Assembly: GCF_900445235.1 (NCBI RefSeq)
Contig: NZ_UFSM01000001.1
Coordinates: 3,983,501-4,047,500 of the forward strand
Direction: 5' to 3'
DNA from: Aminobacter aminovorans
Lineage (GTDB): Bacteria > Pseudomonadota > Alphaproteobacteria > Rhizobiales > Rhizobiaceae
Length of the DNA stretch: 64,000 nt
The notes below the pieces were generated by a model that saw nothing but the letters and a program-made list of their open reading frames with translations, was not told the DNA's origin and did not search any database. The translations under genes were made by a program, and so were the position numbers. Shown here piece after piece: positions 1-64,000 of this stretch (positions are counted from its first letter, which is position 1; the number at the start of each line of letters is the position of its first letter).

Positions 1-171
1 GCCGGCCAGCTTGTTGTTGGCGGCCGAGCCGAACGTGTTGCCGTCTCGCCATGCTGCCCCGATCACCGTCGCCGTGTCGGGATCGAGCTCCGGCTCGTCC
101 ATCTCAGTGTAGTCGAGCGCGCGAAAGGTGCCCAGCACAGGACGCTCATCGGGATACTCAATCTGCGGCAT
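1..171 (-). CDS. Phage protein, N-terminal fragment (probable large internal virion protein)
   Basis: An open frame starts with ATG at 171 and runs off the left edge of the window after 57 codons (begins MPQIEYPDERPVLGTFRALD). A GGAG motif lies about 5 nt upstream of the ATG, inside the end of the preceding phage gene, so the two overlap by 14 nt, as many genes of this cassette do. It follows the lysozyme-containing internal virion protein. In T7-like gene order this is the slot for another internal virion or ejection protein, but too little is visible to name it. Reality as a gene is fairly sure; function is inference from position only. Confidence 0.6.
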   Translation of the reverse strand, partial: MPQIEYPDERPVLGTFRALDYTEMDEPELDPDTATVIGAAWRDGNTFGSAANNKLAG

Positions 172-2818
172 CGTCGCTCCACATGGCGTCGTTCATCGCA
201 TGGCCGAAGGTGACTGGCAGTTTCTCGGGATCGAAGGTTGGCTTTGCCGGAGTCTCAAGCGGTCGCTTTCGGATTGTTTCGGACTGGGATCGACCAAGCT
301 CGCGGGCAGCTTCGGCAGCGCGCGCCTTCATCCAGTCGGGACCGACCGTTTCCTCGAGCGCACGCGTGGCGGCAGCATCGCCGGCGCGTACAGCGTCACT
401 CGCCGCGTCCTGGCGCGCGCGCTCGGCCATGGAGAGCTTGCCGAGCTTGTCGCTGTATTGCTTGAACGTTGCGGCATCGACACCCCATGGCGGGCCGAAG
501 ACCTCGCTGAATTTGGTCTGGCCGCCGGAGGTGTATTGATAGAACAGGCGATAGCGCGGGGGGCGTTTTCCCTCGATGTCGGCGCGGGTCTTGTCGGACG
601 CCAGGATCGCGACGTTCTCGACCTTCCGGCCAAGCTTGGCGGCGTAGTCACTGGCGGTCTTCATGGCATCTTCGCGCAGATAGTCGAAACTGTCTCCGAT
701 CGCCGGATAGTGCAACTCGGGCGGCATCCGCATCAGATTCGGAGAGCCCGAAACGTTGCTGACGTTCCAACGGCGCTTGAGGTCGGTGAGCGCCGCGGCC
801 TTCGCCGCAGCGGCATCGCCGCCATATTCGTAGAATTTTTCTTCGGCAATCTCGCGATATTCGGTCAGCAGACCGTTGGGCTGCTGCGGGACGATGCCGG
901 CGCCGGGCGCCGAGAACAGCCAACCTTGGTCAAAGGAGCTCGTCACATCAGAGACGCTCAGATACTTGATGAACCTGGCCGCCTTGGTCTTCAGCACTTC
1001 GCGATTGGCCACCATCAACGGATCGGACGCGGCGAGAATGCGGGTCGCTGCCTCTTCACCGCCGAGGCCGAGATCAACGACCAGGTGGCGGAAGACGCCG
1101 AGCTTTTCGCGCGCCTGTGCGCCACCTTCGAAGGCGCCGAAGGAGACGGGTGCAAGAGGCTCGAGAGCGTCGGCCTTCGACATGGCCGCCGCGAAAGTCG
1201 CCGGATCGGTCGACGCCACACCCTTGCGAATTTCGGCCTGTACGCGTTTGGGGATGTAGCCGGTGCGCGCGACAAACTCCGATGTGATTGCCTTTTGCTT
1301 GACGGCATCTTCGGCTGCGGCAAAGAGCTTGTCATAGGTCTTGTCGGCAATCCTGGTCTGGTCACCGTCGAAGCTGTCGACGTCGACCTTGCCGCTGGCC
1401 AGGGCGCCGATCATCGCATTGACGCCGCCGCTTTCCTGCTGTGCGATGCGAAGGGTCTTCACGAGGTCGGCCTTGTCGCTGCTTTCGAGCGTCGTGTCGG
1501 CCAGGATCACGCTTTCCCGAACCGTGTCCGGCTCGCTGGCAATCAGCTCATTGTAGTTGTCCTTCGACGTCGCGCGCTGCTGCGTGACCTGCTGGCTGTG
1601 TTCCGTCTCGCCCCAAGACGCCAACTGGTCACGACGCTCATAGGGGATCTTGTCGAGGTCGGCGTCCTCCGCCTGCGGGTTCTCGCCTGCGATACGAAGC
1701 GCGTTGTCACGGCGCCCCGTCCAATTGTGTGCGCCGCGGGCATTGCTGGCCGACCATCCTGCTGGTCGCTCGTAACCGGTGAAGGCTGCGGCGGCTTCTT
1801 CTGCGCTTCTTGACCTCGCGAGATTTTCGCCTGCCGCGCGCTCGCTCGTGCGCAACTCGTGATCGATGAAATCGATCTGGGTATTGAAGTCGTGCCAGTC
1901 GGTGCCTTGCGATGCAGCGAACGCCTTGAGCGCCTGCGCGCGCTTTCCGTTCCACTGAGCAATGCCAATGCTGTCCGAGCCGTCGCTGCCGTCACCAGCG
2001 TTGCGGGCCTGTGTGTTGAGGCCGCTACCTGACTCCGCCTGCAGGTTGCCGACGATGCCGGCCGCCTGGTGCGCGGCCCAGCCTTTCGCGATAAGGCGCT
2101 GATAGGCTCGCCCGACACGGCCACCAACTGGAGCGCGCATCTGAGACAAGGCTGCAGCCGGATCTTGCTGGAACTTCCAGCGCCATTTGCTTTCGGTGGC
2201 GTCCGCTTCCCACTGCTGCCGGCGCGCCGCCTTCCATGGCTCCGGCATATTTGCCGAGTTGATCGCTTCCAGACCCTGACGCTTCAGATCCTCGAAGTTC
2301 GCCGCATTGTTCTTTATCTGGGTGCGGTAGCTGTCGAGGTTGGTGTTGGTGGTGCGGTCGTAATAGGCGCCCTTCGCCTGCCGCTCGTAGTCGTCGGCCT
2401 TCTCATAGAGCACGTTGCCGCGTGCCAGGATGTTGTTGAGATAGGTGGTCTGGGCGTCCTGGGTCAGGCCTTCGAAATTCGCCTTGGCGAAGTCGTTGGC
2501 GCGCTGCTGGTGGCCTTCCATGAACTGGCGGGTGAAGCCGATGCCGCTTTCCGAGCTTTCTTCGCGCGCCTTCAGGAAACGCTGTTCCTCATCGGCGAGA
2601 AACCGCGTCAGGCTGGTCGAGACAGCGTTGGAACGGTCGTTGGCGACGTCGACCTTCTCGCGCTCGGCAAGCTCGAGCAGGCTGTAGCTCGCCTGCACGA
2701 CGGCCTGGCCGGCGTCGGCAAGGGCAGCCCCCACCATCGGCGTCGGCCCGGCATTGGCGATGCGGCCCGAACGCGGATCGGCGTAAGCGACGTCGCGTGC
2801 TGTGGGAATGGTCACCAT
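158..2818 (-). CDS. Internal virion protein with phage lysozyme domain
   Basis: This 886-residue protein (start MVTIPTARDVAYADPRSG) has an N-terminal, Ala/Glu-rich helical region and then, at about residues 210-345, a segment typical of phage tail-lysozyme domains (GWAAHQAAGIVGNLQAESG, later SIGIAQWNGKR). That segment is expected to cleave peptidoglycan during DNA ejection. The remainder is long and helical, as in T7 gp16-type ejection proteins. The ATG at 2818 is preferred over longer in-frame starts because AGGTGA lies about 8 nt upstream. It follows the internal core gene by 7 nt and overlaps the next gene. Lysozyme assignment is fairly secure; the internal virion role is inferred from gene order. 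Confidence 0.8.
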   Translation of the reverse strand: MVTIPTARDVAYADPRSGRIANAGPTPMVGAALADAGQAVVQASYSLLELAEREKVDVANDRSNAVSTSLTRFLADEEQRFLKAREESSESGIGFTRQFMEGHQQRANDFAKANFEGLTQDAQTTYLNNILARGNVLYEKADDYERQAKGAYYDRTTNTNLDSYRTQIKNNAANFEDLKRQGLEAINSANMPEPWKAARRQQWEADATESKWRWKFQQDPAAALSQMRAPVGGRVGRAYQRLIAKGWAAHQAAGIVGNLQAESGSGLNTQARNAGDGSDGSDSIGIAQWNGKRAQALKAFAASQGTDWHDFNTQIDFIDHELRTSERAAGENLARSRSAEEAAAAFTGYERPAGWSASNARGAHNWTGRRDNALRIAGENPQAEDADLDKIPYERRDQLASWGETEHSQQVTQQRATSKDNYNELIASEPDTVRESVILADTTLESSDKADLVKTLRIAQQESGGVNAMIGALASGKVDVDSFDGDQTRIADKTYDKLFAAAEDAVKQKAITSEFVARTGYIPKRVQAEIRKGVASTDPATFAAAMSKADALEPLAPVSFGAFEGGAQAREKLGVFRHLVVDLGLGGEEAATRILAASDPLMVANREVLKTKAARFIKYLSVSDVTSSFDQGWLFSAPGAGIVPQQPNGLLTEYREIAEEKFYEYGGDAAAAKAAALTDLKRRWNVSNVSGSPNLMRMPPELHYPAIGDSFDYLREDAMKTASDYAAKLGRKVENVAILASDKTRADIEGKRPPRYRLFYQYTSGGQTKFSEVFGPPWGVDAATFKQYSDKLGKLSMAERARQDAASDAVRAGDAAATRALEETVGPDWMKARAAEAARELGRSQSETIRKRPLETPAKPTFDPEKLPVTFGHAMNDAMWSDDAAD

Positions 2819-2825
2819 GCGCTGT

Positions 2826-3359
2826 TCACCTGGGGGCGTTGTAGGGGAGAGAGACCGAGCTCCGGTCCTGCGTCTTCTTGTTGCTTTCGCCGAACCGGCT
2901 GAACAAAGACGACATGCCGGAGAACAGCGAACCGGCCGCCCGGATGCGAGCTGCGCGCATGGCGCTCTCGGCGTTGTAGCCGGCGACCTTGGCGGCGTCG
3001 TTGTAGCCACGCGCCTGCTGGTCGCCCTTGTAGATGTCGGTTTCGGCGGCGAGCCGCACCCGCTCCGACGTGTCGTCCATGATGTCGATGACAGAGGGAT
3101 CGGTCATGGTGCCGCCCGAGCCGGCAATGGCCGCCTGCTGCTGCGATAGCAGGTACCTGCCTTCGCGATAGCGGGCCATGGCGTCGCGCTGGCTTGCCGC
3201 CGTCGCCTCGTCGGCCTGCTGTGCCGCGACCTTCTGCTCATACTGGAAGCGGGCCTTCTGCTCGCGACCCTCTTGCATCGCCCCGGCCACCGACATGATC
3301 GTGCCGCCGATGCTGGCGATCGTGCCGATTGCTCCCAGGACCGGTGTCAGGAAACCCAT
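2826..3359 (-). CDS. Phage internal core protein (T7 gp14-like position)
   Basis: This 177-residue protein starts MGFLTPVLGAIGTIASIGGT. It has a hydrophobic Gly/Ala-rich N-terminus (about residues 5-30), then a long charged helical region rich in Gln, Ala and Arg. Size, the hydrophobic N-terminus and position directly before the lysozyme-containing protein match the small internal virion/core proteins of T7-like podoviruses. The start at 3359 gives the hydrophobic N-terminus immediately; longer in-frame versions add only frame-shadow residues. It overlaps the upstream GNAT-like gene by 13 nt. No catalytic motif is seen. Confidence 0.65.
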   Translation of the reverse strand: MGFLTPVLGAIGTIASIGGTIMSVAGAMQEGREQKARFQYEQKVAAQQADEATAASQRDAMARYREGRYLLSQQQAAIAGSGGTMTDPSVIDIMDDTSERVRLAAETDIYKGDQQARGYNDAAKVAGYNAESAMRAARIRAAGSLFSGMSSLFSRFGESNKKTQDRSSVSLPYNAPR

Positions 3360-3712
3360 TGCCACACCACCTTTCCGTCCAAGATTTCGTCTGTCGGCCT
3401 GAAGCCCAGTTTCAGCATCAGCGCTTCGGCGCGCGGGATCGAGGTGTCGCATGTCGCCTTGATCACGCGGGCGCCGCTTGCCTTCACTTCGGCCAGCACC
3501 TGGAGGATGTGGCGGAAGATGAATGGCCGGCGCGCTTCCACCGGGACCTCGAGAAAGGCCATCCACTCGCCCTCACCGGTTTCGATGACACAGCCGAAAC
3601 CGGCGAGCAGGCGACGCCGCCACAGCGCGCGGCCGACCCACCGGCTTGTTACCTGGACGCCGCCATAGAAGCGGGCGAAGTCGATGTCGTCGGCCGGCCG
3701 GATGTCAGCCAT
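3347..3712 (-). CDS. GNAT-like acetyltransferase-fold protein of the virion cassette
   Basis: A 121-residue protein (MADIRPADDIDFARFYGG). The C-terminal half looks like a degenerate GNAT fold: a hydrophobic strand, a helix with HILQVLAEVKASGARVIKAT, and the ending RAEALMLKLGFRPTDEI followed by the final strand, which resembles the usual GNAT C-terminus. Small GNAT-like ORFs occur at this place in several podoviral genomes, but the substrate is unknown. The ATG at 3712 overlaps the end of the tail tubular B gene (stop at 3705). A start at 3724 would add four residues. It could be structural rather than enzymatic. Confidence 0.6.
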   Translation of the reverse strand: MADIRPADDIDFARFYGGVQVTSRWVGRALWRRRLLAGFGCVIETGEGEWMAFLEVPVEARRPFIFRHILQVLAEVKASGARVIKATCDTSIPRAEALMLKLGFRPTDEILDGKVVWQWVS

Positions 3713-6377
3713 TGGTCTTGACATCCAGCACCAGCGAGCCGGCGGTGAACGGATAAGGAGAGCGATGTTCGAGGCAGAGGCGGCTGTCGGTGTCCCAGTC
3801 GCTGGAAACCGACATCATGTCGGCGTCGAAGCTTGTGAACAGCGTGTTTGCCACGATCGGCTTGTCGCCCTTGGTCACGGTCAGCCGGTGCAGGCTGTCG
3901 AAATCGTTACCGACACGCAGGCCGTCCAGCATCGTATCGACCAGATACATGCCGAGCTGCGACACACGTTTTTTCTTGAACAGTGCCGTGCCGTTGGCAG
4001 CCCCATATGCGAGCTTGGTCGACTGCCAGCGTCCGACATAGGGCAGGCCGATCACCACCGCCCTGCCGGCCGGCTGCGGCGGCAGCACCACCTGCCCTGC
4101 GCTGACAGGATAGAGGTTGTCCTGGTCATGCAGGGCCGCACCATCGAGCCAGACGGTGACGCCCTTGCCGTTGAGATGCGGCACGGCAAATGTCGTCTGC
4201 CCCACTGTCGTGACGAAGCGCCTGAAGCCGTCGGCCAGGCAGTTCACCTTGCCGCCGCGGCAATCCTTCAGGTCGGCCAGCCTTTCCAGGCGTTGCGTGC
4301 CGTTACGGAGGACGGCGAAATAGACATTGTCCTGGCCCTTGCCGCGGCAGGCGATGACCTGCCTGAACGCACCGTCGGTGACGACGCGCGACCAGGCGAC
4401 CACCTTCTCCGAGGGGCGATAGGTCAAGGCGCGGGCCTCGCCGTTTTCGAGGATGAACCAAACGACGGTGTCGGGCTGGCGCTGCACGGCCATGCTGACG
4501 ATGGGCGAGCCGCCGCAGACCTCCTCATGCATCGCCATCAGGTCCATGGCGCTGTAGTCCAGCGTGCCCTGCTCGGCGATCAGCGCAAAGACCCTGAGAC
4601 CGGTGCTCTGCACGAAGATGCCGTCCTTGTCGCATTTGACCGCGCGCAGGTCGTAGCTGCCTTGCGTCGAGCCATCGACGGGAAACCAGCTCGACGCCGT
4701 CAGCGGCTCGTCGAAACTCGACGATTTGATCGAGATCTCGGAATTGTCGGTGCCGGCGATGAGGCGCTGCAGGCCGAGCAGCCAGAGGATGCCCCTGTCG
4801 GTGCTGGCGCCGATCGACCGGTAGATCGGCGCGCTGTCGCCCTCGACATTGTCGTTGAAGCTGTGGAAGGCATCGGGCACCGAGCCGTGCACGAAGTCGC
4901 CCTTGCCCCAGTAGAGCCGGCCGCCGAACGCCTCGATGCCCCATGGCCAGCCGTCGAAGTCCGACCAGGTCGAAAAATCCCATTCGAAGGTCGGGCTCAG
5001 CGAATAGAAGCGGCTCAGCACCTCCATCGCGACCACCGTTGCGCTGACGTAGCCGGTCATGCGGGCAATGCCGACCTGGCTGCCGCCGGTGTAGACCAGC
5101 GAGGTGTCGATGGTGCCGCTGGTGAAGGTGACGGCGACGAAGCGGAAGAACTTGACGACGTTGTTGTCGGGGTCGCGGTAGTTGGTCGGGCCGGTGTTTG
5201 CCGTGTAGGTGCTGTGTGTGCTCCAGGCGCCGGGATTGCCGCTGCCGTCATCGGTCGCGACCTCGAGCCGGACCGAACCGGCCCAGGTACCGGAGACCTG
5301 CAAGCTGAAATCGCGCGCCGCATTGACGCCGGAAACACGGATCGACGCACCATTCGCCGGGGCGGCGGTGAAACTCTCCTGCACGGTCTGGCCGGATTGG
5401 AACAGCCGGAACAGGCGGCCGACCATGCTCGCTTCGAAAAGCGGCCGGCTGGCCGTCAGCGTGCCGTTGCCGGTGTAGACGGAAGGGGTCAGCGCCACCG
5501 TGCCGTCGGCTGACACAAAGGGGCCGTCATCGACCTTGTAGCGCTGGATACCCCAGCTGGTGTCGCCGCGGCGCTGGATTTCGCGCTGCTGGAACTGGCG
5601 CGACGCCAGATAAAGCACGTCGATGTTCTGCTTGTGCCTGGGTGCGGCAAGATCGGCCGTCGTCCATGGCGTCGAAATGACAAGCGTTCCCGGCGCGTCG
5701 ATCTGGCAGCGGGCGACCAGCGCCTGGCGCGCCTTGTCGGTGTAGATCTCGAGATGGATGTTGGCGCTGTTGGGCGTGAAGGCGATCGAATGGTCGCCAT
5801 CGTCGAGGATCGACAGCGGCAGGATGTCGCTTGCCCCTGATGACGAGCCGATATGCACCCAGACCGGCCCGCGAACGACCTCGACACGCAGGCCGTGTTC
5901 CTTGCCCAGGTCGCCGCCTGATACGGTGATCGTCTGGCGCGCCGCCGCCCTGCCCTGGGTGGTGCCGGTCAGCACCAGATTGCCGCCCGCGACAGTTGCC
6001 GAGGCGCCGACGGCGCTGGCATTGGTCCAGCCGGTGAAGGAATTGAAGTCGCCATTGACGATCGCGGTCGAGACGGCGACGCGCGAGACGAAGGCATTGT
6101 CCTTCAAAACCCGCATCTCGTTGTTCGACAGGATCGGCACCAGCATCGAGGCGTTCGAACCGGCGAAGGAATATTCGAGCAGCCGTACATCGCCGAGATT
6201 GATGTCGGCGATGTGCTCCAGGCCGGGCCGCAGCGTCATCGAGCCGACGACGCGCGGCAAGATGTTCGAGCTGAGTGCGGACGCGAACTGCATGCGCTCG
6301 AGGTCGAGGCGCGACAGCGCTTCCTCGCCGATCTCGCCGCCATTGACCGAATAGACCGGAGCTGAAACGCGCGGCAT
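3705..6377 (-). CDS. Tail tubular protein B-like (T7 gp12-like)
   Basis: An 890-residue protein starting MPRVSAPVYSVNGGEIGEEA. The opening, with the early NILPRVVGSMTLRPG motif and then LLEYSFAGSNASMLVPI, is characteristic of podoviral tail tube/nozzle proteins that begin with a 'sinnGGe' motif and a 'rpG' segment. The rest is beta-rich with many Gly, Asn and Thr, as in virion tail proteins. Its ATG overlaps the stop of the tail tubular A gene by 1 nt (TGATG), suggesting translational coupling. It should form the lower tail tube and nozzle. The family call is confident; the exact fold is not testable here. Confidence 0.8.
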   Translation of the reverse strand: MPRVSAPVYSVNGGEIGEEALSRLDLERMQFASALSSNILPRVVGSMTLRPGLEHIADINLGDVRLLEYSFAGSNASMLVPILSNNEMRVLKDNAFVSRVAVSTAIVNGDFNSFTGWTNASAVGASATVAGGNLVLTGTTQGRAAARQTITVSGGDLGKEHGLRVEVVRGPVWVHIGSSSGASDILPLSILDDGDHSIAFTPNSANIHLEIYTDKARQALVARCQIDAPGTLVISTPWTTADLAAPRHKQNIDVLYLASRQFQQREIQRRGDTSWGIQRYKVDDGPFVSADGTVALTPSVYTGNGTLTASRPLFEASMVGRLFRLFQSGQTVQESFTAAPANGASIRVSGVNAARDFSLQVSGTWAGSVRLEVATDDGSGNPGAWSTHSTYTANTGPTNYRDPDNNVVKFFRFVAVTFTSGTIDTSLVYTGGSQVGIARMTGYVSATVVAMEVLSRFYSLSPTFEWDFSTWSDFDGWPWGIEAFGGRLYWGKGDFVHGSVPDAFHSFNDNVEGDSAPIYRSIGASTDRGILWLLGLQRLIAGTDNSEISIKSSSFDEPLTASSWFPVDGSTQGSYDLRAVKCDKDGIFVQSTGLRVFALIAEQGTLDYSAMDLMAMHEEVCGGSPIVSMAVQRQPDTVVWFILENGEARALTYRPSEKVVAWSRVVTDGAFRQVIACRGKGQDNVYFAVLRNGTQRLERLADLKDCRGGKVNCLADGFRRFVTTVGQTTFAVPHLNGKGVTVWLDGAALHDQDNLYPVSAGQVVLPPQPAGRAVVIGLPYVGRWQSTKLAYGAANGTALFKKKRVSQLGMYLVDTMLDGLRVGNDFDSLHRLTVTKGDKPIVANTLFTSFDADMMSVSSDWDTDSRLCLEHRSPYPFTAGSLVLDVKTNG

Positions 6378-7042
6378 CAGACCTCGCCCTCGCCGAAGCT
6401 GATCTGGCCGCCGACAAGTGTCGCAGCACCGTCATGACGGCCGCCTGTACCGCTACCGCGGCGGGCGCGAAGCCAGGTGCCCGGCTGGATCAGCTTGTTG
6501 TTTTCGTTGCGGGCATCGATGTTCTTGGCCTGCACCAGGGCACGCTCCATGCGCTGGCGCAGCTTTTCTTCCAGCGTATCGCCCGACGTCAGCTTGCCGC
6601 AGGTGTCGAAGGCGAGCTTCAGCGCGACATAGCGCCAGAACATCGTCGGCCAGGTCACGACCTTGTCGTCTGCGGCGTTCGCATCGCTGATGAAGCGCAG
6701 ATAAAGCGCGGGCGTCTGGGCATGCAGCCGGCCGCCCTCGTCGACATAGTCATGGAAGGCCGCGAAATCGGGCCGGTCCGAGACAACAAGCGTGCGCAGC
6801 CAGTTCAGGGGATAGTCGAAGGCATGGGCCCAGCCCAGGGCCGGCGTCACGGCGCCATTGGCCGACAAGGCGGCGGAGGCCTTGGCAAAGTTCCAGTCGC
6901 CTGAATTGAAGGCTTCCTCGACCGCACCGTCCCAGGCGTTGGCGAAGACATAGGTGGCTTCGACGTCGTCGGTCAGGGCTGTGATCGTCGCCTTCTCCAG
7001 GTGAACCAGCGCCTGCTTCCAGATCTCAAGCTTTGTCGCCAT
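6377..7042 (-). CDS. Tail tubular protein A-like (T7 gp11-like) head-tail adaptor
   Basis: A 221-residue protein starting MATKLEIWKQALVHLEKATI. The motif ALVHLEKATITALTDD followed by a helical segment and FNSGDWNFAKASAALS is typical of podoviral gatekeeper/tail tubular A proteins, which join the portal to the tail tube. Length is close to the usual ~190-230 residues. It is the upstream, coupled partner of the tail tubular B gene and lies 7 nt after the preceding small gene. Confidence 0.8.
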   Translation of the reverse strand: MATKLEIWKQALVHLEKATITALTDDVEATYVFANAWDGAVEEAFNSGDWNFAKASAALSANGAVTPALGWAHAFDYPLNWLRTLVVSDRPDFAAFHDYVDEGGRLHAQTPALYLRFISDANAADDKVVTWPTMFWRYVALKLAFDTCGKLTSGDTLEEKLRQRMERALVQAKNIDARNENNKLIQPGTWLRARRGSGTGGRHDGAATLVGGQISFGEGEV

Positions 7043-7049
7043 GGCGGTG

Positions 7050-7484
7050 TCAGCCCTTCATCTGCTGGACATAGCGGTCGGCCGCCTTTTCGGCGGCGTC
7101 CCTGGTGTCGAACCCGGTCTGGATGACGTTGCCGCCATGCAGGAAACGCCATTTGTGGTGCGGGCCGCCGAAGCTGACCTGCGGCGGGCTGACATCGACG
7201 GATGTGGCCTTGGGCGCGCTTTCCTCGTCGAACAGCCTGATGACGCGGACAACCGACGTGGTCTTGGTGACGGCGAGCACGCGCAAAGTGCAATCGAGGC
7301 CGAAATCATCCGAAACGATGTCGATGGTCATGCCGCGCCTGAAGACACCGAGGTGGTTGGCGAAAAACTCGGGATGGGTGACGTCGGCGAGCGTGGTGTC
7401 GGATGGCACGGTCGCCGCATAACGACCGATTGCGTAGTCGGCCTGGGCGAAGCGATGCCCGGCAAGCTTGGTGACTTCAGTCAT
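7050..7484 (-). CDS. Hypothetical phage protein between capsid and tail genes
   Basis: A 144-residue protein starting MTEVTKLAGHRFAQADYAIG. I do not recognise the family. It has a beta-rich middle with LGVFRRGMTIDIVSDDFG and VSFGGPHHKWRFLHGG, and an acidic/basic C-terminal helix. The ATG at 7484 has AGGTG about 8 nt upstream, the same ribosome-binding pattern as the scaffold and lysozyme genes, so it is preferred over the in-frame GTG at 7493. It is the first gene after the terminator that follows the capsid genes. A head-completion or tail-accessory role is only inferred from position. Confidence 0.55.
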   Translation of the reverse strand: MTEVTKLAGHRFAQADYAIGRYAATVPSDTTLADVTHPEFFANHLGVFRRGMTIDIVSDDFGLDCTLRVLAVTKTTSVVRVIRLFDEESAPKATSVDVSPPQVSFGGPHHKWRFLHGGNVIQTGFDTRDAAEKAADRYVQQMKG

Positions 7485-7509
7485 TGTTTTCACCTGGGAT
7501 CAAAGGGAA

Positions 7510-7543
7510 ATGAAAGAGGAAAAGGGAGGCTCGAAAGCCTCCC
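7510..7543 (-). terminator. Rho-independent terminator after the capsid gene block
   Basis: The plus strand shows GGGAGGCT-CGAA-AGCCTCCC at 7524-7543, a perfect 8-bp stem with a 4-nt loop. Read on the minus strand the stem is followed by TTTTCCTCTTTC. It lies just after the stop of the 102-residue gene and before the next phage gene, so it can end or attenuate the capsid transcript, as terminators behind the capsid gene do in T7-like phages. Confidence 0.8.
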
Positions 7544-7557
7544 CCAGTCGCTTCGAG

Positions 7558-7866
7558 TTAATCGGTATCCGTCGCCGTGATGGCGAGGCCGTCGGTCAGG
7601 TCGATGCCGCGACCGTCGCTGCCGGTCTTCTCGTCGATCACCCAGCAATGGTGGATCGCCGTCACCGGGCCGGCCAGCGTGGTCGTGCGCGTGCGCACGA
7701 TGACGATGTCACCCTGGCGGGCGCCCCTGGCGTGGCCGTCGCTGACATAGTTGGAGGTGTTCACCGTCGCGATGGCGTCGACCGAATCCAGCAGCCACGT
7801 CTTCATGGAGCTGGCGCCGGAAAGACCATCGGTCAGGAGCTTGAAGCCGTTCGTTTCGTAAGCCAT
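7558..7866 (-). CDS. Hypothetical phage protein downstream of major capsid
   Basis: A 102-residue protein starting MAYETNGFKLLTDGLSGASS. I do not recognise it. It contains DGHARGARQGDIVIVRTRTTTLAGPVT, suggesting a small beta-barrel-like domain, and ends in an acidic tail. It sits 12 nt after the major capsid gene and directly before the terminator, so it is probably co-expressed with the capsid protein at high level. A decoration, head-fibre or head-completion role is possible but is only inferred from its place. Confidence 0.5.
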   Translation of the reverse strand: MAYETNGFKLLTDGLSGASSMKTWLLDSVDAIATVNTSNYVSDGHARGARQGDIVIVRTRTTTLAGPVTAIHHCWVIDEKTGSDGRGIDLTDGLAITATDTD

Positions 7867-7878
7867 TTCAAAGCCTCC

Positions 7879-8712
7879 TCAGGAGAACGCAGCGGTGTCG
7901 TCGGTGACGACTTTGATCACGCCGGCCTGCTGCAGGATGGTGCTGCCGTCGTAGATCGTGGCACGGTCGTAGGAGTAGTCGTCCTCGCCGTTGAAGCCGG
8001 CATCGACCTTCACGTCGCCGGCGATGGCGTGACCCACGGCCGGCTTGGCGAAGATGAAGTTGGACGCGGTCGCCGTGCCCATGCCCGGCAGGCCGGTATG
8101 CATGATGTGCTTGGCGCCGAGCCAGACCTTCGGCCGGTCGAGCGTCAGGCCGACGAGTGGCTTGGCGTCGATATAGTCGGCCGACTTGAACTCCTGGAAG
8201 GTGAGCAGGCGTGCCCAGGCCTTCGGCGTCCACAGGCAGGTGATCTCGTTGCCGGCCATGACGTCGAGCTCGAACAGGTCGGACAGGGCGTCGACGGTCT
8301 TGCCATAGGTCAGGGTCTGGGCCGCACCGCCGGCATAGGCGTTGGTGGCGGTCGACAGCGCCTCGATGATGGTCATGTCGATTTCGCGCGAGGCGGTCAG
8401 CGCACTGGCGTTCTGCATCGCTTCACGCAGGTTGGCAGGCGCCGTGAACACGTCGAAGCCGGGCCGGGTTTCCTTGGTGTGCTTTTCTTCCAGCGTGATC
8501 ACAGGCTGGCTGTCGGTGCGGTTGCGCGACGGAATGAGCCCGTTCGTGCCGCGCCTGGTCATGCGACCCGCTGCGCCCTGGAGCGCGAACGAGGCCGTCA
8601 GGCCGCTGATCATGAGTTCCTTGGTGACGCAGTCCTTGAGGTAGGTTTCGCCGCGCTGAAAGGCGACGACCCACTCATCCCGGTACTGGGTTTTCGTGAT
8701 GGCGTAAGGCAT
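7879..8712 (-). CDS. Major capsid protein (podovirus-type)
   Basis: A 277-residue protein starting MPYAITKTQYRDEWVVAFQR. The pattern matches major capsid proteins: an early region with RDEWVVAFQRGETYLKD, a mid-protein segment about assigned residues in mixed alpha/beta character (LSDLFELDVMAGNEITCLWTPKAWARLLTFQ), and a C-terminal part ending in beta strands. Position between a scaffold-like gene and the terminator supports it. GGA about 12 nt before the ATG serves as a weak ribosome-binding site. I identify it by context plus overall character; family membership needs a profile search. Confidence 0.75.
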   Translation of the reverse strand: MPYAITKTQYRDEWVVAFQRGETYLKDCVTKELMISGLTASFALQGAAGRMTRRGTNGLIPSRNRTDSQPVITLEEKHTKETRPGFDVFTAPANLREAMQNASALTASREIDMTIIEALSTATNAYAGGAAQTLTYGKTVDALSDLFELDVMAGNEITCLWTPKAWARLLTFQEFKSADYIDAKPLVGLTLDRPKVWLGAKHIMHTGLPGMGTATASNFIFAKPAVGHAIAGDVKVDAGFNGEDDYSYDRATIYDGSTILQQAGVIKVVTDDTAAFS

Positions 8713-8906
8713 CTCGAATGTCCTTTATTGATGATTGGAGGGGTTCTTCCAGCCGTGATCGGGGTGCAGCAGGCAGGGCTTTCGCGGGATGCCGTGCCAG
8801 GCACGGGGCCGCTACTCACCCCGTCGCGGGGCGTCACATCAGCTTGTATTTTGGAGAGGTCTGCGGGGCCGTTGCCGGGGTGCCGCGATAGGTTGTTACG
8901 CCCGGA

Positions 8907-9857
8907 TCACTTGCGAGCGTTTATCTTGTCGAGCTGGGCATAGATCCGGGTCAGCTTGCCCTGGACGGTGTCGCTCTTGTATTTTTCCGGGTCGGAGACG
9001 CGCAGCGCCAACAGTTCCTGCTGCTGCGCTTCCAGCGTCTTGCCCGTCGCCTCGATGTCGCCGGTGAGGATCGCATTGCTGCCATAGTAGTCGGCGCCGA
9101 TGGTCGCCATCATCTTGACGAAGCCCAGATTGTCCTGCAGGCGCGAGCCGTCCATCAGGCGCAGGCCCATCATCTGGCCGAAACCGTCGTCGCCGAGATG
9201 CGCCTTCATCAGCTCCTGGGCGGCGCCGATCTGGCCGTCATAGTCGCCGCCCCACTCGGCCCGCAGCGACGTCTGCGTTTCGCCGGCGACCTTGGCCAGC
9301 TGGGCGTTCAGCTCCTGCGCCTGGGTGGCGGCAAAGTCCTGGTACCAGTCGAGTGCGGCCGCTGCGACCTTCGGCGGCACGTGGCGTTCATGCATCGCCG
9401 CCTTGAAGTCGGAGAGGATCGCCTTGTCGGCGTCGGTGACCTCGAAGCCGTCGCGGAACGCGCCCGGATACTGGGCGGCATCTTCCGGGATGCCGTTGGC
9501 GGCGCGATAGGCGCTGACCTCTTCCGGCGTCGACGTCTCGGTCAGCTCGACCTGCCGGCCGCCATTCTTGGCATTCCTGTAGCCCTCGCGGAACGCCTTC
9601 GAAATCTCGTCGGTCGATCTGTAGCGCTCGAGCTGCTTCATCATCGCAGCGTCGCCGCCGGCCAGCTGTTCGCGGAACGACTGCAGTGCCGCATCGGCGC
9701 CCAATGCCGGCGAATTTGATGCCGGAGAATTTGGCGCCGGCGCATGCGAAGTCGGCGATGGCGGGGTCGACGATGGCGCCGGGCTATCGTCTGGCGCGGT
9801 CGGCGTTGCGTTCGTCGGCTGGCTTGCCTGTGCGTCGGTCATGGGCTGGTCGGTCAT
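8907..9857 (-). CDS. Capsid scaffold/assembly protein
   Basis: A 316-residue protein starting MTDQPMTDAQASQPTNATPT. The first ~60 residues are disordered and rich in Pro, Ala, Ser and Thr. The rest is strongly helical and acidic, containing EQLAGGDAAMMKQLERYRST, with a basic C-terminal tail ending in KINARK. This is the usual make-up of phage scaffolding proteins, which shape the procapsid and leave before DNA packaging. AGGTGA 8 nt upstream supports the ATG at 9857. It lies between portal-side genes and the major capsid gene, separated from the latter by ~190 nt. Confidence 0.75.
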   Translation of the reverse strand: MTDQPMTDAQASQPTNATPTAPDDSPAPSSTPPSPTSHAPAPNSPASNSPALGADAALQSFREQLAGGDAAMMKQLERYRSTDEISKAFREGYRNAKNGGRQVELTETSTPEEVSAYRAANGIPEDAAQYPGAFRDGFEVTDADKAILSDFKAAMHERHVPPKVAAAALDWYQDFAATQAQELNAQLAKVAGETQTSLRAEWGGDYDGQIGAAQELMKAHLGDDGFGQMMGLRLMDGSRLQDNLGFVKMMATIGADYYGSNAILTGDIEATGKTLEAQQQELLALRVSDPEKYKSDTVQGKLTRIYAQLDKINARK

Positions 9858-10173
9858 GGCTCTCACCTGTCAAAATGGAAAGGGAATGAGAAATCAGCTT
9901 CCTGATCTGGAAGCCGACATGCTGCTTTCCGGCGGCAAAGCAGCTGTCGCGCTCGCCGCCATGCTCGGACGGCATCCAGGCGGGTTGATGGATGCCGCAA
10001 ATGTGGAGCACGGCGCCCAGCGCGCGCTTCTGCTGTTCTTCATTGGCAATGCCGGCGGCGAGCGCCTGGAGGGCTGCGCAATCGGCCTTGCGGATTTCCA
10101 GATCGCTGCGCGGCATCTCATTGTCGCTGCGCACCGTGACCGGGTGCCAGGGGCGATAGGGCTTCTGGCTCAT
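9784..10173 (-). CDS. Hypothetical phage protein overlapping the scaffold gene
   Basis: A 129-residue frame starting MSQKPYRPWHPVTVRSDNEM. Its ATG overlaps the portal stop (ATGA), a strong sign that the start is real. The first ~100 residues look like a genuine protein (DLEIRKADCAALQALAAGIANEEQ...); the last ~25 are Arg/Asp-rich and read through the start of the scaffold gene for 74 nt, which is unusually long for this cassette. No family recognised. A sequencing or evolutionary frameshift near 9880 could have extended it. Confidence 0.5.
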   Translation of the reverse strand: MSQKPYRPWHPVTVRSDNEMPRSDLEIRKADCAALQALAAGIANEEQQKRALGAVLHICGIHQPAWMPSEHGGERDSCFAAGKQHVGFQIRKLISHSLSILTGESHDRPAHDRRTGKPADERNADRARR

Positions 10174-11840
10174 TGCCCGAGTGCTGCCCGGATCGACTGC
10201 GCGGCGTCACCGACCTGGGTGGCGACAGCGGCGCCATTGCCGACCTGCTGCATCTGCTGCTGCTCGGCCATGGCCTGCTCGCTCTGCTGGCGATTGGCCG
10301 CCGCCTGCTCGGCATCGAGCAGCCAGTCGGCGCGGCTGTTCGGGATCGCTGCAAAGGCGTCGCGGAACATGGTGCGGGCATCGACCTCGCCGGCCAGCGA
10401 CGGATCGAGCGAAACGCCTGCCTGCAGGATGGCGGCACTTTCCTGGAAGGCGTTGAGCACCTGCCGGTCGCGCGCTTCCTTCAGCGCATTGTTGAACTCG
10501 TACTGGATGTTCTGGCCGAGCAGGATGTCGGGCATGTCGACCGGCACGCCGTTGCGATCGACGGGGCCATAGCCGCCGGCCCGCATCACCTTTTCGGTGG
10601 TCAGGTCGAGCACGGCGCCGGTCCATTCATGTTCGATCGGGCCGAACAGCGGCATGGCGTTGCGGATCCATTCCTGGACGCGCTGCGCTGCCTCATAGGC
10701 GGTCATCGTCTTGTCGGCCTGGGCGATCGGCTGCAGCTTGCTCAGGAAGAAGGCGTCGCCGAGCTGGTTGCGCTGGTCGTTGATCAGGTCGATGCCGAGG
10801 CCGACATTCTTGCCCAGGTCGAGCACGCGCAGTGCTGCCCCCAGGCGTTCGTCATACTGGCTGTCGATGAAGGTGATGCCGTTGGCGCCGAGATCGACGG
10901 GCGACAGCAATGCGTCCTGGGTGGCGACCAGCGGCGGGTCGACCTGCTTTTCGCCCGCCTCGATGATCGTCATCTTCATGCGCTGCAGCATGCGGCTTTC
11001 GGTCAGGCCGATCGACGCCGCCGTCGACACCGCATAAAACTTTCCCGACAGAAGCCACCAGCGCGGCACGACATAGTCGAAGGTGAAGCCCGGCAGTTCC
11101 TGCAGGATGGTGCCGTCTTCGCTGACATAGACATCCGCCCATTTCGCCCCCTTGGGGAATTTGCGGCGCGGCTCGTAGAGCTCCAGCGGAATGAAGATGT
11201 GGCGGACCTTGAATGTCGTCTTCGTATCCTTGTTGCGCAGCGCGTTCTTCACCTGTTGCGGCAGCCTGGCCTCGCCGAACAGATGGGCCATCGCTGCGGC
11301 GGTCATGTCGCATTTGCGGTGGACATGGTTGACCTGGCCGTCGGGGCCCTCCTGCCCTGCCATGTGCTTGGGATGGTGGCAGCGATAGATGAGGTTGTCG
11401 CGGTTCCTGTTGTAGCTGACCTGCAGCCACCCCATGCCGAAGGCGGCGAAGTCATGCTCGACCTGCTGGGCGGCGCGGCGAAAGCCGCTGTCGCGCGAAT
11501 TCAGGATGGCGCTGTTGACGTCGGTCATGAATTCGAGGAACGACGCGGCATCGCGGTCACGGCCGATGCGCTTGTTGGAGGCCACCGCCTTGAACCATTG
11601 CCGACCATCGGGCCGCACCATCGAGCCGATCTGGTCGCCAAGCTCGCGCCGCATCAGCACCGGCGTGGCATCGGTCAGATGCGCGGCGAACTCCTGGCCG
11701 AGCACGATTTCCGTCGTGAAGTCGGCGCGCTCGGGGAAGAGGAATTCGGCGATTTCCTGATACAGGCTGTCGAGCGCGCCCTTGGCGGAGAAGAGGCGCG
11801 CATCGATATCCATCAGGTCGCGGCCTGCCTGGTCGCTCAT
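10170..11840 (-). CDS. Portal protein (head-to-tail connector, podovirus type)
   Basis: A 556-residue protein starting MSDQAGRDLMDIDARLFSAK. The early segment SLYQEIAEFLFPERADFT, then a long mixed region with DLINDQRNQLGDAFFLSKLQ and the helical C-terminus ending in Gln-rich and Ala-rich runs, is characteristic of podoviral head-tail connecting proteins (Head-tail_con family), typically ~500-570 residues. The portal forms the dodecameric ring through which DNA is packaged by the terminase. The start overlaps the stop of the small upstream gene by 1 nt. Confidence 0.85.
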   Translation of the reverse strand: MSDQAGRDLMDIDARLFSAKGALDSLYQEIAEFLFPERADFTTEIVLGQEFAAHLTDATPVLMRRELGDQIGSMVRPDGRQWFKAVASNKRIGRDRDAASFLEFMTDVNSAILNSRDSGFRRAAQQVEHDFAAFGMGWLQVSYNRNRDNLIYRCHHPKHMAGQEGPDGQVNHVHRKCDMTAAAMAHLFGEARLPQQVKNALRNKDTKTTFKVRHIFIPLELYEPRRKFPKGAKWADVYVSEDGTILQELPGFTFDYVVPRWWLLSGKFYAVSTAASIGLTESRMLQRMKMTIIEAGEKQVDPPLVATQDALLSPVDLGANGITFIDSQYDERLGAALRVLDLGKNVGLGIDLINDQRNQLGDAFFLSKLQPIAQADKTMTAYEAAQRVQEWIRNAMPLFGPIEHEWTGAVLDLTTEKVMRAGGYGPVDRNGVPVDMPDILLGQNIQYEFNNALKEARDRQVLNAFQESAAILQAGVSLDPSLAGEVDARTMFRDAFAAIPNSRADWLLDAEQAAANRQQSEQAMAEQQQMQQVGNGAAVATQVGDAAQSIRAALGQ

Positions 11841-12052
11841 CAGCTCGCCCCAAGCGTTCCGCGCGAGAACTCACGCCCGATCGTGCCCGGCACCTGGGCC
11901 AGGCGGTCGGTGGCGGCGCTGCTTTTGGCCGCCGGGGCCAGCGAGCGCGTCCGGCTGCGCTGGCGCTTGGCCAACGGGTCTTCCGGGTCGGGCATCGTCG
12001 CCGGCGGCTCCGGCTCAGGCATCTGCTGTTTCTTTCCGAAAAGTCCACTCAT
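11840..12052 (-). CDS. Small hypothetical protein between terminase and portal
   Basis: A 70-residue protein starting MSGLFGKKQQMPEPEPPATM. It begins with a short basic segment, followed by a Pro/Glu/Ala-rich disordered stretch and a basic Arg-rich middle. It overlaps both neighbours (ATGA with the large terminase, 1 nt with the portal), which supports reality. AGGAAAAC precedes the ATG. Small ORFs of this kind are common between terminase and portal in podoviral cassettes; the function is unknown. Confidence 0.6.
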   Translation of the reverse strand: MSGLFGKKQQMPEPEPPATMPDPEDPLAKRQRSRTRSLAPAAKSSAATDRLAQVPGTIGREFSRGTLGAS

Positions 12053-13623
12053 CGGCGTTTTCCTCGCAGTTTGGCCTTCAGGGCGCTGTTTGACGTCACG
12101 GATTGCAGCCGCATCCTCGATTGTTCGCGCCGCTCCTGCGCTGCCTTCGGGCGCTTCAGCCCGCCGATGGCGGACGCCGACAGCATGATCGTGGTGTCGC
12201 CCTTGTCGGGCGAGCGGCCGAGCTGTTCGCGCATCGCATCCTTGGGCAGGACGAGGATTTCCTCGCCGCCGCCGCCGGCGCGGATTTCATAGCGATAGGC
12301 GGCGAGATCGGCTTCCAGCTCGGCATCCGGCGGCAAGGCGATGCGCGCGCCATAGGCCGGGTCGAGCTGCTCGCGAAACTGCCAGACGGCCTGGGCCCTG
12401 AGATTGGCAAAGCCATACAGGCCGTCGCGTGTCGAAGAGGTCGAGCCGCTGCCGCCCTTGAAGCCGAAACAGTCGACATCGGCATGGGCAAGCTGGGTCA
12501 GCGTGTCGCCGCCATAACCGCCGCCGGCATCGACGACGACGCGGCAGCGGTCCCGCATCTGTTTGACGATCAGGCCGGCGACCGTCGGCCCGTCGGGCGT
12601 TTCGCTGCCCTTGTAGCTGGCGAAGGGCGAATACCACCAGTCGCGCCGGCTCTGGATCTGCGTCTTGTCCGATCCACCCTGCGCGATGTCGGCGGCGACC
12701 GCCGTCATGGGAAGTTCAGGCGGGGTGGCGAGCCAGCGCGCCTGCGCCTGCCGGATCCAGCTGGTCGGGATCACCTGCCAGGGATCGTCCTTGCCGCCTG
12801 CCTCGAACGAGCCGTAGCGCAGCCGCTCGCGGATGTCGTCGGGCAGGCTTTCGAGCTGTGCGGCATAACCCGTCGCCATCAGCTCCGGATTGTCTTCCAG
12901 CATCGAGCGGATGAAGGTTCGCGACCGCGGACGTTCGCCCTTCGGCCCGACATAGTCGGCATCGACCTCGCGGTCCTCGCCGCCGACGGTGGTGAACCAT
13001 CGGAGTTCGCCAGAAGCTGCCGGGTTGGGGTGGCCCTTGTCGAGCCATGGCGCCCAGTACCTGACCACCCACATGCCCTCGGCCGAGGTCGGCGGGTTGC
13101 CTGTGACGACGACCCGGCAGCGCCCGCCCCTGGCATCGCGCAGCCAGCCGATGATGTAGCGGTACTGGCTCTCGGTGAACTGGGTGATCTCGTCGAAGGC
13201 CTTCAACCTGTGCGCCCGGCCCTGGTATTTTTCCTTGTCGGCCTCATGCGGCACGCCGCCGAGCTCGATCTTGCCGCCATTGGCCAGGCGCCAGACATGC
13301 GACTGGCTGTTGTAGCCGTCGCGGCCGCCGAGCATCCGGGCGAGCTCGTCCTCGATACCCTTGAGCTGGGTCGCCTGCCGGCGCAGGATCAGCGCCGGCT
13401 GATACGCCTCGAGCGCAAGGCCGCAGATCAGCGTCGTCTTGCCGCCGCCCGCCGCACCGCCATAAAAGGTCTCGTCGGCCTCGGACAGCCAAGCTTCGGT
13501 CTGCGGGCCGGGGTTCGGGATCATGTAGCGGCCGACTGACGCCTTCACCGCCTCGTCGATCACTTCCTGCCTGGCCTGCGACGGCAGGGCGTCGAGGGCC
13601 GCCAGCACCTCACTCAGCTGCAC
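12049..13623 (-). CDS. terL: Large terminase subunit (DNA packaging ATPase/nuclease)
   Basis: A 524-residue protein starting (GTG) MQLSEVLAALDALPSQARQE. The Walker A motif FYGGAAGGGKTTL lies at about residues 53-65 and a Walker B-like KAFDEITQF near residue 140. The C-terminal half contains VVVDAGGGYGGDT, fitting the RNase H-like nuclease domain with its acidic residues. This motor pumps DNA into the capsid through the portal. It overlaps the end of the small terminase gene by 14 nt. The length is typical of the family. Confidence 0.9.
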   Translation of the reverse strand: MQLSEVLAALDALPSQARQEVIDEAVKASVGRYMIPNPGPQTEAWLSEADETFYGGAAGGGKTTLICGLALEAYQPALILRRQATQLKGIEDELARMLGGRDGYNSQSHVWRLANGGKIELGGVPHEADKEKYQGRAHRLKAFDEITQFTESQYRYIIGWLRDARGGRCRVVVTGNPPTSAEGMWVVRYWAPWLDKGHPNPAASGELRWFTTVGGEDREVDADYVGPKGERPRSRTFIRSMLEDNPELMATGYAAQLESLPDDIRERLRYGSFEAGGKDDPWQVIPTSWIRQAQARWLATPPELPMTAVAADIAQGGSDKTQIQSRRDWWYSPFASYKGSETPDGPTVAGLIVKQMRDRCRVVVDAGGGYGGDTLTQLAHADVDCFGFKGGSGSTSSTRDGLYGFANLRAQAVWQFREQLDPAYGARIALPPDAELEADLAAYRYEIRAGGGGEEILVLPKDAMREQLGRSPDKGDTTIMLSASAIGGLKRPKAAQERREQSRMRLQSVTSNSALKAKLRGKRR

Positions 13624-14122
13624 TGTTCAGTCCCTGCGCGAGCAGAAAGGCGACGCGGCGGGCAATGTCGTTCTTGGACAGCTCGTCCACCGTCGAGGTG
13701 AGCGCAGCACCGCCCTTGCCGGTCACTTCGGACTTGTCGGCCAGGCCGAGCTCGCGGGCGATGATGCTGGTGTTCAACAGGTCGGCCGCAGCACCTTCGA
13801 ATTTCTGCGTCCGGATGATCGCCTCGACCCGCGCGGTGACGTCGCCGAAGCCGTCACGCTCGCAATAATTGTCCCAGCTCCTGCGGGCGATGCCGAGGAA
13901 GATGCACAGGCCCGAAATCGTCATCGCCCGCATCCTGGCGATGTTCTCGACCTTGACCTCGCCCTGATAGGCAAAGGGCCGCGCCTCATAGAGAGGGTTG
14001 GCGTCCACCCACTCGAAATACTCGCCGCATGCGCCCCACAGCGCATCCGGCGTGGCAAAGATCGGATCGCGCCCATGCGAGCTGCGCGCCTTCCAGAACT
14101 GGTTTCCCAGGGGTGCGGACAT
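13610..14122 (-). CDS. terS: Small terminase subunit (gp3-type DNA-packaging protein)
   Basis: A 170-residue protein starting MSAPLGNQFWKARSSHGRDP. The motif FATPDALWGACGEYFEWVD, followed by a helix-turn-helix-like region with MTISGLCIFLGIARRSWDNYC, is the pattern of the DNA-packaging protein gp3 family. It recognises the phage genome for packaging and hands it to the large subunit encoded next. AGGA about 8 nt upstream favours the ATG at 14122 over the one at 14128. It is the first gene of the minus-strand phage block; no phage gene is seen on its upstream side. Confidence 0.85.
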   Translation of the reverse strand: MSAPLGNQFWKARSSHGRDPIFATPDALWGACGEYFEWVDANPLYEARPFAYQGEVKVENIARMRAMTISGLCIFLGIARRSWDNYCERDGFGDVTARVEAIIRTQKFEGAAADLLNTSIIARELGLADKSEVTGKGGAALTSTVDELSKNDIARRVAFLLAQGLNSAAE

Positions 14123-14276
14123 GGGCATTCCTGTCGTCGGGCCTGTCGTCGGGATGGGCGGCAGCGTTCGCCGTCAGCATGAAAAGGCTGGTGCCGTTCG
14201 GATCTGGTATCGCGGAGTCTTGTTTGGCGCGCCCGGTCCGTAGTTGGCCTGCTTGCCCCGTCGCGGCTTCATCGAC

Positions 14277-14860
14277 GTCACGGCATGGATCCTAGGGTCA
14301 AGCCTCTGGGATGACAAAGGGATGGGATGTCGTCACAGGCTTGGTGATGATGGTTGGCGAGCGCGGTCTCCCCGCTTCGTCATCCCGGAGGCTTGACCCG
14401 AGGCCGTGAAGGTGAGGAATGCGAGCCGGGTGGAAGAAAGTGCAGGCGTGCTGAACCGTCTGTGCGCTGCCGACAGGTCACGGCATGGATCCTAGGGTCG
14501 CCGCGACGGAGCTTCGCTCCTGCTTCGCCCTAGGATGACGAATGGCGGGGGCGTCGTCGCGGGCTTAGGTGGTCGTCGCGGGCTTAGGTGGTGAGCCGGT
14601 TGCCGCGAGCGGCCTCTCCGCTTCGTCATCCTAGGGCGAAGCAGGAGCGTAGCGACGCGGAGACCCTAGGATGACGAAGGACGGGGAATGTCGCAGGGTT
14701 GAGTGGTGTTGGACTGTCGGAAAGCTTTGCAGCCAAGTGCCGACCTTGGAGATTAGCCGCGAGCCCCCGTGCCGTCGTCATCCTCGGGCGGAGCAGGAGC
14801 GCAGCTCCGTCGCGGAGACCCGAGGATCCATGCCGTGAGGGTGCGGAACGCGGGGACGGC
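14277..14860. repeat. Mosaic hairpin repeat cluster (left copy)
   Basis: Gene-free DNA between the phage block and a secreted-protein gene. It holds several copies of a module in which ATCCTAGGG and CCCTAGGAT form the ends of an imperfect ~45-bp hairpin with an inner GGAGC/GCTCC stem, linked by TCACGGCATGGATCC and TTCGTCATCC segments. Clear cores lie near 14473-14543, 14622-14676 and 14777-14840; partial ones lie near 14280 and 14378. The same modules recur at 56148-57520. I read them as a chromosomal repeat family of Mesorhizobium type, not as genes. Confidence 0.85.
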
Positions 14861-14937
14861 AGAAGAAAGAGCACTTGTTTGCTTCGCTTGAACACAGTTG
14901 CATGCCGTGGATCTCGCGACGAACAATCCCTGCTACC

Positions 14938-15036
14938 GGAAAAGCAAAAGGGCCGCCGCAGCAGCCCTTATCGACGCAATGCGCCATCGTGGTTCCTGTA
15001 TGCCGCACACGGTTACCCCGGCGCAATCCCGTTTTG
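14938..15036 (-). ncRNA. Candidate structured small RNA, copy 1
   Basis: Read on the minus strand the element begins near ACGGGATTGC, has GGTAACC, then a hairpin TGCGGCAT/ATGGCGCA with a 12-nt loop holding GGAACC, and ends in an intrinsic terminator: GGGCTGC-TGCG-GCGGCCC then TTTTGCTTTT. Two more copies (16470-16567 and 19431-19543) keep the same layout with compensating or wobble changes in the stems. A frame for 18 residues (ATGGCGCATTGC...) exists here but is stopped after two codons in copy 2, so coding is unlikely. No known RNA family name is claimed. Confidence 0.6.
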
Positions 15037-15046
15037 CAATGAGCTG

Positions 15047-16009
15047 TCAGTTGACCTTGGAGGTGTTGACCCGCACCGCATATTGGAACGTCGCATCATA
15101 AGACGCGCTCGGCGTCAGATTATTGATGTAGCTGACGACGACCGTGACCTTGCCGGCCGCGATGGTTGCCGACTTCACCATGGCAACGAACGATCCGTAA
15201 TTGCCGCTGAAGCTGCCGACCCATTTCGACCTGTCGCGATCCGAGAAAATGTAGATCACGCCCGACGTGCTGTTGGTCGGCGGCAGCAGCACGGCGGCTT
15301 CATCGCCGGGCTGGGCGTCGAGCTGGCCGCTCATCACCCCATTATACGGGCGCACCGCGAAGGGGGAGTTGGGCAGGCTGACGGTCGCCCGATAGTCGTA
15401 TTGGCGGAACGCCGGCGACGGCAGTAGCGAAAAGACGTGGAAATAATAGGATTCGTTGCCGGCGAAATCGACGAAGCTGCCTAGCGCGCTGATGTCCGTG
15501 CCGGCCTGGGCGTTGTAGTCGGTGGCGTTGTAGGCCTGGTATCCGACCGCGCCATAGTCGACGAGATAATAGACCCTGGTGCTCTGTTTGATCACCCTGG
15601 TGCGGTGGCTCCAGGTCGGCGTTCCGCCGACGCTGCCACCCGGCCGCGGCCGCACGACCAGCTCGTTACCGGCAGTGCCATCCATCTGCAGCGCCGACAC
15701 CGTGTAGAAGGCGTTGGGATCGCCGGAAAGACTGTCGTCCAGCGGGTAAAAGGTGCAGCCGGCCTGGAAGTCAAAGACGACGATGTGGTTCGCCCAGTTT
15801 CCGAGCGCTGTCTTTTCGTAATAGACCCACTCATTGGCGCCATCGCCGCTCAGATCCCATTCGCCGATCTTGAATGGCGTGATCAGGTTGCAGGAAGTCT
15901 GGTGGCTCTTGTAGGGTTGGGCGGGTACCGCGACATTTGCAGAAGCGATGCCATAGAAGGCCAGGAGATAGGCCGATACCATCAGCAGCAGGCTGCCGAG
16001 CTTTTTCAT
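15047..16009 (-). CDS. Secreted hypothetical protein
   Basis: A 320-residue protein starting MKKLGSLLLMVSAYLLAFYG. The N-terminus is a clear signal peptide, with cleavage likely after ...YGIASA. The mature part is beta-rich and repetitive in tone, with pieces such as KIGEWDLSGDGANEWVYYEK and GQLDAQPGDEAAVLLPPTN; the 'DGANEWVYYE' and 'GDEAAVLL' segments resemble degenerate FG-GAP/VCBS-type propeller blades. AGGA about 6 nt before the ATG decides the start over an 18-residue longer version. It should be periplasmic or exported; function unknown. Confidence 0.7.
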   Translation of the reverse strand: MKKLGSLLLMVSAYLLAFYGIASANVAVPAQPYKSHQTSCNLITPFKIGEWDLSGDGANEWVYYEKTALGNWANHIVVFDFQAGCTFYPLDDSLSGDPNAFYTVSALQMDGTAGNELVVRPRPGGSVGGTPTWSHRTRVIKQSTRVYYLVDYGAVGYQAYNATDYNAQAGTDISALGSFVDFAGNESYYFHVFSLLPSPAFRQYDYRATVSLPNSPFAVRPYNGVMSGQLDAQPGDEAAVLLPPTNSTSGVIYIFSDRDRSKWVGSFSGNYGSFVAMVKSATIAAGKVTVVVSYINNLTPSASYDATFQYAVRVNTSKVN

Positions 16010-16202
16010 GTCGTCCTCATGGATTGGGTGTCGAGACGTGTTGGCGCGGCATCGAAGCCGCACGGCAAGACCGCCCGGCTGCGAAAGCGGGGCGAAAGTC
16101 TTCAGCTATACAAAAAGCGCTGCTATCCGAGGGTGCGCCGCCTCTATCGGCCCGGCATGTGCTGCGCTGGCTTTTGGCCTGCCCGCCTGGCGAAAGCCGT
16201 AA

Positions 16203-16427
16203 TTACTTCCGCATCAGATCGGGGTGACGGTCGCCAAGCCACTGCTTGCCATCCTTGTCGGAAGCCCAGGGATTGCCAAACAGCCGAACCGTGGGGCTGT
16301 CGTCGCCGGCCTTGATTGCCGACCTGACGCTGCGTCGCTCGCGGCGATGTTCGGCCACCTTGAAAGGCTTGTCGCTCTCAGCGGTCGTCATGCCGACGAT
16401 GGGCGTCCTGCGCCGGGACCGCGACAT
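16203..16427 (-). CDS. Small conserved basic protein (MSRSRRRTPI type)
   Basis: A 74-residue protein starting MSRSRRRTPIVGMTTAESDK. This N-terminal pattern is widespread in small uncharacterised proteins of Rhizobiales and other proteobacteria. It is very basic, has no signal peptide, and ends GKQWLGDRHPDLMRK. AGGAG 7 nt upstream of the ATG at 16427 supports this start over a longer frame. Function unknown; a nucleic-acid-binding role would fit its charge but is a guess. Confidence 0.7.
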   Translation of the reverse strand: MSRSRRRTPIVGMTTAESDKPFKVAEHRRERRSVRSAIKAGDDSPTVRLFGNPWASDKDGKQWLGDRHPDLMRK

Positions 16428-16469
16428 CCGCTGCTCCTGATATGGCCTGCCTGCCCTGCCGGGCAATCT

Positions 16470-16567
16470 GAAAAGCAAAAGGCCGCCGAAGCAGCCCTCA
16501 ATCGACGCACTACGCCATCGTGGTTCCTGTATGGCGTATCAGGTTACCCGGACGCAATCCCGTTTTG
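16470..16567 (-). ncRNA. Candidate structured small RNA, copy 2
   Basis: Second copy of the element described at 14938-15036. Here the internal hairpin is perfect: TACGCCAT and ATGGCGTA around the same 12-nt loop ACAGGAACCACG. The terminator is GGCTGC-TTCG-GCGGCC followed by TTTTGCTTTT. It lies in the gap between the MSRSRRRTPI-type gene and a membrane protein gene transcribed the other way, where an independent minus-strand transcript is plausible. The ATGGCG that would open a peptide is followed directly by TAG. Confidence 0.6.
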
Positions 16568-16662
16568 ATCTGCGGTAAAATCAGCTGCCCCTCACCGGGC
16601 GCTTGTTGCCGCGGCAGGATATCTTTGCTTTGCTGCACCGGGGCTTTTCAAAAGGGGCTGAT

Positions 16663-17220
16663 GTGGCTGAGGCAAGGTGGCCGCTTGGCAAGACGGTCGC
16701 GATCCTGATCCTCGTCTGGGTCCTGCTTGGCCTGTTGCCGATGTTGGCCAGGATGATCGTTGGCGCCGGCTTCGTGCCTTCGACCCAATGGGCGTCCAGC
16801 GCGGGCACTTATGGCCTTGTTGCCGGCCTGGCAACGGCACTGCTGTTGCTCTGGGTCGTCCAAAAAGCCCCCAGGGATGAAAAGGACACTGACCTGTGGA
16901 GGTTTGCGGGAGCTAGTGCTGCTCTGCTGTTTGGCTTCATGATCGGCAAGAACGTCGTCGACGTGACCGGCCCGATGGCGATTGCCCTTGTTGCGGGCGA
17001 CGAGACCGAGCTGCAGTTCAGTGTGGAACGCGCCGATGGCGGCAGGGTGAAAGGCTGTCCTTCACCCGTGGAGCTGGAAGGCCTGCCCATGTTGTTCGAC
17101 CGCGCCTGTGGCGTTCCCCAAGCTGTCAGGGACAGCCTGGCGCCGGGCATGAACATCATCCTGACAGGTCGCGGCACCAGCCTTGGCATCTTCGCCCGCC
17201 AGATCACGCGAGCCGATTGA
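16663..17220 (+). CDS. Hypothetical inner-membrane protein
   Basis: A 185-residue protein with three hydrophobic segments: about residues 10-32 (TVAILILVWVLLGLLPMLAR), 48-66 and 82-98. These are followed by a ~95-residue C-terminal soluble part containing ETELQFSVERADGGRVKGCP with two cysteines (CPSPVE and RACGVP) that could form a disulfide outside the membrane. GGGG about 8 nt before the GTG at 16663 supports that start; an ATG at 16603 would add 20 residues without a visible ribosome-binding site. Family not recognised. Confidence 0.6.
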   Translation: MAEARWPLGKTVAILILVWVLLGLLPMLARMIVGAGFVPSTQWASSAGTYGLVAGLATALLLLWVVQKAPRDEKDTDLWRFAGASAALLFGFMIGKNVVDVTGPMAIALVAGDETELQFSVERADGGRVKGCPSPVELEGLPMLFDRACGVPQAVRDSLAPGMNIILTGRGTSLGIFARQITRAD

Positions 17221-17382
17221 CCGGTCAGCTACAGCTTCGGCCACATCTTGCCGTTGCAACGGCAGCGGCCGGGAACTCATCTCGACAGGTGGCTTACGTC
17301 ACGGGAGCATGTGCGCCTCCCTCGCAAATAGCGTTCAACTCGGCTAGATTCCACGCGCCCAAACCAGAGAGGAGTTGCCCCA

Positions 17383-17640
17383 ATTCCTATTCTAAAAGCA
17401 GTCATAGTCGGTAGCCTGGCTCACTTCGCCATATCGTTTGCCGTGTCGTTCCTGTTCTCGTTCGCAGTAGCGCTGTTTCGTTTGCAACTCACCATACCCA
17501 GCTGGCTTGGTTTGAGCATAGTCCAACTTGAGATCGCCGGAGCAATTGCGGTAGCGCTGATCTACTACCGTCGCGATAGAGCACGAACAGAAGAGCGGCT
17601 GGAAAGAGCAAGGTTGGAAGCTGTCACCCCGCCCATTTGA
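17383..17640 (+). CDS. Small membrane protein with probable ATT start
   Basis: The frame from 17383 gives 85 residues with two hydrophobic spans (about 5-33 and 40-60) and a charged, Arg/Glu-rich C-terminal helix (YYRRDRARTEERLERARLEA). A GTG at 17443 would start inside the first span. GAGAGGAG lies 6-10 nt before an ATT codon at 17383, and extension to that point gives a natural membrane helix, so I prefer the rare ATT start. No family recognised. It could also start at the second ATT (17389) or at the GTG. Confidence 0.45.
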   Translation: MPILKAVIVGSLAHFAISFAVSFLFSFAVALFRLQLTIPSWLGLSIVQLEIAGAIAVALIYYRRDRARTEERLERARLEAVTPPI

Positions 17641-17719
17641 CGGGCGCCCTTTGACCCGGAAGTTCAGTGAGATGCCGGAGCCAGGCATCGGCGGCACGAT
17701 GCCGACCTGGGTCCACGCT

Positions 17720-18091
17720 TCACTCCACAATCTTCCAGTAAGAGTCCTTGCGGATCACTTTGCCGTCGCGAAACGTGTAGAAGTCACAGCCACGGACATC
17801 CTTTTGAACGCCGTCGGGTGTCGTACCGGTCAGGGTCCATTTCGAGATGCCGGTTTCGGCGGTCGAATCCACGAAGTGCTCGCCATTGCCATAGTGAACA
17901 TCAGGCAGACCTTCAAAGCGGGATGCCAGTGCCTGCCGCACGCTCGGCTTGCCTTCGAAACGTGCGCCCCATGGCGCGCTTCCCCTTGGCATCTCCAAGA
18001 TGCAGTCGTCGGCAAAGAACGCCATGATGCGATCGAGATCATGCGCGTTGAAAGCGTCGCTTAACTCCATCAGTGTCGATCGAATATCCAT
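17720..18091 (-). CDS. SnoaL/NTF2-like domain protein
   Basis: A 123-residue protein starting MDIRSTLMELSDAFNAHDLD. The opening helix with DAFNAHDLDRIMAFFADDCILEMP, then the cone-shaped beta sheet strands and the ending CDFYTFRDGKVIRKDSYWKI, is the standard pattern of the SnoaL-like/nuclear transport factor 2 family, close in length to the usual ~120-130 residues. Members bind or isomerise small hydrophobic molecules; the substrate here is unknown. It stands alone, convergent with the small membrane protein gene. Confidence 0.8.
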   Translation of the reverse strand: MDIRSTLMELSDAFNAHDLDRIMAFFADDCILEMPRGSAPWGARFEGKPSVRQALASRFEGLPDVHYGNGEHFVDSTAETGISKWTLTGTTPDGVQKDVRGCDFYTFRDGKVIRKDSYWKIVE

Positions 18092-18243
18092 AGCGTGTCT
18101 CCGACCAATCAGAGCCCTTGCGCTGCCCTTGTTCGGCAGCGGCTCAGCAATTACTGATTATGTTCGGGTTTCGCGCCCGGCGCCATCCGCCCGCCTCCCC
18201 TTGGCCAAGAGATGGCCCGCCCCGGTCTGGAGCCTCGCCCGCC

Positions 18244-18477
18244 ATGGAATTCGACATCGTCTGGATTGCGTTCGACGGCCGCACCATCGCCATTTCCTCG
18301 ATCGACGAGGCCTGGACCTTCCTGTCTGAATGGCCCGGCGGGCTCCACACCGAAATGGCGCATCTGGCCGGCATTGCCTTGACGCGGGCAGAGGCCGGGC
18401 AAATCTCAACGGCAGAGGCGCGCCAGGCATTTCTCGACTTTTGCCTCGATGCCGACATTCTGGCGGCAACCGCATAA
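18244..18477 (+). CDS. DUF982 family protein
   Basis: A 77-residue protein starting MEFDIVWIAFDGRTIAISSI. The layout matches DUF982, a family largely restricted to Rhizobiales: the DEAWTFLSEWPGG motif, then a helix with HLAGIALTRAEAGQISTAEA and a final AFLDFCLDADIL. Function of the family is unknown. The ATG at 18244 fits the family length; an in-frame start at 18118 would add residues unlike the family. Confidence 0.8.
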   Translation: MEFDIVWIAFDGRTIAISSIDEAWTFLSEWPGGLHTEMAHLAGIALTRAEAGQISTAEARQAFLDFCLDADILAATA

Positions 18478-18655
18478 GCCGGAAGCGCCGGCCTCGTCCC
18501 GTCGGCCGACCTGGGCGCAGGATGTGACCCTGCGTCCTCCTGGTTGTCAGCCAGGCGCGCGACCGGGCGCCATGATTGAACGAATGCGCGCTTCGCGCGT
18601 TGCGGAAGGCAACCATCAAGCCATCGAGCCCAGCCATAGAGCAAAGGGGCAGCCC

Positions 18656-18880
18656 GTGACCGCAGTTGTTCCACGTTTCAGATGCATCCAGGAGCCGAAT
18701 GGATCATGGCAGGTCTGGGATGATGCCGAAGACCGGCCCGCAGCACTTGGCAATACCGTCCTTGTAGAGCGTTCGTTTGAAAGCGCCACATCTGCGTGCT
18801 CGATCCTGAACCGGATCTATGACGGCGACTTTCAGCTCAAGGTCAGGTCTACCCGTGGCGGCCCGACGCGCAGCCTGTGA
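18656..18880 (+). CDS. Small hypothetical protein
   Basis: A 74-residue protein starting (GTG) MTAVVPRFRCIQEPNGSWQV. It reads like a real small soluble protein: WQVWDDAEDRPAALGN then a helix SATSACSILNRIYDGDFQLK. AAAGGGG about 6 nt before the GTG supports this start. Short proteins with a 'W.VWD...PA' opening are common in rhizobia as uncharacterised genes; I cannot name the family. It lies 180 nt after the DUF982 gene on the same strand. Confidence 0.55.
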   Translation: MTAVVPRFRCIQEPNGSWQVWDDAEDRPAALGNTVLVERSFESATSACSILNRIYDGDFQLKVRSTRGGPTRSL

Positions 18881-19033
18881 CCAGCCGGTGAATACGTCCC
18901 TCATGAGCTGATGGCCCGGGGGTGGCGTCCTTGGGGCCGGAGCGCCTGGGCAGGCCACGCCAGGACCCTGCCCCGCTGAAACGGAACCTTACGCCGCACC
19001 GCATGTTGTCTCAGGGACAGCAGGAGACCAATC

Positions 19034-19393
19034 ATGCCTCACGAAAAAGCAATGGCGGCCCGCAAGCCGGCACCAAACTATCGCGACCCCAATGACAGTT
19101 CAAAGCCCGATGACAGTCCAAAGCCCGATGACAGTCAAAAAGATGACGGCGTCAGCCAGGAAGCCGCCGAAAACAGGAAACCCGCCGACAGATACGGCAA
19201 CACCGAGCCTGTCGACGAGACCAACGAAAAGACCCGTCACGCCGACGGCCAGAACCCGCCAGGCACTGAGCGGCCAAACCCCGACCAGCCAAACCGGAAC
19301 AAGCCAAACCCCGATCAGCCCGACATCGAAAAGCCAGGTGGCAGCGAGCAGGCCGGATACCGCATGAAGCGCGCCCGCTTCTGGCAGTCGTGA
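19034..19393 (+). CDS. Disordered low-complexity hydrophilic protein
   Basis: A 119-residue protein starting MPHEKAMAARKPAPNYRDPN. It is almost without hydrophobic residues and contains two short internal repeats: SKPDDS/PKPDDS near residues 22-34, and NPDQPN...NPDQPD near residues 81-97. GGAGACC 5-10 nt before the ATG is a good ribosome-binding site. The composition (Asp, Pro, Lys, Asn, Gln) suggests an intrinsically disordered, possibly stress-related protein, but that is a guess. The repeats are also visible at DNA level as GATGACAGT units. Confidence 0.6.
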   Translation: MPHEKAMAARKPAPNYRDPNDSSKPDDSPKPDDSQKDDGVSQEAAENRKPADRYGNTEPVDETNEKTRHADGQNPPGTERPNPDQPNRNKPNPDQPDIEKPGGSEQAGYRMKRARFWQS

Positions 19394-19430
19394 CGAAGCC
19401 TGAAAAGCGCTTATGACCTGAACGAACCGG

Positions 19431-19543
19431 TGAAGCCAAAAGGGCTGCCGAACCAGCCCCCAGCCGAGCGGCACATTGTCGACGCACCGCGCCATCGAGA
19501 CCATAACATGACGTTTCGGGTTACCTCAGGCAATCCGTTCGCC
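19431..19543 (-). ncRNA. Candidate structured small RNA, copy 3 (diverged)
   Basis: Third, more diverged copy of the element at 14938-15036. On the minus strand it keeps ACGGATTGC, GGTAACC, a hairpin CGTCAT/ATGGCG (with a U-G pair) around a 12-nt loop, the segment GCGTCGA, and a terminator stem GGGCTG/CAGCCC followed by TTTTGGCTTC. The stem changes keep pairing, which argues for an RNA product. It lies downstream of the disordered-protein gene, convergent with it, and could also serve as that region's terminator. Confidence 0.5.
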
Positions 19544-19934
19544 GGCCCGTTCGTTCCCGGTCGGTTGCCTGCGAACGGCCTGTGAATCGACAGCTGGAGA
19601 CTTCGGCGCGATGCGCGCCGGCCCCGCTTCTTTCCGATCGATCAGCTATTCACACTCGTCGCTGTCGGCGACGCCGCGCGCCATCGGGCTCACTCCGGCA
19701 ACCCCGTCCCGGGCCAGGAAACGCTTGACGAAATCGATGGTCGCCGGCGACACCTTCACCGCCTCGCCCGCGCCTGATGTCGCGGCCATCATGCTGGAAG
19801 GTCAGGGAGTACTAACAGGCGCGAAAAACTCAATTGGCCAGCGTGACGTCCCGCCGCCCTAGTCGGCAAAGGCAAAGCCCCTACCGCGTATGGCTGCGTG
19901 CCGATGTTCACCACCGTTCGTGACGCCTATCCTG

Positions 19935-20100
19935 ATGGCCGCAGTGGTTCGTTGCCGCCGCCTCGGAATCGGCGCCATCGCCGAGAGGCTCGCGCTGGAG
20001 GCGAGCACTCTGAGGCCCTTGCTCAAACGGCTCCAAGCGGCAGGACTTCTCAGGCAACTGCGTGACGCGATCCATGACGATACGGGCTTGGGACGAGCAC
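19935..20100 (+). pseudogene. Remnant of a MarR/OhrR-type regulator gene
   Basis: Translation of this stretch gives IGAIAERLALEASTLRPLLK followed by RLQAAGLLRQ. This matches the recognition helix region of MarR-family regulators of the OhrR type ('L.LDSGTLTPLLKRLEAAGLV'). The sequence before it is too short to be the normal N-terminus, and after it the frame loses similarity where 'RxRD..DER' would be expected. It sits just after the SDR gene's 3' end on the opposite strand. I read it as a gene fragment. Confidence 0.5.
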
Positions 20101-20129
20101 GACCCAAGCGGGCAGGCATGGGAGGCTTC

Positions 20130-20909
20130 TTACACTGTGGGCACGGTTCCGCCGTCGATTACGTACTCCGCACCCGTGATCGAAGAGGCGCGATCGGAGG
20201 ACAGAAAGGCAACCAGATTGGCGATCTCGGCCGGGCTTGAGGGGCGACCGAGGGGGATTCCGCCGAGGGCGTCCATTATGATCTTCTTGCCGCCTTCAAC
20301 GTCGGTGCCTGCCTCATCCGCGAGACGACGGGCGAGCTTGACGGAAGCCTCGGTCTCTATCCAGCCCGGAGACACGCGAACGACACGCACGCCTTTCGGC
20401 GACACCTCCTTGGAGAGGCTTTTGCTGTAGGTCGACAACGCCGCCTTCGCAGCAGCGTATGCGGTCGTGGCGTCCGGCAGGGGGAGCAGCCTCTGGATGG
20501 AAGAGACGTGGATCACCACGCCGCTTCCCTGCGCGATCATTCCCGGTATCAGTTCTCGGTCGAGCCGCACGGCGGGAAACAGGTTGAGATCGAGTTCCTT
20601 GTGCCAATCACTGTCGCCCAGGGCCGAGAAGCCGCCTGCCGGCGAGGAAGAACCGCCGAGCATGTGAACGATGATATCGACGCCGTCCAACTGCCCCCTG
20701 ACGGCTTCGGCCACCGTGAAGCAGCCTTCGCTCGTGGAAAGGTCGGCAGCCACGAAAAGGTCCGCTGACGCGTTCGCGGGGACCGAGCGGGCCGTCGTCA
20801 GCACACGCGCGCCGAATTTGCGGAACAGGTCGACGGTTGCGGCACCGGCTCCCTTTGTGCCGGAAGTGATCAGGGCGCGCTTGCCCGATAGATTCAGGAA
20901 GTCGTTCAT
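20130..20909 (-). CDS. SDR-family oxidoreductase
   Basis: A 259-residue short-chain dehydrogenase/reductase. The nucleotide-binding motif is [10 protein letters not shown] (residues 15-24), a variant of TGxxxGxG. The catalytic residues are visible as Ser near 136-137 (HVSSIQR), Tyr151 and Lys155 (YAAAK). The C-terminus IDGGTVPTV is typical of the classical subfamily. It overlaps the upstream SnoaL-like gene by 4 nt (ATGA), so the two are coupled, and both are divergent from a LysR regulator. Substrate unknown. Confidence 0.9.
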
Positions 20910-21229
20910 GCGCCGATCTCCAAGGCTGCGATCTTGTCGCCCACCAGACGGAAGACGTAGGTGAGATTTGCCGGGCTGCCGGGAAACTCGCCGGTGACCC
21001 TGGCGATCACCTTCGTCCCATGCTCATCGGTGAGGGCCTCGAGCGGATCGGCGACATGCCGGTACATGGCTTTCGCGTACTCCCACCAATTGCCGATGGC
21101 ATCATGCCCGGAGTGGGAGCGTCCCTCGTCATGGACAGCGGCGCTCGACGTGAAGCAGGCCAGCAGAGCCTCGCGGTCGTTCATCCGATCCGCTTCGAAA
21201 TAAGCCTGGATTGCCTGAGGGAGTTTCAT
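20906..21229 (-). CDS. SnoaL-like domain protein, coupled to SDR gene
   Basis: A 107-residue protein starting [20 protein letters not shown]. The opening helix, then [20 protein letters not shown] and [20 protein letters not shown] at the end, is the SnoaL-like/NTF2 fold. GGAGACGAG lies right before the ATG at 21229. It is the first gene of a two-gene operon with the SDR gene and is probably controlled by the divergent LysR regulator. A role in handling the same small molecule as the SDR is inferred. Confidence 0.8.
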
Positions 21230-21274
21230 CTCTCGTCTCCTGTTGGGGATTGTTCGCTCCACAACTAGGCGTAT

Positions 21275-21287
21275 TCCGATGTTCGGA
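21275..21287. promoter_or_regulatory. Candidate LysR operator
   Basis: In the 100-nt gap between the divergent SnoaL/SDR operon and the LysR gene there is a perfect inverted repeat TCCGA-TGT-TCGGA. LysR-type regulators usually bind short interrupted palindromes in exactly this kind of divergent gap, so this is a reasonable operator candidate. Not proven. Confidence 0.4.
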
Positions 21288-21330
21288 TAATTGGGATAAA
21301 CATGGATGTCGAATTGCGGAAAGTGGGATA

Positions 21331-22245
21331 ATGACGAAGCCTGGCCTTCACGATCTGGAAGCTGTCGTAGCCGTTGCTCGCAGATCCTCTTTCCGCGGCG
21401 CGGCGCTTGAACTGGGGATGTCGACGACTGCCCTTAGCAATGCCGTCGGCAAGCTGGAGACTCATCTCGGCGTTCGCTTGTTCAATAGAACCACCCGCAG
21501 CGTATCTCTGTCGGATGCCGGGCGCCTGTTTGTCGAGAGCGTCCGTCCGGCGTTGCAGGACATCCACGATGCCATGGATGCAGCACGCTCAAAGCAGGCA
21601 AACCCCACGGGAACGCTCCGCATCAATTCCTATGCCACGGCCGCGCGAGAAATCCTTTCACCCCTGCTCCTGGAGTTCGTCAGGCGTTACCCGCAGGTCC
21701 ATATCGATCTGGTCACAGAGGGACAGCTCCTGGACATCGTCGCGGAAGGCTTCGACCTGGGCGTGCGTCGCGCCACCCTCGTGCCGAGTGACATGATTGC
21801 GATCTCGCTGGGTCGGCCGCAGAGAAATGTGGTCATAGGCTCGCCCGACTATTTCAAAAGCCATGGCACGCCTTCCACACCGACTGACCTCCTTCAACAC
21901 CGGTGCATCCGTATCCGGCTGCCGAATGGCGCGCTCTTTCGCTGGCGCTTCGAGAAGGATGGGGAACCGCTATTGATCGATGTGGACGGTCCGATGACGT
22001 TGGATGAGGCAAGCCTTTCCCGCGGCACAGTGCTTGCAGGCGTGGCGCTGGGCTACGTAATGGAGCGTGACGTGCGCGAGGATATTGCGGCAGGGCGCTT
22101 GATCAGCGTTCTGAAGGAATGGATGCCGCCTTCCGACGAGCTCTGCATCTATTACCCGGGACGACGCAATCCATCCGCGGCGCACAGAGCATTCGTTGAG
22201 CTAGCACGGGAACTCGGCTCAAAAGGCCGAAACACGGCTGTATAA
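21331..22245 (+). CDS. LysR-family transcriptional regulator
   Basis: A 304-residue regulator starting [20 protein letters not shown]. The N-terminal winged helix-turn-helix ([20 protein letters not shown], then [20 protein letters not shown]) is at residues 15-60, and the substrate-binding domain follows, with [20 protein letters not shown] and [12 protein letters not shown]. It is divergently transcribed from the SnoaL/SDR operon, the usual arrangement for local control by a LysR protein. The ATG at 21331 fits the family start; longer versions add frame-shadow residues. Confidence 0.9.
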
Positions 22246-22426
22246 GCGTCGTTCCGCTCCGCGCCTGATTGCGGACGCTGGCGGTCGCGAGACGTAGTCC
22301 AGACAGCGGCCGTTCGTGATCCAGACTGCTCAAGGGGAAGTGACGGCCTGTGGGCGGTGTCTTCCGCCGGCTCCAACCCGATTGCTTTGACTTTGACGGC
22401 CTGCCCAGCCCTGCCCGACCCCGCCT

Positions 22427-22824
22427 CCCCCTACCCCCGCCCCGCTCCCATCCCAAGCAGTTGCCGCCGCATGCTCGTAAACGCGTTGTCGTCGCGTGGT
22501 TGGTGTTGTCGGCGTCGGGGTGGTGATGGGTGGCGCGCAGGTCGGTCGGGGACAGGCCGAAGGCCTGGCGGAAGGCGCGGCTGAAGACCGAGGCGCTGCC
22601 GAAGCCGCATCTTGTCGCGATGATGCCGACATAAAGATGCGCCTGGGCCGGGTCGGTCAGCGCGTGGTAGCCGCGAGTCAGGCGCCGTTGCTGGATATAT
22701 GCGCCGACGCCGCCGATCGGCTCGAACAGCCGGTAGAGCCCTGGCCCGCGACATGCCGAGCCGCTGGCACAAAAATTCCAGCCCGAGATCGGGCTTGGGC
22801 ACATTCGCCTCGATGAGCCGGCGC
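22427..22824 (-). pseudogene. Truncated AraC-type regulator copy; left direct repeat
   Basis: This stretch repeats, at about 90 per cent identity or more by eye, the 3' end of the intact AraC-type gene at 27137-28210, in the same orientation. It encodes the HTH and C-terminal tail (LFEPIGGVGAYIQQRRLTRG, FSRAFRQAFGLSPTDLRATH) but lacks the N-terminal ~235 residues. It carries frame changes: an extra base near 22740 and a 3-base loss near 22493. With the right copy it brackets the toxin/antitoxin/ATPase islet. Confidence 0.85.
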
Positions 22825-22992
22825 ATTTCCGGCACAACAGGTTTACGACAATATCGGCCCGCGGGTGTTGAGGCCGAAGAAGAAGTAGCGGCAAGGCACC
22901 GACCGCCACGGCCCCGAAAACAGAGTGGGATGCCGGCCCTGCCCGCCGGGCCGGTTTCGGCGCACCATTAGCTCGGCGCCGGGCAACCTTGC

Positions 22993-23571
22993 TCAGTCGC
23001 GCGCCTTCGGCATGAAGCTGAATTGAACCTTGTCGTCCAGGCCTATGGCGACGTGGAGATTGGCCGTGTCCGACACGGCACCAAAAACCATCTGCCTGTG
23101 CCAGGTGGTTCGGCGCGGGCCGGAACCGGCCGCTTCGGTGTGGCTGTATCCGCCTGGCTGGTCGACATCAGGCGGCCCGAAGGCGTGTATGACATCGTCC
23201 AGCGTCTTCAGACCCTGCGTCACCTGCCTCAGCCTTTCCATCTCTTCAAGGCTGACATGCATGAACAGCTCAGGCCTGCGCGAGGCCGGCGCCCGCCCGC
23301 CGCAGGAGATGCAGTGATAGATCATGACCTTTTCCTGGCCCGCGCCGACGATGTGATACTCGTTGAGCTCGGCATCGAAGACGATGGGGATCGACGGCTC
23401 CCGCGAAAGCGCCTCGAGTGTTCCGCACGCACATTCGGCGACATCGGCTGCAAACACCAACTGAACCTCCGTGTGATCGAACATATGGCAGGACGCCCGG
23501 ATGCCTCCCTCTAGCACAACCGGTGCTTGCGGCGGAAGTTCATGGATCGCAGGGGCGTTCTCGCGAAACAC
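22993..23571 (-). CDS. Hypothetical protein with CxxC motif
   Basis: A 192-residue protein (GTG start) MFRENAPAIHELPPQAPVVL; an ATG at 23484 would give 163 residues. The central part KVMIYHCISCGGRAPASRRP contains a CxxC that may bind zinc and resembles the 'HCxxCG..lP.s.r.elf' pattern of small uncharacterised proteins, some of which I recall near immunity-type genes. The ending QMVFGAVSDTANLHVAIGLDDKVQFSFMPK is beta-rich. It lies inside the islet bounded by the AraC direct repeats. Family and function not established. Confidence 0.55.
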   Translation of the reverse strand: MFRENAPAIHELPPQAPVVLEGGIRASCHMFDHTEVQLVFAADVAECACGTLEALSREPSIPIVFDAELNEYHIVGAGQEKVMIYHCISCGGRAPASRRPELFMHVSLEEMERLRQVTQGLKTLDDVIHAFGPPDVDQPGGYSHTEAAGSGPRRTTWHRQMVFGAVSDTANLHVAIGLDDKVQFSFMPKARD

Positions 23572-24025
23572 TTAAGCGGACCCAAAGCGTCGACGGGGTT
23601 GCAACCATCATGACGGTCATGACGGCGCTCGGTCTGCTAGTGGCGGTGTTCCGGCATCATCTTGCGCAAATTGATCAATGCAGTCCTGAAGACGCCACAT
23701 TGCCCGTAGACAGCCAAAAGCGAACGTGGCACTCGACCGCTAAGTGGGGGGAATGCGTCAACAGCGGTCCACACCGAAAGCTCTGCTGGATGAAACCTTA
23801 GTTAATGACAGAGATTTGTAGAGCGAATATTGCGGCCGATGAAATGTCGGCAATGCAACCGTAGGGGCACATTGGAACCCCGTTAGCTGTACGAAGGTCA
23901 TAAAGCAACAGACTGACGGCGAGACGCGTCGACGAATGTATGTCGTGGAGGGAGCATCTCCCAGCCAGCTTTACGCTATCTTCATTCCCGAGAGCCCCAC
24001 ATGTCGAATATTTCCCGTCGTCCGG
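23572..24025. other. Gene-poor stretch inside the islet
   Basis: About 450 nt between the CxxC protein gene and the end of the ATPase gene. A 63-codon plus-strand frame (MTVMTALGLLVAVFRHHLAQ) is present near 23611-23801, but it has no recognisable relative or good ribosome-binding site. The DNA is visibly richer in A and T than the flanks. It could hold remnants of a lost gene; nothing firmer can be supported. Confidence 0.4.
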
Positions 24026-25897
24026 TCAGTGGGACGTATACGCTCTGGCGTCCCTGCTTATCACAGGAGGAACAATAGTGCCCGATTTGAACGCCGCCTC
24101 CATTGCATCGAGATCGGACAGCATCGCTGTTCGTCGTCTAGACAAATAGGTCCAGCAACTGAATATCACGCCCTGTTGAGTCTTATCCCTTGCTGTGTTC
24201 AGGAAATCGAGTGCACGGTTCGTATCGCCAATCACTGCGCTCGCCAACGCCAAGCACTGATAAAAATTTGCATCGACGTCCGAGGGCACTTCGGCAAGCT
24301 CCAGCGCATGCTCGAACAAATCCTCGGGCGGGATGTTGGTGTGGCCCCACTCCGCCATAGCGTAGTTAAAGATATCCGGGATATCTTCAATGGACAGAAC
24401 TTGCGCTCTGTTTGAGCATATGATGTCCATCGCCTTTTGGAACTGACCGCTAGATATCAACGATAGGACCAAATTTGAGCGGAGCTGCCCATGTGTTCCG
24501 GCGGAATTGTCTATCTCCCCGTATGCTCTCTCTAGAAGCCGCGAAGCCAGAGGAACGGCTTTTGCGTCGAATTGAAGCGCACCCGAAATAATGCTGACGT
24601 CCTCCGGCGCAAGATGCTTCAGAAGCGGCGATTCTTCGATGAGGGAAACCCAATCCGAGTCCAACGACTTTAAGGCCTCGATCGCGGATCGTAAGTCCGT
24701 CGGTGTCGTGTCGACGGAACGGAGGACGTTGAGGAGGTCTGTTTTTGCTTCTTCATGACGTGACATGCTTAGGAGTATGAAAGCCCGCTTGAGATGTGCC
24801 TTCTGCACGTCGAATCCAGCGTTGATGGCACCGCCCAGGGCCTCCATTTCATTCGCGAAGTCGCCAAGATGGTTATAGAGCGCGGCCATGAGCCAGCATA
24901 TCTCGCCGTCATGTCTATGTTTCGAGTTAATCCTCTCGAGTTCCGCAGTGATCTCGTCTAGCGGTAAGGAGCGGGCTGTAGCCCCCTTGGGTCCTTTCTT
25001 CGCTCTGCCACGGAATCCAGAAATTACTTTCTGAAGGTATAGTATGGCGCCATCGCGATCATCTACATTTGAGCTCATAAGCTCTTCGGTCAGGTGTCGG
25101 TACTCGGCTGCCAGCTTTGTCTTGGGCCGGTCTATGACAAAAACCTTCTGATCAACCAGCGACATGCTGTTGTAATGTCTAATGGTTGCGGCCGGCTCAT
25201 CATAGCCAAGCTCTCTGCTGGCTTCGTCCAACATAGATCTGAGTATGCCCTCTTCATCGTCTAAGTCCGGAACGTTGGAAGGGCAAAAGAACATCTTGGT
25301 CCGCTTCACATTGACGTGAGCGTCAGAGCGGATTTCGTCCACGATTGTCTTGAGACCAGAAATGTTCTGCTTGTTTGGGAAGAACATGAAGGTGATGGCG
25401 TCCGCGAGCTGACGTGTGCAGATGCCCCCGACGTCGGTATGACCGGTTCTGCTGTCGATCAGGACGTAATCAAAGGCCCTGGTATCGTTTGCGATCTGCT
25501 GCTTCAAGTCTTCGAAAAGCAGGTATCCGCTTCGCGTTTGATACAAGTCCTGCCAGTCGATGGACGAGAGTTTCGTACCGTAATGCTGATCACGTCGTCC
25601 CGCGGGCAAAACCCAGATGGGAAGTGTTTCCGTCTGGGTATCCAACTGCGCCTCCACAATAAAGTCCCTCACATCGGGGGCGGCAGACGTCTCTATATAC
25701 TGCGAAACGTAATCGACTATCCCTACGCGGCTTTCGCTTGCAGTGAACTGCCGGAAGCTAGGAATGCCCGGGGCTTCAAGATCGAAATCGATCACGAGAA
25801 CCTTTCGACCACGCTGCGAAAGCTCGGATGCAACGTTAACGAGGCTCATCGTGCGGCCAACGCCGCCCTTGTAGGAATAGAAAGTGATGACGAACAT
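24026..25897 (-). CDS. KGGVGR-type ParA/MinD-like ATPase with TPR-like C-terminus
   Basis: A 623-residue protein starting MFVITFYSYKGGVGRTMSLV. The deviant Walker A motif is KGGVGRT (residues 10-16), where the usual final Lys is Arg; this marks the KGGVGR clade of SIMIBI ATPases. Walker A' is VLVIDFDLEAPG, and a Walker B-like VLIDSRTGHTDVGG lies near residue 146. The C-terminal ~300 residues are helical repeats of TPR type (ICWLMAALYNHLGDFANEME, FYQCLALASAVIGDTNRALD). The start overlaps the antitoxin stop (TGATG), so it is the coupled third gene of the operon. KGGVGR ATPases are known from bacterial conflict systems. A sensor or switch role here is inference. Confidence 0.8.
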   Translation of the reverse strand: MFVITFYSYKGGVGRTMSLVNVASELSQRGRKVLVIDFDLEAPGIPSFRQFTASESRVGIVDYVSQYIETSAAPDVRDFIVEAQLDTQTETLPIWVLPAGRRDQHYGTKLSSIDWQDLYQTRSGYLLFEDLKQQIANDTRAFDYVLIDSRTGHTDVGGICTRQLADAITFMFFPNKQNISGLKTIVDEIRSDAHVNVKRTKMFFCPSNVPDLDDEEGILRSMLDEASRELGYDEPAATIRHYNSMSLVDQKVFVIDRPKTKLAAEYRHLTEELMSSNVDDRDGAILYLQKVISGFRGRAKKGPKGATARSLPLDEITAELERINSKHRHDGEICWLMAALYNHLGDFANEMEALGGAINAGFDVQKAHLKRAFILLSMSRHEEAKTDLLNVLRSVDTTPTDLRSAIEALKSLDSDWVSLIEESPLLKHLAPEDVSIISGALQFDAKAVPLASRLLERAYGEIDNSAGTHGQLRSNLVLSLISSGQFQKAMDIICSNRAQVLSIEDIPDIFNYAMAEWGHTNIPPEDLFEHALELAEVPSDVDANFYQCLALASAVIGDTNRALDFLNTARDKTQQGVIFSCWTYLSRRRTAMLSDLDAMEAAFKSGTIVPPVISRDARAYTSH

Positions 25898-26406
25898 CAG
25901 GCTGCTTTTTCGAATGTGACAGGAGCCCGGAGTTTGAATACAAGAGACCGCTGGCGCGTTGACTCCGAAAGCTTCGTGCGGAATGTCGGCTGGAATGCCT
26001 CTTTCTTGTTAGCTTCCTGAACAAGGCGAAGGTTATGGGGCATGCGAAGCAACAAAAGAAGATTGTTCGCTGATTCGCCCTGTATCTGATTCCCGAGTTC
26101 CCAACGCTTGATCGAAGCAACACCAAATCCGCTGACGTCCGCGAATTTCTCTTGGGTCAAATGGTAGCTTTCCCGGATCGCCTTAATCTCATGAGGTGTC
26201 AAGCGTCCAAGGTGCCTGCAGACAGCCTCATGGCGAAGTTCCTCTGCCTCGTGGCCAGTGTGCATCTCGCCGCATTCGCCACATTCGTATACCGGAACCA
26301 CAGCTGAGAGCAGGACTTGATCATCGCCGGAACCATAAGCAAATTTCTCCTCATACCAGCGAACCGTGACGGCGTTTGCTTCACAAATTTCACAACGCTG
26401 CATCAT
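25897..26406 (-). CDS. MqsA-like antitoxin (zinc finger + XRE HTH)
   Basis: A 169-residue protein starting MMQRCEICEANAVTVRWYEE. The N-terminal zinc finger uses CEIC (residues 5-8) and CGEC (about 42-45), as in YgiT/MqsA proteins. The HTH follows at about 70-125 (HEIKAIRESYHLTQEKFADV then GVASIKRWELGNQIQGESAN), which is the MqsA-type DNA-binding domain. A ~45-residue basic tail follows, longer than in E. coli MqsA. It lies 14 nt after the toxin candidate gene and is coupled to the ATPase gene. An operator-like ATCATTTGAT overlaps its start codon (26402-26411). It should repress the operon and neutralise the partner. Confidence 0.8.
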   Translation of the reverse strand: MMQRCEICEANAVTVRWYEEKFAYGSGDDQVLLSAVVPVYECGECGEMHTGHEAEELRHEAVCRHLGRLTPHEIKAIRESYHLTQEKFADVSGFGVASIKRWELGNQIQGESANNLLLLLRMPHNLRLVQEANKKEAFQPTFRTKLSESTRQRSLVFKLRAPVTFEKAA

Positions 26407-26420
26407 TTGATCCTTTTCAA

Positions 26421-26786
26421 CTACGAAGTCTGAACATAGCTCTCATGGAAACTGCGTCCGATGACCCGCTCTGCCCCCAATTGAAGCTTGATATAGATAT
26501 GGGAAACTGGGGGGCATCCTGCGACCTTGATGACATACCCAGTCTTCCCGGGAGGCTTCTCGAGCACCACGATCTCAACTTCGCAACCGCCGTTGAGAAG
26601 CTCAGATATGAAATTCCAGGCAGAATCTTCCGTAAAATATTCATCAGGGTCTCTCGGATCGCGCAGAGAGCCAGGCTTCCAATCAGTAGGTTGGTTATAC
26701 GAGAAGATCGCACTTCTGGTGCGCTTGGAGCAGCACCTTGTCGCGAGCATTCGCCTGATGGCGTCACTGATCTCAACCTCTGCCAT
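26421..26786 (-). CDS. Candidate toxin partner of the MqsA-like antitoxin
   Basis: A 121-residue protein starting MAEVEISDAIRRMLATRCCS. It is encoded immediately upstream of the MqsA-like antitoxin, the order seen in mqsRA. The C-terminal half, with EYFTEDSAWNFISELLNGGC and IYIKLQLGAERVIGRSFHES, has the strand pattern of small RelE/MqsR-fold toxins, and the final IYIKL...GRSFHES resembles the VYLKI...IVSFKE end of MqsR, but similarity is weak. I call it a toxin from position and size, not from a confirmed family. Start at 26786 has a weak AGGGTTGG ribosome-binding site. Confidence 0.55.
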   Translation of the reverse strand: MAEVEISDAIRRMLATRCCSKRTRSAIFSYNQPTDWKPGSLRDPRDPDEYFTEDSAWNFISELLNGGCEVEIVVLEKPPGKTGYVIKVAGCPPVSHIYIKLQLGAERVIGRSFHESYVQTS

Positions 26787-26803
26787 TCCAACCCTTAATG
26801 CTG

Positions 26804-26834
26804 GTATCAAATGATACTGAGAGCCCCTTGTCAA
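26804..26834 (-). promoter_or_regulatory. Promoter and operator of the toxin-antitoxin-ATPase operon
   Basis: On the minus strand TTGACA (26829-26834) is followed 18 nt later by TTGATA (26805-26810), a plausible sigma-70 pair. The -10 region lies inside the palindrome GTATCA-AA-TGATAC (26804-26817). This ends 18 nt before the toxin start. Its ATCAAATGAT core occurs again over the antitoxin start. This is how autoregulated antitoxins usually bind. Confidence 0.6.
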
Positions 26835-27133
26835 GAAAAATGATGATGAGCTGAGATCGAAGAGGGCACGCATGTAATGCAAGTCGAATGCTCGATTCCG
26901 ATAGTTTACGCAACAAAATAGCGGCTTGCGGATGATATCAGCTATCGTGGACCGTCAGCATGGCCATGCTCAAGGTGCCCGTCTTTCTTTCTCTCGTCAT
27001 GCAGTAACTGGCCCCTCCTGTGAGGCAACCATCGCGATCTTCAGCTTAAAGGCCTGGCGATCGCCCAAGACCACCATTCGAATTGGCGAGGCAAGATCGG
27101 CTTGCTCCCTAGACGCCCCACCCCATCCACGCG

Positions 27134-27530
27134 CCCCTACCCCCGCCCCGCCCCCATCCCGAGCAACTGCCGCCGCATGCTGGTAAACGCGTTGTCGTCG
27201 GCGTGGTTGGTGTTGTCGGCGTCGGGGTGGTGATGGGTGGCGCGCAGGTCGGTCGGGGACAGGCCGAAGGCCTGGCGGAAGGCGCGGCTGAAGACCGAGG
27301 CGTTGCCGAAGCCGCATCTTGCGGCAATGACGCCGACATAGACATGAGCCTGGGCCGGGTCGGTCAGCGCGTGGTAGGCGCGCGTCAGGCGCCGCTGCTG
27401 GATATATGCGCCGACGCCGCCGATCGGCTCGAACAGCCGGTAGAGCTTGGCCCGCGACATGCCGAGCCGCTGGCACAAAAATTCCGGCCCGAGATCGGGC
27501 TCGGGCACATTCGCCTCGATGAGCCGGCGC
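27134..27530. repeat. Right direct repeat (3' end of intact AraC-type gene)
   Basis: This is the right-hand copy of the ~400-bp repeat described at 22427-22824. Here it is the intact 3' end of the AraC-type gene. Similarity begins at CCCCTACCCCCGCC on the left and ends sharply after GATGAGCCGGCGC on the right. The 4.3-kb interval between the two copies carries the islet. Confidence 0.85.
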
Positions 27531-28210
27531 GCGGCCTGCAGCGAGGTGCCGGCGGATGCCTGCTCGATCATCTCGCGGCCCTGGGCCGAGGCGCCGGCGA
27601 AGGCCGCCACAAGGGCTGCCGTGCCGTGGGCGGCGGCACCGGCGTCCTTCGCAGCCAGCACCGGGGCTTCGTCGTAAAGCGCGCCCAGATGGCGGGCCAG
27701 CATGGCGTTGAGCGCGGTCGAGCGTTGCAGGATGCGCCCATGCAAGGCGTCGAGATCGGCGACCAGCGGGGCCAGCAGAGCGCGCGGCAAAACCAGCGAG
27801 AGGCTGCGGTAGCGCGGCGCGCGCAGGCTCGACTGCCGGGTCATGTCGAGAAGGCAGACGTCGCCGGCATGGACCTCGGAGGACCGCCCCTCGACCGACA
27901 GATCGCAGCCGCCTTCGGCGTAGACAAGCAGGCAGATATTGTCGAGCCCGCCGCGGGCAATGGTCAGCGGCGAGCGCTCGAAGCTGGCGGCCGAGGCCCA
28001 GCCGGTGGCAATGGCGATGTCGGCGAAATGATAACTCGTCATTTCGGCGGCAAAGCTTTCGCGGGCCTGCGCGTCGGCGGCATCCATCTCGTAGAGCGGC
28101 GACATGCCGAGGCGCAGCAGATCGAAATCACGCGCGTTGCCCGGACGCACTGATATGTCCAGGCGGGACGATGGCCTCCTGCCGTGCGAATCCGTCGCCG
28201 GCCTGTCCAA
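27137..28210 (-). CDS. AraC-family transcriptional regulator
   Basis: A 357-residue regulator. The N-terminal ~220 residues form an AraC-binding-like sensor domain (VYAEGGCDLSVEGRSSEVHAG, then DVCLLDMTRQSSLRAP), and the C-terminal domain holds the double HTH (FLCQRLGMSRAKLYRLFEPI, then VIAARCGFGNASVFSRAFRQ, FGLSPTDLR). The first codon of the longest frame is TTG at 28210 with GGAGAGGGAG upstream; no nearby ATG exists before residue 36. It is divergent from the autotransporter gene 180 nt away and may control it. Its 3' end is duplicated at 22427-22824. Confidence 0.85.
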   Translation of the reverse strand: MDRPATDSHGRRPSSRLDISVRPGNARDFDLLRLGMSPLYEMDAADAQARESFAAEMTSYHFADIAIATGWASAASFERSPLTIARGGLDNICLLVYAEGGCDLSVEGRSSEVHAGDVCLLDMTRQSSLRAPRYRSLSLVLPRALLAPLVADLDALHGRILQRSTALNAMLARHLGALYDEAPVLAAKDAGAAAHGTAALVAAFAGASAQGREMIEQASAGTSLQAARRLIEANVPEPDLGPEFLCQRLGMSRAKLYRLFEPIGGVGAYIQQRRLTRAYHALTDPAQAHVYVGVIAARCGFGNASVFSRAFRQAFGLSPTDLRATHHHPDADNTNHADDNAFTSMRRQLLGMGAGRG

Positions 28211-28389
28211 TGGCGTGCTCCCTCTCCATCCCTTGATGCAAGCGTAGAGCGGCCTTTGCGGGCGCGCAAGCCGGGCCCGGCTTTGCCTGGCGTCTCATTT
28301 TCTCGACCTGTCGTCTCAATCCCGTTGCCCGCCCTTGCAGCCCCGGCGGCCAACGCAAATTGTCCGGCAGGTTTCAGCGGGGGCGGCGG

Positions 28390-31191
28390 ATGGACAAGAC
28401 CAGGACGGCAGGCGTGCGGACCGACCTCGCCCGGTTGTCGCGGGCTGCCCTGTCCGACGGTTGCAGCGCCGGCCCGACTTGCCGGATTGACCCGACTTGC
28501 CGGATTGACCCGACTGGCCGGCTTGAAAGGATTCATCGGCCTCAGCCTGTGCTGACCCAGGGCGTGTGTCTCGCTTTTCTCCTTGTCGCAGCGACAGCGC
28601 TGTCCCCCGCCCCGGCCAGCGCGGGCGGCGGCGAGGGCGGAAACTTCAACACGCCAGGCGGTGCCGACAGCGCCACCGGCACCGGCGGCAATGGCGGCAA
28701 CGGACCGGGCGGCGTCGGCGGTGGCGGTGGTGGTGGTGGCGCCGGTGCCGTGGGTGGCAACGGTGGCAATGGCAGAGCCGGTCTTGGCGGCGCGGGCGGC
28801 GCCGGCGGGCCGTCGGCCGGAGCGGATGGCGGCAACGGTGTATCAGACCCAGGCTGGGACGGTACCGGCGGCGGCGGCGGCGGCGCCCATGGCTTTGTCG
28901 GCATAAGCCTTCCCCTCGCCGTCTCTACCGGCGGCGACGGCGGCAATGGCGGCGCGGGCGGCAACGGTGTCAGCTCTGGCGGCGGCGGCGGCGCCGGCGG
29001 GTTCGGTGCGGTGGCAACCGGCTCGGGCGATCTCGGCACGCTTGGCGTGGCGCAAACAGGCGGTCGTGGCGGCAATGGCGGCTCCGCCTTTGTCGGCGGC
29101 AGCGGCGGCACCGGCGGCACCGGGCTGCTGCTGACCAATCTCGGCGGGGTCATGATCACCATCGACACCACTGTTACAGGCGGCGATGGCGGCGCTCGCG
29201 GCGGCGGCATTGGCGGACCGCTGCCCGGTCTGGGCGGCGCGGGCCTGGTCGGCGGCAATCTGACCGTCATCAATCGCGGCGTCATATCAGGCGGGCTCAG
29301 CGGCGACGGCGGCACCCGGGCCGAGGCCATCGTCTTCACCGGCGGCAACAATGTGCTTACCCTGGCCAATGCGACATCGGGGATCACCGGCCGGATCTCG
29401 GTCACCGGCGCGCTGACCTTCGACCAGGCGACGGGCTCGACCCTCGACCAGGCCATATCAGGCAGCGGATCGGTGGCAAAATCAGGCATCGCCACGCTGA
29501 TACTGACGGCCACAAGCTCCTATACGGGTGCGACCACCGTCAATGAAGGCACGCTTGTTGTCGACGGCTCGATCGCCGCGTCGTCGCTGACCACGGTCGA
29601 AAGCGGCGGCATTCTGGGCGGCACCGGTTTTGTCGGCGCCACCAGCATCAAGGCAGGCGGCATCTTTGCGCCCGGCCGCGGCCTGCCTGCTACGTCGATG
29701 ACCCTGTCCAGCCTGACGATGGAGCCGGGCGCCTATTATGCGGTGGTCCTCGATCCCGGCGCTTCGTCCTCCGCCACCGTCAGCGGCAACGCCTCGCTCG
29801 CCGGCGCAACAGTCGCTCCGCTTTTTGCCAGCGGCACCTATGTCGCCAGGCAATACACGATCCTGACCGCCGGCAGCATCACCGGCACGTTCAACCCCAC
29901 CACCGTCGACAGCAACCTGCCGTCGGGCTTCCACACCACGCTGAGCTACGACGCCACGCGCGCCTATCTCGATCTCGAGCTGAACTTCGTGCCGCCGTCA
30001 GGGACCGGGTTTTCCAGCAACCAGCGAAACGTCGGCGACGCCATCGTCGCTTATTTCGACAGAACCGGCAGCATCCCGATGGTGTTTGGCGCCCTGACGC
30101 CGGCCGGATTGACGCAGCTTTCCGGCGAGGCCGCCACCGGCGCGCAGCAGGCGACATTTTATGCCATGGACCAGTTCCTCGGCGTGCTCACCGACCCGTT
30201 CGTCGCCGGGCGCAGCGCACCGGCCGGCGAAGCCGGCACCAATTCTGGTGGTCTCGCCTATGCCAAGGATGGCAAGGGTGCAGCCGATGCGGCCCTGACG
30301 GCCATCACATCGCCCGACAGGACGTTGCCCGGCAAGAGCCAGCCTGCCGACCGGCCTTGGCGCGCATGGGCAGCCGGCTATGGCGGCTCGCAATCAAGTG
30401 ACGGCAACGCCGCCACCGGGTCCAGCGATCTCAGCACCAGGCTCTATGGCGTTGCCGTCGGCGCCGACTATCGCCTGTCGCCCGACACCGTTTTGGGCTT
30501 TGCGCTCGCCGGCGGCGGCACCAGCTTCAGCGTCGCAGGCCTCGGCAGCGGCAGCGGCGATCTGTTCCAGGCCGGCGCCTTCTTCCGCCACGATGCCGGG
30601 CCCGCCTATATGACCGGCGCACTGGCTTATGGCCGCCAGGACATCACCACCGACAGGTTCGTGACGATCTCCGGCACCGACCACCTGCGCGCCCGATATG
30701 ACGCCAATGCCTGGTCCGGACGCCTCGAAGGCGGCTTGCGCCTCGACGCCGGCGGCATCGGCATGACACCTTACGCGGCCGGCCAGTTCACCAGCTTCGA
30801 CATGCCGGCTTATGCCGAGCAGGCGATTGCAGGCGCAGACATGTTCGCCCTGTCCTACGACGGCAAGCGCCTCACCGACAGCCGCACCGAACTCGGCCTG
30901 CGCCTCGACAAATCCTTTGCCATGGCCGAGGCCGTGGTGACGTTGCGCGGGCGCCTTGCCTGGGCCCATCATTTGGATCCCGAGCGCAGCCTGTCCGCGA
31001 CCTTCCAGACGCTGCCCGGCGCCACTTTCATCGTCAATGGCGCTGCCATGGCGCGCGACACGGCGCTGGTCGGCGCTGCGGTCGAGACAAGATGGCAAAA
31101 CGGCTGGTCGGCGACGGCAGGCTTCGAAGGCGAATTCTCCGACGTGACACGGTCCTATTCAGGCAAGGGCGTGCTGCGTTACGCCTGGTGA
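28390..31191 (+). CDS. Autotransporter with glycine-rich passenger
   Basis: A 933-residue frame from ATG 28390. The hydrophobic core of a signal peptide (CLAFLLVAATALSPAPASA) lies at residues ~60-79, so the true start may be the GTG at 28549 instead; earlier residues would be an unusually long leader. The passenger opens with ~230 residues dominated by GGNGG/GGGGGA runs, then autotransporter beta-strand repeats (TLILTATSSYTGATTVNEGT, then LVVDGSIAASSLTTVESGGI). The C-terminal ~260 residues form the autotransporter barrel, ending RYAW. It should be exported and displayed on the outer membrane. A divergent AraC gene is the likely regulator. Confidence 0.85.
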   Translation: MDKTRTAGVRTDLARLSRAALSDGCSAGPTCRIDPTCRIDPTGRLERIHRPQPVLTQGVCLAFLLVAATALSPAPASAGGGEGGNFNTPGGADSATGTGGNGGNGPGGVGGGGGGGGAGAVGGNGGNGRAGLGGAGGAGGPSAGADGGNGVSDPGWDGTGGGGGGAHGFVGISLPLAVSTGGDGGNGGAGGNGVSSGGGGGAGGFGAVATGSGDLGTLGVAQTGGRGGNGGSAFVGGSGGTGGTGLLLTNLGGVMITIDTTVTGGDGGARGGGIGGPLPGLGGAGLVGGNLTVINRGVISGGLSGDGGTRAEAIVFTGGNNVLTLANATSGITGRISVTGALTFDQATGSTLDQAISGSGSVAKSGIATLILTATSSYTGATTVNEGTLVVDGSIAASSLTTVESGGILGGTGFVGATSIKAGGIFAPGRGLPATSMTLSSLTMEPGAYYAVVLDPGASSSATVSGNASLAGATVAPLFASGTYVARQYTILTAGSITGTFNPTTVDSNLPSGFHTTLSYDATRAYLDLELNFVPPSGTGFSSNQRNVGDAIVAYFDRTGSIPMVFGALTPAGLTQLSGEAATGAQQATFYAMDQFLGVLTDPFVAGRSAPAGEAGTNSGGLAYAKDGKGAADAALTAITSPDRTLPGKSQPADRPWRAWAAGYGGSQSSDGNAATGSSDLSTRLYGVAVGADYRLSPDTVLGFALAGGGTSFSVAGLGSGSGDLFQAGAFFRHDAGPAYMTGALAYGRQDITTDRFVTISGTDHLRARYDANAWSGRLEGGLRLDAGGIGMTPYAAGQFTSFDMPAYAEQAIAGADMFALSYDGKRLTDSRTELGLRLDKSFAMAEAVVTLRGRLAWAHHLDPERSLSATFQTLPGATFIVNGAAMARDTALVGAAVETRWQNGWSATAGFEGEFSDVTRSYSGKGVLRYAW
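28473..28526. repeat. Tandem repeat, 3 x 18 nt
   Basis: Unit CCCGACTTGCCGGATTGA occurs twice exactly and a third time as CCCGACTGGCCGGCTTGA. If the autotransporter starts at 28390 or earlier, the array encodes PTCRID-PTCRID-PTGRLE just before the signal peptide core; if it starts at 28549 the array is in the leader. Confidence 0.85.
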
Positions 31192-31250
31192 AGCGTCCCG
31201 CTATGCGCCTGCCCGCCGGATCGCGCCGCTGAGCCATGCCGGGGGCACAA

Positions 31251-31787
31251 TCAGGCCGGCACATAGCTCAGCCGGATGACATCGCCGTCGAAGCGCTCGG
31301 TGTCGATCAGGCGCAGCGGCGGCCGGGGGCTGGCGAAAAAGGGCGTGCCGTGGCCGAGCACGACCGGGTGCAGGTAGATCCTGTATTCGTCGATCAGGCC
31401 CCATTCGGTCAGGCAACGCGCCAGCTCAGGGCCGCCGACTTCGACCTCGCCCTCCAGTTCGACTTTCAGCCGGCGGATTTCCGCTTCGGTCTCCGTGCCG
31501 ATCAGTCTTGCGTTGGGCCCGACCGTCTTCAGCGTCCGCGAGACCACCCATTTCGGGTTCTTGCGCCACGCCGCTGCAAAGGCGCGCTTTTCCGCATCCC
31601 AGCCGGGCTGATCCTCGTCCCAGTAGCGCATCGTCTCATAGAGGCGGCGGCCATAGAGGCTGCCGGCGAGGTTCTGTGTCTGGTCGACGAACCGGCGATA
31701 GAGCACCGGCCCCGGGGCGTAGGGGAAACGATCGTGATCGACAAAACCATCCAGGGACTGGTTCATGCCAAAGAAGAAGCGCGCCAT
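31251..31787 (-). CDS. Dihydrofolate reductase-like/RibD C-terminal domain protein
   Basis: A 178-residue protein starting MARFFFGMNQSLDGFVDHDR. The opening 'SLDGFVD' motif, then AGSLYGRRLYETMRYWDED and VEVGGPELARCLTEWGLIDE, and the ending EYRIYLHPVVLGHGTPFF, are typical of the stand-alone RibD_C/DHFR-like family. Such proteins are NADPH-binding reductases of unknown substrate. AGGGAGCC about 7 nt before the ATG supports this start. It is convergent with the autotransporter gene. Confidence 0.85.
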   Translation of the reverse strand: MARFFFGMNQSLDGFVDHDRFPYAPGPVLYRRFVDQTQNLAGSLYGRRLYETMRYWDEDQPGWDAEKRAFAAAWRKNPKWVVSRTLKTVGPNARLIGTETEAEIRRLKVELEGEVEVGGPELARCLTEWGLIDEYRIYLHPVVLGHGTPFFASPRPPLRLIDTERFDGDVIRLSYVPA

Positions 31788-32035
31788 GCAAAGGCTCCCT
31801 GAAACAGGCTGATCGACCGCGTCGCATCCTGCATCGCGGCAGCGGCAGGCGCAACGCAAAACCACCGCTATTTTGCAACCGGTTCATGCCCTGTGAGCGC
31901 CGCGACGGGAACGCGTCGCTCCTCACCGCACCACAACCCATGATTGATTCAGGTTGCAACAGATACCTATTGCAGATTGTTCTTTTTTGGCTAAAAGGGC
32001 GGCCTATCCAGGCTGTCCCCCGGAGCTTATTGCGC

Positions 32036-32944
32036 GTGCTTGCTGAACAGATCGAACTTGCAACAATTGTGCTTTGCTACAAGGCATCGGAAGACGTCGT
32101 CGGCGCCGTGCGCTCATTGCTCGACCAGGACCTGCCGACGGAGATCGTCGTGGTCAATTCCGGCGGCGGCAATGTCGACGCCGTGCTGAGGCGCGCCGGC
32201 ATCACCGTCCCCTGCATCGAATATCCCGAACGGCTTTATGTCGGGGCGGCGCGCAATCGCGGCATAGACAACACCAAGGCGCCCTTCATTGCCTTCCTTG
32301 CCAGTGATTGTCGCGCCTGTCCCGGCTGGGTGGAACGGCGCCTGGTCCGCCACCGCTCCGGCGCGCGCGCAGTGGCGAGCGCCATCGCCAACAGCCACCC
32401 GCGCAACCTGGTCGCCTGTGCCGGCTATATCGGCATGTTCATGCGGCGCCTGCCCGGCCTGCCTGAAACCATGGCGATCCGCTTCGGCGCGTCGTTCGAC
32501 CGCGCGCTGTTCGACTGTTACGGCCGGTTCGACGAATCCGTTCCGGCAAGCGAGGACACCGAGTTCCTGAAACGGCTGCCGCCTGAGCTGCAGCCCGTCT
32601 GGGAGCCTGATGTCCAGACCATCCACCTCAACGAAACGCGGCTCCTGCGGCTGATGATCGATCAGTTCCGGCGCGGCATCGGCCATGGCCGCGACATGCA
32701 CCGGATCCTGGGAAAATCCCATGCCAGGATTGCCCGCGACGTGCTGCGCCAGTGGCGGCCGGCACGAACCCTTGCGCGCGCCGGCCTCAGTGGCAGCGAC
32801 CTGGCCTATGTCAGGCTGTCGATGCCGATCTTCTGGCTCACCCTGGCCGCCAAGGCCTGTGGCGTGCTGGTGTCGCAATGGTCTGCCGACAGGCCACATC
32901 CAGCCACCTCAGCCATCACCGCGCGACAGGCCTCCCCTCGATGA
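32036..32944 (+). CDS. Glycosyltransferase family 2 protein
   Basis: A 302-residue protein (GTG start) beginning MLAEQIELATIVLCYKASED. The GT2 pattern is clear: ATIVLCYKASEDVVGAVRSL, then EIVVVNSGGGNVD, YVGAARNRGIDNTKAPFIAF and the DxD-like ASDCRACPGW; later ASEDTEFLKRL is the acceptor-side acidic motif. GGAG lies 10 nt before the GTG; an ATG at 31940 would add 32 residues with no good signal. It is coupled by ATGA to a second glycosyltransferase. The pair may decorate a surface polysaccharide; the target is unknown. Confidence 0.8.
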   Translation: MLAEQIELATIVLCYKASEDVVGAVRSLLDQDLPTEIVVVNSGGGNVDAVLRRAGITVPCIEYPERLYVGAARNRGIDNTKAPFIAFLASDCRACPGWVERRLVRHRSGARAVASAIANSHPRNLVACAGYIGMFMRRLPGLPETMAIRFGASFDRALFDCYGRFDESVPASEDTEFLKRLPPELQPVWEPDVQTIHLNETRLLRLMIDQFRRGIGHGRDMHRILGKSHARIARDVLRQWRPARTLARAGLSGSDLAYVRLSMPIFWLTLAAKACGVLVSQWSADRPHPATSAITARQASPR

Positions 32945-33687
32945 TCTCCTCGGAAATCAAGCCGAAACTGCCGCGGTGGAAGACGCTGTTGCGGCGCAAG
33001 CAAAGGGTGATCGCCGTCTTCAGCTACCGCTTCGACGCGCATCTGGTCCCCGACCTGCTCGCCAATATCGATCCCTTCGTCGACGGCTGGGTGGCCTTCG
33101 ACGACCGTGCCTCGACCGGCGTGTTCAGCAGCGAAGTCGGGCGCCGGCGATGCCTGCTCGAGGCGGCGCGGCAGGCCGGCGCCGACTGGATCCTCGCCGT
33201 CGATCCCGACGAGCGCTTTGAAGTCGCCGTGGCAGCTGAGATGTCGGACCTGACCCGGATGAAGGGACGGATCGCCTGGGGTTTCAATTTCCGCGAGCTT
33301 TATGCACCGCTGAGCTACCGCATCGACGGGATCTGGGGGTCCAAGATCCGCCATTGCCTGTTTCGCGCCTTCGACCCGGCCGAACGGACCGACACCGGCC
33401 TGCATGATCTGTGGTACCCCAGGAACGCCGGCTTCAGGGAGTTGCGCTGTGGGCTCAATCTCTATCATCTGAAGATGATCGACCCGGCGCGGCGCGGCGC
33501 GCGGCGCGATCTCTACAGCTTTCTCGATCCCGACCGCCGCGACCAGGCCATCGGCTATGATTACCTGGCCGACGAAACCGGCGTGCAGCTCGAGCCCATC
33601 CCGGCCGACCGTCCTTATCATCCGCCTCATGTCGACGATGGCGGCCTGTGGATGTTCGACCTCCGCGACAAGGCGGGCGCGGCTTAG
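32941..33687 (+). CDS. Glycosyltransferase family 2-like protein, coupled
   Basis: A 248-residue protein starting MISSEIKPKLPRWKTLLRRK. A truncated-looking GT2-like fold: VIAVFSYRFDAHLVPDLLAN, then WVAFDDRASTGVFSSE and the acidic motif ILAVDPDERFEVAV. The C-terminal part GLHDLWYPRNAGFRELRCGL, then LYHLKMIDPARR, resembles glycosyltransferases that act on surface sugars. Its ATG overlaps the stop of the previous gene (ATGA). No membrane span is seen. Likely works with its partner. Confidence 0.75.
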   Translation: MISSEIKPKLPRWKTLLRRKQRVIAVFSYRFDAHLVPDLLANIDPFVDGWVAFDDRASTGVFSSEVGRRRCLLEAARQAGADWILAVDPDERFEVAVAAEMSDLTRMKGRIAWGFNFRELYAPLSYRIDGIWGSKIRHCLFRAFDPAERTDTGLHDLWYPRNAGFRELRCGLNLYHLKMIDPARRGARRDLYSFLDPDRRDQAIGYDYLADETGVQLEPIPADRPYHPPHVDDGGLWMFDLRDKAGAA

Positions 33688-33938
33688 GCTTGTCCAGCCA
33701 CTCTCAGGCCTGCGGCGGCCGGGTGCCGAACCTGCAACCGTATCGCAAGGCGGGCCGGCCCGACGCGCCTTGGTGGTCACGCGCCTCGAACAGGACGTTC
33801 AGGCAAACTTGCCTTCGCGCCAGCTACGGCTGAGACCGGTGAATGCTCGCGCCCTCGGATCGTTTATCTCAGATCCCTGAAGCAGACATCTGTGCGAGGT
33901 TCCAGGCGGCCGGCCGGCAGCGCCCGGATGCCGCCAGG

Positions 33939-34511
33939 CTACGCCAGAAAATCGCCGACGATCATGTCCGCGACCTTGACGAAGCGCGTTGCGGCGCCGC
34001 CGGGCCCGGCGCTGCGCCAGTTGGTCCGCGCGCCCTCGACAAGAAGCGTCAGCGCATCGACCAGCAGTTCGGCGTCGGCAGCACCTGCGGCACGGCAGAG
34101 CTCGACCAGCCGCTTGCGGTAAAGGCCGCGAAGGTCCTCGATGAACTGCCGCGCCGGATGGTCGCTCTCCATCAATTGCGCTGCGGCGTCGAGAAGCTCG
34201 CAATTGCAGTGCTCGACGGTGACGAATTCGCCGGCACGGCGAACCCAGTCGCTCAGCTGCGCCCTGGCATTACCGGGGTTGGCGGCCTTGATGCTCTCCC
34301 AGAAGGCATCGGCTTCGCTTGCTGCCTCCTGCAGGCAGACAAACACCAGGTCGTCCTTCGAGCCGAAGTGGCGGTAGAGCGTCATCTTGTTGCTGCTTGC
34401 GGCCTCGGCGATGGCATCGACACCGATGCCCTTGATGCCGTGCTTTCTGAACAGGTCGCGCGCAGCGTCGATGATCCGTTCCCGTGGTGGACATCTGACA
34501 GCAGCTGTCAT
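33939..34511 (-). CDS. TetR-family repressor of the RND efflux genes
   Basis: A 190-residue regulator starting MTAAVRCPPRERIIDAARDL. The TetR HTH is at residues 8-55 (FRKHGIKGIGVDAIAEAASS, then NKMTLYRHFGSKDDLVFVCL). The ligand-binding part is helical. AGGAAACG supports the ATG at 34511; the codon before it is TTG. It is divergent from an RND pump operon, and two palindromes in the gap (34558-34600) fit TetR-type operators, so it should repress the pump and probably itself. Confidence 0.9.
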   Translation of the reverse strand: MTAAVRCPPRERIIDAARDLFRKHGIKGIGVDAIAEAASSNKMTLYRHFGSKDDLVFVCLQEAASEADAFWESIKAANPGNARAQLSDWVRRAGEFVTVEHCNCELLDAAAQLMESDHPARQFIEDLRGLYRKRLVELCRAAGAADAELLVDALTLLVEGARTNWRSAGPGGAATRFVKVADMIVGDFLA

Positions 34512-34550
34512 CAACGTTTCCTCGCTTCCAATCTTGTCGCTGGAACGCCC

Positions 34551-34600
34551 TTGACAATGTTACCGATCCGTAACATTTATCCTGTTACTAGATAGTAACA
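34551..34600. promoter_or_regulatory. Divergent promoter region with two TetR-type operators
   Basis: TGTTACCGATCCGTAACA (34558-34575) and TGTTACTAGATAGTAACA (34583-34600) are 18-bp palindromes, the second perfect apart from its central GA. Their centres are 25 bp apart. A TTGACA at 34551-34556 could be the -35 of the pump promoter, with the operators covering the spacer and -10 region. Confidence 0.8.
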
Positions 34601-34726
34601 TCCACCATCGCAAGTCAATATCGGGTTGTTCAGGAGCAGCGCACGGTTCCGTGCGCTGCAACGGTTTTTCGTTGCCGTTTCCAAGGCAGCCATCGACCAT
34701 CACGAGCCGCCTCGGAGAGAGCCATC

Positions 34727-37700
34727 ATGGTCAACTTCTTCATCCTGAGGCCGATCTTCGCTTCGGCGATCGCCATCATCATGGTGCTGGCAGGCGCCAT
34801 CTCCTACTTCCTTTTGCCCGTCTCGCAGTTTCCCGACATCACCCCGCCGCAGATCGTGGTCGCCGCCAACTATCCCGGCGCCAGCGCGCAGGTCGTGGCC
34901 GATACGGTGACGACGCCGCTGGAGCAACAGCTCAACGGCGTGCCGGGCATGCTCTACATGTCGTCGACGAGCTCGAACGACGGCTCGGCGCGCATCACCA
35001 TCTCGTTCCAGGTCGGCTACGACGTCGACATCGCCGCCATGGACGTGCAGAACCGCGTCTCGCAGGCCGCCCCTTCCCTGCCCGCTTTGGTCAACCAGAC
35101 CGGCGTTACCGTCATCAAGCAGAACCCGAACTTCAACGTGCTGGTCAATCTCAGCTCGCCTGACAAGTCGGTCGATTTCACCACGCTGTCGAACTACGCC
35201 TATCTGCAGATCCTCGACCCGATCAAGCGGCTGCCCGGCGTCGGCGACGTCCAGTTCTTTGGCGAGCGGCGCTATTCGATGCGCGTCTGGCTCGACCCCG
35301 ACAAGATGGCGAGCCTCGGCGTCACCGCCGTCGATGTCCAGAACGTCATCCAGGAGCAGAACATCCAGGTCGCAGCCGGCAAGATCGGCCAGTCGCCGGC
35401 GCCGTCAGGAACGCCGTTCGAGATGCAGGTCAGTGCCGTCGGCCGCCTCAGCGACCCCAAGCAGTTCGGCGAGATCATCCTGCGCGTCGACCCTGAAACG
35501 CAGGCCGCAATCCATCTGCGCGACGTCTCGCGCATCGAACTCGGCGCTTTGTCCTATTCGTCGTCCTTCAGCCTCGACGGCGAGGACAGCGTCGTGCTCG
35601 CCGTGCTTCAGGCCCCGGGCTCCAACGCGCTCGACCTGCAGAGCAGCGTCAAGGCCAAGATGGACGAGCTGTCGAGCCGCTTCCCCGCCGGCATGTCCTA
35701 CAACATGTTCTACGACACGACCCGCTTCGTCTCCGCCGCCATGGACGACGTGGTCACCACGCTCGTCGAGGCGCTGCTGCTCGTCGTCTTCGTCGTCTTC
35801 ATCTTCCTGCAGAGCTGGCGCGCCACCATCATCCCGATCATCGCCATTCCGGTGTCGCTGATCGCCACCTTGACGGTGATGTATCTGCTCGGCTTCTCGC
35901 TCAACATGCTGTCGCTGCTCGGCATGGTGCTGGCCATCGGCCTGGTCGTCGACGACGCCATCGTCGTCGTCGAAAACGTCGAACGCCAGCTCGAAGACGG
36001 CCACCCGCCGCTCGAGGCGACAAAGATCGCGATGAAGGAAGTCACCGGCCCGATCATCGCAACGACTGGCGTGCTGCTCGCCGTCTTCGTGCCTGTCGCT
36101 TTCATCCCCGGCGTCGCCGGCCAGCTCTACAACCAGTTCGCGCTGACGGTGGCGATCTCGTTTGCCATCTCGGCCTTCAACTCGCTGACGCTGAGCCCGG
36201 CCTTGAGTGCTGTATTCCTGCGCCATCGCGGCGCGCCGAAATTCATCCTGTTCCGCTGGTTCAATGCCGGCTTCAACTGGATGTCGAACGCCTATGCCGG
36301 CAGCATCCGCAGCTTCGTGCGCTGGCGCTGGGCCTTCATCGGGCTGTTCGGGCTCGCTCTCGCCGCAACCTACGCCTTGTCGCAGCGCATTCCCTCCACC
36401 TTCCTGCCGGTCGAAGACCAGGGCTATTTCTTCGTCGTGCTGCAATTGCCGGACGGGGCCTCGGTGGAACGCACGGCGGCGGTCGCGAAGAAATCGGAGG
36501 AAATTCTCCGCGCCCTGCCCGGCGTCGAATCCGTCGGCTCCGTCGTCGGCTTCTCCTTCCTCACCTTCGCCAACCAGTCCAATGCCGGTGTCCAGTTCGC
36601 CGTGCTCAAGCCCTGGGACGAGCGCGGCGCCGGCGAAAGCGCGACCGAGCTCAAGAACATCGCCCAGGGCAAGCTGATCCAGATTCCCGAAGCCCTGGTG
36701 CTCGCCTTCGACCCGCCCTCGATCCAGGGTCTGGGTGCGACCGGCGGCTTCGAGTTCCAGGTCGAGGACCTGACCGGCCGCGGTGCGGTTGCCCTCGACG
36801 AGGCGACGCAGGCCCTGCTTGCCGAAGCCCGCAAGCAGCCGGAGCTGAACCCGTTCACCCTGTTCACCACCTTCAGCACCTCGACACCGCAATATTCCTA
36901 CGACCTCGACCGCAACAAGGCCAAGCTGCTCGGCCTCAACCTGCCCGACATCTTCTCGACGCTGCAGATCTATCTCGGCTCGCTTTATGTCAACGATTTC
37001 AACCTGTTCGGTCGCACCTTCCGCGTCACGCTTCAGGCCGAACAGCAGGCGCGCGCTTCTGCCACCGACATTTCGCGGCTCTATGTCCGCAGCAACACGG
37101 GCGACATGGTGCCGCTCAGCACGCTGGGCGCGCTGAAGGCAGTTTCGGGACCGGAAACGGTCACCCACTACAACAATTATCCCTCCGCCCTCGTCAATGG
37201 CGCCGCCGCCCAAGGCTACAGTTCGAGCCAGGCGGTCGCTGCCATGGAGCGTGTCGCGGCAACCGCCTTGCCCCGGGACTTCGCCTTCGAATGGACCGGC
37301 ATCACCTATCAGGAGATCCGCGCCGGCTCGATCGCCAACCTGGTCTTCGGTCTCGCCATCGTCTTCTGCTTTTTGGTTCTGGCCATGCAGTATGAAAGCT
37401 GGTCGATGCCCTTCGTCGTGCTGCTCGCCGTGCCGCTCGCTTTGCTCGGCGCGCTGCTGGCGATCTGGCTGCGCGGCCTGCAGATCGACGTCTATTCGCA
37501 GATCGGTTTTGTCATGCTGATCGGCCTCGCCGCCAAGAATGCGATCCTGATCGTCGAGTTTGCCAGGCGCCGGCGTGAAGAAGGTGTCGAGATCGTCGCT
37601 GCCGCCGTGGAAGCTGCGCGCCTCAGGCTGCGCCCGATCCTGATGACGGCCTTCGCCTTCATCCTCGGTGTCGTGCCGCTGATGCTGGCCTCGGGCGCCG

Positions 37701-37867
37701 GCGCGGCAAGCCGGCAGTCGATCGGCACCACCGTCTTCGGCGGCATGTTGATCGCAACCGTGCTGACGCTTGCCTTCGTGCCGATCTTCTACGTCGTGCT
37801 TGAAACCTGGCGTGAACGTTTCGCGCGCCGCTCGCAGCCCGCCCAGGCGGTCGAGCCGGCCGAATAA
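34727..37867 (+). CDS. RND-family multidrug efflux transporter (HAE1/AcrB type)
   Basis: A 1046-residue inner-membrane proton antiporter starting MVNFFILRPIFASAIAIIMV. The N-terminal 'FILRPIFASAIAI' and 'FPDITPPQIVVAANYPGASA' motifs are typical of HAE1 pumps. Large periplasmic loops are present, and the conserved charged pair in TM4 appears in GLVVDDAIVVVENVER. The second half repeats the fold (FVMLIGLAAKNAILIVEFAR). GGAGAGAGCC supports the ATG. It is followed 14 nt later by the membrane-fusion gene. The order pump-then-adaptor is the reverse of acrAB. No outer-membrane channel gene is in the window. Confidence 0.95.
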   Translation: MVNFFILRPIFASAIAIIMVLAGAISYFLLPVSQFPDITPPQIVVAANYPGASAQVVADTVTTPLEQQLNGVPGMLYMSSTSSNDGSARITISFQVGYDVDIAAMDVQNRVSQAAPSLPALVNQTGVTVIKQNPNFNVLVNLSSPDKSVDFTTLSNYAYLQILDPIKRLPGVGDVQFFGERRYSMRVWLDPDKMASLGVTAVDVQNVIQEQNIQVAAGKIGQSPAPSGTPFEMQVSAVGRLSDPKQFGEIILRVDPETQAAIHLRDVSRIELGALSYSSSFSLDGEDSVVLAVLQAPGSNALDLQSSVKAKMDELSSRFPAGMSYNMFYDTTRFVSAAMDDVVTTLVEALLLVVFVVFIFLQSWRATIIPIIAIPVSLIATLTVMYLLGFSLNMLSLLGMVLAIGLVVDDAIVVVENVERQLEDGHPPLEATKIAMKEVTGPIIATTGVLLAVFVPVAFIPGVAGQLYNQFALTVAISFAISAFNSLTLSPALSAVFLRHRGAPKFILFRWFNAGFNWMSNAYAGSIRSFVRWRWAFIGLFGLALAATYALSQRIPSTFLPVEDQGYFFVVLQLPDGASVERTAAVAKKSEEILRALPGVESVGSVVGFSFLTFANQSNAGVQFAVLKPWDERGAGESATELKNIAQGKLIQIPEALVLAFDPPSIQGLGATGGFEFQVEDLTGRGAVALDEATQALLAEARKQPELNPFTLFTTFSTSTPQYSYDLDRNKAKLLGLNLPDIFSTLQIYLGSLYVNDFNLFGRTFRVTLQAEQQARASATDISRLYVRSNTGDMVPLSTLGALKAVSGPETVTHYNNYPSALVNGAAAQGYSSSQAVAAMERVAATALPRDFAFEWTGITYQEIRAGSIANLVFGLAIVFCFLVLAMQYESWSMPFVVLLAVPLALLGALLAIWLRGLQIDVYSQIGFVMLIGLAAKNAILIVEFARRRREEGVEIVAAAVEAARLRLRPILMTAFAFILGVVPLMLASGAGAASRQSIGTTVFGGMLIATVLTLAFVPIFYVVLETWRERFARRSQPAQAVEPAE

Positions 37868-37881
37868 TCAGGAGTATCCAG

Positions 37882-39030
37882 ATGCGCATTTTCAAACTCG
37901 GTCTGAACGCCAGCCTTCTCGCTCTGGCTGTGGCGGGCGGCTACCTGCTTGCTCAACAGGGCTGGGGCGTCGGCAGCACGACTGCCGGTGCAGCCCCTTC
38001 GGCACAAGTGCCCCAGGCCATGCCGGTGCCGGTGGTCGGCGTGGTCAAGAAGACGATCCCCATCTATCTCGAATATGCCGCGCGCACCGAAGCCATCCGC
38101 AACGTGACTTTGCGCGCCAAGGCGTCAGGTTATCTGCAGGCACAGCCGGTATCCGACGGCACTGATGTCAAGGCAGGCGACCTGCTCTACAGGATCGAGG
38201 CCTCGGACTATCAGGCCGCGCTCGATCAGGCCAAGGCGCAGATCGAGCGTGACCAGGCTTCGCTCGAATACCTCAAGTCGAGCCTCACCCGCGGCAACAA
38301 GCTCGCCGACAACGGCTATCTCGCCAAGGACGGCTTCGACCAGCGCCGCAGCGCCGTGCGACAGGCCGAAGCTGCCCTTGCCATATCCCGTTCGGCCTTG
38401 CGGACGGCCGAGATCAATCTGAAGAACACCGAGATCCGTGCCCCCTTCGCCGGCCGCCTCGGCCGCAACCAGGCCCCCGAAGGCACGCTGGTCGCAAGCG
38501 CCGCCGGCACGCCGCTCAACAATCTCGTCCAGCTCGCGCCGATCTACATCACCTTCAACCCTGGCGAGACCGAGCTGGCCGAGATCCAGCAGGCCTTTGC
38601 CAATGGCACGGTTGAAACCGAAGTCATCATCCCCGGCAGCGACGAGAAGCCACGTTTGGGCAAGCTGACCTTCATCGACAATGCCGTCGAGCGCAACACC
38701 GGCACCATTGCCGCCCGCGCGACGATCGACAATCTCGACCTGTCGCTGCTGCCCGGCCAATATGTCCGCATCCGCCTGCACATCAGGGAGTTGCCCAACG
38801 CGCTGATGGTGCCGCAGGCGGCCCTCGGCTCCAGCCAGTTCGGCAAATATGTCTATGTCGTCGGCAAGGACAATCTCGTCGAACAACGCGTCGTCGCCCT
38901 GGGCCCCACCGACGGCAACCTGGTGACGCTGACGTCAGGCATCAAGGAAGGCGACAAGATCATCTCCGGCAACCTCCAGAAGATTTTTCCAGGCGCACCG
39001 GTTCAACCGCTCGATGCCGGCGGCGGGTGA
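37882..39030 (+). CDS. RND periplasmic adaptor (membrane fusion protein)
   Basis: A 382-residue protein starting MRIFKLGLNASLLALAVAGG. The signal-anchor region is followed by the adaptor domains: KKTIPIYLEYAARTEAIRNV and LRAKASGYLQAQPVSDGTDV (lipoyl-type), then the alpha hairpin (YQAALDQAKAQIERDQASLE) and NTEIRAPFAGRLGRNQAPEG, the usual beta-barrel entry. AGGAG lies 8 nt before the ATG. No lipobox Cys is seen. It links the pump to an outer-membrane channel encoded elsewhere, and shares the TetR-controlled transcript. Confidence 0.95.
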   Translation: MRIFKLGLNASLLALAVAGGYLLAQQGWGVGSTTAGAAPSAQVPQAMPVPVVGVVKKTIPIYLEYAARTEAIRNVTLRAKASGYLQAQPVSDGTDVKAGDLLYRIEASDYQAALDQAKAQIERDQASLEYLKSSLTRGNKLADNGYLAKDGFDQRRSAVRQAEAALAISRSALRTAEINLKNTEIRAPFAGRLGRNQAPEGTLVASAAGTPLNNLVQLAPIYITFNPGETELAEIQQAFANGTVETEVIIPGSDEKPRLGKLTFIDNAVERNTGTIAARATIDNLDLSLLPGQYVRIRLHIRELPNALMVPQAALGSSQFGKYVYVVGKDNLVEQRVVALGPTDGNLVTLTSGIKEGDKIISGNLQKIFPGAPVQPLDAGGG

Positions 39031-39207
39031 GCGGGCTGCATACTTGCCTGAGCCCAGGAGATGCGGCAACCGCAGGCACGGACGGCGGCGCGCCATTTTA
39101 GTCGTCGGTCGTTGTGTGCACACCTCCTGGAAGCGGATGTTGCCGGCAGGAACAGTGGTGTACCCCCTTCTCGCCCTCGAATTGCGTCCGCTGGTGGCTT
39201 AGCAAGA

Positions 39208-40320
39208 TTAGCTGCACTCGGCGACGAGCGCGCGCAGCCGCTTCACAATCTCGGTGCTCGGCAGTCCGAGATCGATAGTTGAAAACCGCAGATCGTGCCC
39301 CTGTATTCTAACCGTTTCGTCCAACTCGCTTTCGACCGACGGGTGGATGAACATCCCTGAAGCAGTCCACGAGAGCGGGTCCTCTTCCCGCTCCTGGCTG
39401 CGGATGTAGGTGTAGAGCTGATAGATGTAGCCGCTCTTGAGGATCTCAGCTCGATGTTGAGAGGCGCCGAAAACTGAGGTGAACTTCGTGTCGATTATGA
39501 TGCGCCGGTGTTGGCTGGAGTGCTCGAGGATGATGTCCGAGGTCATGCCAGGCATTATTGCGGCAATACCAGATGTGGCGTTTTCGATCTGCCACGACAG
39601 GCGTTTCCCTTGCGACACCTTCCACCCCAATGCCGGTAGCTCAGCGGCGTAGAAGTTCCCAATTGCCTTCTCGAACAATCGACGAACGAGGAAAACATCC
39701 TTTTCGACCCGAGTGAGTGCGCTGTTGCCGGCGTCCTCGGTTGGCAATACCAAGTCGAAGACTATGCGCGCGAGGGTGACCATGAGCAAGTCATCGGCGT
39801 CGTGTCTGCCGATCCGATCAGCGCTGAGTTCTGCGCGACCGGGCCTTGCGCCATCAACTCCATGCCGCCCGAGATCACCGGCAAGCCATGCACATTGATG
39901 AGCAAGAAGCCCATCATTTATGCGGTTCGCCAGGGCATCGAGAGCGGCCCTGACGAGCCGGTTGCGGGGCGTGTCGAAAGTCAATTCCTCAAACCGACAG
40001 GCAATCATGCCCTTTTTGAGCAGATCATCAGAAAAGGTTTCCAGGATGTCGATACGCCCGCGTACCCGCGACAGTGCATCACGCCGCTGAACGTAGCCGC
40101 GGCTGAGATTTCGGTGCAGGCGGCGTTCCACCGCATAGCAAAGGATACGCGCCACCAGCGACGGGAAGTCCGGGGACTCCTCCACCTGTGCGGCATGTTG
40201 GCCATAAAATTTTGCAAGGTTATGGGCGTAGAGAAACAGCAGCCAAATGTTGCGCACTGGAATGCGGCCAATCAACTGGCTAGATGGCGCCAGTGGCGCG
40301 TCATTCCCTGCATGGAGCAT
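39208..40320 (-). CDS. mcrC: McrC-like restriction endonuclease subunit
   Basis: A 370-residue protein starting MLHAGNDAPLAPSSQLIGRI. It shows the McrC layout: IPVRNIWLLFLYAHNLAKFY at the N-terminus, RDALSRVRGRIDILETFSDD, then FDTPRNRLVRAALDALAN, and a C-terminal PD-(D/E)xK nuclease with MTSDIILEHSSQHRRIIIDT followed by KF. The Asp and the D-T-K arrangement of the active site are present, so it looks intact. It partners the McrB GTPase encoded upstream; its ATG overlaps that gene's stop by 1 nt. The last gene of the defence operon. Confidence 0.85.
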   Translation of the reverse strand: MLHAGNDAPLAPSSQLIGRIPVRNIWLLFLYAHNLAKFYGQHAAQVEESPDFPSLVARILCYAVERRLHRNLSRGYVQRRDALSRVRGRIDILETFSDDLLKKGMIACRFEELTFDTPRNRLVRAALDALANRINDGLLAHQCAWLAGDLGRHGVDGARPGRAELSADRIGRHDADDLLMVTLARIVFDLVLPTEDAGNSALTRVEKDVFLVRRLFEKAIGNFYAAELPALGWKVSQGKRLSWQIENATSGIAAIMPGMTSDIILEHSSQHRRIIIDTKFTSVFGASQHRAEILKSGYIYQLYTYIRSQEREEDPLSWTASGMFIHPSVESELDETVRIQGHDLRFSTIDLGLPSTEIVKRLRALVAECS

Positions 40321-42530
40321 CAGAACCCCGCCAGCAGCCTCTGCTTTGCAGCCTTCACCTTGTCTGGAGCGTCGAACCAATACTCCTCGAGAAGTGGTAC
40401 AATTTCGGTGCGAACCAAATCACTAAACCAACTCTCAGCCTTCTCGGCCATAAGCCCGGCCGGTGGCGTGACGTAGCTATGACCGACCCGATACTGCGGG
40501 CCTAGCGATCGGTCGCTCTCGATCTCGTCGTTCAATTCATCGATACGCTGCTTCACGAGTGTTATCGCGTCCGCAGGCATCCCGCTTCTTTCACCGCACC
40601 ATGCGCGCCAAAGATCATTTAGCATCGGCTCGAGGGTCACGAATGCGAACCTCCGACGAAGAGCAAGATCGACCAACGCCAAAGAGCGGTCTGCAATGTT
40701 CATGGTGCCAATGACATGGAGATTTTTCGGTACAAACATGCGCTCTCCGGGCTCGCGCCTATAGGCGAGCTCCATCGACTCGTCCCGGCTGCGCTTGGTA
40801 TCCTCAAGCAGTGTCAGGATTTCACCGAAAATTTGGGCAGGGTTTCCACGGTTTATCTCCTCGATCACCAGTACGAATGGCCGATCGGGCTCGGCTTTTG
40901 CTGCCTCCACAATCTCAAGAAACAGGCCGTCGATAAGCTCGAGTTTACCAGCGGCAGACGGCCGCCAACCCCGAACAAAATCCTCGTACGACAGAGACGG
41001 GTGAAACTGGACCACTCGCAATCGGTCTCGTGTGACCTTGGGGTCTTTCGATCCGATCATCGCATAGGCAAGACGTTTAGCCAGCCAGGTTTTTCCAGTA
41101 CCGGGAGGTCCCTGCAGGACGAGATTCTTTTTGCTTTGGATGCGACCAAGGATGTCCGCGAGTTGCTCAGCCGCCAGGAAACAGCCATCCTCGATGATAT
41201 TTTCGATGGTATAGGAGGGCGCCGCCGCTTCCTCCTCCGTTTCGGACTCATCGTCTGCCAGCACATCCTCGTCGCTAGCAGGGCGCGCGATCGGCCCGTA
41301 TTTTTTTGTGAAGTACGGGACCTCGTTAATCCAGAAATCGTAGTCCTGCTTTCGTCCTGCGAACGTGAAGGCGATCAGCTTGCGGGCAAGCTCATCATTT
41401 CGATCCGCCTCAACAAGGGTCACTCGGTAGGTGTAGAAGAACCAGTCTCGGGGCGGATCAAGCGCGTCCCAGTCGACCCTGACGGTCTTCCCGTCTCCGG
41501 CATTTTCGGTGATCGTCCCGATTGCCTTGATCCTCATACAAGATACGGACTTCCCGAGATTGTCGAAAGGAAGATTATTCTTTCTGACGAAGGCCGCCTT
41601 GATGGCGATCTTGTCGCCTGGCTTCATGCTCTTGACCTCGTCCGCGAATTTGTTGTGGAAGCCATTCTGCCAGATGCCATCGGACAGAAAACGCGGCGTC
41701 TGGTCATCGGTGCCACCCCAGGCCGCGCCTACGAACCAGAACCGTCGACCGGGATCGGCGAACAGCTCCTCTGTCGAGATCAAGTCAGGTGCTTCCTCTT
41801 CCTCATTTGCGGATGTCTTGAACTGGCTCTGGATGCTCCGGAATATCTGGAGCGCGTCGGCATGGCTCAGGATCGTATTGATCCCTTCGGGCGTCAGAGC
41901 CCACACGCCGCGCTTGGAGGGATCAATTAGTCCGGCTTTGGCCAGATAGAAGCGCGCCCAAGCGACCTTGTTATGGAACTTGGACTGGCCACCCTTGTTC
42001 ACCCCCTCCAGCTCTTCGACGGGAACGTGGACTTGACCGCGAATCCAATCGTACACGCCCTCTGGTGGAGCTGATCCACCAAGCATACGGAGCGCATCTA
42101 GAACCGGGTTGAAATAATGCACGAAGCGAGGCCCAGCCGAACCGTTTGGGGATGCAACTGTCAGATCGGAGAGTTTCTCAGGCGCGGTCTCCGCCCAAGC
42201 GAACACGGCCTGTTGCTGCTGCTTCAGAAAGGTCTTTGCGTCCTCAACAGCAATACCGATCTTATCGACAGCAGCGAGGAAGCCTGCAAGCGACTCCCCG
42301 GCCAGTTCCCCGGTCTCAACATTCTCTTTGTTGACGACGATTGCCGAAAGGAGCGGCCAACCGTGTTCGTGCGAAATCTTCACAAGCTGGTCGAGGTGTT
42401 GAGGAATGGGGCGCCGCGCTTTGTTCCACTCGACGCCGCTCGCGGCCGCCACCTCACCATAGGTCAAGAAGCGCTTTTGCTTCGCGGCTGCGCGGATCGC
42501 TTCGTAGGTCTTGCCAATATTCAGATTCAT
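40320..42530 (-). CDS. mcrB: McrB-like AAA+ GTPase with N-terminal recognition domains
   Basis: A 736-residue protein starting MNLNIGKTYEAIRAAAKQKR. The AAA+ module occupies the last ~300 residues: Walker A GPPGTGKTWLAKRLAYAM, a Walker B-type VLVIEEINRGNPAQIFGEIL, and the McrB sensor GTMNIADRSLALVDLALRRR. Before it lie a MGMT/winged-helix-like N-terminus, an Mrr_N-like segment near residues 145-220 (DALRMLGGSAPPEGVYDWIR...), and an EVE-like region near 265-400 (RRFWFVGAAWGGTDDQTPRF). EVE-type domains are known to read modified bases. GGGAGGCAC lies right before the ATG. McrB translocates with McrC and should restrict modified DNA. Confidence 0.85.
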   Translation of the reverse strand: MNLNIGKTYEAIRAAAKQKRFLTYGEVAAASGVEWNKARRPIPQHLDQLVKISHEHGWPLLSAIVVNKENVETGELAGESLAGFLAAVDKIGIAVEDAKTFLKQQQQAVFAWAETAPEKLSDLTVASPNGSAGPRFVHYFNPVLDALRMLGGSAPPEGVYDWIRGQVHVPVEELEGVNKGGQSKFHNKVAWARFYLAKAGLIDPSKRGVWALTPEGINTILSHADALQIFRSIQSQFKTSANEEEEAPDLISTEELFADPGRRFWFVGAAWGGTDDQTPRFLSDGIWQNGFHNKFADEVKSMKPGDKIAIKAAFVRKNNLPFDNLGKSVSCMRIKAIGTITENAGDGKTVRVDWDALDPPRDWFFYTYRVTLVEADRNDELARKLIAFTFAGRKQDYDFWINEVPYFTKKYGPIARPASDEDVLADDESETEEEAAAPSYTIENIIEDGCFLAAEQLADILGRIQSKKNLVLQGPPGTGKTWLAKRLAYAMIGSKDPKVTRDRLRVVQFHPSLSYEDFVRGWRPSAAGKLELIDGLFLEIVEAAKAEPDRPFVLVIEEINRGNPAQIFGEILTLLEDTKRSRDESMELAYRREPGERMFVPKNLHVIGTMNIADRSLALVDLALRRRFAFVTLEPMLNDLWRAWCGERSGMPADAITLVKQRIDELNDEIESDRSLGPQYRVGHSYVTPPAGLMAEKAESWFSDLVRTEIVPLLEEYWFDAPDKVKAAKQRLLAGF

Positions 42531-42692
42531 AGTGCCTCCCCCTGACCTGTATTATTCGATCCAACGGGAAACACCACGCAAGCACTACTTCAAAATGAGC
42601 GCCAATGGGTGTGCCTCTCCGCTCGCTGCCCCTGCAGAACCGATAGCCAGGCATTTGAGAAAGTCCAGGGATAGAAAGGGAATGGTATGACC

Positions 42693-43739
42693 CTAACCGA
42701 GCGCTTCTTCTATGGCCTTTTCCACCAGCTCTGGCGTCAATTTGAACCATTCTGTTGCACTGAAGGATCGTCCGTCTGGGCCCGTCACCCTCAGAGCGAC
42801 GTGATACGTTCGAAGCGCCCGGTGGATAAGCTGTTCAGCTTCCTTCGCCGAGTGCCCCACCAATTCGAACGTTACCAGAATGTCCACCGGTGCAAACAAG
42901 AACGTGGCCTGCGTTTCAGCATGCGCGATGCGATCCTCAACTGCTCCCGATGTGGTACCCACCTTCAGCAGCCCCTGAACTTCGGGTTTGTCCGATCGGG
43001 AACGCAGCACGTAAACGAAGCCAGTCCGCGCGCCCTCGAACAGTGGACCGGTATTTGTGCTACCGATGCGTCGCGCATCCTTATCTTCGTAGAGCCGCCG
43101 CACAAGCGATGACATGAGCAGGTTCGATTCTGTTCCGTTATCGAAAATGACGCGCAGGCGAGCGTCCGGCTTGCCGTTGCGCCGATGCTCGTCGCGAAGG
43201 TCCGCAACATGGACGAGCTGCCCCTTGAGAACGAAGAACTCGCCCAGCTCGACGCGCTCCTGCCGAAAAGGCTGGGGTCTGCGCGTCCCTTCGTCGACAG
43301 CCTTGCGTATGCTATCAAACAGCGGCTCGAAACGTTCGAAATCCGAGCATGGGCGCCGGTCGGCGACGAAGTCAGGTCGTGCCATCGGCTTCAGTTCGTC
43401 GCGCACCTCGAAGATATCGAGGCCGTCGGAAAGCAACGGATCATCGAGAGGATCGACGCCGGTCGCCCCACCGAATACAAGGTGACGCGTGTCGTAAGAT
43501 GCGAGCCCGTCCAAGTCCGCTTTCGAAGCCCGCAGCCCGGCTAGTTCATTGGCAAGCATGCGTTCTCGTACAATGCGCCCTGGCTCAGAGACCGGCTCGA
43601 CACCCGTCTCATCTACAAAGGCGTTGATGCGCTCGATTACCTCGATGGCACGGGCGAGGAGGGGCGTTCGCGCTGCCTTAGGCTTTTCGTCAGGTGTGAG
43701 TAGAAGTTCGTCGGTGAGATAGTCGATCTTCTCAGGCAT
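42693..43739 (-). CDS. GIY-YIG (T5orf172-like) nuclease domain protein
   Basis: A 348-residue protein starting MPEKIDYLTDELLLTPDEKP. The C-terminal ~110 residues match the T5orf172 branch of GIY-YIG: FVYVLRSRSDKPEVQGLLKV, then GTTSGAVEDRI and EAEQLIHRAL, where 'VYVL' and 'LKVGTT' stand for GIY and YIG. The N-terminal part is helical and unrecognised. It overlaps the helicase gene by 8 nt, so the methyltransferase, helicase and this gene form one translated block. The McrB gene follows after ~160 nt. It may cut DNA in the same pathway; catalysis is not certain because the Tyr of YIG is replaced. Confidence 0.7.
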   Translation of the reverse strand: MPEKIDYLTDELLLTPDEKPKAARTPLLARAIEVIERINAFVDETGVEPVSEPGRIVRERMLANELAGLRASKADLDGLASYDTRHLVFGGATGVDPLDDPLLSDGLDIFEVRDELKPMARPDFVADRRPCSDFERFEPLFDSIRKAVDEGTRRPQPFRQERVELGEFFVLKGQLVHVADLRDEHRRNGKPDARLRVIFDNGTESNLLMSSLVRRLYEDKDARRIGSTNTGPLFEGARTGFVYVLRSRSDKPEVQGLLKVGTTSGAVEDRIAHAETQATFLFAPVDILVTFELVGHSAKEAEQLIHRALRTYHVALRVTGPDGRSFSATEWFKLTPELVEKAIEEALG

Positions 43740-45894
43740 CGATCTGTCCTACGTCCGCGCCCACCATGGCAGCACGTTTCTCCCGCGAAAGTTTGCGCAT
43801 GAAGGCCAGCGCTTCTGCCAGCCTGACTTCGCGACCATTGGGAGAATTCAGGTTGGGTTCGCGACCCTCGCGCTGGATGAATTCCTTGATGCGGGGATAG
43901 AGCTTTTCAGCCTCATCCTGCGTCATGCTTACCTTCAACGCACGAACCTCACCGTGAAGGCGCGCGAGCAACTCCTCAGAGAGTTCCTTGGACAGCAGCT
44001 CGTAAGCATCATCAAAGTCGCGCCGACCGCTGAGTAAATCAACCTGCAATTCCCGCACGTTTATGAACCGCTTGGCTTGCTGCACAAACCTGTCGCCGGA
44101 GCTCGATGCCCTCGGGGCATTCTCGTCAGTGCCATTGTCTGGCCCGGCAAAGAGAGACTGCTCTCCCTCGGACATGCCGGGCGTCTGGATAATGCTCGGG
44201 TCCTTAGCGACTTCGCGGCCCAGTCCGGCGCGCACGCCGAAGAGGCCCACCGTGTCACGGACCTGATCATCTGAGAAGCTTGGATACCGTTTCTTGATAA
44301 CGTCCGTGACCACAAGGTCGTACATCACGTCCGTGTGGTGATCGTCGGGGTTGATCATGACCGTCAACGTGCGTGGGTCATTCTGCACATCTGCAAACAG
44401 GTCATTGAAGTCGTTTTCGATCGCCTCGACGGCCTTCTCGTCTATTTCCGGCATGCCGACGATTTCGATCTCGCCCGCATTTGTCACCTGCTCCAGCTTC
44501 GACACGTCGCTGGGCGAGCCGTCGAATTGGTCCGCACCTTTGTGCGTGCGAAACTTGAAGACCGGCGCCATTACCTGCTCCATCAGCAGCGATACCGATA
44601 TGGCTTTGAGCATATCGTTGACGGCGCGGCTGACTGCCTCGTCCTTTGCGAAGGGGGCGGAAACTAGGTTGGTGAACTGCGCCTGCCTCTTTCCGGGTGC
44701 ATCCCGCGTCGCTCGACCGATGATCTGTACCACTTCGGTCAGCGAGCCTCGGTATCCGACCGTGAGCACGTGCTCGCACCACACCCAGTCGAAGCCCTCC
44801 TTGGCCATGCCGAGCGCGATGATGATGTCGATGTCGTCGCGTTCTTTTACCGCGCGAAGGCTCGCCAGCACCTTCTCTCGATCGGCGCTGTCGTCCACGA
44901 GGTTCGCGATCTTCAGTGTATAGCCGCCGGCCGTGAGATGCACAAAGCCGGTCGCGGAGTCGACACTGGTATTGGGTGTCTTGCCCAAGCGATCGCCAAT
45001 CGCATCCACGATAGCGTCCACCGCGAACATTTTGTTGACCCCGCTGCCCTCGGCTGAGCCAACATGAGGGATATGCACGATCGTCTTCATGTGCGGGTCG
45101 AGGGCATCGCCAATCGCATCTAGGTATTTGCCCTGGTAGAAGCGGAAGTTGATCCGCAAAGTCTTCAGGTACTCATAGCCATTGAGTTGTTCGTAGTAGG
45201 TGTAGATTACCTTCTCGAAACGGGCCTCGTCCTGCGGATGGAGCACTGCTGTGCCGTCACCACGGAAGTACGACCCAGTCATGGCGAGGATATGCGCAGC
45301 GTCAGGCCCGGCCTCGCCGGCACGGTCGACTAAACCGCGTAGCAGGTTGCCGAGCCTACTGTTCTCGTCCGAGGAAGCGTGGTGCAGTTCGTCCACACAG
45401 ACGAGCGCACGGTCAAACAAGGTCACGTCGTCGGTCTTGGCATAGGCGGCGCGCAGGGTAGAGTGGGTGCACAGCGCAGTTTGCCCGCCGCTCTCGCCGC
45501 GCAGGAACCCGATCAACTCCTCCACCTTACGGCCCGTCTCGGAGCCTATGGTGCAGAGATCGAGGTCAAGTCGCCAGTCCGAGTGAAAACCACCTCCCGC
45601 AAGGCCTGTGTCTCGGAATGAGGCGCCGATGGATCGCTCGGGCACCGCGATTACCACGCGGTCGACCGCTGCGGTGCGCAGCTTCTCCAACCCCACGAAC
45701 ATTGCCGCACGCGACTTGCCTGAGGCAGGTGGCGACTTCACCAATAGATGCTGCGCGTCCCGCTTGTCCCATACCCGGGCCTGCATGGCACGCATGCCGA
45801 GATGGTTTGTCGTCTTGGATGCGCCCGTACCATCATAATTGAGCGTGATGGAGCCGAGACCGTTCTCGCCCGCCTTGTTCCCCGCCTCGCTCAT
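43732..45894 (-). CDS. SF2 (DEAD/DEAH-type) helicase of the defence island
   Basis: A 720-residue protein starting MSEAGNKAGENGLGSITLNY. Helicase motifs: Walker A LVKSPPASGKSRAAMFV (residues ~51-67), the DEXH box as CVDELHHAS, motif III AMTGSYFRGDG, and motif VI QIIGRATRDAPGK. The C-terminal ~250 residues are unrecognised. It overlaps the methyltransferase gene by 4 nt (ATGA). The pairing with a YeeA/MmeI-like methyltransferase recalls YeeB in the Bacillus YeeA-YeeB-YeeC cluster, as far as I remember it. A translocase role in restriction is inferred. Confidence 0.8.
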   Translation of the reverse strand: MSEAGNKAGENGLGSITLNYDGTGASKTTNHLGMRAMQARVWDKRDAQHLLVKSPPASGKSRAAMFVGLEKLRTAAVDRVVIAVPERSIGASFRDTGLAGGGFHSDWRLDLDLCTIGSETGRKVEELIGFLRGESGGQTALCTHSTLRAAYAKTDDVTLFDRALVCVDELHHASSDENSRLGNLLRGLVDRAGEAGPDAAHILAMTGSYFRGDGTAVLHPQDEARFEKVIYTYYEQLNGYEYLKTLRINFRFYQGKYLDAIGDALDPHMKTIVHIPHVGSAEGSGVNKMFAVDAIVDAIGDRLGKTPNTSVDSATGFVHLTAGGYTLKIANLVDDSADREKVLASLRAVKERDDIDIIIALGMAKEGFDWVWCEHVLTVGYRGSLTEVVQIIGRATRDAPGKRQAQFTNLVSAPFAKDEAVSRAVNDMLKAISVSLLMEQVMAPVFKFRTHKGADQFDGSPSDVSKLEQVTNAGEIEIVGMPEIDEKAVEAIENDFNDLFADVQNDPRTLTVMINPDDHHTDVMYDLVVTDVIKKRYPSFSDDQVRDTVGLFGVRAGLGREVAKDPSIIQTPGMSEGEQSLFAGPDNGTDENAPRASSSGDRFVQQAKRFINVRELQVDLLSGRRDFDDAYELLSKELSEELLARLHGEVRALKVSMTQDEAEKLYPRIKEFIQREGREPNLNSPNGREVRLAEALAFMRKLSREKRAAMVGADVGQIDA

Positions 45895-48578
45895 ACGTTC
45901 ACCTCCTCGTTGATGCTGGACGACTTCTCTTTCCCCGCAGCCATTCGCTCGTAAAGTTGTAACATGTGTTCGATCCGGTCGGCATCCGAGCGGTACCGAC
46001 GTGAGCCAAAGATGATCTCCATTGTCTCGTCCAACTCTTCGTGGGCGCGCCGCAGTGCATGTGGCATCTTGGTGGGGACGTAAAGCTCACCGAGGGAACG
46101 GCCGAAACCCGCTTCTTTACGCGCCTCGTCGATTGCCCACCAGTGCTCTTCCAACTCCGCCTTTCGGCGTTCTGAAAGGGACGGCAGCGGGAAGGTGTTC
46201 CATACGAGAGTATTCGAGTAACGTGGGTCCTCTTTCAGACGTCCGCCCACTGTTTCCAGCCAAAGTCGATGCATACGCGAGGATAAAACGGCAGCCTGCC
46301 AAATATCACCGTCGAAAATGCCAAAGGCAAGATTTGAAACGACATTGCTTGCGTCCTTCACGTCTACGGGAAGCCAATGACGGTCCTCGCTCGCTGCTCC
46401 CGGTACCATGATTGTATGCGACGTCGCAGCGCCAGCTCGTTGCAGGAAGCGATGAGGCCTGTCCGCGAACGCCTTGGAGATGTCGGAAGCATCCTCCTTG
46501 GAGCGGTCGCGAGACACAGCTTCGAACCGTCGCGCCAGCTCTGGGATAGCTTTGGCTTCATTGACCTGGTCATCCGCCACCCAGAGACAATACCGCTCTA
46601 TACCCTTCATCAACTCCTGAGAGCCGTATAGCCGCCGCACGAATCTCGCCGCACTCGCGTGCACCTCCAGTAGCGCGTCGCGTTCGTTGCGATCCATAAT
46701 CAGATTGCCGCCATCGGTAGGCTTATTGCCAAACACCATGGCGTCAAGGTCCGGTGCGAGCGGCTTGCTGGCCTTGGCCACGATCACAGTAGTGCCGGGC
46801 GCGAGGTAGGGGCCTATTACGTCCACATCGCGCACAGTGTCGCCATCGAAAAGGCGCTTGGCGGCAGCGACGGGCGGCCCCATCCCGATAATCACGCAAG
46901 TCACGCCCGCATTGTGGGCGGCGAGGTTGGACCACTTGAATGAACGATGGGCAAAACGAATTTCGAGGTCTTTCAGCAGGTGGGGCCAAAGCTCAGGCAC
47001 CTGCACGCCCTGCACGATCGAGTTGGTCGTCACGAAGGCGAAGGGCGCGCTAGCGGCCAGAGCATAGTCACGCGCTTTCGCAAACCAGAGCGTCACGTAG
47101 TCGAGATTGCCCCAGTTCTTGACCCTGCCCTTGAACACGCGTGCCATGTCGGCCTTCTGCTCGGGCGACCAGTAGGATGAGCCGCGGAACTGCGGGTTCC
47201 CTACCACAAAGGTTTCTGCTCCTGCATCGAGGGGGCAAACCTTTAGCCAATCGATCTCGGCCGCGTTGCCCTTCACAATCACTCCAGCCTTCTGAAGCGG
47301 CAGGAAGTCAGTGCGCTGGCCCAGGTCCAATTCCAGCTGCTGGTCGCACTGGTACTTTGCGATCCACAAGCCTAATCGTGCTGCCTGGCACGCGAAGTCG
47401 TCGATCTCAATTCCGAAGAATTGCTCCAGCGCAATGCCCGAAAGGCGCGGCATGGCGAGGCGGCGCAAGGCTTCAGTTTCCAGAGTCCGCAGCTCCTTGT
47501 AAGCAAGGATCAGGAAGTTGGCAGAGCCGCAGGCTGGGTCAAACACCCGGATGCGGCCGAGGCGATCGAGGAAATCGCGCAGGCGCCCCTTGTTCGCTCC
47601 GGCTCGCTCTAGCTCTGCGTGAAGCGGATCAAGCAAGATGGGTTCCAGCACCTTCATGATGTTGGCAGGCGAGGTGTAGTGCATTCCCAGTTCGCCGCGC
47701 TTCTCCACGTCGACGACGGCCTGAAGCATGGAGCCGAAGATGTCAGGATTGATGAGCTTCCAATTCAGCCCTGCACAGTCCAGCAGCAGCTTGCGGCAAC
47801 GCCCATCCAACGCTGGCATTGGCACGTCTTCTTCGAACAAGGAGCCGTTTACATACTTCAGCTTGGACCAAGGACGCGTCTCTGACGATCGCTTCTCTGG
47901 CGGTGTGTCCATGTACTTGAAGGCGCTCTCCAGAAACGCGGCAAGGTCACTGCCGTCCACTTTCGACTGCCGCATAGCGGTCTCAAATACGTCCTTGTCG
48001 AAGATGCCGACATCGTCCGAGAACAGGCAAAACAGAATACGCGCCATGAAGATATTGAGCGCGTGGCGATCCGCTTCCGTCGCCCAGCCGAGATTGGCAT
48101 CGCGCACCGCGTCATGGAAGCGCGAGATGAAGCGCGTCGCCCGCACGTCGGCCATGCGCTCCTTTTTCGGAACGTATCTCTCGTGCCCACCAAGCGGGAA
48201 AAAAACGTCGCCCTCCAGCGAGAGCATATCGAGGCCAACGCGCAGCGGCTCCTCGTCGAATTTCGGGCTCGTATCATAGGCAGCGATCCTCTCGCCGTCA
48301 TAGGCGAGGAGTATGCGCGGACGACGTCCTTTTGGCGAAGCCTCAGCCTCTGCACGCATCCGATCCAGCGCCGCGTCCGCTCCTCCCGGTCCGGTGGCTT
48401 CGAAGCGGAGCATTCGTGCCCACAAGAATGCCCCGTCTTTTGCAGTATCGCGCAGTTTCGTGATCGTAGCACGCGGCGCGCCTACTGCCTCCATCAACGC
48501 CAAACCGAATTCGCCTCCTGATGGAGGTTTCGCGGCGAGGTCGTCAAGATTGGAGTATATTTCCCCCGGGGTCAGCAT
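45891..48578 (-). CDS. YeeA/MmeI-family DNA methyltransferase (N6-adenine type)
   Basis: An 895-residue protein starting MLTPGEIYSNLDDLAAKPPS. Motif I is FDPACGSANFLILAYKELRT (about residues 346-365). The catalytic motif IV is VGNPQFRGSSYWSPEQKADM (about 459-478), with NPQF in place of NPPF/Y. The NLDYVTLWFAKA segment is typical of the MmeI/YeeA branch, and the C-terminal ~250 residues should carry the target-recognition domain. No N-terminal D...ExK nuclease is evident, so cleavage would need a partner, perhaps the helicase or GIY-YIG protein next door. First gene of the defence operon. Confidence 0.85.
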   Translation of the reverse strand: MLTPGEIYSNLDDLAAKPPSGGEFGLALMEAVGAPRATITKLRDTAKDGAFLWARMLRFEATGPGGADAALDRMRAEAEASPKGRRPRILLAYDGERIAAYDTSPKFDEEPLRVGLDMLSLEGDVFFPLGGHERYVPKKERMADVRATRFISRFHDAVRDANLGWATEADRHALNIFMARILFCLFSDDVGIFDKDVFETAMRQSKVDGSDLAAFLESAFKYMDTPPEKRSSETRPWSKLKYVNGSLFEEDVPMPALDGRCRKLLLDCAGLNWKLINPDIFGSMLQAVVDVEKRGELGMHYTSPANIMKVLEPILLDPLHAELERAGANKGRLRDFLDRLGRIRVFDPACGSANFLILAYKELRTLETEALRRLAMPRLSGIALEQFFGIEIDDFACQAARLGLWIAKYQCDQQLELDLGQRTDFLPLQKAGVIVKGNAAEIDWLKVCPLDAGAETFVVGNPQFRGSSYWSPEQKADMARVFKGRVKNWGNLDYVTLWFAKARDYALAASAPFAFVTTNSIVQGVQVPELWPHLLKDLEIRFAHRSFKWSNLAAHNAGVTCVIIGMGPPVAAAKRLFDGDTVRDVDVIGPYLAPGTTVIVAKASKPLAPDLDAMVFGNKPTDGGNLIMDRNERDALLEVHASAARFVRRLYGSQELMKGIERYCLWVADDQVNEAKAIPELARRFEAVSRDRSKEDASDISKAFADRPHRFLQRAGAATSHTIMVPGAASEDRHWLPVDVKDASNVVSNLAFGIFDGDIWQAAVLSSRMHRLWLETVGGRLKEDPRYSNTLVWNTFPLPSLSERRKAELEEHWWAIDEARKEAGFGRSLGELYVPTKMPHALRRAHEELDETMEIIFGSRRYRSDADRIEHMLQLYERMAAGKEKSSSINEEVNV

Positions 48579-48946
48579 GTTCTTCGAACTCGTTCCTAGC
48601 CTAATTGCACTTCGCGAATCGGTCGCGTACCCCCGCCGAATCGATTGACGACCGGTGCCGGAACTTCTTCCATTTTGAGATTAGTGCATTCTTCCGCAGC
48701 ACTCGACCAGTCAACAGCTAATCGCAGGCGCGGTGGGTCCATCACTTATGTTTCGGGCCGCTCGACCTCATCGTTCATCTGCTGCCGATCTTCGCAGCTA
48801 ATTTCGGCCGCCACCGCCGGCCCCGTTGCGGGCAAACGTGCAGCTTTGCCACCCTATCCTATCCAAGAATGTCGGCGGCGATTAGAGCAAGTTCGCTAGG
48901 CCGCAGCCCAGCGGTTCGGAAGCGACGAATGTTGCACTCCACCATA
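48579..48946. other. Promoter-side gap upstream of the defence operon
   Basis: About 370 nt between the lipase gene's 3' end and the methyltransferase start. The promoter of the defence operon must lie here, but I could not pick a convincing -35/-10 pair. An 84-codon plus-strand frame (48645-48899) has no recognisable relative and poor codon character; I do not call it a gene. Confidence 0.4.
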
Positions 48947-49921
48947 TTAGTTGTTGAAGTTCCGACTCCAGTAAGGCTGCAAGTCAGGATGGCAGGCGGC
49001 AGACCCCAGCACTTCCGCACGATATCTCTCCATTGAATGGCCCTCGATGAACTTGCCGAAGGTCAGCACACTGATCCACTTCAAGAACGGCCACCAGTCA
49101 AAGGGTGTCTGATCGTAAAAGGGTTCCCCGTCCGGGTACCGCTGCTGCCGAAAATTCTCGTAGCCAATCATCGAAGGAGGCACACGCGGGACGAAGTCTG
49201 CAGACCGCCTTATGGCAAAGGACTGACTGAGGAACACGGTGCCGTCGCGCCATACCGCGCGCGGCGCGCCGAAGATGTAGCAGTCGCCAGGGTCGCGCCA
49301 CATCGACTGCAGCATGTCCGGTACAAGGTCGCCACGCAGTTGAAGGATAGCAGCGATCGCACCACCTAGTGAATGGCCACTCAGATAGATCCGTCGCAAA
49401 CTTGCGCTTCTCCGGTGTCCTGCAATAGCGGCCTTGAGTTTGGTCGCAAGCAGCGCCGTTTCGGACAGGAAGCCTGAATGAAAAAACATCGGAAGGTTCG
49501 CCTCGCGGCTGCGTCGGGGCCAGATGCGCGCATTTAGCGCCCAGTCATAGGCGCCGACCGTACCCCTCACGCCAATCCAAAGCTCCGACCCAGCAAGCAG
49601 GCCGACCGCTACGAACCTACGCGTTCTGACAATGATTGGATCGGCGAAGTCGAGTCCGGTGAATGCGGCGACGATGTCAAACCCGCCTTCCAACTGGACG
49701 AGACGCTGATACACCAATGAGGGAACGATGGTGGCACGTTCGACGTTGGCTCGGTCCTCGTTGCCGATCGCGCAGTATGCCAGGTGCGCAACAACCGCCA
49801 TGGCCGCACTGCGTACCTGAGAAAAGGTACCGAGCGGGTGCGAGCGCGATTGGTTGATCAGCAGGTACAGAGGCCGCCCGACGCTCTCTACGCATTCTTT
49901 GCTGGCGGTCCTAATCATCAT
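48947..49921 (-). CDS. Lipase (class 3-like alpha/beta hydrolase)
   Basis: A 324-residue protein starting MMIRTASKECVESVGRPLYL. The nucleophile elbow is IYLSGHSLGGAIAAIL, with Ser184 as catalytic residue; VGLLAGSELWIGVRGTVGAY is the strand before the oxyanion region, and HSMERYRAEV near the C-terminus supplies a likely catalytic His. This is the PF01764-type fold. No clear signal peptide is seen. GGAGGTGC right before the ATG is a strong ribosome-binding site. It lies beside the defence island on the same strand, but no functional link is shown. Confidence 0.85.
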   Translation of the reverse strand: MMIRTASKECVESVGRPLYLLINQSRSHPLGTFSQVRSAAMAVVAHLAYCAIGNEDRANVERATIVPSLVYQRLVQLEGGFDIVAAFTGLDFADPIIVRTRRFVAVGLLAGSELWIGVRGTVGAYDWALNARIWPRRSREANLPMFFHSGFLSETALLATKLKAAIAGHRRSASLRRIYLSGHSLGGAIAAILQLRGDLVPDMLQSMWRDPGDCYIFGAPRAVWRDGTVFLSQSFAIRRSADFVPRVPPSMIGYENFRQQRYPDGEPFYDQTPFDWWPFLKWISVLTFGKFIEGHSMERYRAEVLGSAACHPDLQPYWSRNFNN

Positions 49922-50582
49922 GCACCTCCATGACATCCGAACCATGCACTATTCCGACGTGAAGATAAGTTACATGGCTTTCGAGATTCGCCGGCATACA
50001 ATGGCGGTGCATGGCTGACATGAAGTCGGTTGCGGAACGCCGCTCGTTGCTGACAGCAGCGGACCGTCCGCTGATGCCCACCAGATCGCCCCCAGACATT
50101 CCGCCAGCCCCCAGCCCCCCCCACCGCCACTTCCGACCCTCCCGCGAGGCCTTGAAGGCGGCTTCGATGCAGGCGACGACATGCATGCCTCGGCGGTTAC
50201 GGGCGGGGTGGTGCGGATGGCCGAGACGAAGGCCTGCCACTGCCGCCCGCGACCAGCGACCCGATCGAGTTTTCGACCGGCTGCCATTTCCGTTCGCGGC
50301 CGCGCGTCACGCCCTTGGAGAAATCGACAGTCAGCACCCCGCAATCGAAGGCCAGTTCGTCGCCCGAGATGAAGGCGCCGTCGGCGTAACCGATGCTGGC
50401 GGTTGCCTGCCATCCAGAGCTTGACCATGCGAGCCATGACGCATGCCCCACCCCTGCTCGTCGATCAGCTGCCGTGCCGCGAGACAAGGCAAAGCGCATG
50501 GTCTTCCACCGCGGGGCCGTGAAGCGGTGTGGCGAAGGAGGCGCTGACGATCCTGCCCGATCGATGCCGGGTCACAGCTGCG
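49922..50582. other. Gap with one unrecognised minus-strand frame
   Basis: About 660 nt between the lipase and the GGDEF-EAL gene. A minus-strand frame at 50197-50499 includes GYADGAFISGDELAFDCGVL and then TVDFSKGVTRGRERKW, which reads like part of a real protein. It breaks into Arg/Pro-rich residues at both ends, suggesting a decayed gene. I do not recognise the family. A C-run near 50113-50122 (AGCCCCCCCC) may mark a frameshift. Confidence 0.35.
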
Positions 50583-52790
50583 CTAGTCTCTGGATCCAGC
50601 CATGTGCAATGGCTGTGCACCACCCGCCAGCACAGCGGAGAGCTCTGCCGCCTCCAGCGGTGGCGACAGCAGGTAGCCCTGGAATTCATGGCAGTGCATG
50701 GCCATCAGGCGCTCTTTCTGCGCCTCCGTCTCGACACCCTCGGCGGTGACGCGGATCTCCAGTGCCAGTGCCAGGTCGACAAGGGCCTTGACGATTGCCG
50801 CGGCACTGTCGTCGCTGCCGATGGTCTGGATGAAGGAGCGGTCGATCTTCAGCTTGTCGATACGATGATGCCTGAGATAGCTGATCGCCGAATAGCCCGT
50901 GCCAAAATCATCCAGTGCGACGACTATGCCCGTCGCGCGCAGCGCGCCGAGCACGCTGCGGGTCGTGTCGTTGTTGGCCAACAGCACGCTTTCGGTGATC
51001 TCGAGCTGCAGGCGCGATGGCGTCAGGCCAGTTTCCTCGAGCAGCCGCGCCAGGCGTTCGGGAAAGCTTTTGTCGCGCAGCTGAAGCGGCGACACATTGA
51101 CCGCCACCCAGGGCAACGTGCTGGTGGCGGCAAAACGCGCGGCTTGCCGCAGCACATAGTCGCCAAGCAGCCCGATCATGCCCCGCTCTTCGGCGAGTGC
51201 CACCAGATTGCCCGGCGGCAGTGCCCCGTGGATGGGGTGCGCCCAGCGCAGCAGCGCCTCGGCGCCGACGATGGTCTGGCAGTCGCCGGCATAGATCGGC
51301 TGGTAGGTCAGCCTGATCTGGTCGCCTGACGTCAGCGCCTCGCGCAACTCGCTTTCGATGCGGCGCTTGCGCAGCAGGATTTCGTCCATGTCGCCGGCAA
51401 ACACCTGGTAGCGGCCGCGGCCATTCTTCTTGGCCTCGTAAAGGGCAATGTCGGCCTTGCGCAGCAGGTCGTCAGGATCGGCTCCGACATCGGGGGAAAG
51501 GGCAATGCCGATGCTGGTGCTGACAAAGACCTGGTCGTCGGCCAGCTGGAACGGGATGGAAAACTGCGCCAGCATGATGTCGCAGAAGTCTTCGGCATTG
51601 CGCGCGTCCTTGACGCCGCTCAGGATGATGGCAAATTCGTCGCCGCCCAGCCGTGCCACGGTATCGATCTCGCGCACCGACTGCACCAGCCGCACCGCGG
51701 TCTGGCGCACGAGTTCGTCGCCGGCGGGATGGCCGAGCGTGTCGTTGATATGCTTGAAGCGATCGAGATCGACATAGAGCAGTGCCACGCGGCCTTTGTC
51801 CCGGTCGGCATTGACCAGGGCCCGTCGCAGCCGATCCTCGAACAGCGCGCGGTTGGGCAGCCCTGTCAACGTATCGTGGAAGGCCAGATAGCGCGCCTTG
51901 TCCTGGCTGATCTGCAACTCGCCGGAGGCGCGGCGCAGCCGGCGCAACAGATAGATCAGCACCGCAGCCGATATCGCCATGGCGCCAAACAGCGCCGGCA
52001 CGGCTTCGCGGACAAGACTGCTGCCCGGGCGCGCCGGCTGCCATCCGACATAGCCCAGGATCACGCCATTGGTGCCGATCAGCGGGACGGTGGCGTCGGT
52101 GATTGTCTGGGTCAGGCGGGGCAGGACATGGAGGTTTTTCAGCTGGTATCGGCTGGCAATCCTGCCTGTCAGGGCATCGTCGATGAACTGCACGGCGACG
52201 TGGACGAATTCGCTGCCGGGCGACTGGGCGACCCGATCCGAACTTGGAACCAGCGGCATGACGCTGAGCATCGCCGGCCTGTCGCCGATCGTGACGAGGT
52301 CTTCGGCGGCGGCTTTACCGGCTGTGTCTTCTGATCCGGCACTGCCGGCCAGCACTTGCCTGATGCGGCCAACGACGGGCAGGATCGCATTGCGGTCCTC
52401 CGAAAAGACGTCCGCCGCCAATGTCTGGCCATCGCGCATGGCATGAACCGGCTGGTCGTGATCGTCGAGCACATAGACGCGGTCATGGCCATAGTAGGAA
52501 TACATCCAGGCGCCGAGGTTTTCGGTCATCCATTGCTGGTTGCCCGATTTGGCGTAAGTGAGGGCATCGTCCCAGACGGCGACGCTTTCCTGCTCGCGCC
52601 TGAGGGCCTCGCCTTCTTCCTTCAGGCCGTTGACCACGAAGGTGCGCTCAGTGTCGAGGGCTGTGCGATCGACCTGCAGGGTGGCAAGCAATCCGAAGCC
52701 TGCCGCCAGGCCCAGGCCCAGAACGGCAAGCGCCAACACCGTCAGCGTCACTTGAAAGGTCAGCGGTCGGGGGTGGCTCTGTACGACCAT
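50583..52790 (-). CDS. CHASE4-GGDEF-EAL cyclic-di-GMP turnover protein
   Basis: A 735-residue membrane protein starting MVVQSHPRPLTFQVTLTVLA. A first membrane span (residues ~12-36) and a second (~264-283) bracket a periplasmic CHASE4-like domain (VVNGLKEEGEALRREQESVA, then VWDDALTYAKSGN). The GGDEF domain has an intact active site LGGDEFAIIL (GGDEF at 382-386) and the upstream DLDRFKHINDTLGH. The EAL domain starts GAEALLRWAHP (EAL at 511-513) and keeps LDDFGTGYSAISYL. Both domains look catalytically complete, so it may make or break c-di-GMP on a periplasmic cue. Confidence 0.95.
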   Translation of the reverse strand: MVVQSHPRPLTFQVTLTVLALAVLGLGLAAGFGLLATLQVDRTALDTERTFVVNGLKEEGEALRREQESVAVWDDALTYAKSGNQQWMTENLGAWMYSYYGHDRVYVLDDHDQPVHAMRDGQTLAADVFSEDRNAILPVVGRIRQVLAGSAGSEDTAGKAAAEDLVTIGDRPAMLSVMPLVPSSDRVAQSPGSEFVHVAVQFIDDALTGRIASRYQLKNLHVLPRLTQTITDATVPLIGTNGVILGYVGWQPARPGSSLVREAVPALFGAMAISAAVLIYLLRRLRRASGELQISQDKARYLAFHDTLTGLPNRALFEDRLRRALVNADRDKGRVALLYVDLDRFKHINDTLGHPAGDELVRQTAVRLVQSVREIDTVARLGGDEFAIILSGVKDARNAEDFCDIMLAQFSIPFQLADDQVFVSTSIGIALSPDVGADPDDLLRKADIALYEAKKNGRGRYQVFAGDMDEILLRKRRIESELREALTSGDQIRLTYQPIYAGDCQTIVGAEALLRWAHPIHGALPPGNLVALAEERGMIGLLGDYVLRQAARFAATSTLPWVAVNVSPLQLRDKSFPERLARLLEETGLTPSRLQLEITESVLLANNDTTRSVLGALRATGIVVALDDFGTGYSAISYLRHHRIDKLKIDRSFIQTIGSDDSAAAIVKALVDLALALEIRVTAEGVETEAQKERLMAMHCHEFQGYLLSPPLEAAELSAVLAGGAQPLHMAGSRD

Positions 52791-53155
52791 GGCGTCCGCA
52801 GGCTATTGATCCGCCTGCCTATATCAGCATCGACTTAACATAACGTTAGGTCAGCGACTCCAGGGCCAAAGGCCTCCCGGTTCGGCCGCCGAGACACGTG
52901 CGGCCTGACATCTTGGCGGCGGCTTGACGGCCCGGCCGAACGGCAAGGCCGGTCAGGCCACAGTCGAGAAGAAATGCCGGCAGCCCCTGCCCCACGACCA
53001 TGTCGAACGGCACCGTTTTACTTGCGGGCGTGCGTCCAACGAGCTGTCGTCCAACACCAGGCCGATTGTTCTCTTGGCTCAGCTCAGAACAATGTAATGC
53101 AAAGCCGCTCCCGAGATGGCAAACTGTTTCCTGGGACAGGCTTTGGGGGATCAGG
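52791..53155. other. Divergent intergenic region
   Basis: About 365 nt between the GGDEF-EAL gene and the coiled-coil membrane protein gene, which are divergent. It includes TAACATAACGTTA near 52836-52848, a weak palindrome that could be regulatory. An in-frame ATG at 53000 would extend the next protein by 52 residues, but these look like non-coding translation. No gene supported. Confidence 0.4.
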
Positions 53156-54868
53156 ATGCATGCGTCGATGAGCGAGAAGCTGGCCAGCTACGGCCAGTGG
53201 ACCTATCGCGGTGCCTGGGCGCTGGAAATCGCCGCGGCGACGATCGGCCTGGCTACCGGCCTTGCCCTTGGTCTGCAGGCGTTTTCCGCCAGCCAGACCG
53301 CAACCGCCATGGACCTGACGCTTGCCAGCGCGCCGTTTTTCATGGTCGCGATCGCCGAACTGACCAAGATCCCGATCGCCACCTTGCTGTTCAGCGCCTC
53401 CTGGCTGTGGAAGCCGGTGATCCTGGCGTTTCTGCTCGTGCTCGCCGCCATCACCTTCGAGACGGTGTTCATGGGGCTCGAGCGGGCAGCCACGCTGCGC
53501 CAGCTTCAGTATGAGGAGCTTGCCAACAGGATCGATCAGCTCAGGGCGGAAGCCAGCGAACTGGCCGCCGCCGACGAGCTCGCCCGGAAGACCGATCGTG
53601 TCGCCGACGCCAAGTCGGTGATGGACGAGACGGTGGCGCAGGCCGATCGCGAGCTTGCGGCGATCCAGGCCGAGATCGAGGACGTCAAGACCGAACTTCT
53701 GGCAACCACGGCACTGACGCCGGCGGCAGCAGCCGTTCGCGACCAGATCAACGAAAAGGAGCAGGCCAGGGCTGCCCTGCTCGCGCAACGGGACAGGGAG
53801 GCCAAGGAAGCCGGCGACGGTTTCGAACGCCAGCGCGACAGCTTCGACAAACGCATCGCCATGGCCCGCAGCGCCGGCGACACCGACTCGGCGCGCCGGC
53901 TGGAGGCGGAGGTCGCCAAGCTGGCCAATCCGCGGCCGCGCATCATCGCCAAGTTCGACCAGACGATCGAGCCGCTCGATGGCGATCTCAACCGCCTCAG
54001 GGCGGAGTTCGATCGTCTCCGCGCCTCCGGTCCTGCGATGACGGCAGCGCAGCGCAACAAGCTGACCGACCAGAAGGACGGGCTCGAACGTCTCTACGCC
54101 AGCACCGCGTCGGACTGGCAGGCGCGCAAGGATGACGCGCGCGAGCGCTGGGCCCATGCCCAGGAGGCGGAAGCAAACGAAGCCAGGACCGCGGCGGCCA
54201 ATCAGCTGCGGCAGGACGCCATCGCCACGCAGATCGTCGCCGATGAAAAGCAGCGTATCCCGATCGCCAGGACCGACCAGGTCCGGCGCATTGCCGGGCG
54301 CTGGTATGGCGTGAAGCCGGAAGAGGTCTCAGAAAGCCAGGCCGGCAGCGTGTCGGTCATCTGGTTCGGCTCGCTGGCGCTGATCGCCGCCCTTGCCGGG
54401 CCGATCACGGCGATGGTGGCGCTTGGCCTGCAGCGAATCGCGGCGCGCGCCGAACATCGGGTCGAAGGCAGGCTGTCGCGGCTCATCCGCACCCTGCTGC
54501 TCAAATGGCGCTGGCGCCGGACCCGCACAATCACCGTGCCGGTCGAGGTTCCCGTCGATCGCGAAGTCGAAAAGCGCGTCGAGGTGCCGGTCGAAAGGGT
54601 GGTCAAGGAGATCCTCTATGTTCCGCTTCTGACCGACGATCCCGACGCCCTGCGCAAGGCATTGGACGCGGACCTGCCGTCCGATGTCGCGGAACTGGTC
54701 AAGATCTCGGCCAGGAACCGGGTTGCGGCCAGGAACGGGGTTGCGGACACGGTCTCGGCAGAGAATGGGGCCTCGGCAACCGACGGGGTTACGGCAACCG
54801 ACGGCGTCTCGGCAACGGACGGTGTCTGGGCAAAGAATGGGCGGCGGCGGCGTGCAAGTTCGACATAA
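53156..54868 (+). CDS. Membrane protein with long coiled coil and C-terminal repeats
   Basis: A 570-residue protein starting MHASMSEKLASYGQWTYRGA. It has three membrane spans near residues 19-40, 55-75 and 85-106, followed by a ~230-residue coiled coil rich in Ala, Glu and Arg (LANRIDQLRAEASELAAADE and later). A further span lies near 400-425, then a basic region with VEVPVDREVEKRVEVPVERV. The C-terminal ~40 residues are short degenerate repeats (ATDGVTATDGVSATDGVW). GGGGGATCAGG is just before the ATG. Family not recognised; an envelope-spanning or scaffold role is a guess. Confidence 0.65.
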   Translation: MHASMSEKLASYGQWTYRGAWALEIAAATIGLATGLALGLQAFSASQTATAMDLTLASAPFFMVAIAELTKIPIATLLFSASWLWKPVILAFLLVLAAITFETVFMGLERAATLRQLQYEELANRIDQLRAEASELAAADELARKTDRVADAKSVMDETVAQADRELAAIQAEIEDVKTELLATTALTPAAAAVRDQINEKEQARAALLAQRDREAKEAGDGFERQRDSFDKRIAMARSAGDTDSARRLEAEVAKLANPRPRIIAKFDQTIEPLDGDLNRLRAEFDRLRASGPAMTAAQRNKLTDQKDGLERLYASTASDWQARKDDARERWAHAQEAEANEARTAAANQLRQDAIATQIVADEKQRIPIARTDQVRRIAGRWYGVKPEEVSESQAGSVSVIWFGSLALIAALAGPITAMVALGLQRIAARAEHRVEGRLSRLIRTLLLKWRWRRTRTITVPVEVPVDREVEKRVEVPVERVVKEILYVPLLTDDPDALRKALDADLPSDVAELVKISARNRVAARNGVADTVSAENGASATDGVTATDGVSATDGVWAKNGRRRRASST

Positions 54869-56066
54869 CACCCAGCTTCTGGAACAGGCGGTCAACCTGC
54901 TGGTCAAGCGTTCGGCCATCCCGACGCTCGAGGCGCAAGCCGCCGCTCAGGACAGGATCGCACGCGCCACCGGCTTCCGCCGGCTGGCGACGGGCGGCGC
55001 CATCGCCATCGCCGCGATCGGCATCGGCATCGGCGTGTCGCTGCTCTGGCCTGCCGCGACGCCTGTGGCCACCGACTTCGGTGCCCCGTCCCAGGCGGAA
55101 ACGGCACAGGCCGAGCTGCCCCCGGCCGACACGCCCAGACCAGCCGACCCCGCGCAGGAAATCCCGATCCCGACCGAGAGGCCCGCCCCGCCGGAAGCGT
55201 CAGCCCCGCCGGAGCTGCCTGCCCCGCCGGAGGCGCCCGGAGAGCCTGACGTCGCCACCGTCAACTACACCAAGTTTCTCAATGTCGACGTGCCGTTGTT
55301 GGGCGAGACCTGGAAACTGACGTCGGGCCATTATTTCAAGGACGAGAAAGACCAGAGCTGGGACAATGCCTGGTGTTACACGCGTAAGGTCGTCAACGGC
55401 ATCGACGTCAACATCGACCTTGCCGCCCGGCTGTCGCCGACCGCCCGGCCCCAGGCGCCGCTGTCGCCGGCTCCGACCCTTGCCTCCGCCGGCCTGGACG
55501 ACGCCCAGGCTGTCGCGCTCGCCAGCCATTGCCCCTGGCTGGACGAGGCAAAATTCGCCAGCGCCGACTTCCAGCCCAGCTTCGCAAAAAGCCGGGAAAT
55601 GGAGGCAGTGCAGGAGTTCGTGACCCGGGATGGCTGGGATGCGCTGGGCAACGACATGCTCAGTGTACCGATCAGGAACGTCTCCTTCGACCAGTGCCAG
55701 GCCCGCTGCAAGGACGACAGCAAGTGCCTCGCCGTGACCTACAACAAGAAATACCGCGCCTGTTTCCTCAAGTCGGACGCCTCGATCCTGGTCAGGAGCG
55801 ATGAAGCGATGATGGCCGCGCGCAAGGTCCTGGAACCCTCCATCACGTTTTCGACCCTGGTGTTTGCCAGCGACACGGTGGTCGTCGGCCAATCCTATGC
55901 CAGCGCTGTGGCGGATCATACCGGCTGTGTCCTGGCCTGCGCCAAGGAACAGGCCTGCGCCGGCTTCAACTTCGATTCCAAGAACAGGATGTGTTCGCTG
56001 ATGAGCAGCGCGGAGTCGTCATCGCCCTTTCGGGGGGTAAAATCAGGCCTGAAGGCCTCGAACTGA
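54837..56066 (+). CDS. Membrane-anchored PAN/Apple-domain protein
   Basis: A 409-residue protein starting MGGGGVQVRHNTQLLEQAVN. A membrane span (GGAIAIAAIGIGIGVSLLWP) lies at residues ~55-75, then a Pro/Ala-rich linker (PTERPAPPEASAPPELPAPP). The C-terminal ~170 residues hold two PAN-like domains with paired cysteines: FDQCQARCKDDSKCLAVTYN then FLKS, and GCVLACAKEQACAGFNFDSK then MCSL. PAN domains bind sugars or proteins. Its start overlaps the end of the coiled-coil gene by 32 nt; a GTG at 54852 is an alternative. Likely periplasmic face, same operon. Confidence 0.8.
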   Translation: MGGGGVQVRHNTQLLEQAVNLLVKRSAIPTLEAQAAAQDRIARATGFRRLATGGAIAIAAIGIGIGVSLLWPAATPVATDFGAPSQAETAQAELPPADTPRPADPAQEIPIPTERPAPPEASAPPELPAPPEAPGEPDVATVNYTKFLNVDVPLLGETWKLTSGHYFKDEKDQSWDNAWCYTRKVVNGIDVNIDLAARLSPTARPQAPLSPAPTLASAGLDDAQAVALASHCPWLDEAKFASADFQPSFAKSREMEAVQEFVTRDGWDALGNDMLSVPIRNVSFDQCQARCKDDSKCLAVTYNKKYRACFLKSDASILVRSDEAMMAARKVLEPSITFSTLVFASDTVVVGQSYASAVADHTGCVLACAKEQACAGFNFDSKNRMCSLMSSAESSSPFRGVKSGLKASN

Positions 56067-56147
56067 CGGCGCGGCCGTGACATTGCAGCCGTGCCCGGAC
56101 GTCTCAGAACGCCTGCTCATTCTTCCACCCGCGCCACATTCCTCACC

Positions 56148-57520
56148 CTCACGGCATGGATCCCAGGGTCGCCGCGTCGCTTCGCTCCTGCTCCGCCCTA
56201 GGATGACGAAGCGAGAGGCCGCTCGCGGCAACCGGCTCTAAGCCCGCGACGACGCCCCCGCCCGAAGACGCCCCCGCCCTTCGTCATCCTAGGGCAAAGC
56301 AGGAGCGAAGCTCCGTCGCGGCGACCCTGGAATCCATGCCGTGAAGGTGAGGAATGCCGAGAGGGCAGAAGAAAGATCACCTGTTTGCTCGCCTGAACAC
56401 AGTTGCCATGCCGTGCGGGTGAGGAGCGTGATGCAGGTGGAAGAAAGAGCAGGCCTGAACCGCCTGTGCGCTGCCGACAGGTCACGGCATGGATCCCAGG
56501 GTCTCCGCGTCGCTGCGCTCCTGCTCCGCCCTGGGATGACGAAGCGGAGAGGCCGCTCGCGGCAACCGGCTCTAAGCCCGCGAAGACGCCCCCGCCCGAA
56601 GACGCCCCCGCCCTTCGTCATCCTAGGGCGAAGCAGGAGCGCAGCTCCGTCGCGGCGACCCTGGGATGACGAAGCGGAGAGGCCGCTCGCGGCAACCGGC
56701 TCTAAGCCCGCGACGACGCCCCCGCCCTTCGTCATCCTAGGGCGAAGCAGGAGCGAAGCTCCGTCGCGGCGACCCTGGGATCCATGCCGTGAGGGTGAGG
56801 AATGTCGAGAGGGCAGAAGAAAGATCACCTGTTTGCTCGCTTGAACACAGTTGCCATGCCGTGCGGGTGAGGAATGTGAGGCGGGTGGAAGAACGTGCAG
56901 GGTTCTGAACCGTCTTTGCGCTGCCGACAGGTCACGGCATGGATCCCAGGGTCTCCGCGTCGCTGCGCTCCTGCTTCGCCCTGGGATGACGAAGCGGAGA
57001 GGCCGCTCGCGGCAACCGGCTCACCACCTAAGCCCGCGACCACGCCCCCGCCCGAAGACGCCCACGTCCTTCGTCATCCCAGGGTCTCCGCGTCGCTGCG
57101 CTCCTGCTCCGCCCTGGGATGACGAAGCGGAGAGGCCGCTCGCGGCAACCGGCTCTAAGCCCGCGACGACGCCCCCGCCCTTCGTCATCCTAGGGCGAAG
57201 CAGGAGCGCAGCTCCGTCGCGGCGACCCTGGGATCCATGCCGTGAAGGTGAGGAATGCGGAGAGGGCAGAAGAAAGATCACCTGTTTGCTCGCTTGAACA
57301 CAGTTGCAATGTTGTGCGGTTGAGGAGCGTGATGCCGGTAGAAGAAAGAGCAGGCCTGAACCGCCTGTGCGCTGCCGCAAGGTCACGGCATGGATCCCAG
57401 GGTCTCCGCGTCGCTGCGCTCCTGCTTCGCCCTGGGATGACGAAGCGGAGAGGCCGCTCGCGGCAACCGGCTCTAAGCCCGCGACGACGCCCCCACCCTT
57501 CGTCATCCAGCGATCCCGCT
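56148..57520. repeat. Mosaic hairpin repeat cluster (right copy, ~1.4 kb)
   Basis: Gene-free DNA built from repeats of the same modules seen at 14277-14860. One module reads CACGGCATGGATCCCAGGGT then TCCGCGTCGCTGCGCTCCTG and CCTGGGATGACGAAGCGGAG. A linker follows (AGGCCGCTCGCGGCAACCGG), then GACGACGCCCCCGCCCTTCG and an inverted copy ending CCATGCCGTGA. Around ten hairpin cores can be counted, for example near 56160, 56285, 56490, 56620, 56735, 56945, 57080, 57190 and 57395. Direct repeats a few hundred nt long (56480-56780 compared with 56930-57240 and 57380-57500) suggest recent amplification. Confidence 0.9.
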
Positions 57521-57529
57521 TGTTCTTTG

Positions 57530-57598
57530 AATCGAAGAACCGCTCCATCCCCTTGTTTTTACGCAATTCCTGGGAAAGGCGCTGCACGCTTTTCCTGC
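57530..57598. repeat. Rhizobial intergenic repeat (copy A)
   Basis: Read on the minus strand: GCAGGAAAAGCGTGCAGCGC, then TTTCCCAGGAATTGCGTAAA and AACAAGGGGATGGAGCGGTT. It aligns with the second copy at 60066-60155. Both end close to a gene 3' end. This kind of element is common between genes in Rhizobiales as I recall; its role is unknown. Confidence 0.6.
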
Positions 57599-57599
57599 T

Positions 57600-58748
57600 C
57601 TAGCCGAGCAGATTGTCGGCGACGCGGGCAAAGACGCGCGCGCCGATCGGGATCAGGTCGTCGGGAAAGTCATAATCGGGATTGTGCAGCGACGGGTGCG
57701 TGGTGCCGGCGCCGAGGAAGAACATGGCTGATCTGGCCGAGCGGCCGAACAGCCCGAAATCTTCCGATGCCCGCATCGGCAGCGCCTCTTCCGAGTGCCG
57801 GATGCCCTCCTCGTCCAGCGCCTGCCTGAGATGTTCGACCGCGTCCGCGGCATTGACGCTGGCGACGAAAATCTCGTGATAGCTGATGGCGTGGTCGAGG
57901 CCATGCACTGCTGCCGTCGTCGCCACCATCTGTTCGGCGGCCGCGCACAGGCTGGCCATGTTGTCGTCCTGCCGGGTCCTGAGGCACGCCCAGACCTCGG
58001 CATAGCCCGGCGCGATGCCGAACACCGCCTCGCCCATCGCCGCATGCGTGACGGTGACCATGCGAAAGCCATCGTCGGCGAAGGTCGCAACACCGAGGCC
58101 GGGAAATGCGGTGATCAGCTCGGCCACGGCGAGACGCGGCGAGGTGCCGGTCTCGGGCATGGAGGAGTGCGCGGTCTTGCCCTTCAGCCGCACCCGCATG
58201 CCGCGCGAGGCGCAGTTGACCGTGCCGGCCTTGAGGCGCACCTCGCCAAGCGGCACGCCGGGCAGATTGTGCAGCGAAAAGGCGAAGTCGGGCGCGATCT
58301 GCTGATAGCGCGGATCGGCGACGACGCCGGCCGCCCCGTCGCCGGTTTCTTCGGCCGGCTGGAACATCAGCACGACGCGGCCGCGTGCCGGGCGTTGCCG
58401 CCCGAAGCGTCGGCCGAGCCCGGCAACGATCGCCATGTGCCCGTCATGGCCGCACATATGCGACTTGCCAGGCACCAGCGAGGCATGGGCTACGCCCGAC
58501 AGCTCCTCGATCGGCAGTGCATCGAGCTCGCAGCGAAACAGCACCGTCGGCCCTGGTGCTGCACCGTCATAGACCAAAGCGACGCCATGCCCGCCGATCC
58601 CGGTCAGCACCTTGTCGGGCCCGCTGTCGCTGAGGAACGCCACCACGGCTGCTGCGGTGTCTTTTTCCTCATTGGAGATCTCGGGATGCCGATGCAGCTG
58701 CCTGCGCCAGGCCGTCAGTTCGACAAGGTCGTGATTGGTCAGGGTCAA
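57600..58748 (-). CDS. M20-family amidohydrolase (hippurate/IAA-amide hydrolase-like)
   Basis: A 382-residue peptidase-family enzyme (TTG start) beginning MTLTNHDLVELTAWRRQLHR. The family motif RQLHRHPEISNEEKDTA opens the protein; the metal-binding CGHDGH lies at about residues 99-104 and the catalytic Glu pair AEE at about 132-134; the C-terminal GAGTTHPSLHNPDYDFPDDL completes the metal site. GGGAGAAG 6 nt before the TTG favours that start over a GTG at 58790. The lid domain covers residues ~185-290. Such enzymes cleave N-acyl amino acids; the substrate cannot be told. Confidence 0.9.
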   Translation of the reverse strand: MTLTNHDLVELTAWRRQLHRHPEISNEEKDTAAAVVAFLSDSGPDKVLTGIGGHGVALVYDGAAPGPTVLFRCELDALPIEELSGVAHASLVPGKSHMCGHDGHMAIVAGLGRRFGRQRPARGRVVLMFQPAEETGDGAAGVVADPRYQQIAPDFAFSLHNLPGVPLGEVRLKAGTVNCASRGMRVRLKGKTAHSSMPETGTSPRLAVAELITAFPGLGVATFADDGFRMVTVTHAAMGEAVFGIAPGYAEVWACLRTRQDDNMASLCAAAEQMVATTAAVHGLDHAISYHEIFVASVNAADAVEHLRQALDEEGIRHSEEALPMRASEDFGLFGRSARSAMFFLGAGTTHPSLHNPDYDFPDDLIPIGARVFARVADNLLG

Positions 58749-58896
58749 TTCGAACTTCTCCCGCTGCTGGTCATGACGGCCTTTCGGCACACGAAACTGC
58801 GACCGCCATGCTCCCCGCCACGACCATAGCCGCTTCGGTTCGATCCCGCATGGTGGCGCAGCGGTTGCAACGCCTGTGCCAGCGCGAGGATGGCCG

Positions 58897-58948
58897 CGCT
58901 TGGCTCAAGCCGATTGGAGAGATGGGCCTTGTCGGCTTGAGCCAAGCG
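58897..58948. repeat. Perfect 17-bp inverted repeat
   Basis: CGCTTGGCTCAAGCCGA at 58897-58913 is matched exactly by its reverse complement at 58932-58948, with an 18-nt loop. It lies ~150 nt upstream of the M20 gene in the 458-nt divergent gap. No T-run follows on either strand, so it is not a typical terminator. It may be an operator, an RNA hairpin in the M20 leader, or a small repeat. Confidence 0.85.
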
Positions 58949-59077
58949 GCACGTTCAGAATGGCGGCCCACATGGCGTATCGGCACATCATGACGCCTGC
59001 CTGGAAAGCGAAAACAAGGCTGCGGCCAGGGGACGAACACTCTGCCTGCCTGCGTCCCCGTGTGGTCGCAACGCGCC

Positions 59078-59122
59078 GCCCGCTATCCGCCTGCCCGCCA
59101 TCCGCCTGCCCGCTATCCGCTT
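59078..59122. repeat. Tandem repeat, 3 x 15 nt
   Basis: Unit GCCCGCTATCCGCCT occurs three times with single-base changes (Cgccat in the second, cgctt in the third). It lies in the gap between the M20 gene and the DUF1194 gene. Confidence 0.8.
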
Positions 59123-59206
59123 GCAGCTAGCTCCTTCGGTCACCTGTCAGGCGCCAAGGATGTGGCGTAGCATCCGACCTGGTCACCCGAGGGATTGGGG
59201 GGCAAG

Positions 59207-60001
59207 ATGGGCGTTGACGGGTTTCGACCGGCGGGCGTCGTTGCGGTTCCAGTTGCGGCCGCGAACGCCCTGGGCCGGTCAGTGGCGATACTCGCAGGCA
59301 TGACGCTGGCCTGGGCTCCGCCGGCACATGCCACCGATGTGGACACAGCGATCGTGTTCGCAGTCGATGTCTCGGCATCCATCGATCCGAGCACGGCCGT
59401 CCTGCAGCGCGACGGCCATGCCGCAGCGATCTCCTCACCCGAGGTTGTCGCGACCATTGCCCGCAGCCGCAGCGGCTGCATCGCCATCACCTATGTCGAA
59501 TGGTCGAGCCAGGGACAAATGCGCCTGGTGGTGCCGTGGACAAGCGTCTGCGGCGGCGCGGACGCGCAAGCTGTCGCATCCGGCATCCGCAACGAGGGCG
59601 ACAGGGGTTATGGATGTCATACCTACTGTGCGACATCCATTTCGTTCGCAATCGATCTGGGCGTTCTGCTGCTTGAGAGCTACCCTGGGCATGCCGCCCG
59701 CAAGATCATCGACATCTCGGCCAATGGCACCAACAACGATGGCGTGCCGGTTGAAGAAAGCCGGCTGCGGGCGATCGCCAATGGCTGCACGATCAACGCA
59801 ATCGCTCTGCCGGAAGTGATACGCGGCATTCCACGCGATCTCACCCGGTATTTCGCCGACAGTGTGATTGGCGGTCCAAACGCCTTCGTCATGCCGCTGT
59901 CCACCGCGCGCGACTATGCGTTGGCGCTCAGGTGGAAGATGGTGAGAGAAATAAGCCAGTCGATCAGTTCGCCCGGCGACACCATGCTCGCCCACCGGTA
60001 G
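59207..60001 (+). CDS. DUF1194 family (VWA-like) secreted protein
   Basis: A 264-residue protein starting MGVDGFRPAGVVAVPVAAAN. A signal peptide ends near WAPPAHA. The mature part has the DUF1194/VWA layout: a MIDAS-like AIVFAVDVSASIDPSTAVLQ (DxSxS), CIAITYVEWSSQGQMRLVVP, and ARKIIDISANGTNNDGVPVE, then FVMPLSTARDYALALRWKMV. Such proteins are common in rhizobia and probably bind a ligand via the metal site; function unknown. GGGGGG about 6 nt before the ATG supports it over a TTG at 59195. Confidence 0.9.
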   Translation: MGVDGFRPAGVVAVPVAAANALGRSVAILAGMTLAWAPPAHATDVDTAIVFAVDVSASIDPSTAVLQRDGHAAAISSPEVVATIARSRSGCIAITYVEWSSQGQMRLVVPWTSVCGGADAQAVASGIRNEGDRGYGCHTYCATSISFAIDLGVLLLESYPGHAARKIIDISANGTNNDGVPVEESRLRAIANGCTINAIALPEVIRGIPRDLTRYFADSVIGGPNAFVMPLSTARDYALALRWKMVREISQSISSPGDTMLAHR

Positions 60002-60013
60002 TTGCCCCGAGCA

Positions 60014-60155
60014 ATTCCAGGACCGGCGCTATTCCAGGACCAGAGCTATTCCAGGACCGGCGCAATCCACGAAAAGCGTGTCGCGGTTTTCCGCAGTAAT
60101 TGCGCAAAACAAGAAGATGGAGAGTTTCCGCGATTCGAGGAATAGCGCTCCAGCA
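60014..60155. repeat. 3 x 17-nt tandem repeat followed by rhizobial intergenic repeat (copy B)
   Basis: Units ATTCCAGGACCGGCGCT (60014), ATTCCAGGACCAGAGCT (60031) and ATTCCAGGACCGGCGCA (60048) are followed by CCACGAAAAGCGTGTCGCGG, then TTTTCCGCAGTAATTGCGCA and AAACAAGAAGATGGAGAG, which aligns with copy A at 57530-57598. It sits in the 323-nt gap after DUF1194; no gene seen in the gap. Confidence 0.7.
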
Positions 60156-60324
60156 GCACGGCCAGGGTCGGCCCAGCCATTGCCCGGGCCGATCGCTTGC
60201 TTCGCATCACGGTCCGTAGCTGGCGCGGCCGACATGGCCGGCTGCGTCGACCGACTCTTTCGGTGACGTCGAACCCGGCTCACGCCGCTCCGCAGAGGCG
60301 GGCCAGGCGTTGCAGACGGCTTGG

Positions 60325-61299
60325 TCAGGCAAGCGGATCGTGCGTGGGCACGGCAGATGGGTCCGGCTTGGCGTTTTCGCGCAGCGTCCTGGCCAGGGCC
60401 TTGGCTTTGTCGAACTCGGCGCGACGGCGCGCAATCTCCTCGGCGGAGATGCGGTCCACATTCTGATAGTCGAGCTTCCAGTCGGGGCTTGCGCCCCACA
60501 CCAGCGGCGATTGCACGGTCGTGCGGGCAGCGGGCGCGCGCTCGAGCACGTCAAGGGCAAGCTGCAGCGTTGCGGCTTGAGAAGCCGGATCATTGGGCCG
60601 CCCCGCGGCATTGCCAAGCGGAAAATCCGAAAACACAAAACGCGGCACGCCGACGAACTCGACGATATCCTTGGCGCAGCCCATCACGACGGTGGCGATG
60701 CCGTTGCTTTCCAGCGCGCGGGCGGCAAGGCTGACGCTCTGGTGGCACACGGGGCAATTGGCGACCAGGATGGCCGCGTCGACGGCATCGCTGCGGCAGC
60801 GCGTTACGATTTCCGCACAGTCGACTTCAAGTGTCGTGCGATGGCTGCGATTGGTTGGAAGCCCGTGAAAACGCGGCGCCACTGGCCCGGTACGGCCGCG
60901 CTCCGCCGCGCGACGCATTTCCGGCAACGGAAAGTAAGTGCCGGAATCCTCCGCCGTGGTGTGCTTGCGGTCAATGGCGACGTGCGAAATGCGCAGATCG
61001 TGGTCCTGGGAGCTATCGCCGGAATAGACGGTGTAGAACTTCGCCGCAGCGTTGTAGGCTGCGCCGGGTCCCTGGTCTCCCTTGCCGGGCTGATAGGGCG
61101 CTGCCGTGGTGACGATGGTCACGCGACAGTGCTTCAGCGGCTTTTGCAGCGGTTGAAACGGCACGGCGGCATAGTGTGCCCACCGGTATGGCTCGCCATA
61201 GCCAAGCGCCAGATAATAATCGCGGATTCGTTGCATGTAAGGGATCGGCGCATCATCGGCAGACGCGAAACCGAACCTGTCGTCATGCGCGCTCGTCAT
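60325..61299 (-). CDS. GrdB-like (glycine/sarcosine/betaine reductase B) protein with Cys
   Basis: A 324-residue protein starting MTSAHDDRFGFASADDAPIP. The key region is VANCPVCHQSVSLAARALES (Cys182 and Cys185), followed by GIATVVMGCAKDIVEFVGVP and FSDFPLGNAAGRPND. That last part matches the 'RFP.GNP.G' region of the GRDB family. In anaerobes the family carries selenocysteine; here cysteines are used. A non-standard role in an aerobic rhizobium is likely, perhaps a thiol-dependent reductase. No GrdA/GrdC-like partner is seen next to it. The ATG at 61299 has only a weak ribosome-binding site. Confidence 0.7.
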   Translation of the reverse strand: MTSAHDDRFGFASADDAPIPYMQRIRDYYLALGYGEPYRWAHYAAVPFQPLQKPLKHCRVTIVTTAAPYQPGKGDQGPGAAYNAAAKFYTVYSGDSSQDHDLRISHVAIDRKHTTAEDSGTYFPLPEMRRAAERGRTGPVAPRFHGLPTNRSHRTTLEVDCAEIVTRCRSDAVDAAILVANCPVCHQSVSLAARALESNGIATVVMGCAKDIVEFVGVPRFVFSDFPLGNAAGRPNDPASQAATLQLALDVLERAPAARTTVQSPLVWGASPDWKLDYQNVDRISAEEIARRRAEFDKAKALARTLRENAKPDPSAVPTHDPLA

Positions 61300-61754
61300 C
61301 GCTGCAAGATCGCTCCTCGAACGACTATGCCCTATTGATATCAGGAGCGGACGTTGGCGCTAATGAAATCTGCGAACCGCAGCCCGTCGCGCCGGTCCGG
61401 TCGTTCGGGCGGGGCCGCCGAACGGCCTGCAATGGGCCGGGTCGCGCCGAGGCCGCCATGGTGCCCCAAGCCGCGTTGCCGATTGTCCGGGATGGCAAGG
61501 CAGCCGGTCGCACCCGCCCCCGACTGGCGCGCCCCGCATCGCCGCACCATCTGCATCCCCCACATCGCGGCGATGTCGGCGCGCTCGGCCGCGCCCCGCG
61601 GCCGGCCCACCGAGCCGCCGGCAGCGTCGCGATTTCAGCCACGAAACCCTGCACCTCTCACCGGCCGACGCACCGCCGGCGTGCCCCCGTCAAGGAACCA
61701 TCCGCCCGAAATCCGGTTGACCAGCATGTCATGTCGACTTTTCAGGAGGTTCCA
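61300..61754. other. Gap of ~455 nt with no supported gene
   Basis: Between the GrdB-like gene and the Tat-signal protein. Several open frames exist on both strands, but all are Arg/Pro/Ala-rich and look like GC-driven shadows. AGGAGGT at its right end is the ribosome-binding site of the next gene. Confidence 0.5.
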
Positions 61755-62066
61755 ATGGACCGTCGATCGTTCTTGACCGGCATGCTCGCCGTGGCCGGCG
61801 TCGCCGCCGCAACCAGCTTCGCCCAGCCGATCCAGGCCTTGCCGCTGCGCTCCACGCCGCGCGGCGGCATCCTTGACGAGCTCGATGCTCAGCCCGAGCG
61901 CGAGGAAAACCGTGAGCAAGCGACACCCGTCAACCACCGCCGCTGGCACCGCCGGCCGCGCCGGCGCCGCGTCTGGCGCCGCTTCTGCCGCCACCACTGG
62001 TACCGCGGCCGCCGCGTGACGCGCTGCTACAGGCGGCGTGTCTGGGTCTGGTATCGCCACTGGTAG
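61755..62066 (+). CDS. Small Tat-signal protein with Arg/His/Trp-rich C-terminus
   Basis: A 103-residue protein starting MDRRSFLTGMLAVAGVAAAT. The twin-arginine-type signal (DRRSFLTG) is followed by a hydrophobic core and cleavage near QALP. The last ~45 residues are extremely rich in Arg, His, Trp and Tyr (RRWHRRPRRRRVWRRFCRHH, then WYRGRRVTRCYRRRVWVWYR). Similar rhizobial proteins are sometimes annotated as protamine-like. An exact AGGAGGT lies 4 nt before the ATG, so it is well translated. DNA-, heme- or metal-binding is possible; unknown. Confidence 0.75.
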   Translation: MDRRSFLTGMLAVAGVAAATSFAQPIQALPLRSTPRGGILDELDAQPEREENREQATPVNHRRWHRRPRRRRVWRRFCRHHWYRGRRVTRCYRRRVWVWYRHW

Positions 62067-62284
62067 CTGACGGCGTCGGGCCCGCCCCTGTCCAGGGGCG
62101 GGCCGCGCCTTGCAACCATGCTGAATGGAAAGATCGGGGCCGGCGAGCCGAGCGCCGGTCGCTGAGGCCGGCGGCGCGCTGAGCGACGGCAACAGCCGGC
62201 GCGCGCGGCCGACCGGATCCGGCGCGCCTTTCCGGACCGGACCGGCCGGCGGCTGCGCCGCCTGCGGAACGGTCATGTTCCAGC

Positions 62285-62329
62285 CATCCGACTTCCAAAC
62301 ATCCGACTTCCGGCCATCCGACTTCCGGC
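62285..62329. repeat. Tandem repeat, 3 x 15 nt
   Basis: Unit CATCCGACTTCCGGC occurs at 62300 and 62315 exactly, and as CATCCGACTTCCAAA at 62285. It lies in the 358-nt gap between the Tat-signal protein and the ankyrin-cytochrome gene. Nothing else is seen in this gap. Confidence 0.85.
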
Positions 62330-62424
62330 AATCCGCAACCTCGTCCGCCGGCACCGGCGTTGTCGCCGGCAGGCCGTTGGCCTAAGATGCGCCCGTCATG
62401 GAACTCCTCAGCTCAGAGGATGCG

Positions 62425-63369
62425 ATGATCAAGCTGGCACGCTTTTTGGCAATCGGGGCCTGGCCGGTAACAAAGGCCTTGTCGGTGATCGGGGCCGTTC
62501 CGCTCCTGTGTCTTCTTGCGCTGCCGGCCCAGGCGAACGAGCTCGGCGATCTTGTCAGGAGCGGCGACGTCGCGGCGGTGACCTCGGCCCTCGACAAGGG
62601 TGCGGCCATCGACGAAATCGACGGTGTCACGGCGCTCTACATCGCCTGCGAAACCGGAAATGCCGCGCTGGCGGAACTTCTGGTCAAGCGTGGGGCCGAC
62701 GTCAACCTGCCCGTCAGCTGGCAGCGAACGCCGCTCTACGCCGCCAACAAGGCGGGCTTCGCCGACATCGTCACGCTGTTGCTCGGCCATGGCGCCGATC
62801 CAAACCAGCTGGCGAAAGGGCAGACCCCGCTGCATGTGGCGGCCGAGGCCGGCTGCCTTGCCTGCGTGACCTCGCTCGTCGAGGCCGGCGCCGAGGTCAA
62901 TGCCCTGACGTCGAATGGCAGTCCGCCGATCCATCTGGCCAAGCTCGCCGGCCACGACGACGTCGTCGCCTATCTCAACAGCCACGGCGCCCAAGGACCG
63001 ACAGTCGTGCCGATTTCGCCCCGACTTGCCTCGGCAGATGCGCAGGCGGGCAAGGACATTTTCGGCACGACCTGCGCGGCCTGCCATCTTGTTGCGCCCG
63101 GGCTCAAGGTTCCGAAACGCGCCAATCTGTGGGGCATCGTCGGACGGCAGAAGGGTTCGGAGAGCGACGTCGCGTATTCGGCGAGCCTGAAGCAGGCCGG
63201 AGGCGTCTGGGGCTTCGAGGAGCTCAATTCCTTCATCGCCAACCCCGCCCTGACCTTGCCTGGAACAGACATGACCTTCCCCGGCCTGGCCGACGAAACC
63301 CAGCGCGCCGACCTCATCGCCTATCTCCGGACCCTGAGCGAGACACCGCTGCCACTGCCCGGCAAGTGA
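62425..63369 (+). CDS. Ankyrin-repeat / cytochrome c fusion protein
   Basis: A 314-residue protein starting MIKLARFLAIGAWPVTKALS. A signal peptide ends near LALPAQA. Four or so ankyrin repeats follow (residues ~40-190: DGVTALYIACETGNAALAEL, then QTPLHVAAEAGCLACVTSLV). A class I cytochrome c domain closes the protein: heme site CAACH (about residues 217-221) and a likely axial Met in GTDMTFPG. AGAGGA 5 nt before the ATG at 62425 favours it over 62398. It should be periplasmic. The fusion is unusual; it may be an electron carrier with a protein-docking module. Confidence 0.9.
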   Translation: MIKLARFLAIGAWPVTKALSVIGAVPLLCLLALPAQANELGDLVRSGDVAAVTSALDKGAAIDEIDGVTALYIACETGNAALAELLVKRGADVNLPVSWQRTPLYAANKAGFADIVTLLLGHGADPNQLAKGQTPLHVAAEAGCLACVTSLVEAGAEVNALTSNGSPPIHLAKLAGHDDVVAYLNSHGAQGPTVVPISPRLASADAQAGKDIFGTTCAACHLVAPGLKVPKRANLWGIVGRQKGSESDVAYSASLKQAGGVWGFEELNSFIANPALTLPGTDMTFPGLADETQRADLIAYLRTLSETPLPLPGK

Positions 63370-64000
63370 GCGGCTAATAGGCTGGGTTCAAAACAGGGCT
63401 GGCCGCTCACGGTCCAGACGAAGTGCGGGCCTGCCCAAGTCTTCGTGCGGGTCGCAAAAGGCAACGCCGCCCCGCCCTTTGAAGAGAACGAGATTGTCCT
63501 CTCGCCGCTCCATGCCAGGCTCCAGGGAGCATTCGCGGGCCCCTCGCGAACCAGGGCATGCCCGGAGTGCAGGAGAACATGGGCCGAGTGAACCTGCGCT
63601 ACCGCGACCCCGAACGAGGTTCAGTGCTTGTGAGGTGAAGCCGACTGAGCCGGCAACTGTCAGGTTTGCCCTCCGAGCTGCAATGGGACAATTGCTCGAC
63701 TATCGGCAGCCCGTCAGGCCGGCACGCGCTACTGATCGTGATCGACGATGAACCGACCTCCGAAGACGCACAACTGGCACTGACAAACGGTTTTGGCCTC
63801 GCGTGGCGCAATGGAAAGTCATTCCAATACGTCTGGCCAATACGTCTGGCCCGGCCCGTGAGTGCGCCCTTGAGCATCTGGAAAGACAGAAGCGAAGCAG
63901 CCAAGCACTGCCGACCGCTAACATCGATGGAGCTGGCTCGATCGCACTTGCGTTGAGACCCAGGTCCAAGGAAGGTTGCACACACGTTGATCTGGAAGCA
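63370..64000. other. Right-end stretch without a firm gene
   Basis: About 630 nt after the cytochrome gene. A plus-strand frame at 63666-63956 contains HALLIVIDDEPTSEDAQLAL, which resembles the start of a response-regulator receiver domain ('VLVVDDEP...DA..AL'). The rest does not follow the fold, so it may be a receiver remnant. No other feature is supported. Confidence 0.3.

Follow-up and report, generated by a model that had tools for sequence, protein, structure and literature searches.

A recurrent gene trio of a predicted MqsR-fold protein, an MqsA-type antitoxin and a KGGVGR ATPase resembles a so far undescribed type of switchable system for growth arrest or phage defence

Introduction

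One recognised way in which an 'addiction module' can come to confer phage immunity is through a tripartite toxin-antitoxin system. Outside any toxin-antitoxin unit, MinD-type ATPases such as FleN and FlhG have a DNA-binding regulator under their control. In the toxin-antitoxin-chaperone (TAC) systems described in PMC9519451 the third protein has a protective role and SecB-like chaperones are used, and an MqsA-type unit with a SecB-like third gene, MqsRAC, is already known from the same work. The statement in a preliminary description of the locus studied here that MqsA antitoxins normally sit in two-gene units therefore needs this qualifier.

The locus lies in a 64,000-nt stretch of Aminobacter aminovorans DNA (hereafter the window). 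It shares with the TAC systems (MqsRAC, HigBAC, CmdTAC) the gene order toxin, antitoxin, third factor, a C-terminal extension of the antitoxin and a mobile or virus-like context, and with MqsRAC also the MqsA-family antitoxin and, by prediction, the MqsR-type toxin fold; however, its third gene encodes a MinD/ParA ATPase that combines the KGGVGR motif and TPR-like repeats, where TAC systems have a SecB-like chaperone, and the SecB models of Pfam and NCBIfam gave no match to this ATPase at E 1. MqsRA has the same toxin-first order, antitoxin family and (predicted) toxin fold, but the present toxin candidate falls under every MqsR sequence threshold, and the antitoxin tail and the third gene are further differences. 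None of 32 MqsR-positive loci (30 distinct places) carried a KGGVGR ATPase closer than about 1.5 kb, the single KGGVGR pattern match near them being rejected as its frame is full of stops. PtuXYZ is likewise a three-gene unit, in which a P-loop ATPase accompanies a RelE-superfamily domain, but that ATPase is PtuA-like, a nuclease is included and MqsA is absent (PMC11980606). Among the PADLOC candidate systems, PDC-M28B matches residues 4-236 of the ATPase (2.1e-34), although the TPR-like half falls outside this match; the PDC-M28 models matched neither the toxin candidate nor the antitoxin of the window, nor the antitoxins of loci L020, L048 and L058 or the small protein of L058. The preliminary description knew of no three-part system of this kind, and the open-access PMC literature likewise yielded no description of an MqsA-type/ATPase three-gene system, although a paper may exist elsewhere; 'KGGVGR' and 'PDC-M28' as names were absent from the open-access PMC literature searched.

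Gene arrangement and genomic setting

The three genes are all encoded on the minus strand, in the order 121-aa ORF, MqsA-type gene, ATPase gene, and lie between two direct repeats. The features of the region are as follows.

22428..22824, no strand: left direct repeat, duplicating in part an AraC-family gene at its 3' end (sequence identity)
22825..27133, no strand: inter-repeat stretch carrying the operon, of low GC from about 23500 on
24026..25897, minus: ATPase of the KGGVGR type, 623 aa, with a MinD/ParA fold and, C-terminally, TPR-like helices
24083..24961, minus: TPR-like helical region of the ATPase, residues 313-605 (predicted model and TPR structure matches)
25037..25897, minus: N-terminal nucleotide-binding domain of the ATPase, residues 1-287 (NF047398 match, MinD/ParA-type fold)
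25897..26406, minus: antitoxin of the MqsA family, 169 aa, also a putative repressor, with CxxC/CxxC N-terminus, HTH and C-terminal tail (PF15731, TIGR03830)
25900..26085, minus: C-terminal segment of the antitoxin, last 62 residues, tail motif FRT...R...FKLR
26402..26411, no strand: second operator core ATCAAATGAT, lying across the start codon of the antitoxin
26421..26786, minus: toxin candidate, 121 aa, predicted MqsR/RelE-type fold
26804..26817, no strand: palindromic operator candidate GTATCATTTGATAC, core ATCATTTGAT (recurrent motif upstream in relatives)
27134..27530, no strand: right direct repeat, the 3' end of the intact AraC-family gene

The first gene runs from an ATG at 26786 to a stop at 26421-26423. 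The coupling that had been claimed is present in both its parts, since 14 nt separate this stop from the MqsA-type gene and the antitoxin TGA overlaps the ATPase ATG as TGATG. Compared with the right copy, pieces D1, D2 and D5 of the left repeat show 96, 98 and 93% identity. GC content is 0.51-0.54 in 1-kb windows within 23500-26999 and 0.59-0.72 in those outside; the leftmost part of the inter-repeat stretch is not low in GC.

Recurrence of the unit and of its operator

The three-gene unit recurs across many phyla and in some virus-like sequences, which bears out the co-occurrence that the preliminary description had proposed to look for. All 33 relatives that align over most of the ATPase length are linked to MqsA, against only two of the 34 weakest matches in the wider KGGVGR family, so that a neighbourhood of unrelated genes, named at the outset as a refutation, applies to the wider family and not to the near-full-length relatives. 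Note that the antitoxin and toxin HMMs were derived from the very loci to which they were applied, that their search reached no further than about 1.7 kb upstream of each ATPase, and that in the genome samples only some first-look candidates were scored per genome (up to 11, or 3), by which cases may have been missed. Since many loci come from metagenome bins, host names may be wrong. We consider it almost certain that the three genes form a co-functional unit. One supposed two-gene version (G051, locus L005) was discarded, its ATPase being found downstream. The ATPase was found in none of the phage genome records.

Genes flanking the linked loci were also scanned with PADLOC. In 39 loci, chosen with near-duplicates, those on plasmids, certain further loci and the window set aside, 191 ORFs of 180-1000 aa qualified, and 129 of them were drawn at random. 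Defence-type models such as class II pAgo, HmaB, DndB and SoFic were matched, but PADLOC models were also matched by 98 ORFs taken as controls from the genome of the window, so that the scan did not discriminate.

Upstream of the first gene, the palindrome GTATCATTTGATAC stops 17 nt before the ATG, and its 16-nt form occurs once in the window at ≤3 mismatches (0.07 expected). It is an instance of ATCAWWTGAT, which lies upstream in 28 of the 53 linked loci where 0.15 would be expected, an excess of about 190-fold, although this motif was chosen after a palindrome survey of the same loci and the count is not an independent test. Upstream palindromes in general show no significant excess (12/41 at p ≤0.05; mean p 0.37). 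The second core, at the antitoxin start, is present in the window and in three further loci (L012, L006 and L007). A consensus scan, limited to promoters of the sigma-70 type, returned none (shuffles, mean 2.3); of the single promoter with palindromic operator initially described, it is thus the operator, recurring in relatives, that has stood.

The candidate toxin-antitoxin pair

The fold predicted for the 121-aa protein is, on structure comparison, that of the MqsR toxin, whereas RelE, HigB and YoeB structures reach a Z of only about 3-5; the suggested comparison with RelE/MqsR toxins favours MqsR, at the level of a predicted model. Foldseek alone placed MqsR fifth (E 0.24). At the level of sequence, PF15723 (MqsR family) matched 0/35 toxin relatives at E 1, and the toxin profile aligned with the MqsR profile over 20 columns with probability 8. 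In an alignment of 35 members, Y98, K100 and S112-F113-H114 are invariant, and in the weak 20-column profile alignment Y98 pairs with the tyrosine of the MqsR YxK motif. The catalytic residues of MqsR are Tyr81 and Lys56, the latter being essential (PMC9636575); a counterpart of Lys56 was sought in the toxin candidate and none was evident. Assignment to DUF4258 or to plain RelE was rejected (no Pfam match, and the low Z values above), and two sets of weak hits were taken as noise: the toxin profile hit CRISPR-associated proteins (8y7f, E 0.31), and one family member hit other PDB chains, at best with E 0.027. In four plasmid records that carry the first gene, the gene table is incomplete and lists no feature for it, so that this gene may often be missed in annotation.

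The second product passes the cut-offs of both PF15731 (36.5 bits; cut-off 30) and TIGR03830 (67.8 bits; cut-off 61.8). Its C-terminal segment is longer than that of three ordinary MqsA proteins, although 6 of 20 ordinary MqsA proteins measure 162-201 aa, and some extension thus exists there too. The segment is under purifying selection (dN/dS 0.15 and 0.19 against two relatives). The strict tail-end pattern is absent from 21 of the 53 linked antitoxins, and the tail HMM was built from 44 of the 53 tails (L056-L061, L063, L065 and L091 excluded). The first two products very probably constitute a toxin-antitoxin pair.

The KGGVGR ATPase

As the preliminary description had read it, the third gene combines a KGGVGR P-loop with TPR-like repeats. 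The protein passes NF047398 ('KGGVGR-motif variant AAA ATPase') with 182.7 bits (cut-off 90), its N-terminal domain has the MinD/ParA-type fold, and K10, G11, G12, G14, R15, D37, D39 and D148 are invariant in an alignment of 35, an arginine replacing the P-loop lysine. Many TPR structures match the family profile in the C-terminal half, where the model is nearly all helical, although Pfam TPR models there all stayed under their cut-offs. MinD/ParA-like domains of other conflict systems are predicted to be inactive (PMC7159879), which argues against a nucleotide switch in this ATPase.

Proposed mechanism and alternatives

A tripartite toxin-antitoxin system, in which the ATPase supports the antitoxin, is in our judgement probably the best explanation of the operon. 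The 121-aa protein would act as an MqsR-fold RNase-type toxin, which the MqsA-type protein would neutralise while repressing the operon at ATCAWWTGAT sites. The nucleotide-binding ATPase, with its TPR-like repeats, would bind the C-terminal tail of the antitoxin and keep the antitoxin competent, much as SecB does in MqsRAC; infection or another stress that occupied, removed or switched the ATPase would let the antitoxin fail, and the toxin would halt growth. Toxicity, tail-ATPase binding, nucleotide switching and the phage as trigger are what we infer. An anti-phage role seems rather likely, whereas guarding of the antitoxin specifically through its tail is a nearly balanced question, on which we lean slightly to the negative side.

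The same anatomy, including the MinD/ParA-type fold, would serve an ATPase that is itself the trigger, sensing infection, binding the tail and stripping, sequestering or handing over the antitoxin so that the toxin is released. Genome G470 carries the toxin-antitoxin pair without the ATPase, which is therefore not always present, and survival of this pair is easier to understand if the antitoxin works alone; the protective role of the third protein in the TAC systems described in PMC9519451 speaks for a guardian instead, and we regard a trigger as unlikely.

Less likely still is a reading in which the 121-aa protein, with its RNase-like fold, serves as a co-regulator and, together with MqsA, regulates the ATPase as the real effector. 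In its favour, neither of the other products comes near the ATPase in size, no toxin family model of Pfam, NCBIfam, PADLOC or PHROGs matches the first product, and the toxin frame of viral contig L135 contains an internal stop, with the antitoxin and ATPase genes both open. Against this stand the predicted MqsR-like fold beside an MqsA, the constraint on the first gene (dN/dS 0.11) and the planctomycete and verrucomicrobial-type copies, in which other small proteins of similar size fill the toxin slot. That the ATPase serves mobile elements as a ParA-like protein for partition or stability, merely sharing a transcript with an addiction module, is very improbable: its ParA/MinD fold, the phrog_164 label of its N-terminal half ('ParA-like partition protein', 2.1e-15) and five plasmid records with the full-length protein are outweighed by a score of 35.9 bits against a cut-off of 180 with the ParA partition model NF041546, the long TPR-like extension, the invariant arginine where the P-loop lysine would stand, the location of most linked loci on contigs titled as genome assemblies rather than plasmids, and the lack among linked loci of a recurrent fourth gene such as ParB.

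If the tripartite toxin-antitoxin reading is true, it would assign a role to KGGVGR ATPases, and a widespread tripartite system built on a MinD/ParA-type ATPase would mean that third-protein control of antitoxins has also arisen with a machine unrelated to the SecB-like one of the TAC systems in PMC9519451. Three genes, a recurrent operator and a defined tail would make a compact and testable system for toxin release on infection.

A broader possibility, which we hold only tentatively and with less confidence than tail-mediated guarding, is that toxin-antitoxin pairs have in the KGGVGR ATPase-TPR protein a portable control module, which recognises a C-terminal tag of the antitoxin, licenses the antitoxin in a nucleotide-dependent manner, and has been plugged by evolution into different pairs: MqsR-like/MqsA here, a PDC-M06-like pair in Polymorphobacter, and, in the planctomycete and verrucomicrobial-type copies, other small proteins with MqsA. 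Such a module, of the ParA/MinD type, would correspond to the SecB of TAC systems and would couple phage sensing to toxin release in a new way. In Polymorphobacter (L008), the gene pair replaces toxin and MqsA ahead of a full-length ATPase. That its unrelated antitoxin had acquired the same tail was considered but is not supported, for FDLR stands near the end but 156 of 2000 shuffles scored as high with the tail HMM. The second product of this pair matches the PADLOC candidate PDC-M06B (1.6e-33), and a relative on an E. coli plasmid lacks an adjoining ATPase.

Organization of the Operon and Protein Families

The three genes show the coupled layout that had been described preliminarily, and are arranged as follows:

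26786-26421 (including stop), minus strand: toxin candidate ORF, 121 aa
26406-25897, minus strand: MqsA-family protein, 169 aa, starting 14 nt after the 121-aa ORF
25897-24026, minus strand: KGGVGR ATPase, 623 aa, its start overlapping the stop of the 169-aa gene as TGATG

The MqsA-like antitoxin and KGGVGR ATPase proposed in that description both lie above curated family cut-offs: the second protein belongs to the MqsA family by those of Pfam and NCBIfam, and the third scores twice the cut-off of the NCBIfam KGGVGR-variant ATPase model, its residues 4-236 being also matched by the B protein of the PADLOC candidate system PDC-M28. The first protein has no match in Pfam, NCBIfam, PADLOC or PHROGs. 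Both tripartite toxin-antitoxin systems and KGGVGR ATPases are already known; no description of a toxin-antitoxin system combined with a KGGVGR ATPase was found in the open-access literature.

Conservation of the Three-Gene Unit

Relatives of the ATPase were gathered without regard to their neighbours, at one genome per species, and the best 80 of at least 576 confirmed relatives were analyzed. An MqsA-like antitoxin (own HMM, >80 bits, within 1.7 kb upstream) was linked in 47 of these 80 loci; its end lies at most 37 nt ahead of the ATPase match or overlaps it by no more than 10 nt. Among the same 80, linkage was found in 33/33 loci whose match spans at least 560 query residues, in 12/13 of intermediate span (the exception being L062) and in 2/34 of the weakest, N-terminal-type matches (L065-L098). 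The expected co-occurrence is borne out across many phyla for full-span ATPases, and the opposite possibility, that the ATPase mostly adjoins unrelated genes, applies to the wider KGGVGR ATPase family, as seen in the weakest matches. As an independent check, TIGR03830 (NCBIfam MqsA) recognized 48/48 antitoxins, i.e., the 47 linked ones and that of the window, at E 1e-3 or better. Seven further loci (plasmids, other genomes and the window) were linked in six cases, giving 53 linked loci, of which 41 carry a toxin-family ORF (own HMM, E <1e-3) ahead of the antitoxin, six of these being weak or short frames (L030, L037, L044, L049, L052, L055). By record titles, hosts include Alpha-, Beta-, Gamma- and former Deltaproteobacteria, Acidobacteriota, Planctomycetota, Gemmatimonadota, Bacteroidota and others; individual names may be wrong, because many records are metagenome bins. 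In L056-L061 (verrucomicrobial-type) and L026, L029 and L039 (planctomycete), different small proteins fill the toxin slot, and several verrucomicrobial-type antitoxin tails have an NPA motif in common.

When all 87 ATPase domains were placed in a tree, MqsA linkage marked 45 of the 46 rows in one supported clade (98/97); the link label requires 4 changes vs 27.2 in shuffles. Of the families formed by the 1029 ORFs that flank the 53 loci, those present in at least three loci stem only from the trio L031, L036 and L045, which have 12 flanking families in common, one of them also found in L041. Nested in the linked clade is a full-length ATPase on a Polymorphobacter plasmid (L008:7091-9842), where the genes ahead of it encode, in place of toxin and MqsA, a 76-aa protein that resembles HicA by eye, with no significant match in Pfam, and a protein of the type of B in the PADLOC candidate PDC-M06. 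The toxin-antitoxin pair was apparently swapped here, and the idea of a portable ATPase module draws its main support from this locus. That the L008 antitoxin carries the same tail was tested and not supported.

Searched from the toxin, an order-level sample contained it in 3/397 genomes (the window's own, G286, G051), with the ATPase adjoining in 3/3, and four plasmid records, two of them near-alike Rhizobium phaseoli plasmids, had the ATPase in 4/4. A phylum-level sample again gave 3/397: the window's own, G600, whose contig is once more the Massilia plasmid, and G470 (L142:2569-3438). In G470, the gene after toxin and MqsA encodes a P-type ATPase (copper-type by eye), and no KGGVGR ATPase lies beside the pair; the antitoxin lacks the end motif of the tail, and an operator core lies directly upstream of the toxin. 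Joint loss of end motif and ATPase is, as a single case, a hint only.

Candidate Operator, Antitoxin Tail and Selection

The palindrome of the proposed promoter is an instance of a recurrent motif, ATCAWWTGAT; a sigma-70 consensus promoter was not found for the operon. The motif occurs in the 220 bp upstream of the toxin in 28/53 linked loci vs 0.15 predicted from the rest of the loci (26/41 with this toxin family, 2/12 of the others); in 34 unlinked loci, the 1200 bp preceding the ATPase contain no copy. A second core overlaps the antitoxin start codon in the window, L012, L006 and L007.

Linked antitoxins extend a median of 69 residues (58-90) past the HTH motif; for three ordinary MqsA, the corresponding lengths are 26, 26 and 36. 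A strict F-x-[LIV]-[RKTQYH] near the C-terminal end is found in 32/53 of them vs 0/20 ordinary MqsA drawn from PF15723-positive loci; six of these 20 measure 162-201 aa, and therefore length alone fails to separate the two sets. Tail dN/dS values of 0.15 (window-L012) and 0.19 (window-L006) indicate purifying selection in these sequence comparisons, as do those of toxin (0.11) and antitoxin (0.07) for window-L012; the ATPase has a pN/pS of 0.22, its synonymous sites being saturated. No KGGVGR ATPase occurred within about 1.5 kb of 32 MqsR-positive loci (30 distinct places). The sole KGGVGR pattern match near such a locus was dismissed, its frame being full of stops.

Possible Mechanism

The nearest precedent is MqsRAC, in which a toxin is joined by an antitoxin that extends at its C-terminus and by a SecB-like helper that in excess blocks phage protection (PMC9519451). 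Here, in contrast, the third protein is a KGGVGR ATPase-TPR protein, and a scheme in which it stands in SecB's place would best explain the operon. It may act as guardian keeping the antitoxin competent or as trigger whose activity frees the toxin. A minority reading makes the first protein a co-regulator; in its favour, viral contig L135 has an internal stop in the toxin frame (near 5050-5480), and antitoxin and ATPase stay open.

Mobility and Virus-Like Contexts

Repeats of 400 bp, derived from the end of an AraC gene, flank the window operon, and most of the DNA between them is low in GC. Between the same repeats lies a 192-aa ORF (22993-23571; weak DUF6980 match, below cut-off) that belongs to no recurrent family among flanking ORFs of the 53 loci, and beside the island a glycine-rich 943-aa autotransporter (28360-31191; PF03797, 2e-48). 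Tyrosine recombinases occur near L012, L008 and L009.

Phage genome records yielded no ATPase; four IMG/VR contigs encode a full-length copy, accompanied by the antitoxin in 4/4 and the toxin in 3/4, L135 with its interrupted toxin frame being the exception. PHROGs identified phage-type genes on L137 (portal, terminase, scaffold, major head), L138 (tail protein), L135 (integrase) and L136 (endolysin). In L137, the only ORF of at least 200 residues between cassette and portal gene encodes a DNA methyltransferase. The region adjoining gpQ serves E. coli P2-like phages as a defence hotspot (PMC9122126); the other hotspot border, gpA, was not seen on this contig.

Further gene sets occur at other loci. 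A different KGGVGR system lies on viral contig L139 (3934-9288), where three consecutive genes code for a caspase-domain protein (PF00656, 5e-17), an unknown product and a KGGVGR ATPase. On L140 (1651-5529; viral contig, P2-like by eye), one gene for a ParA-type protein and another whose product matches NACHT below cut-off lie near an apparent portal gene. At both L010 (4324-8671) and L062 (900-5584), an HTH-like gene and a gene that matches carbon-nitrogen hydrolase below cut-off lie close to a KGG-type ATPase; these genes may form a further recurrent set.
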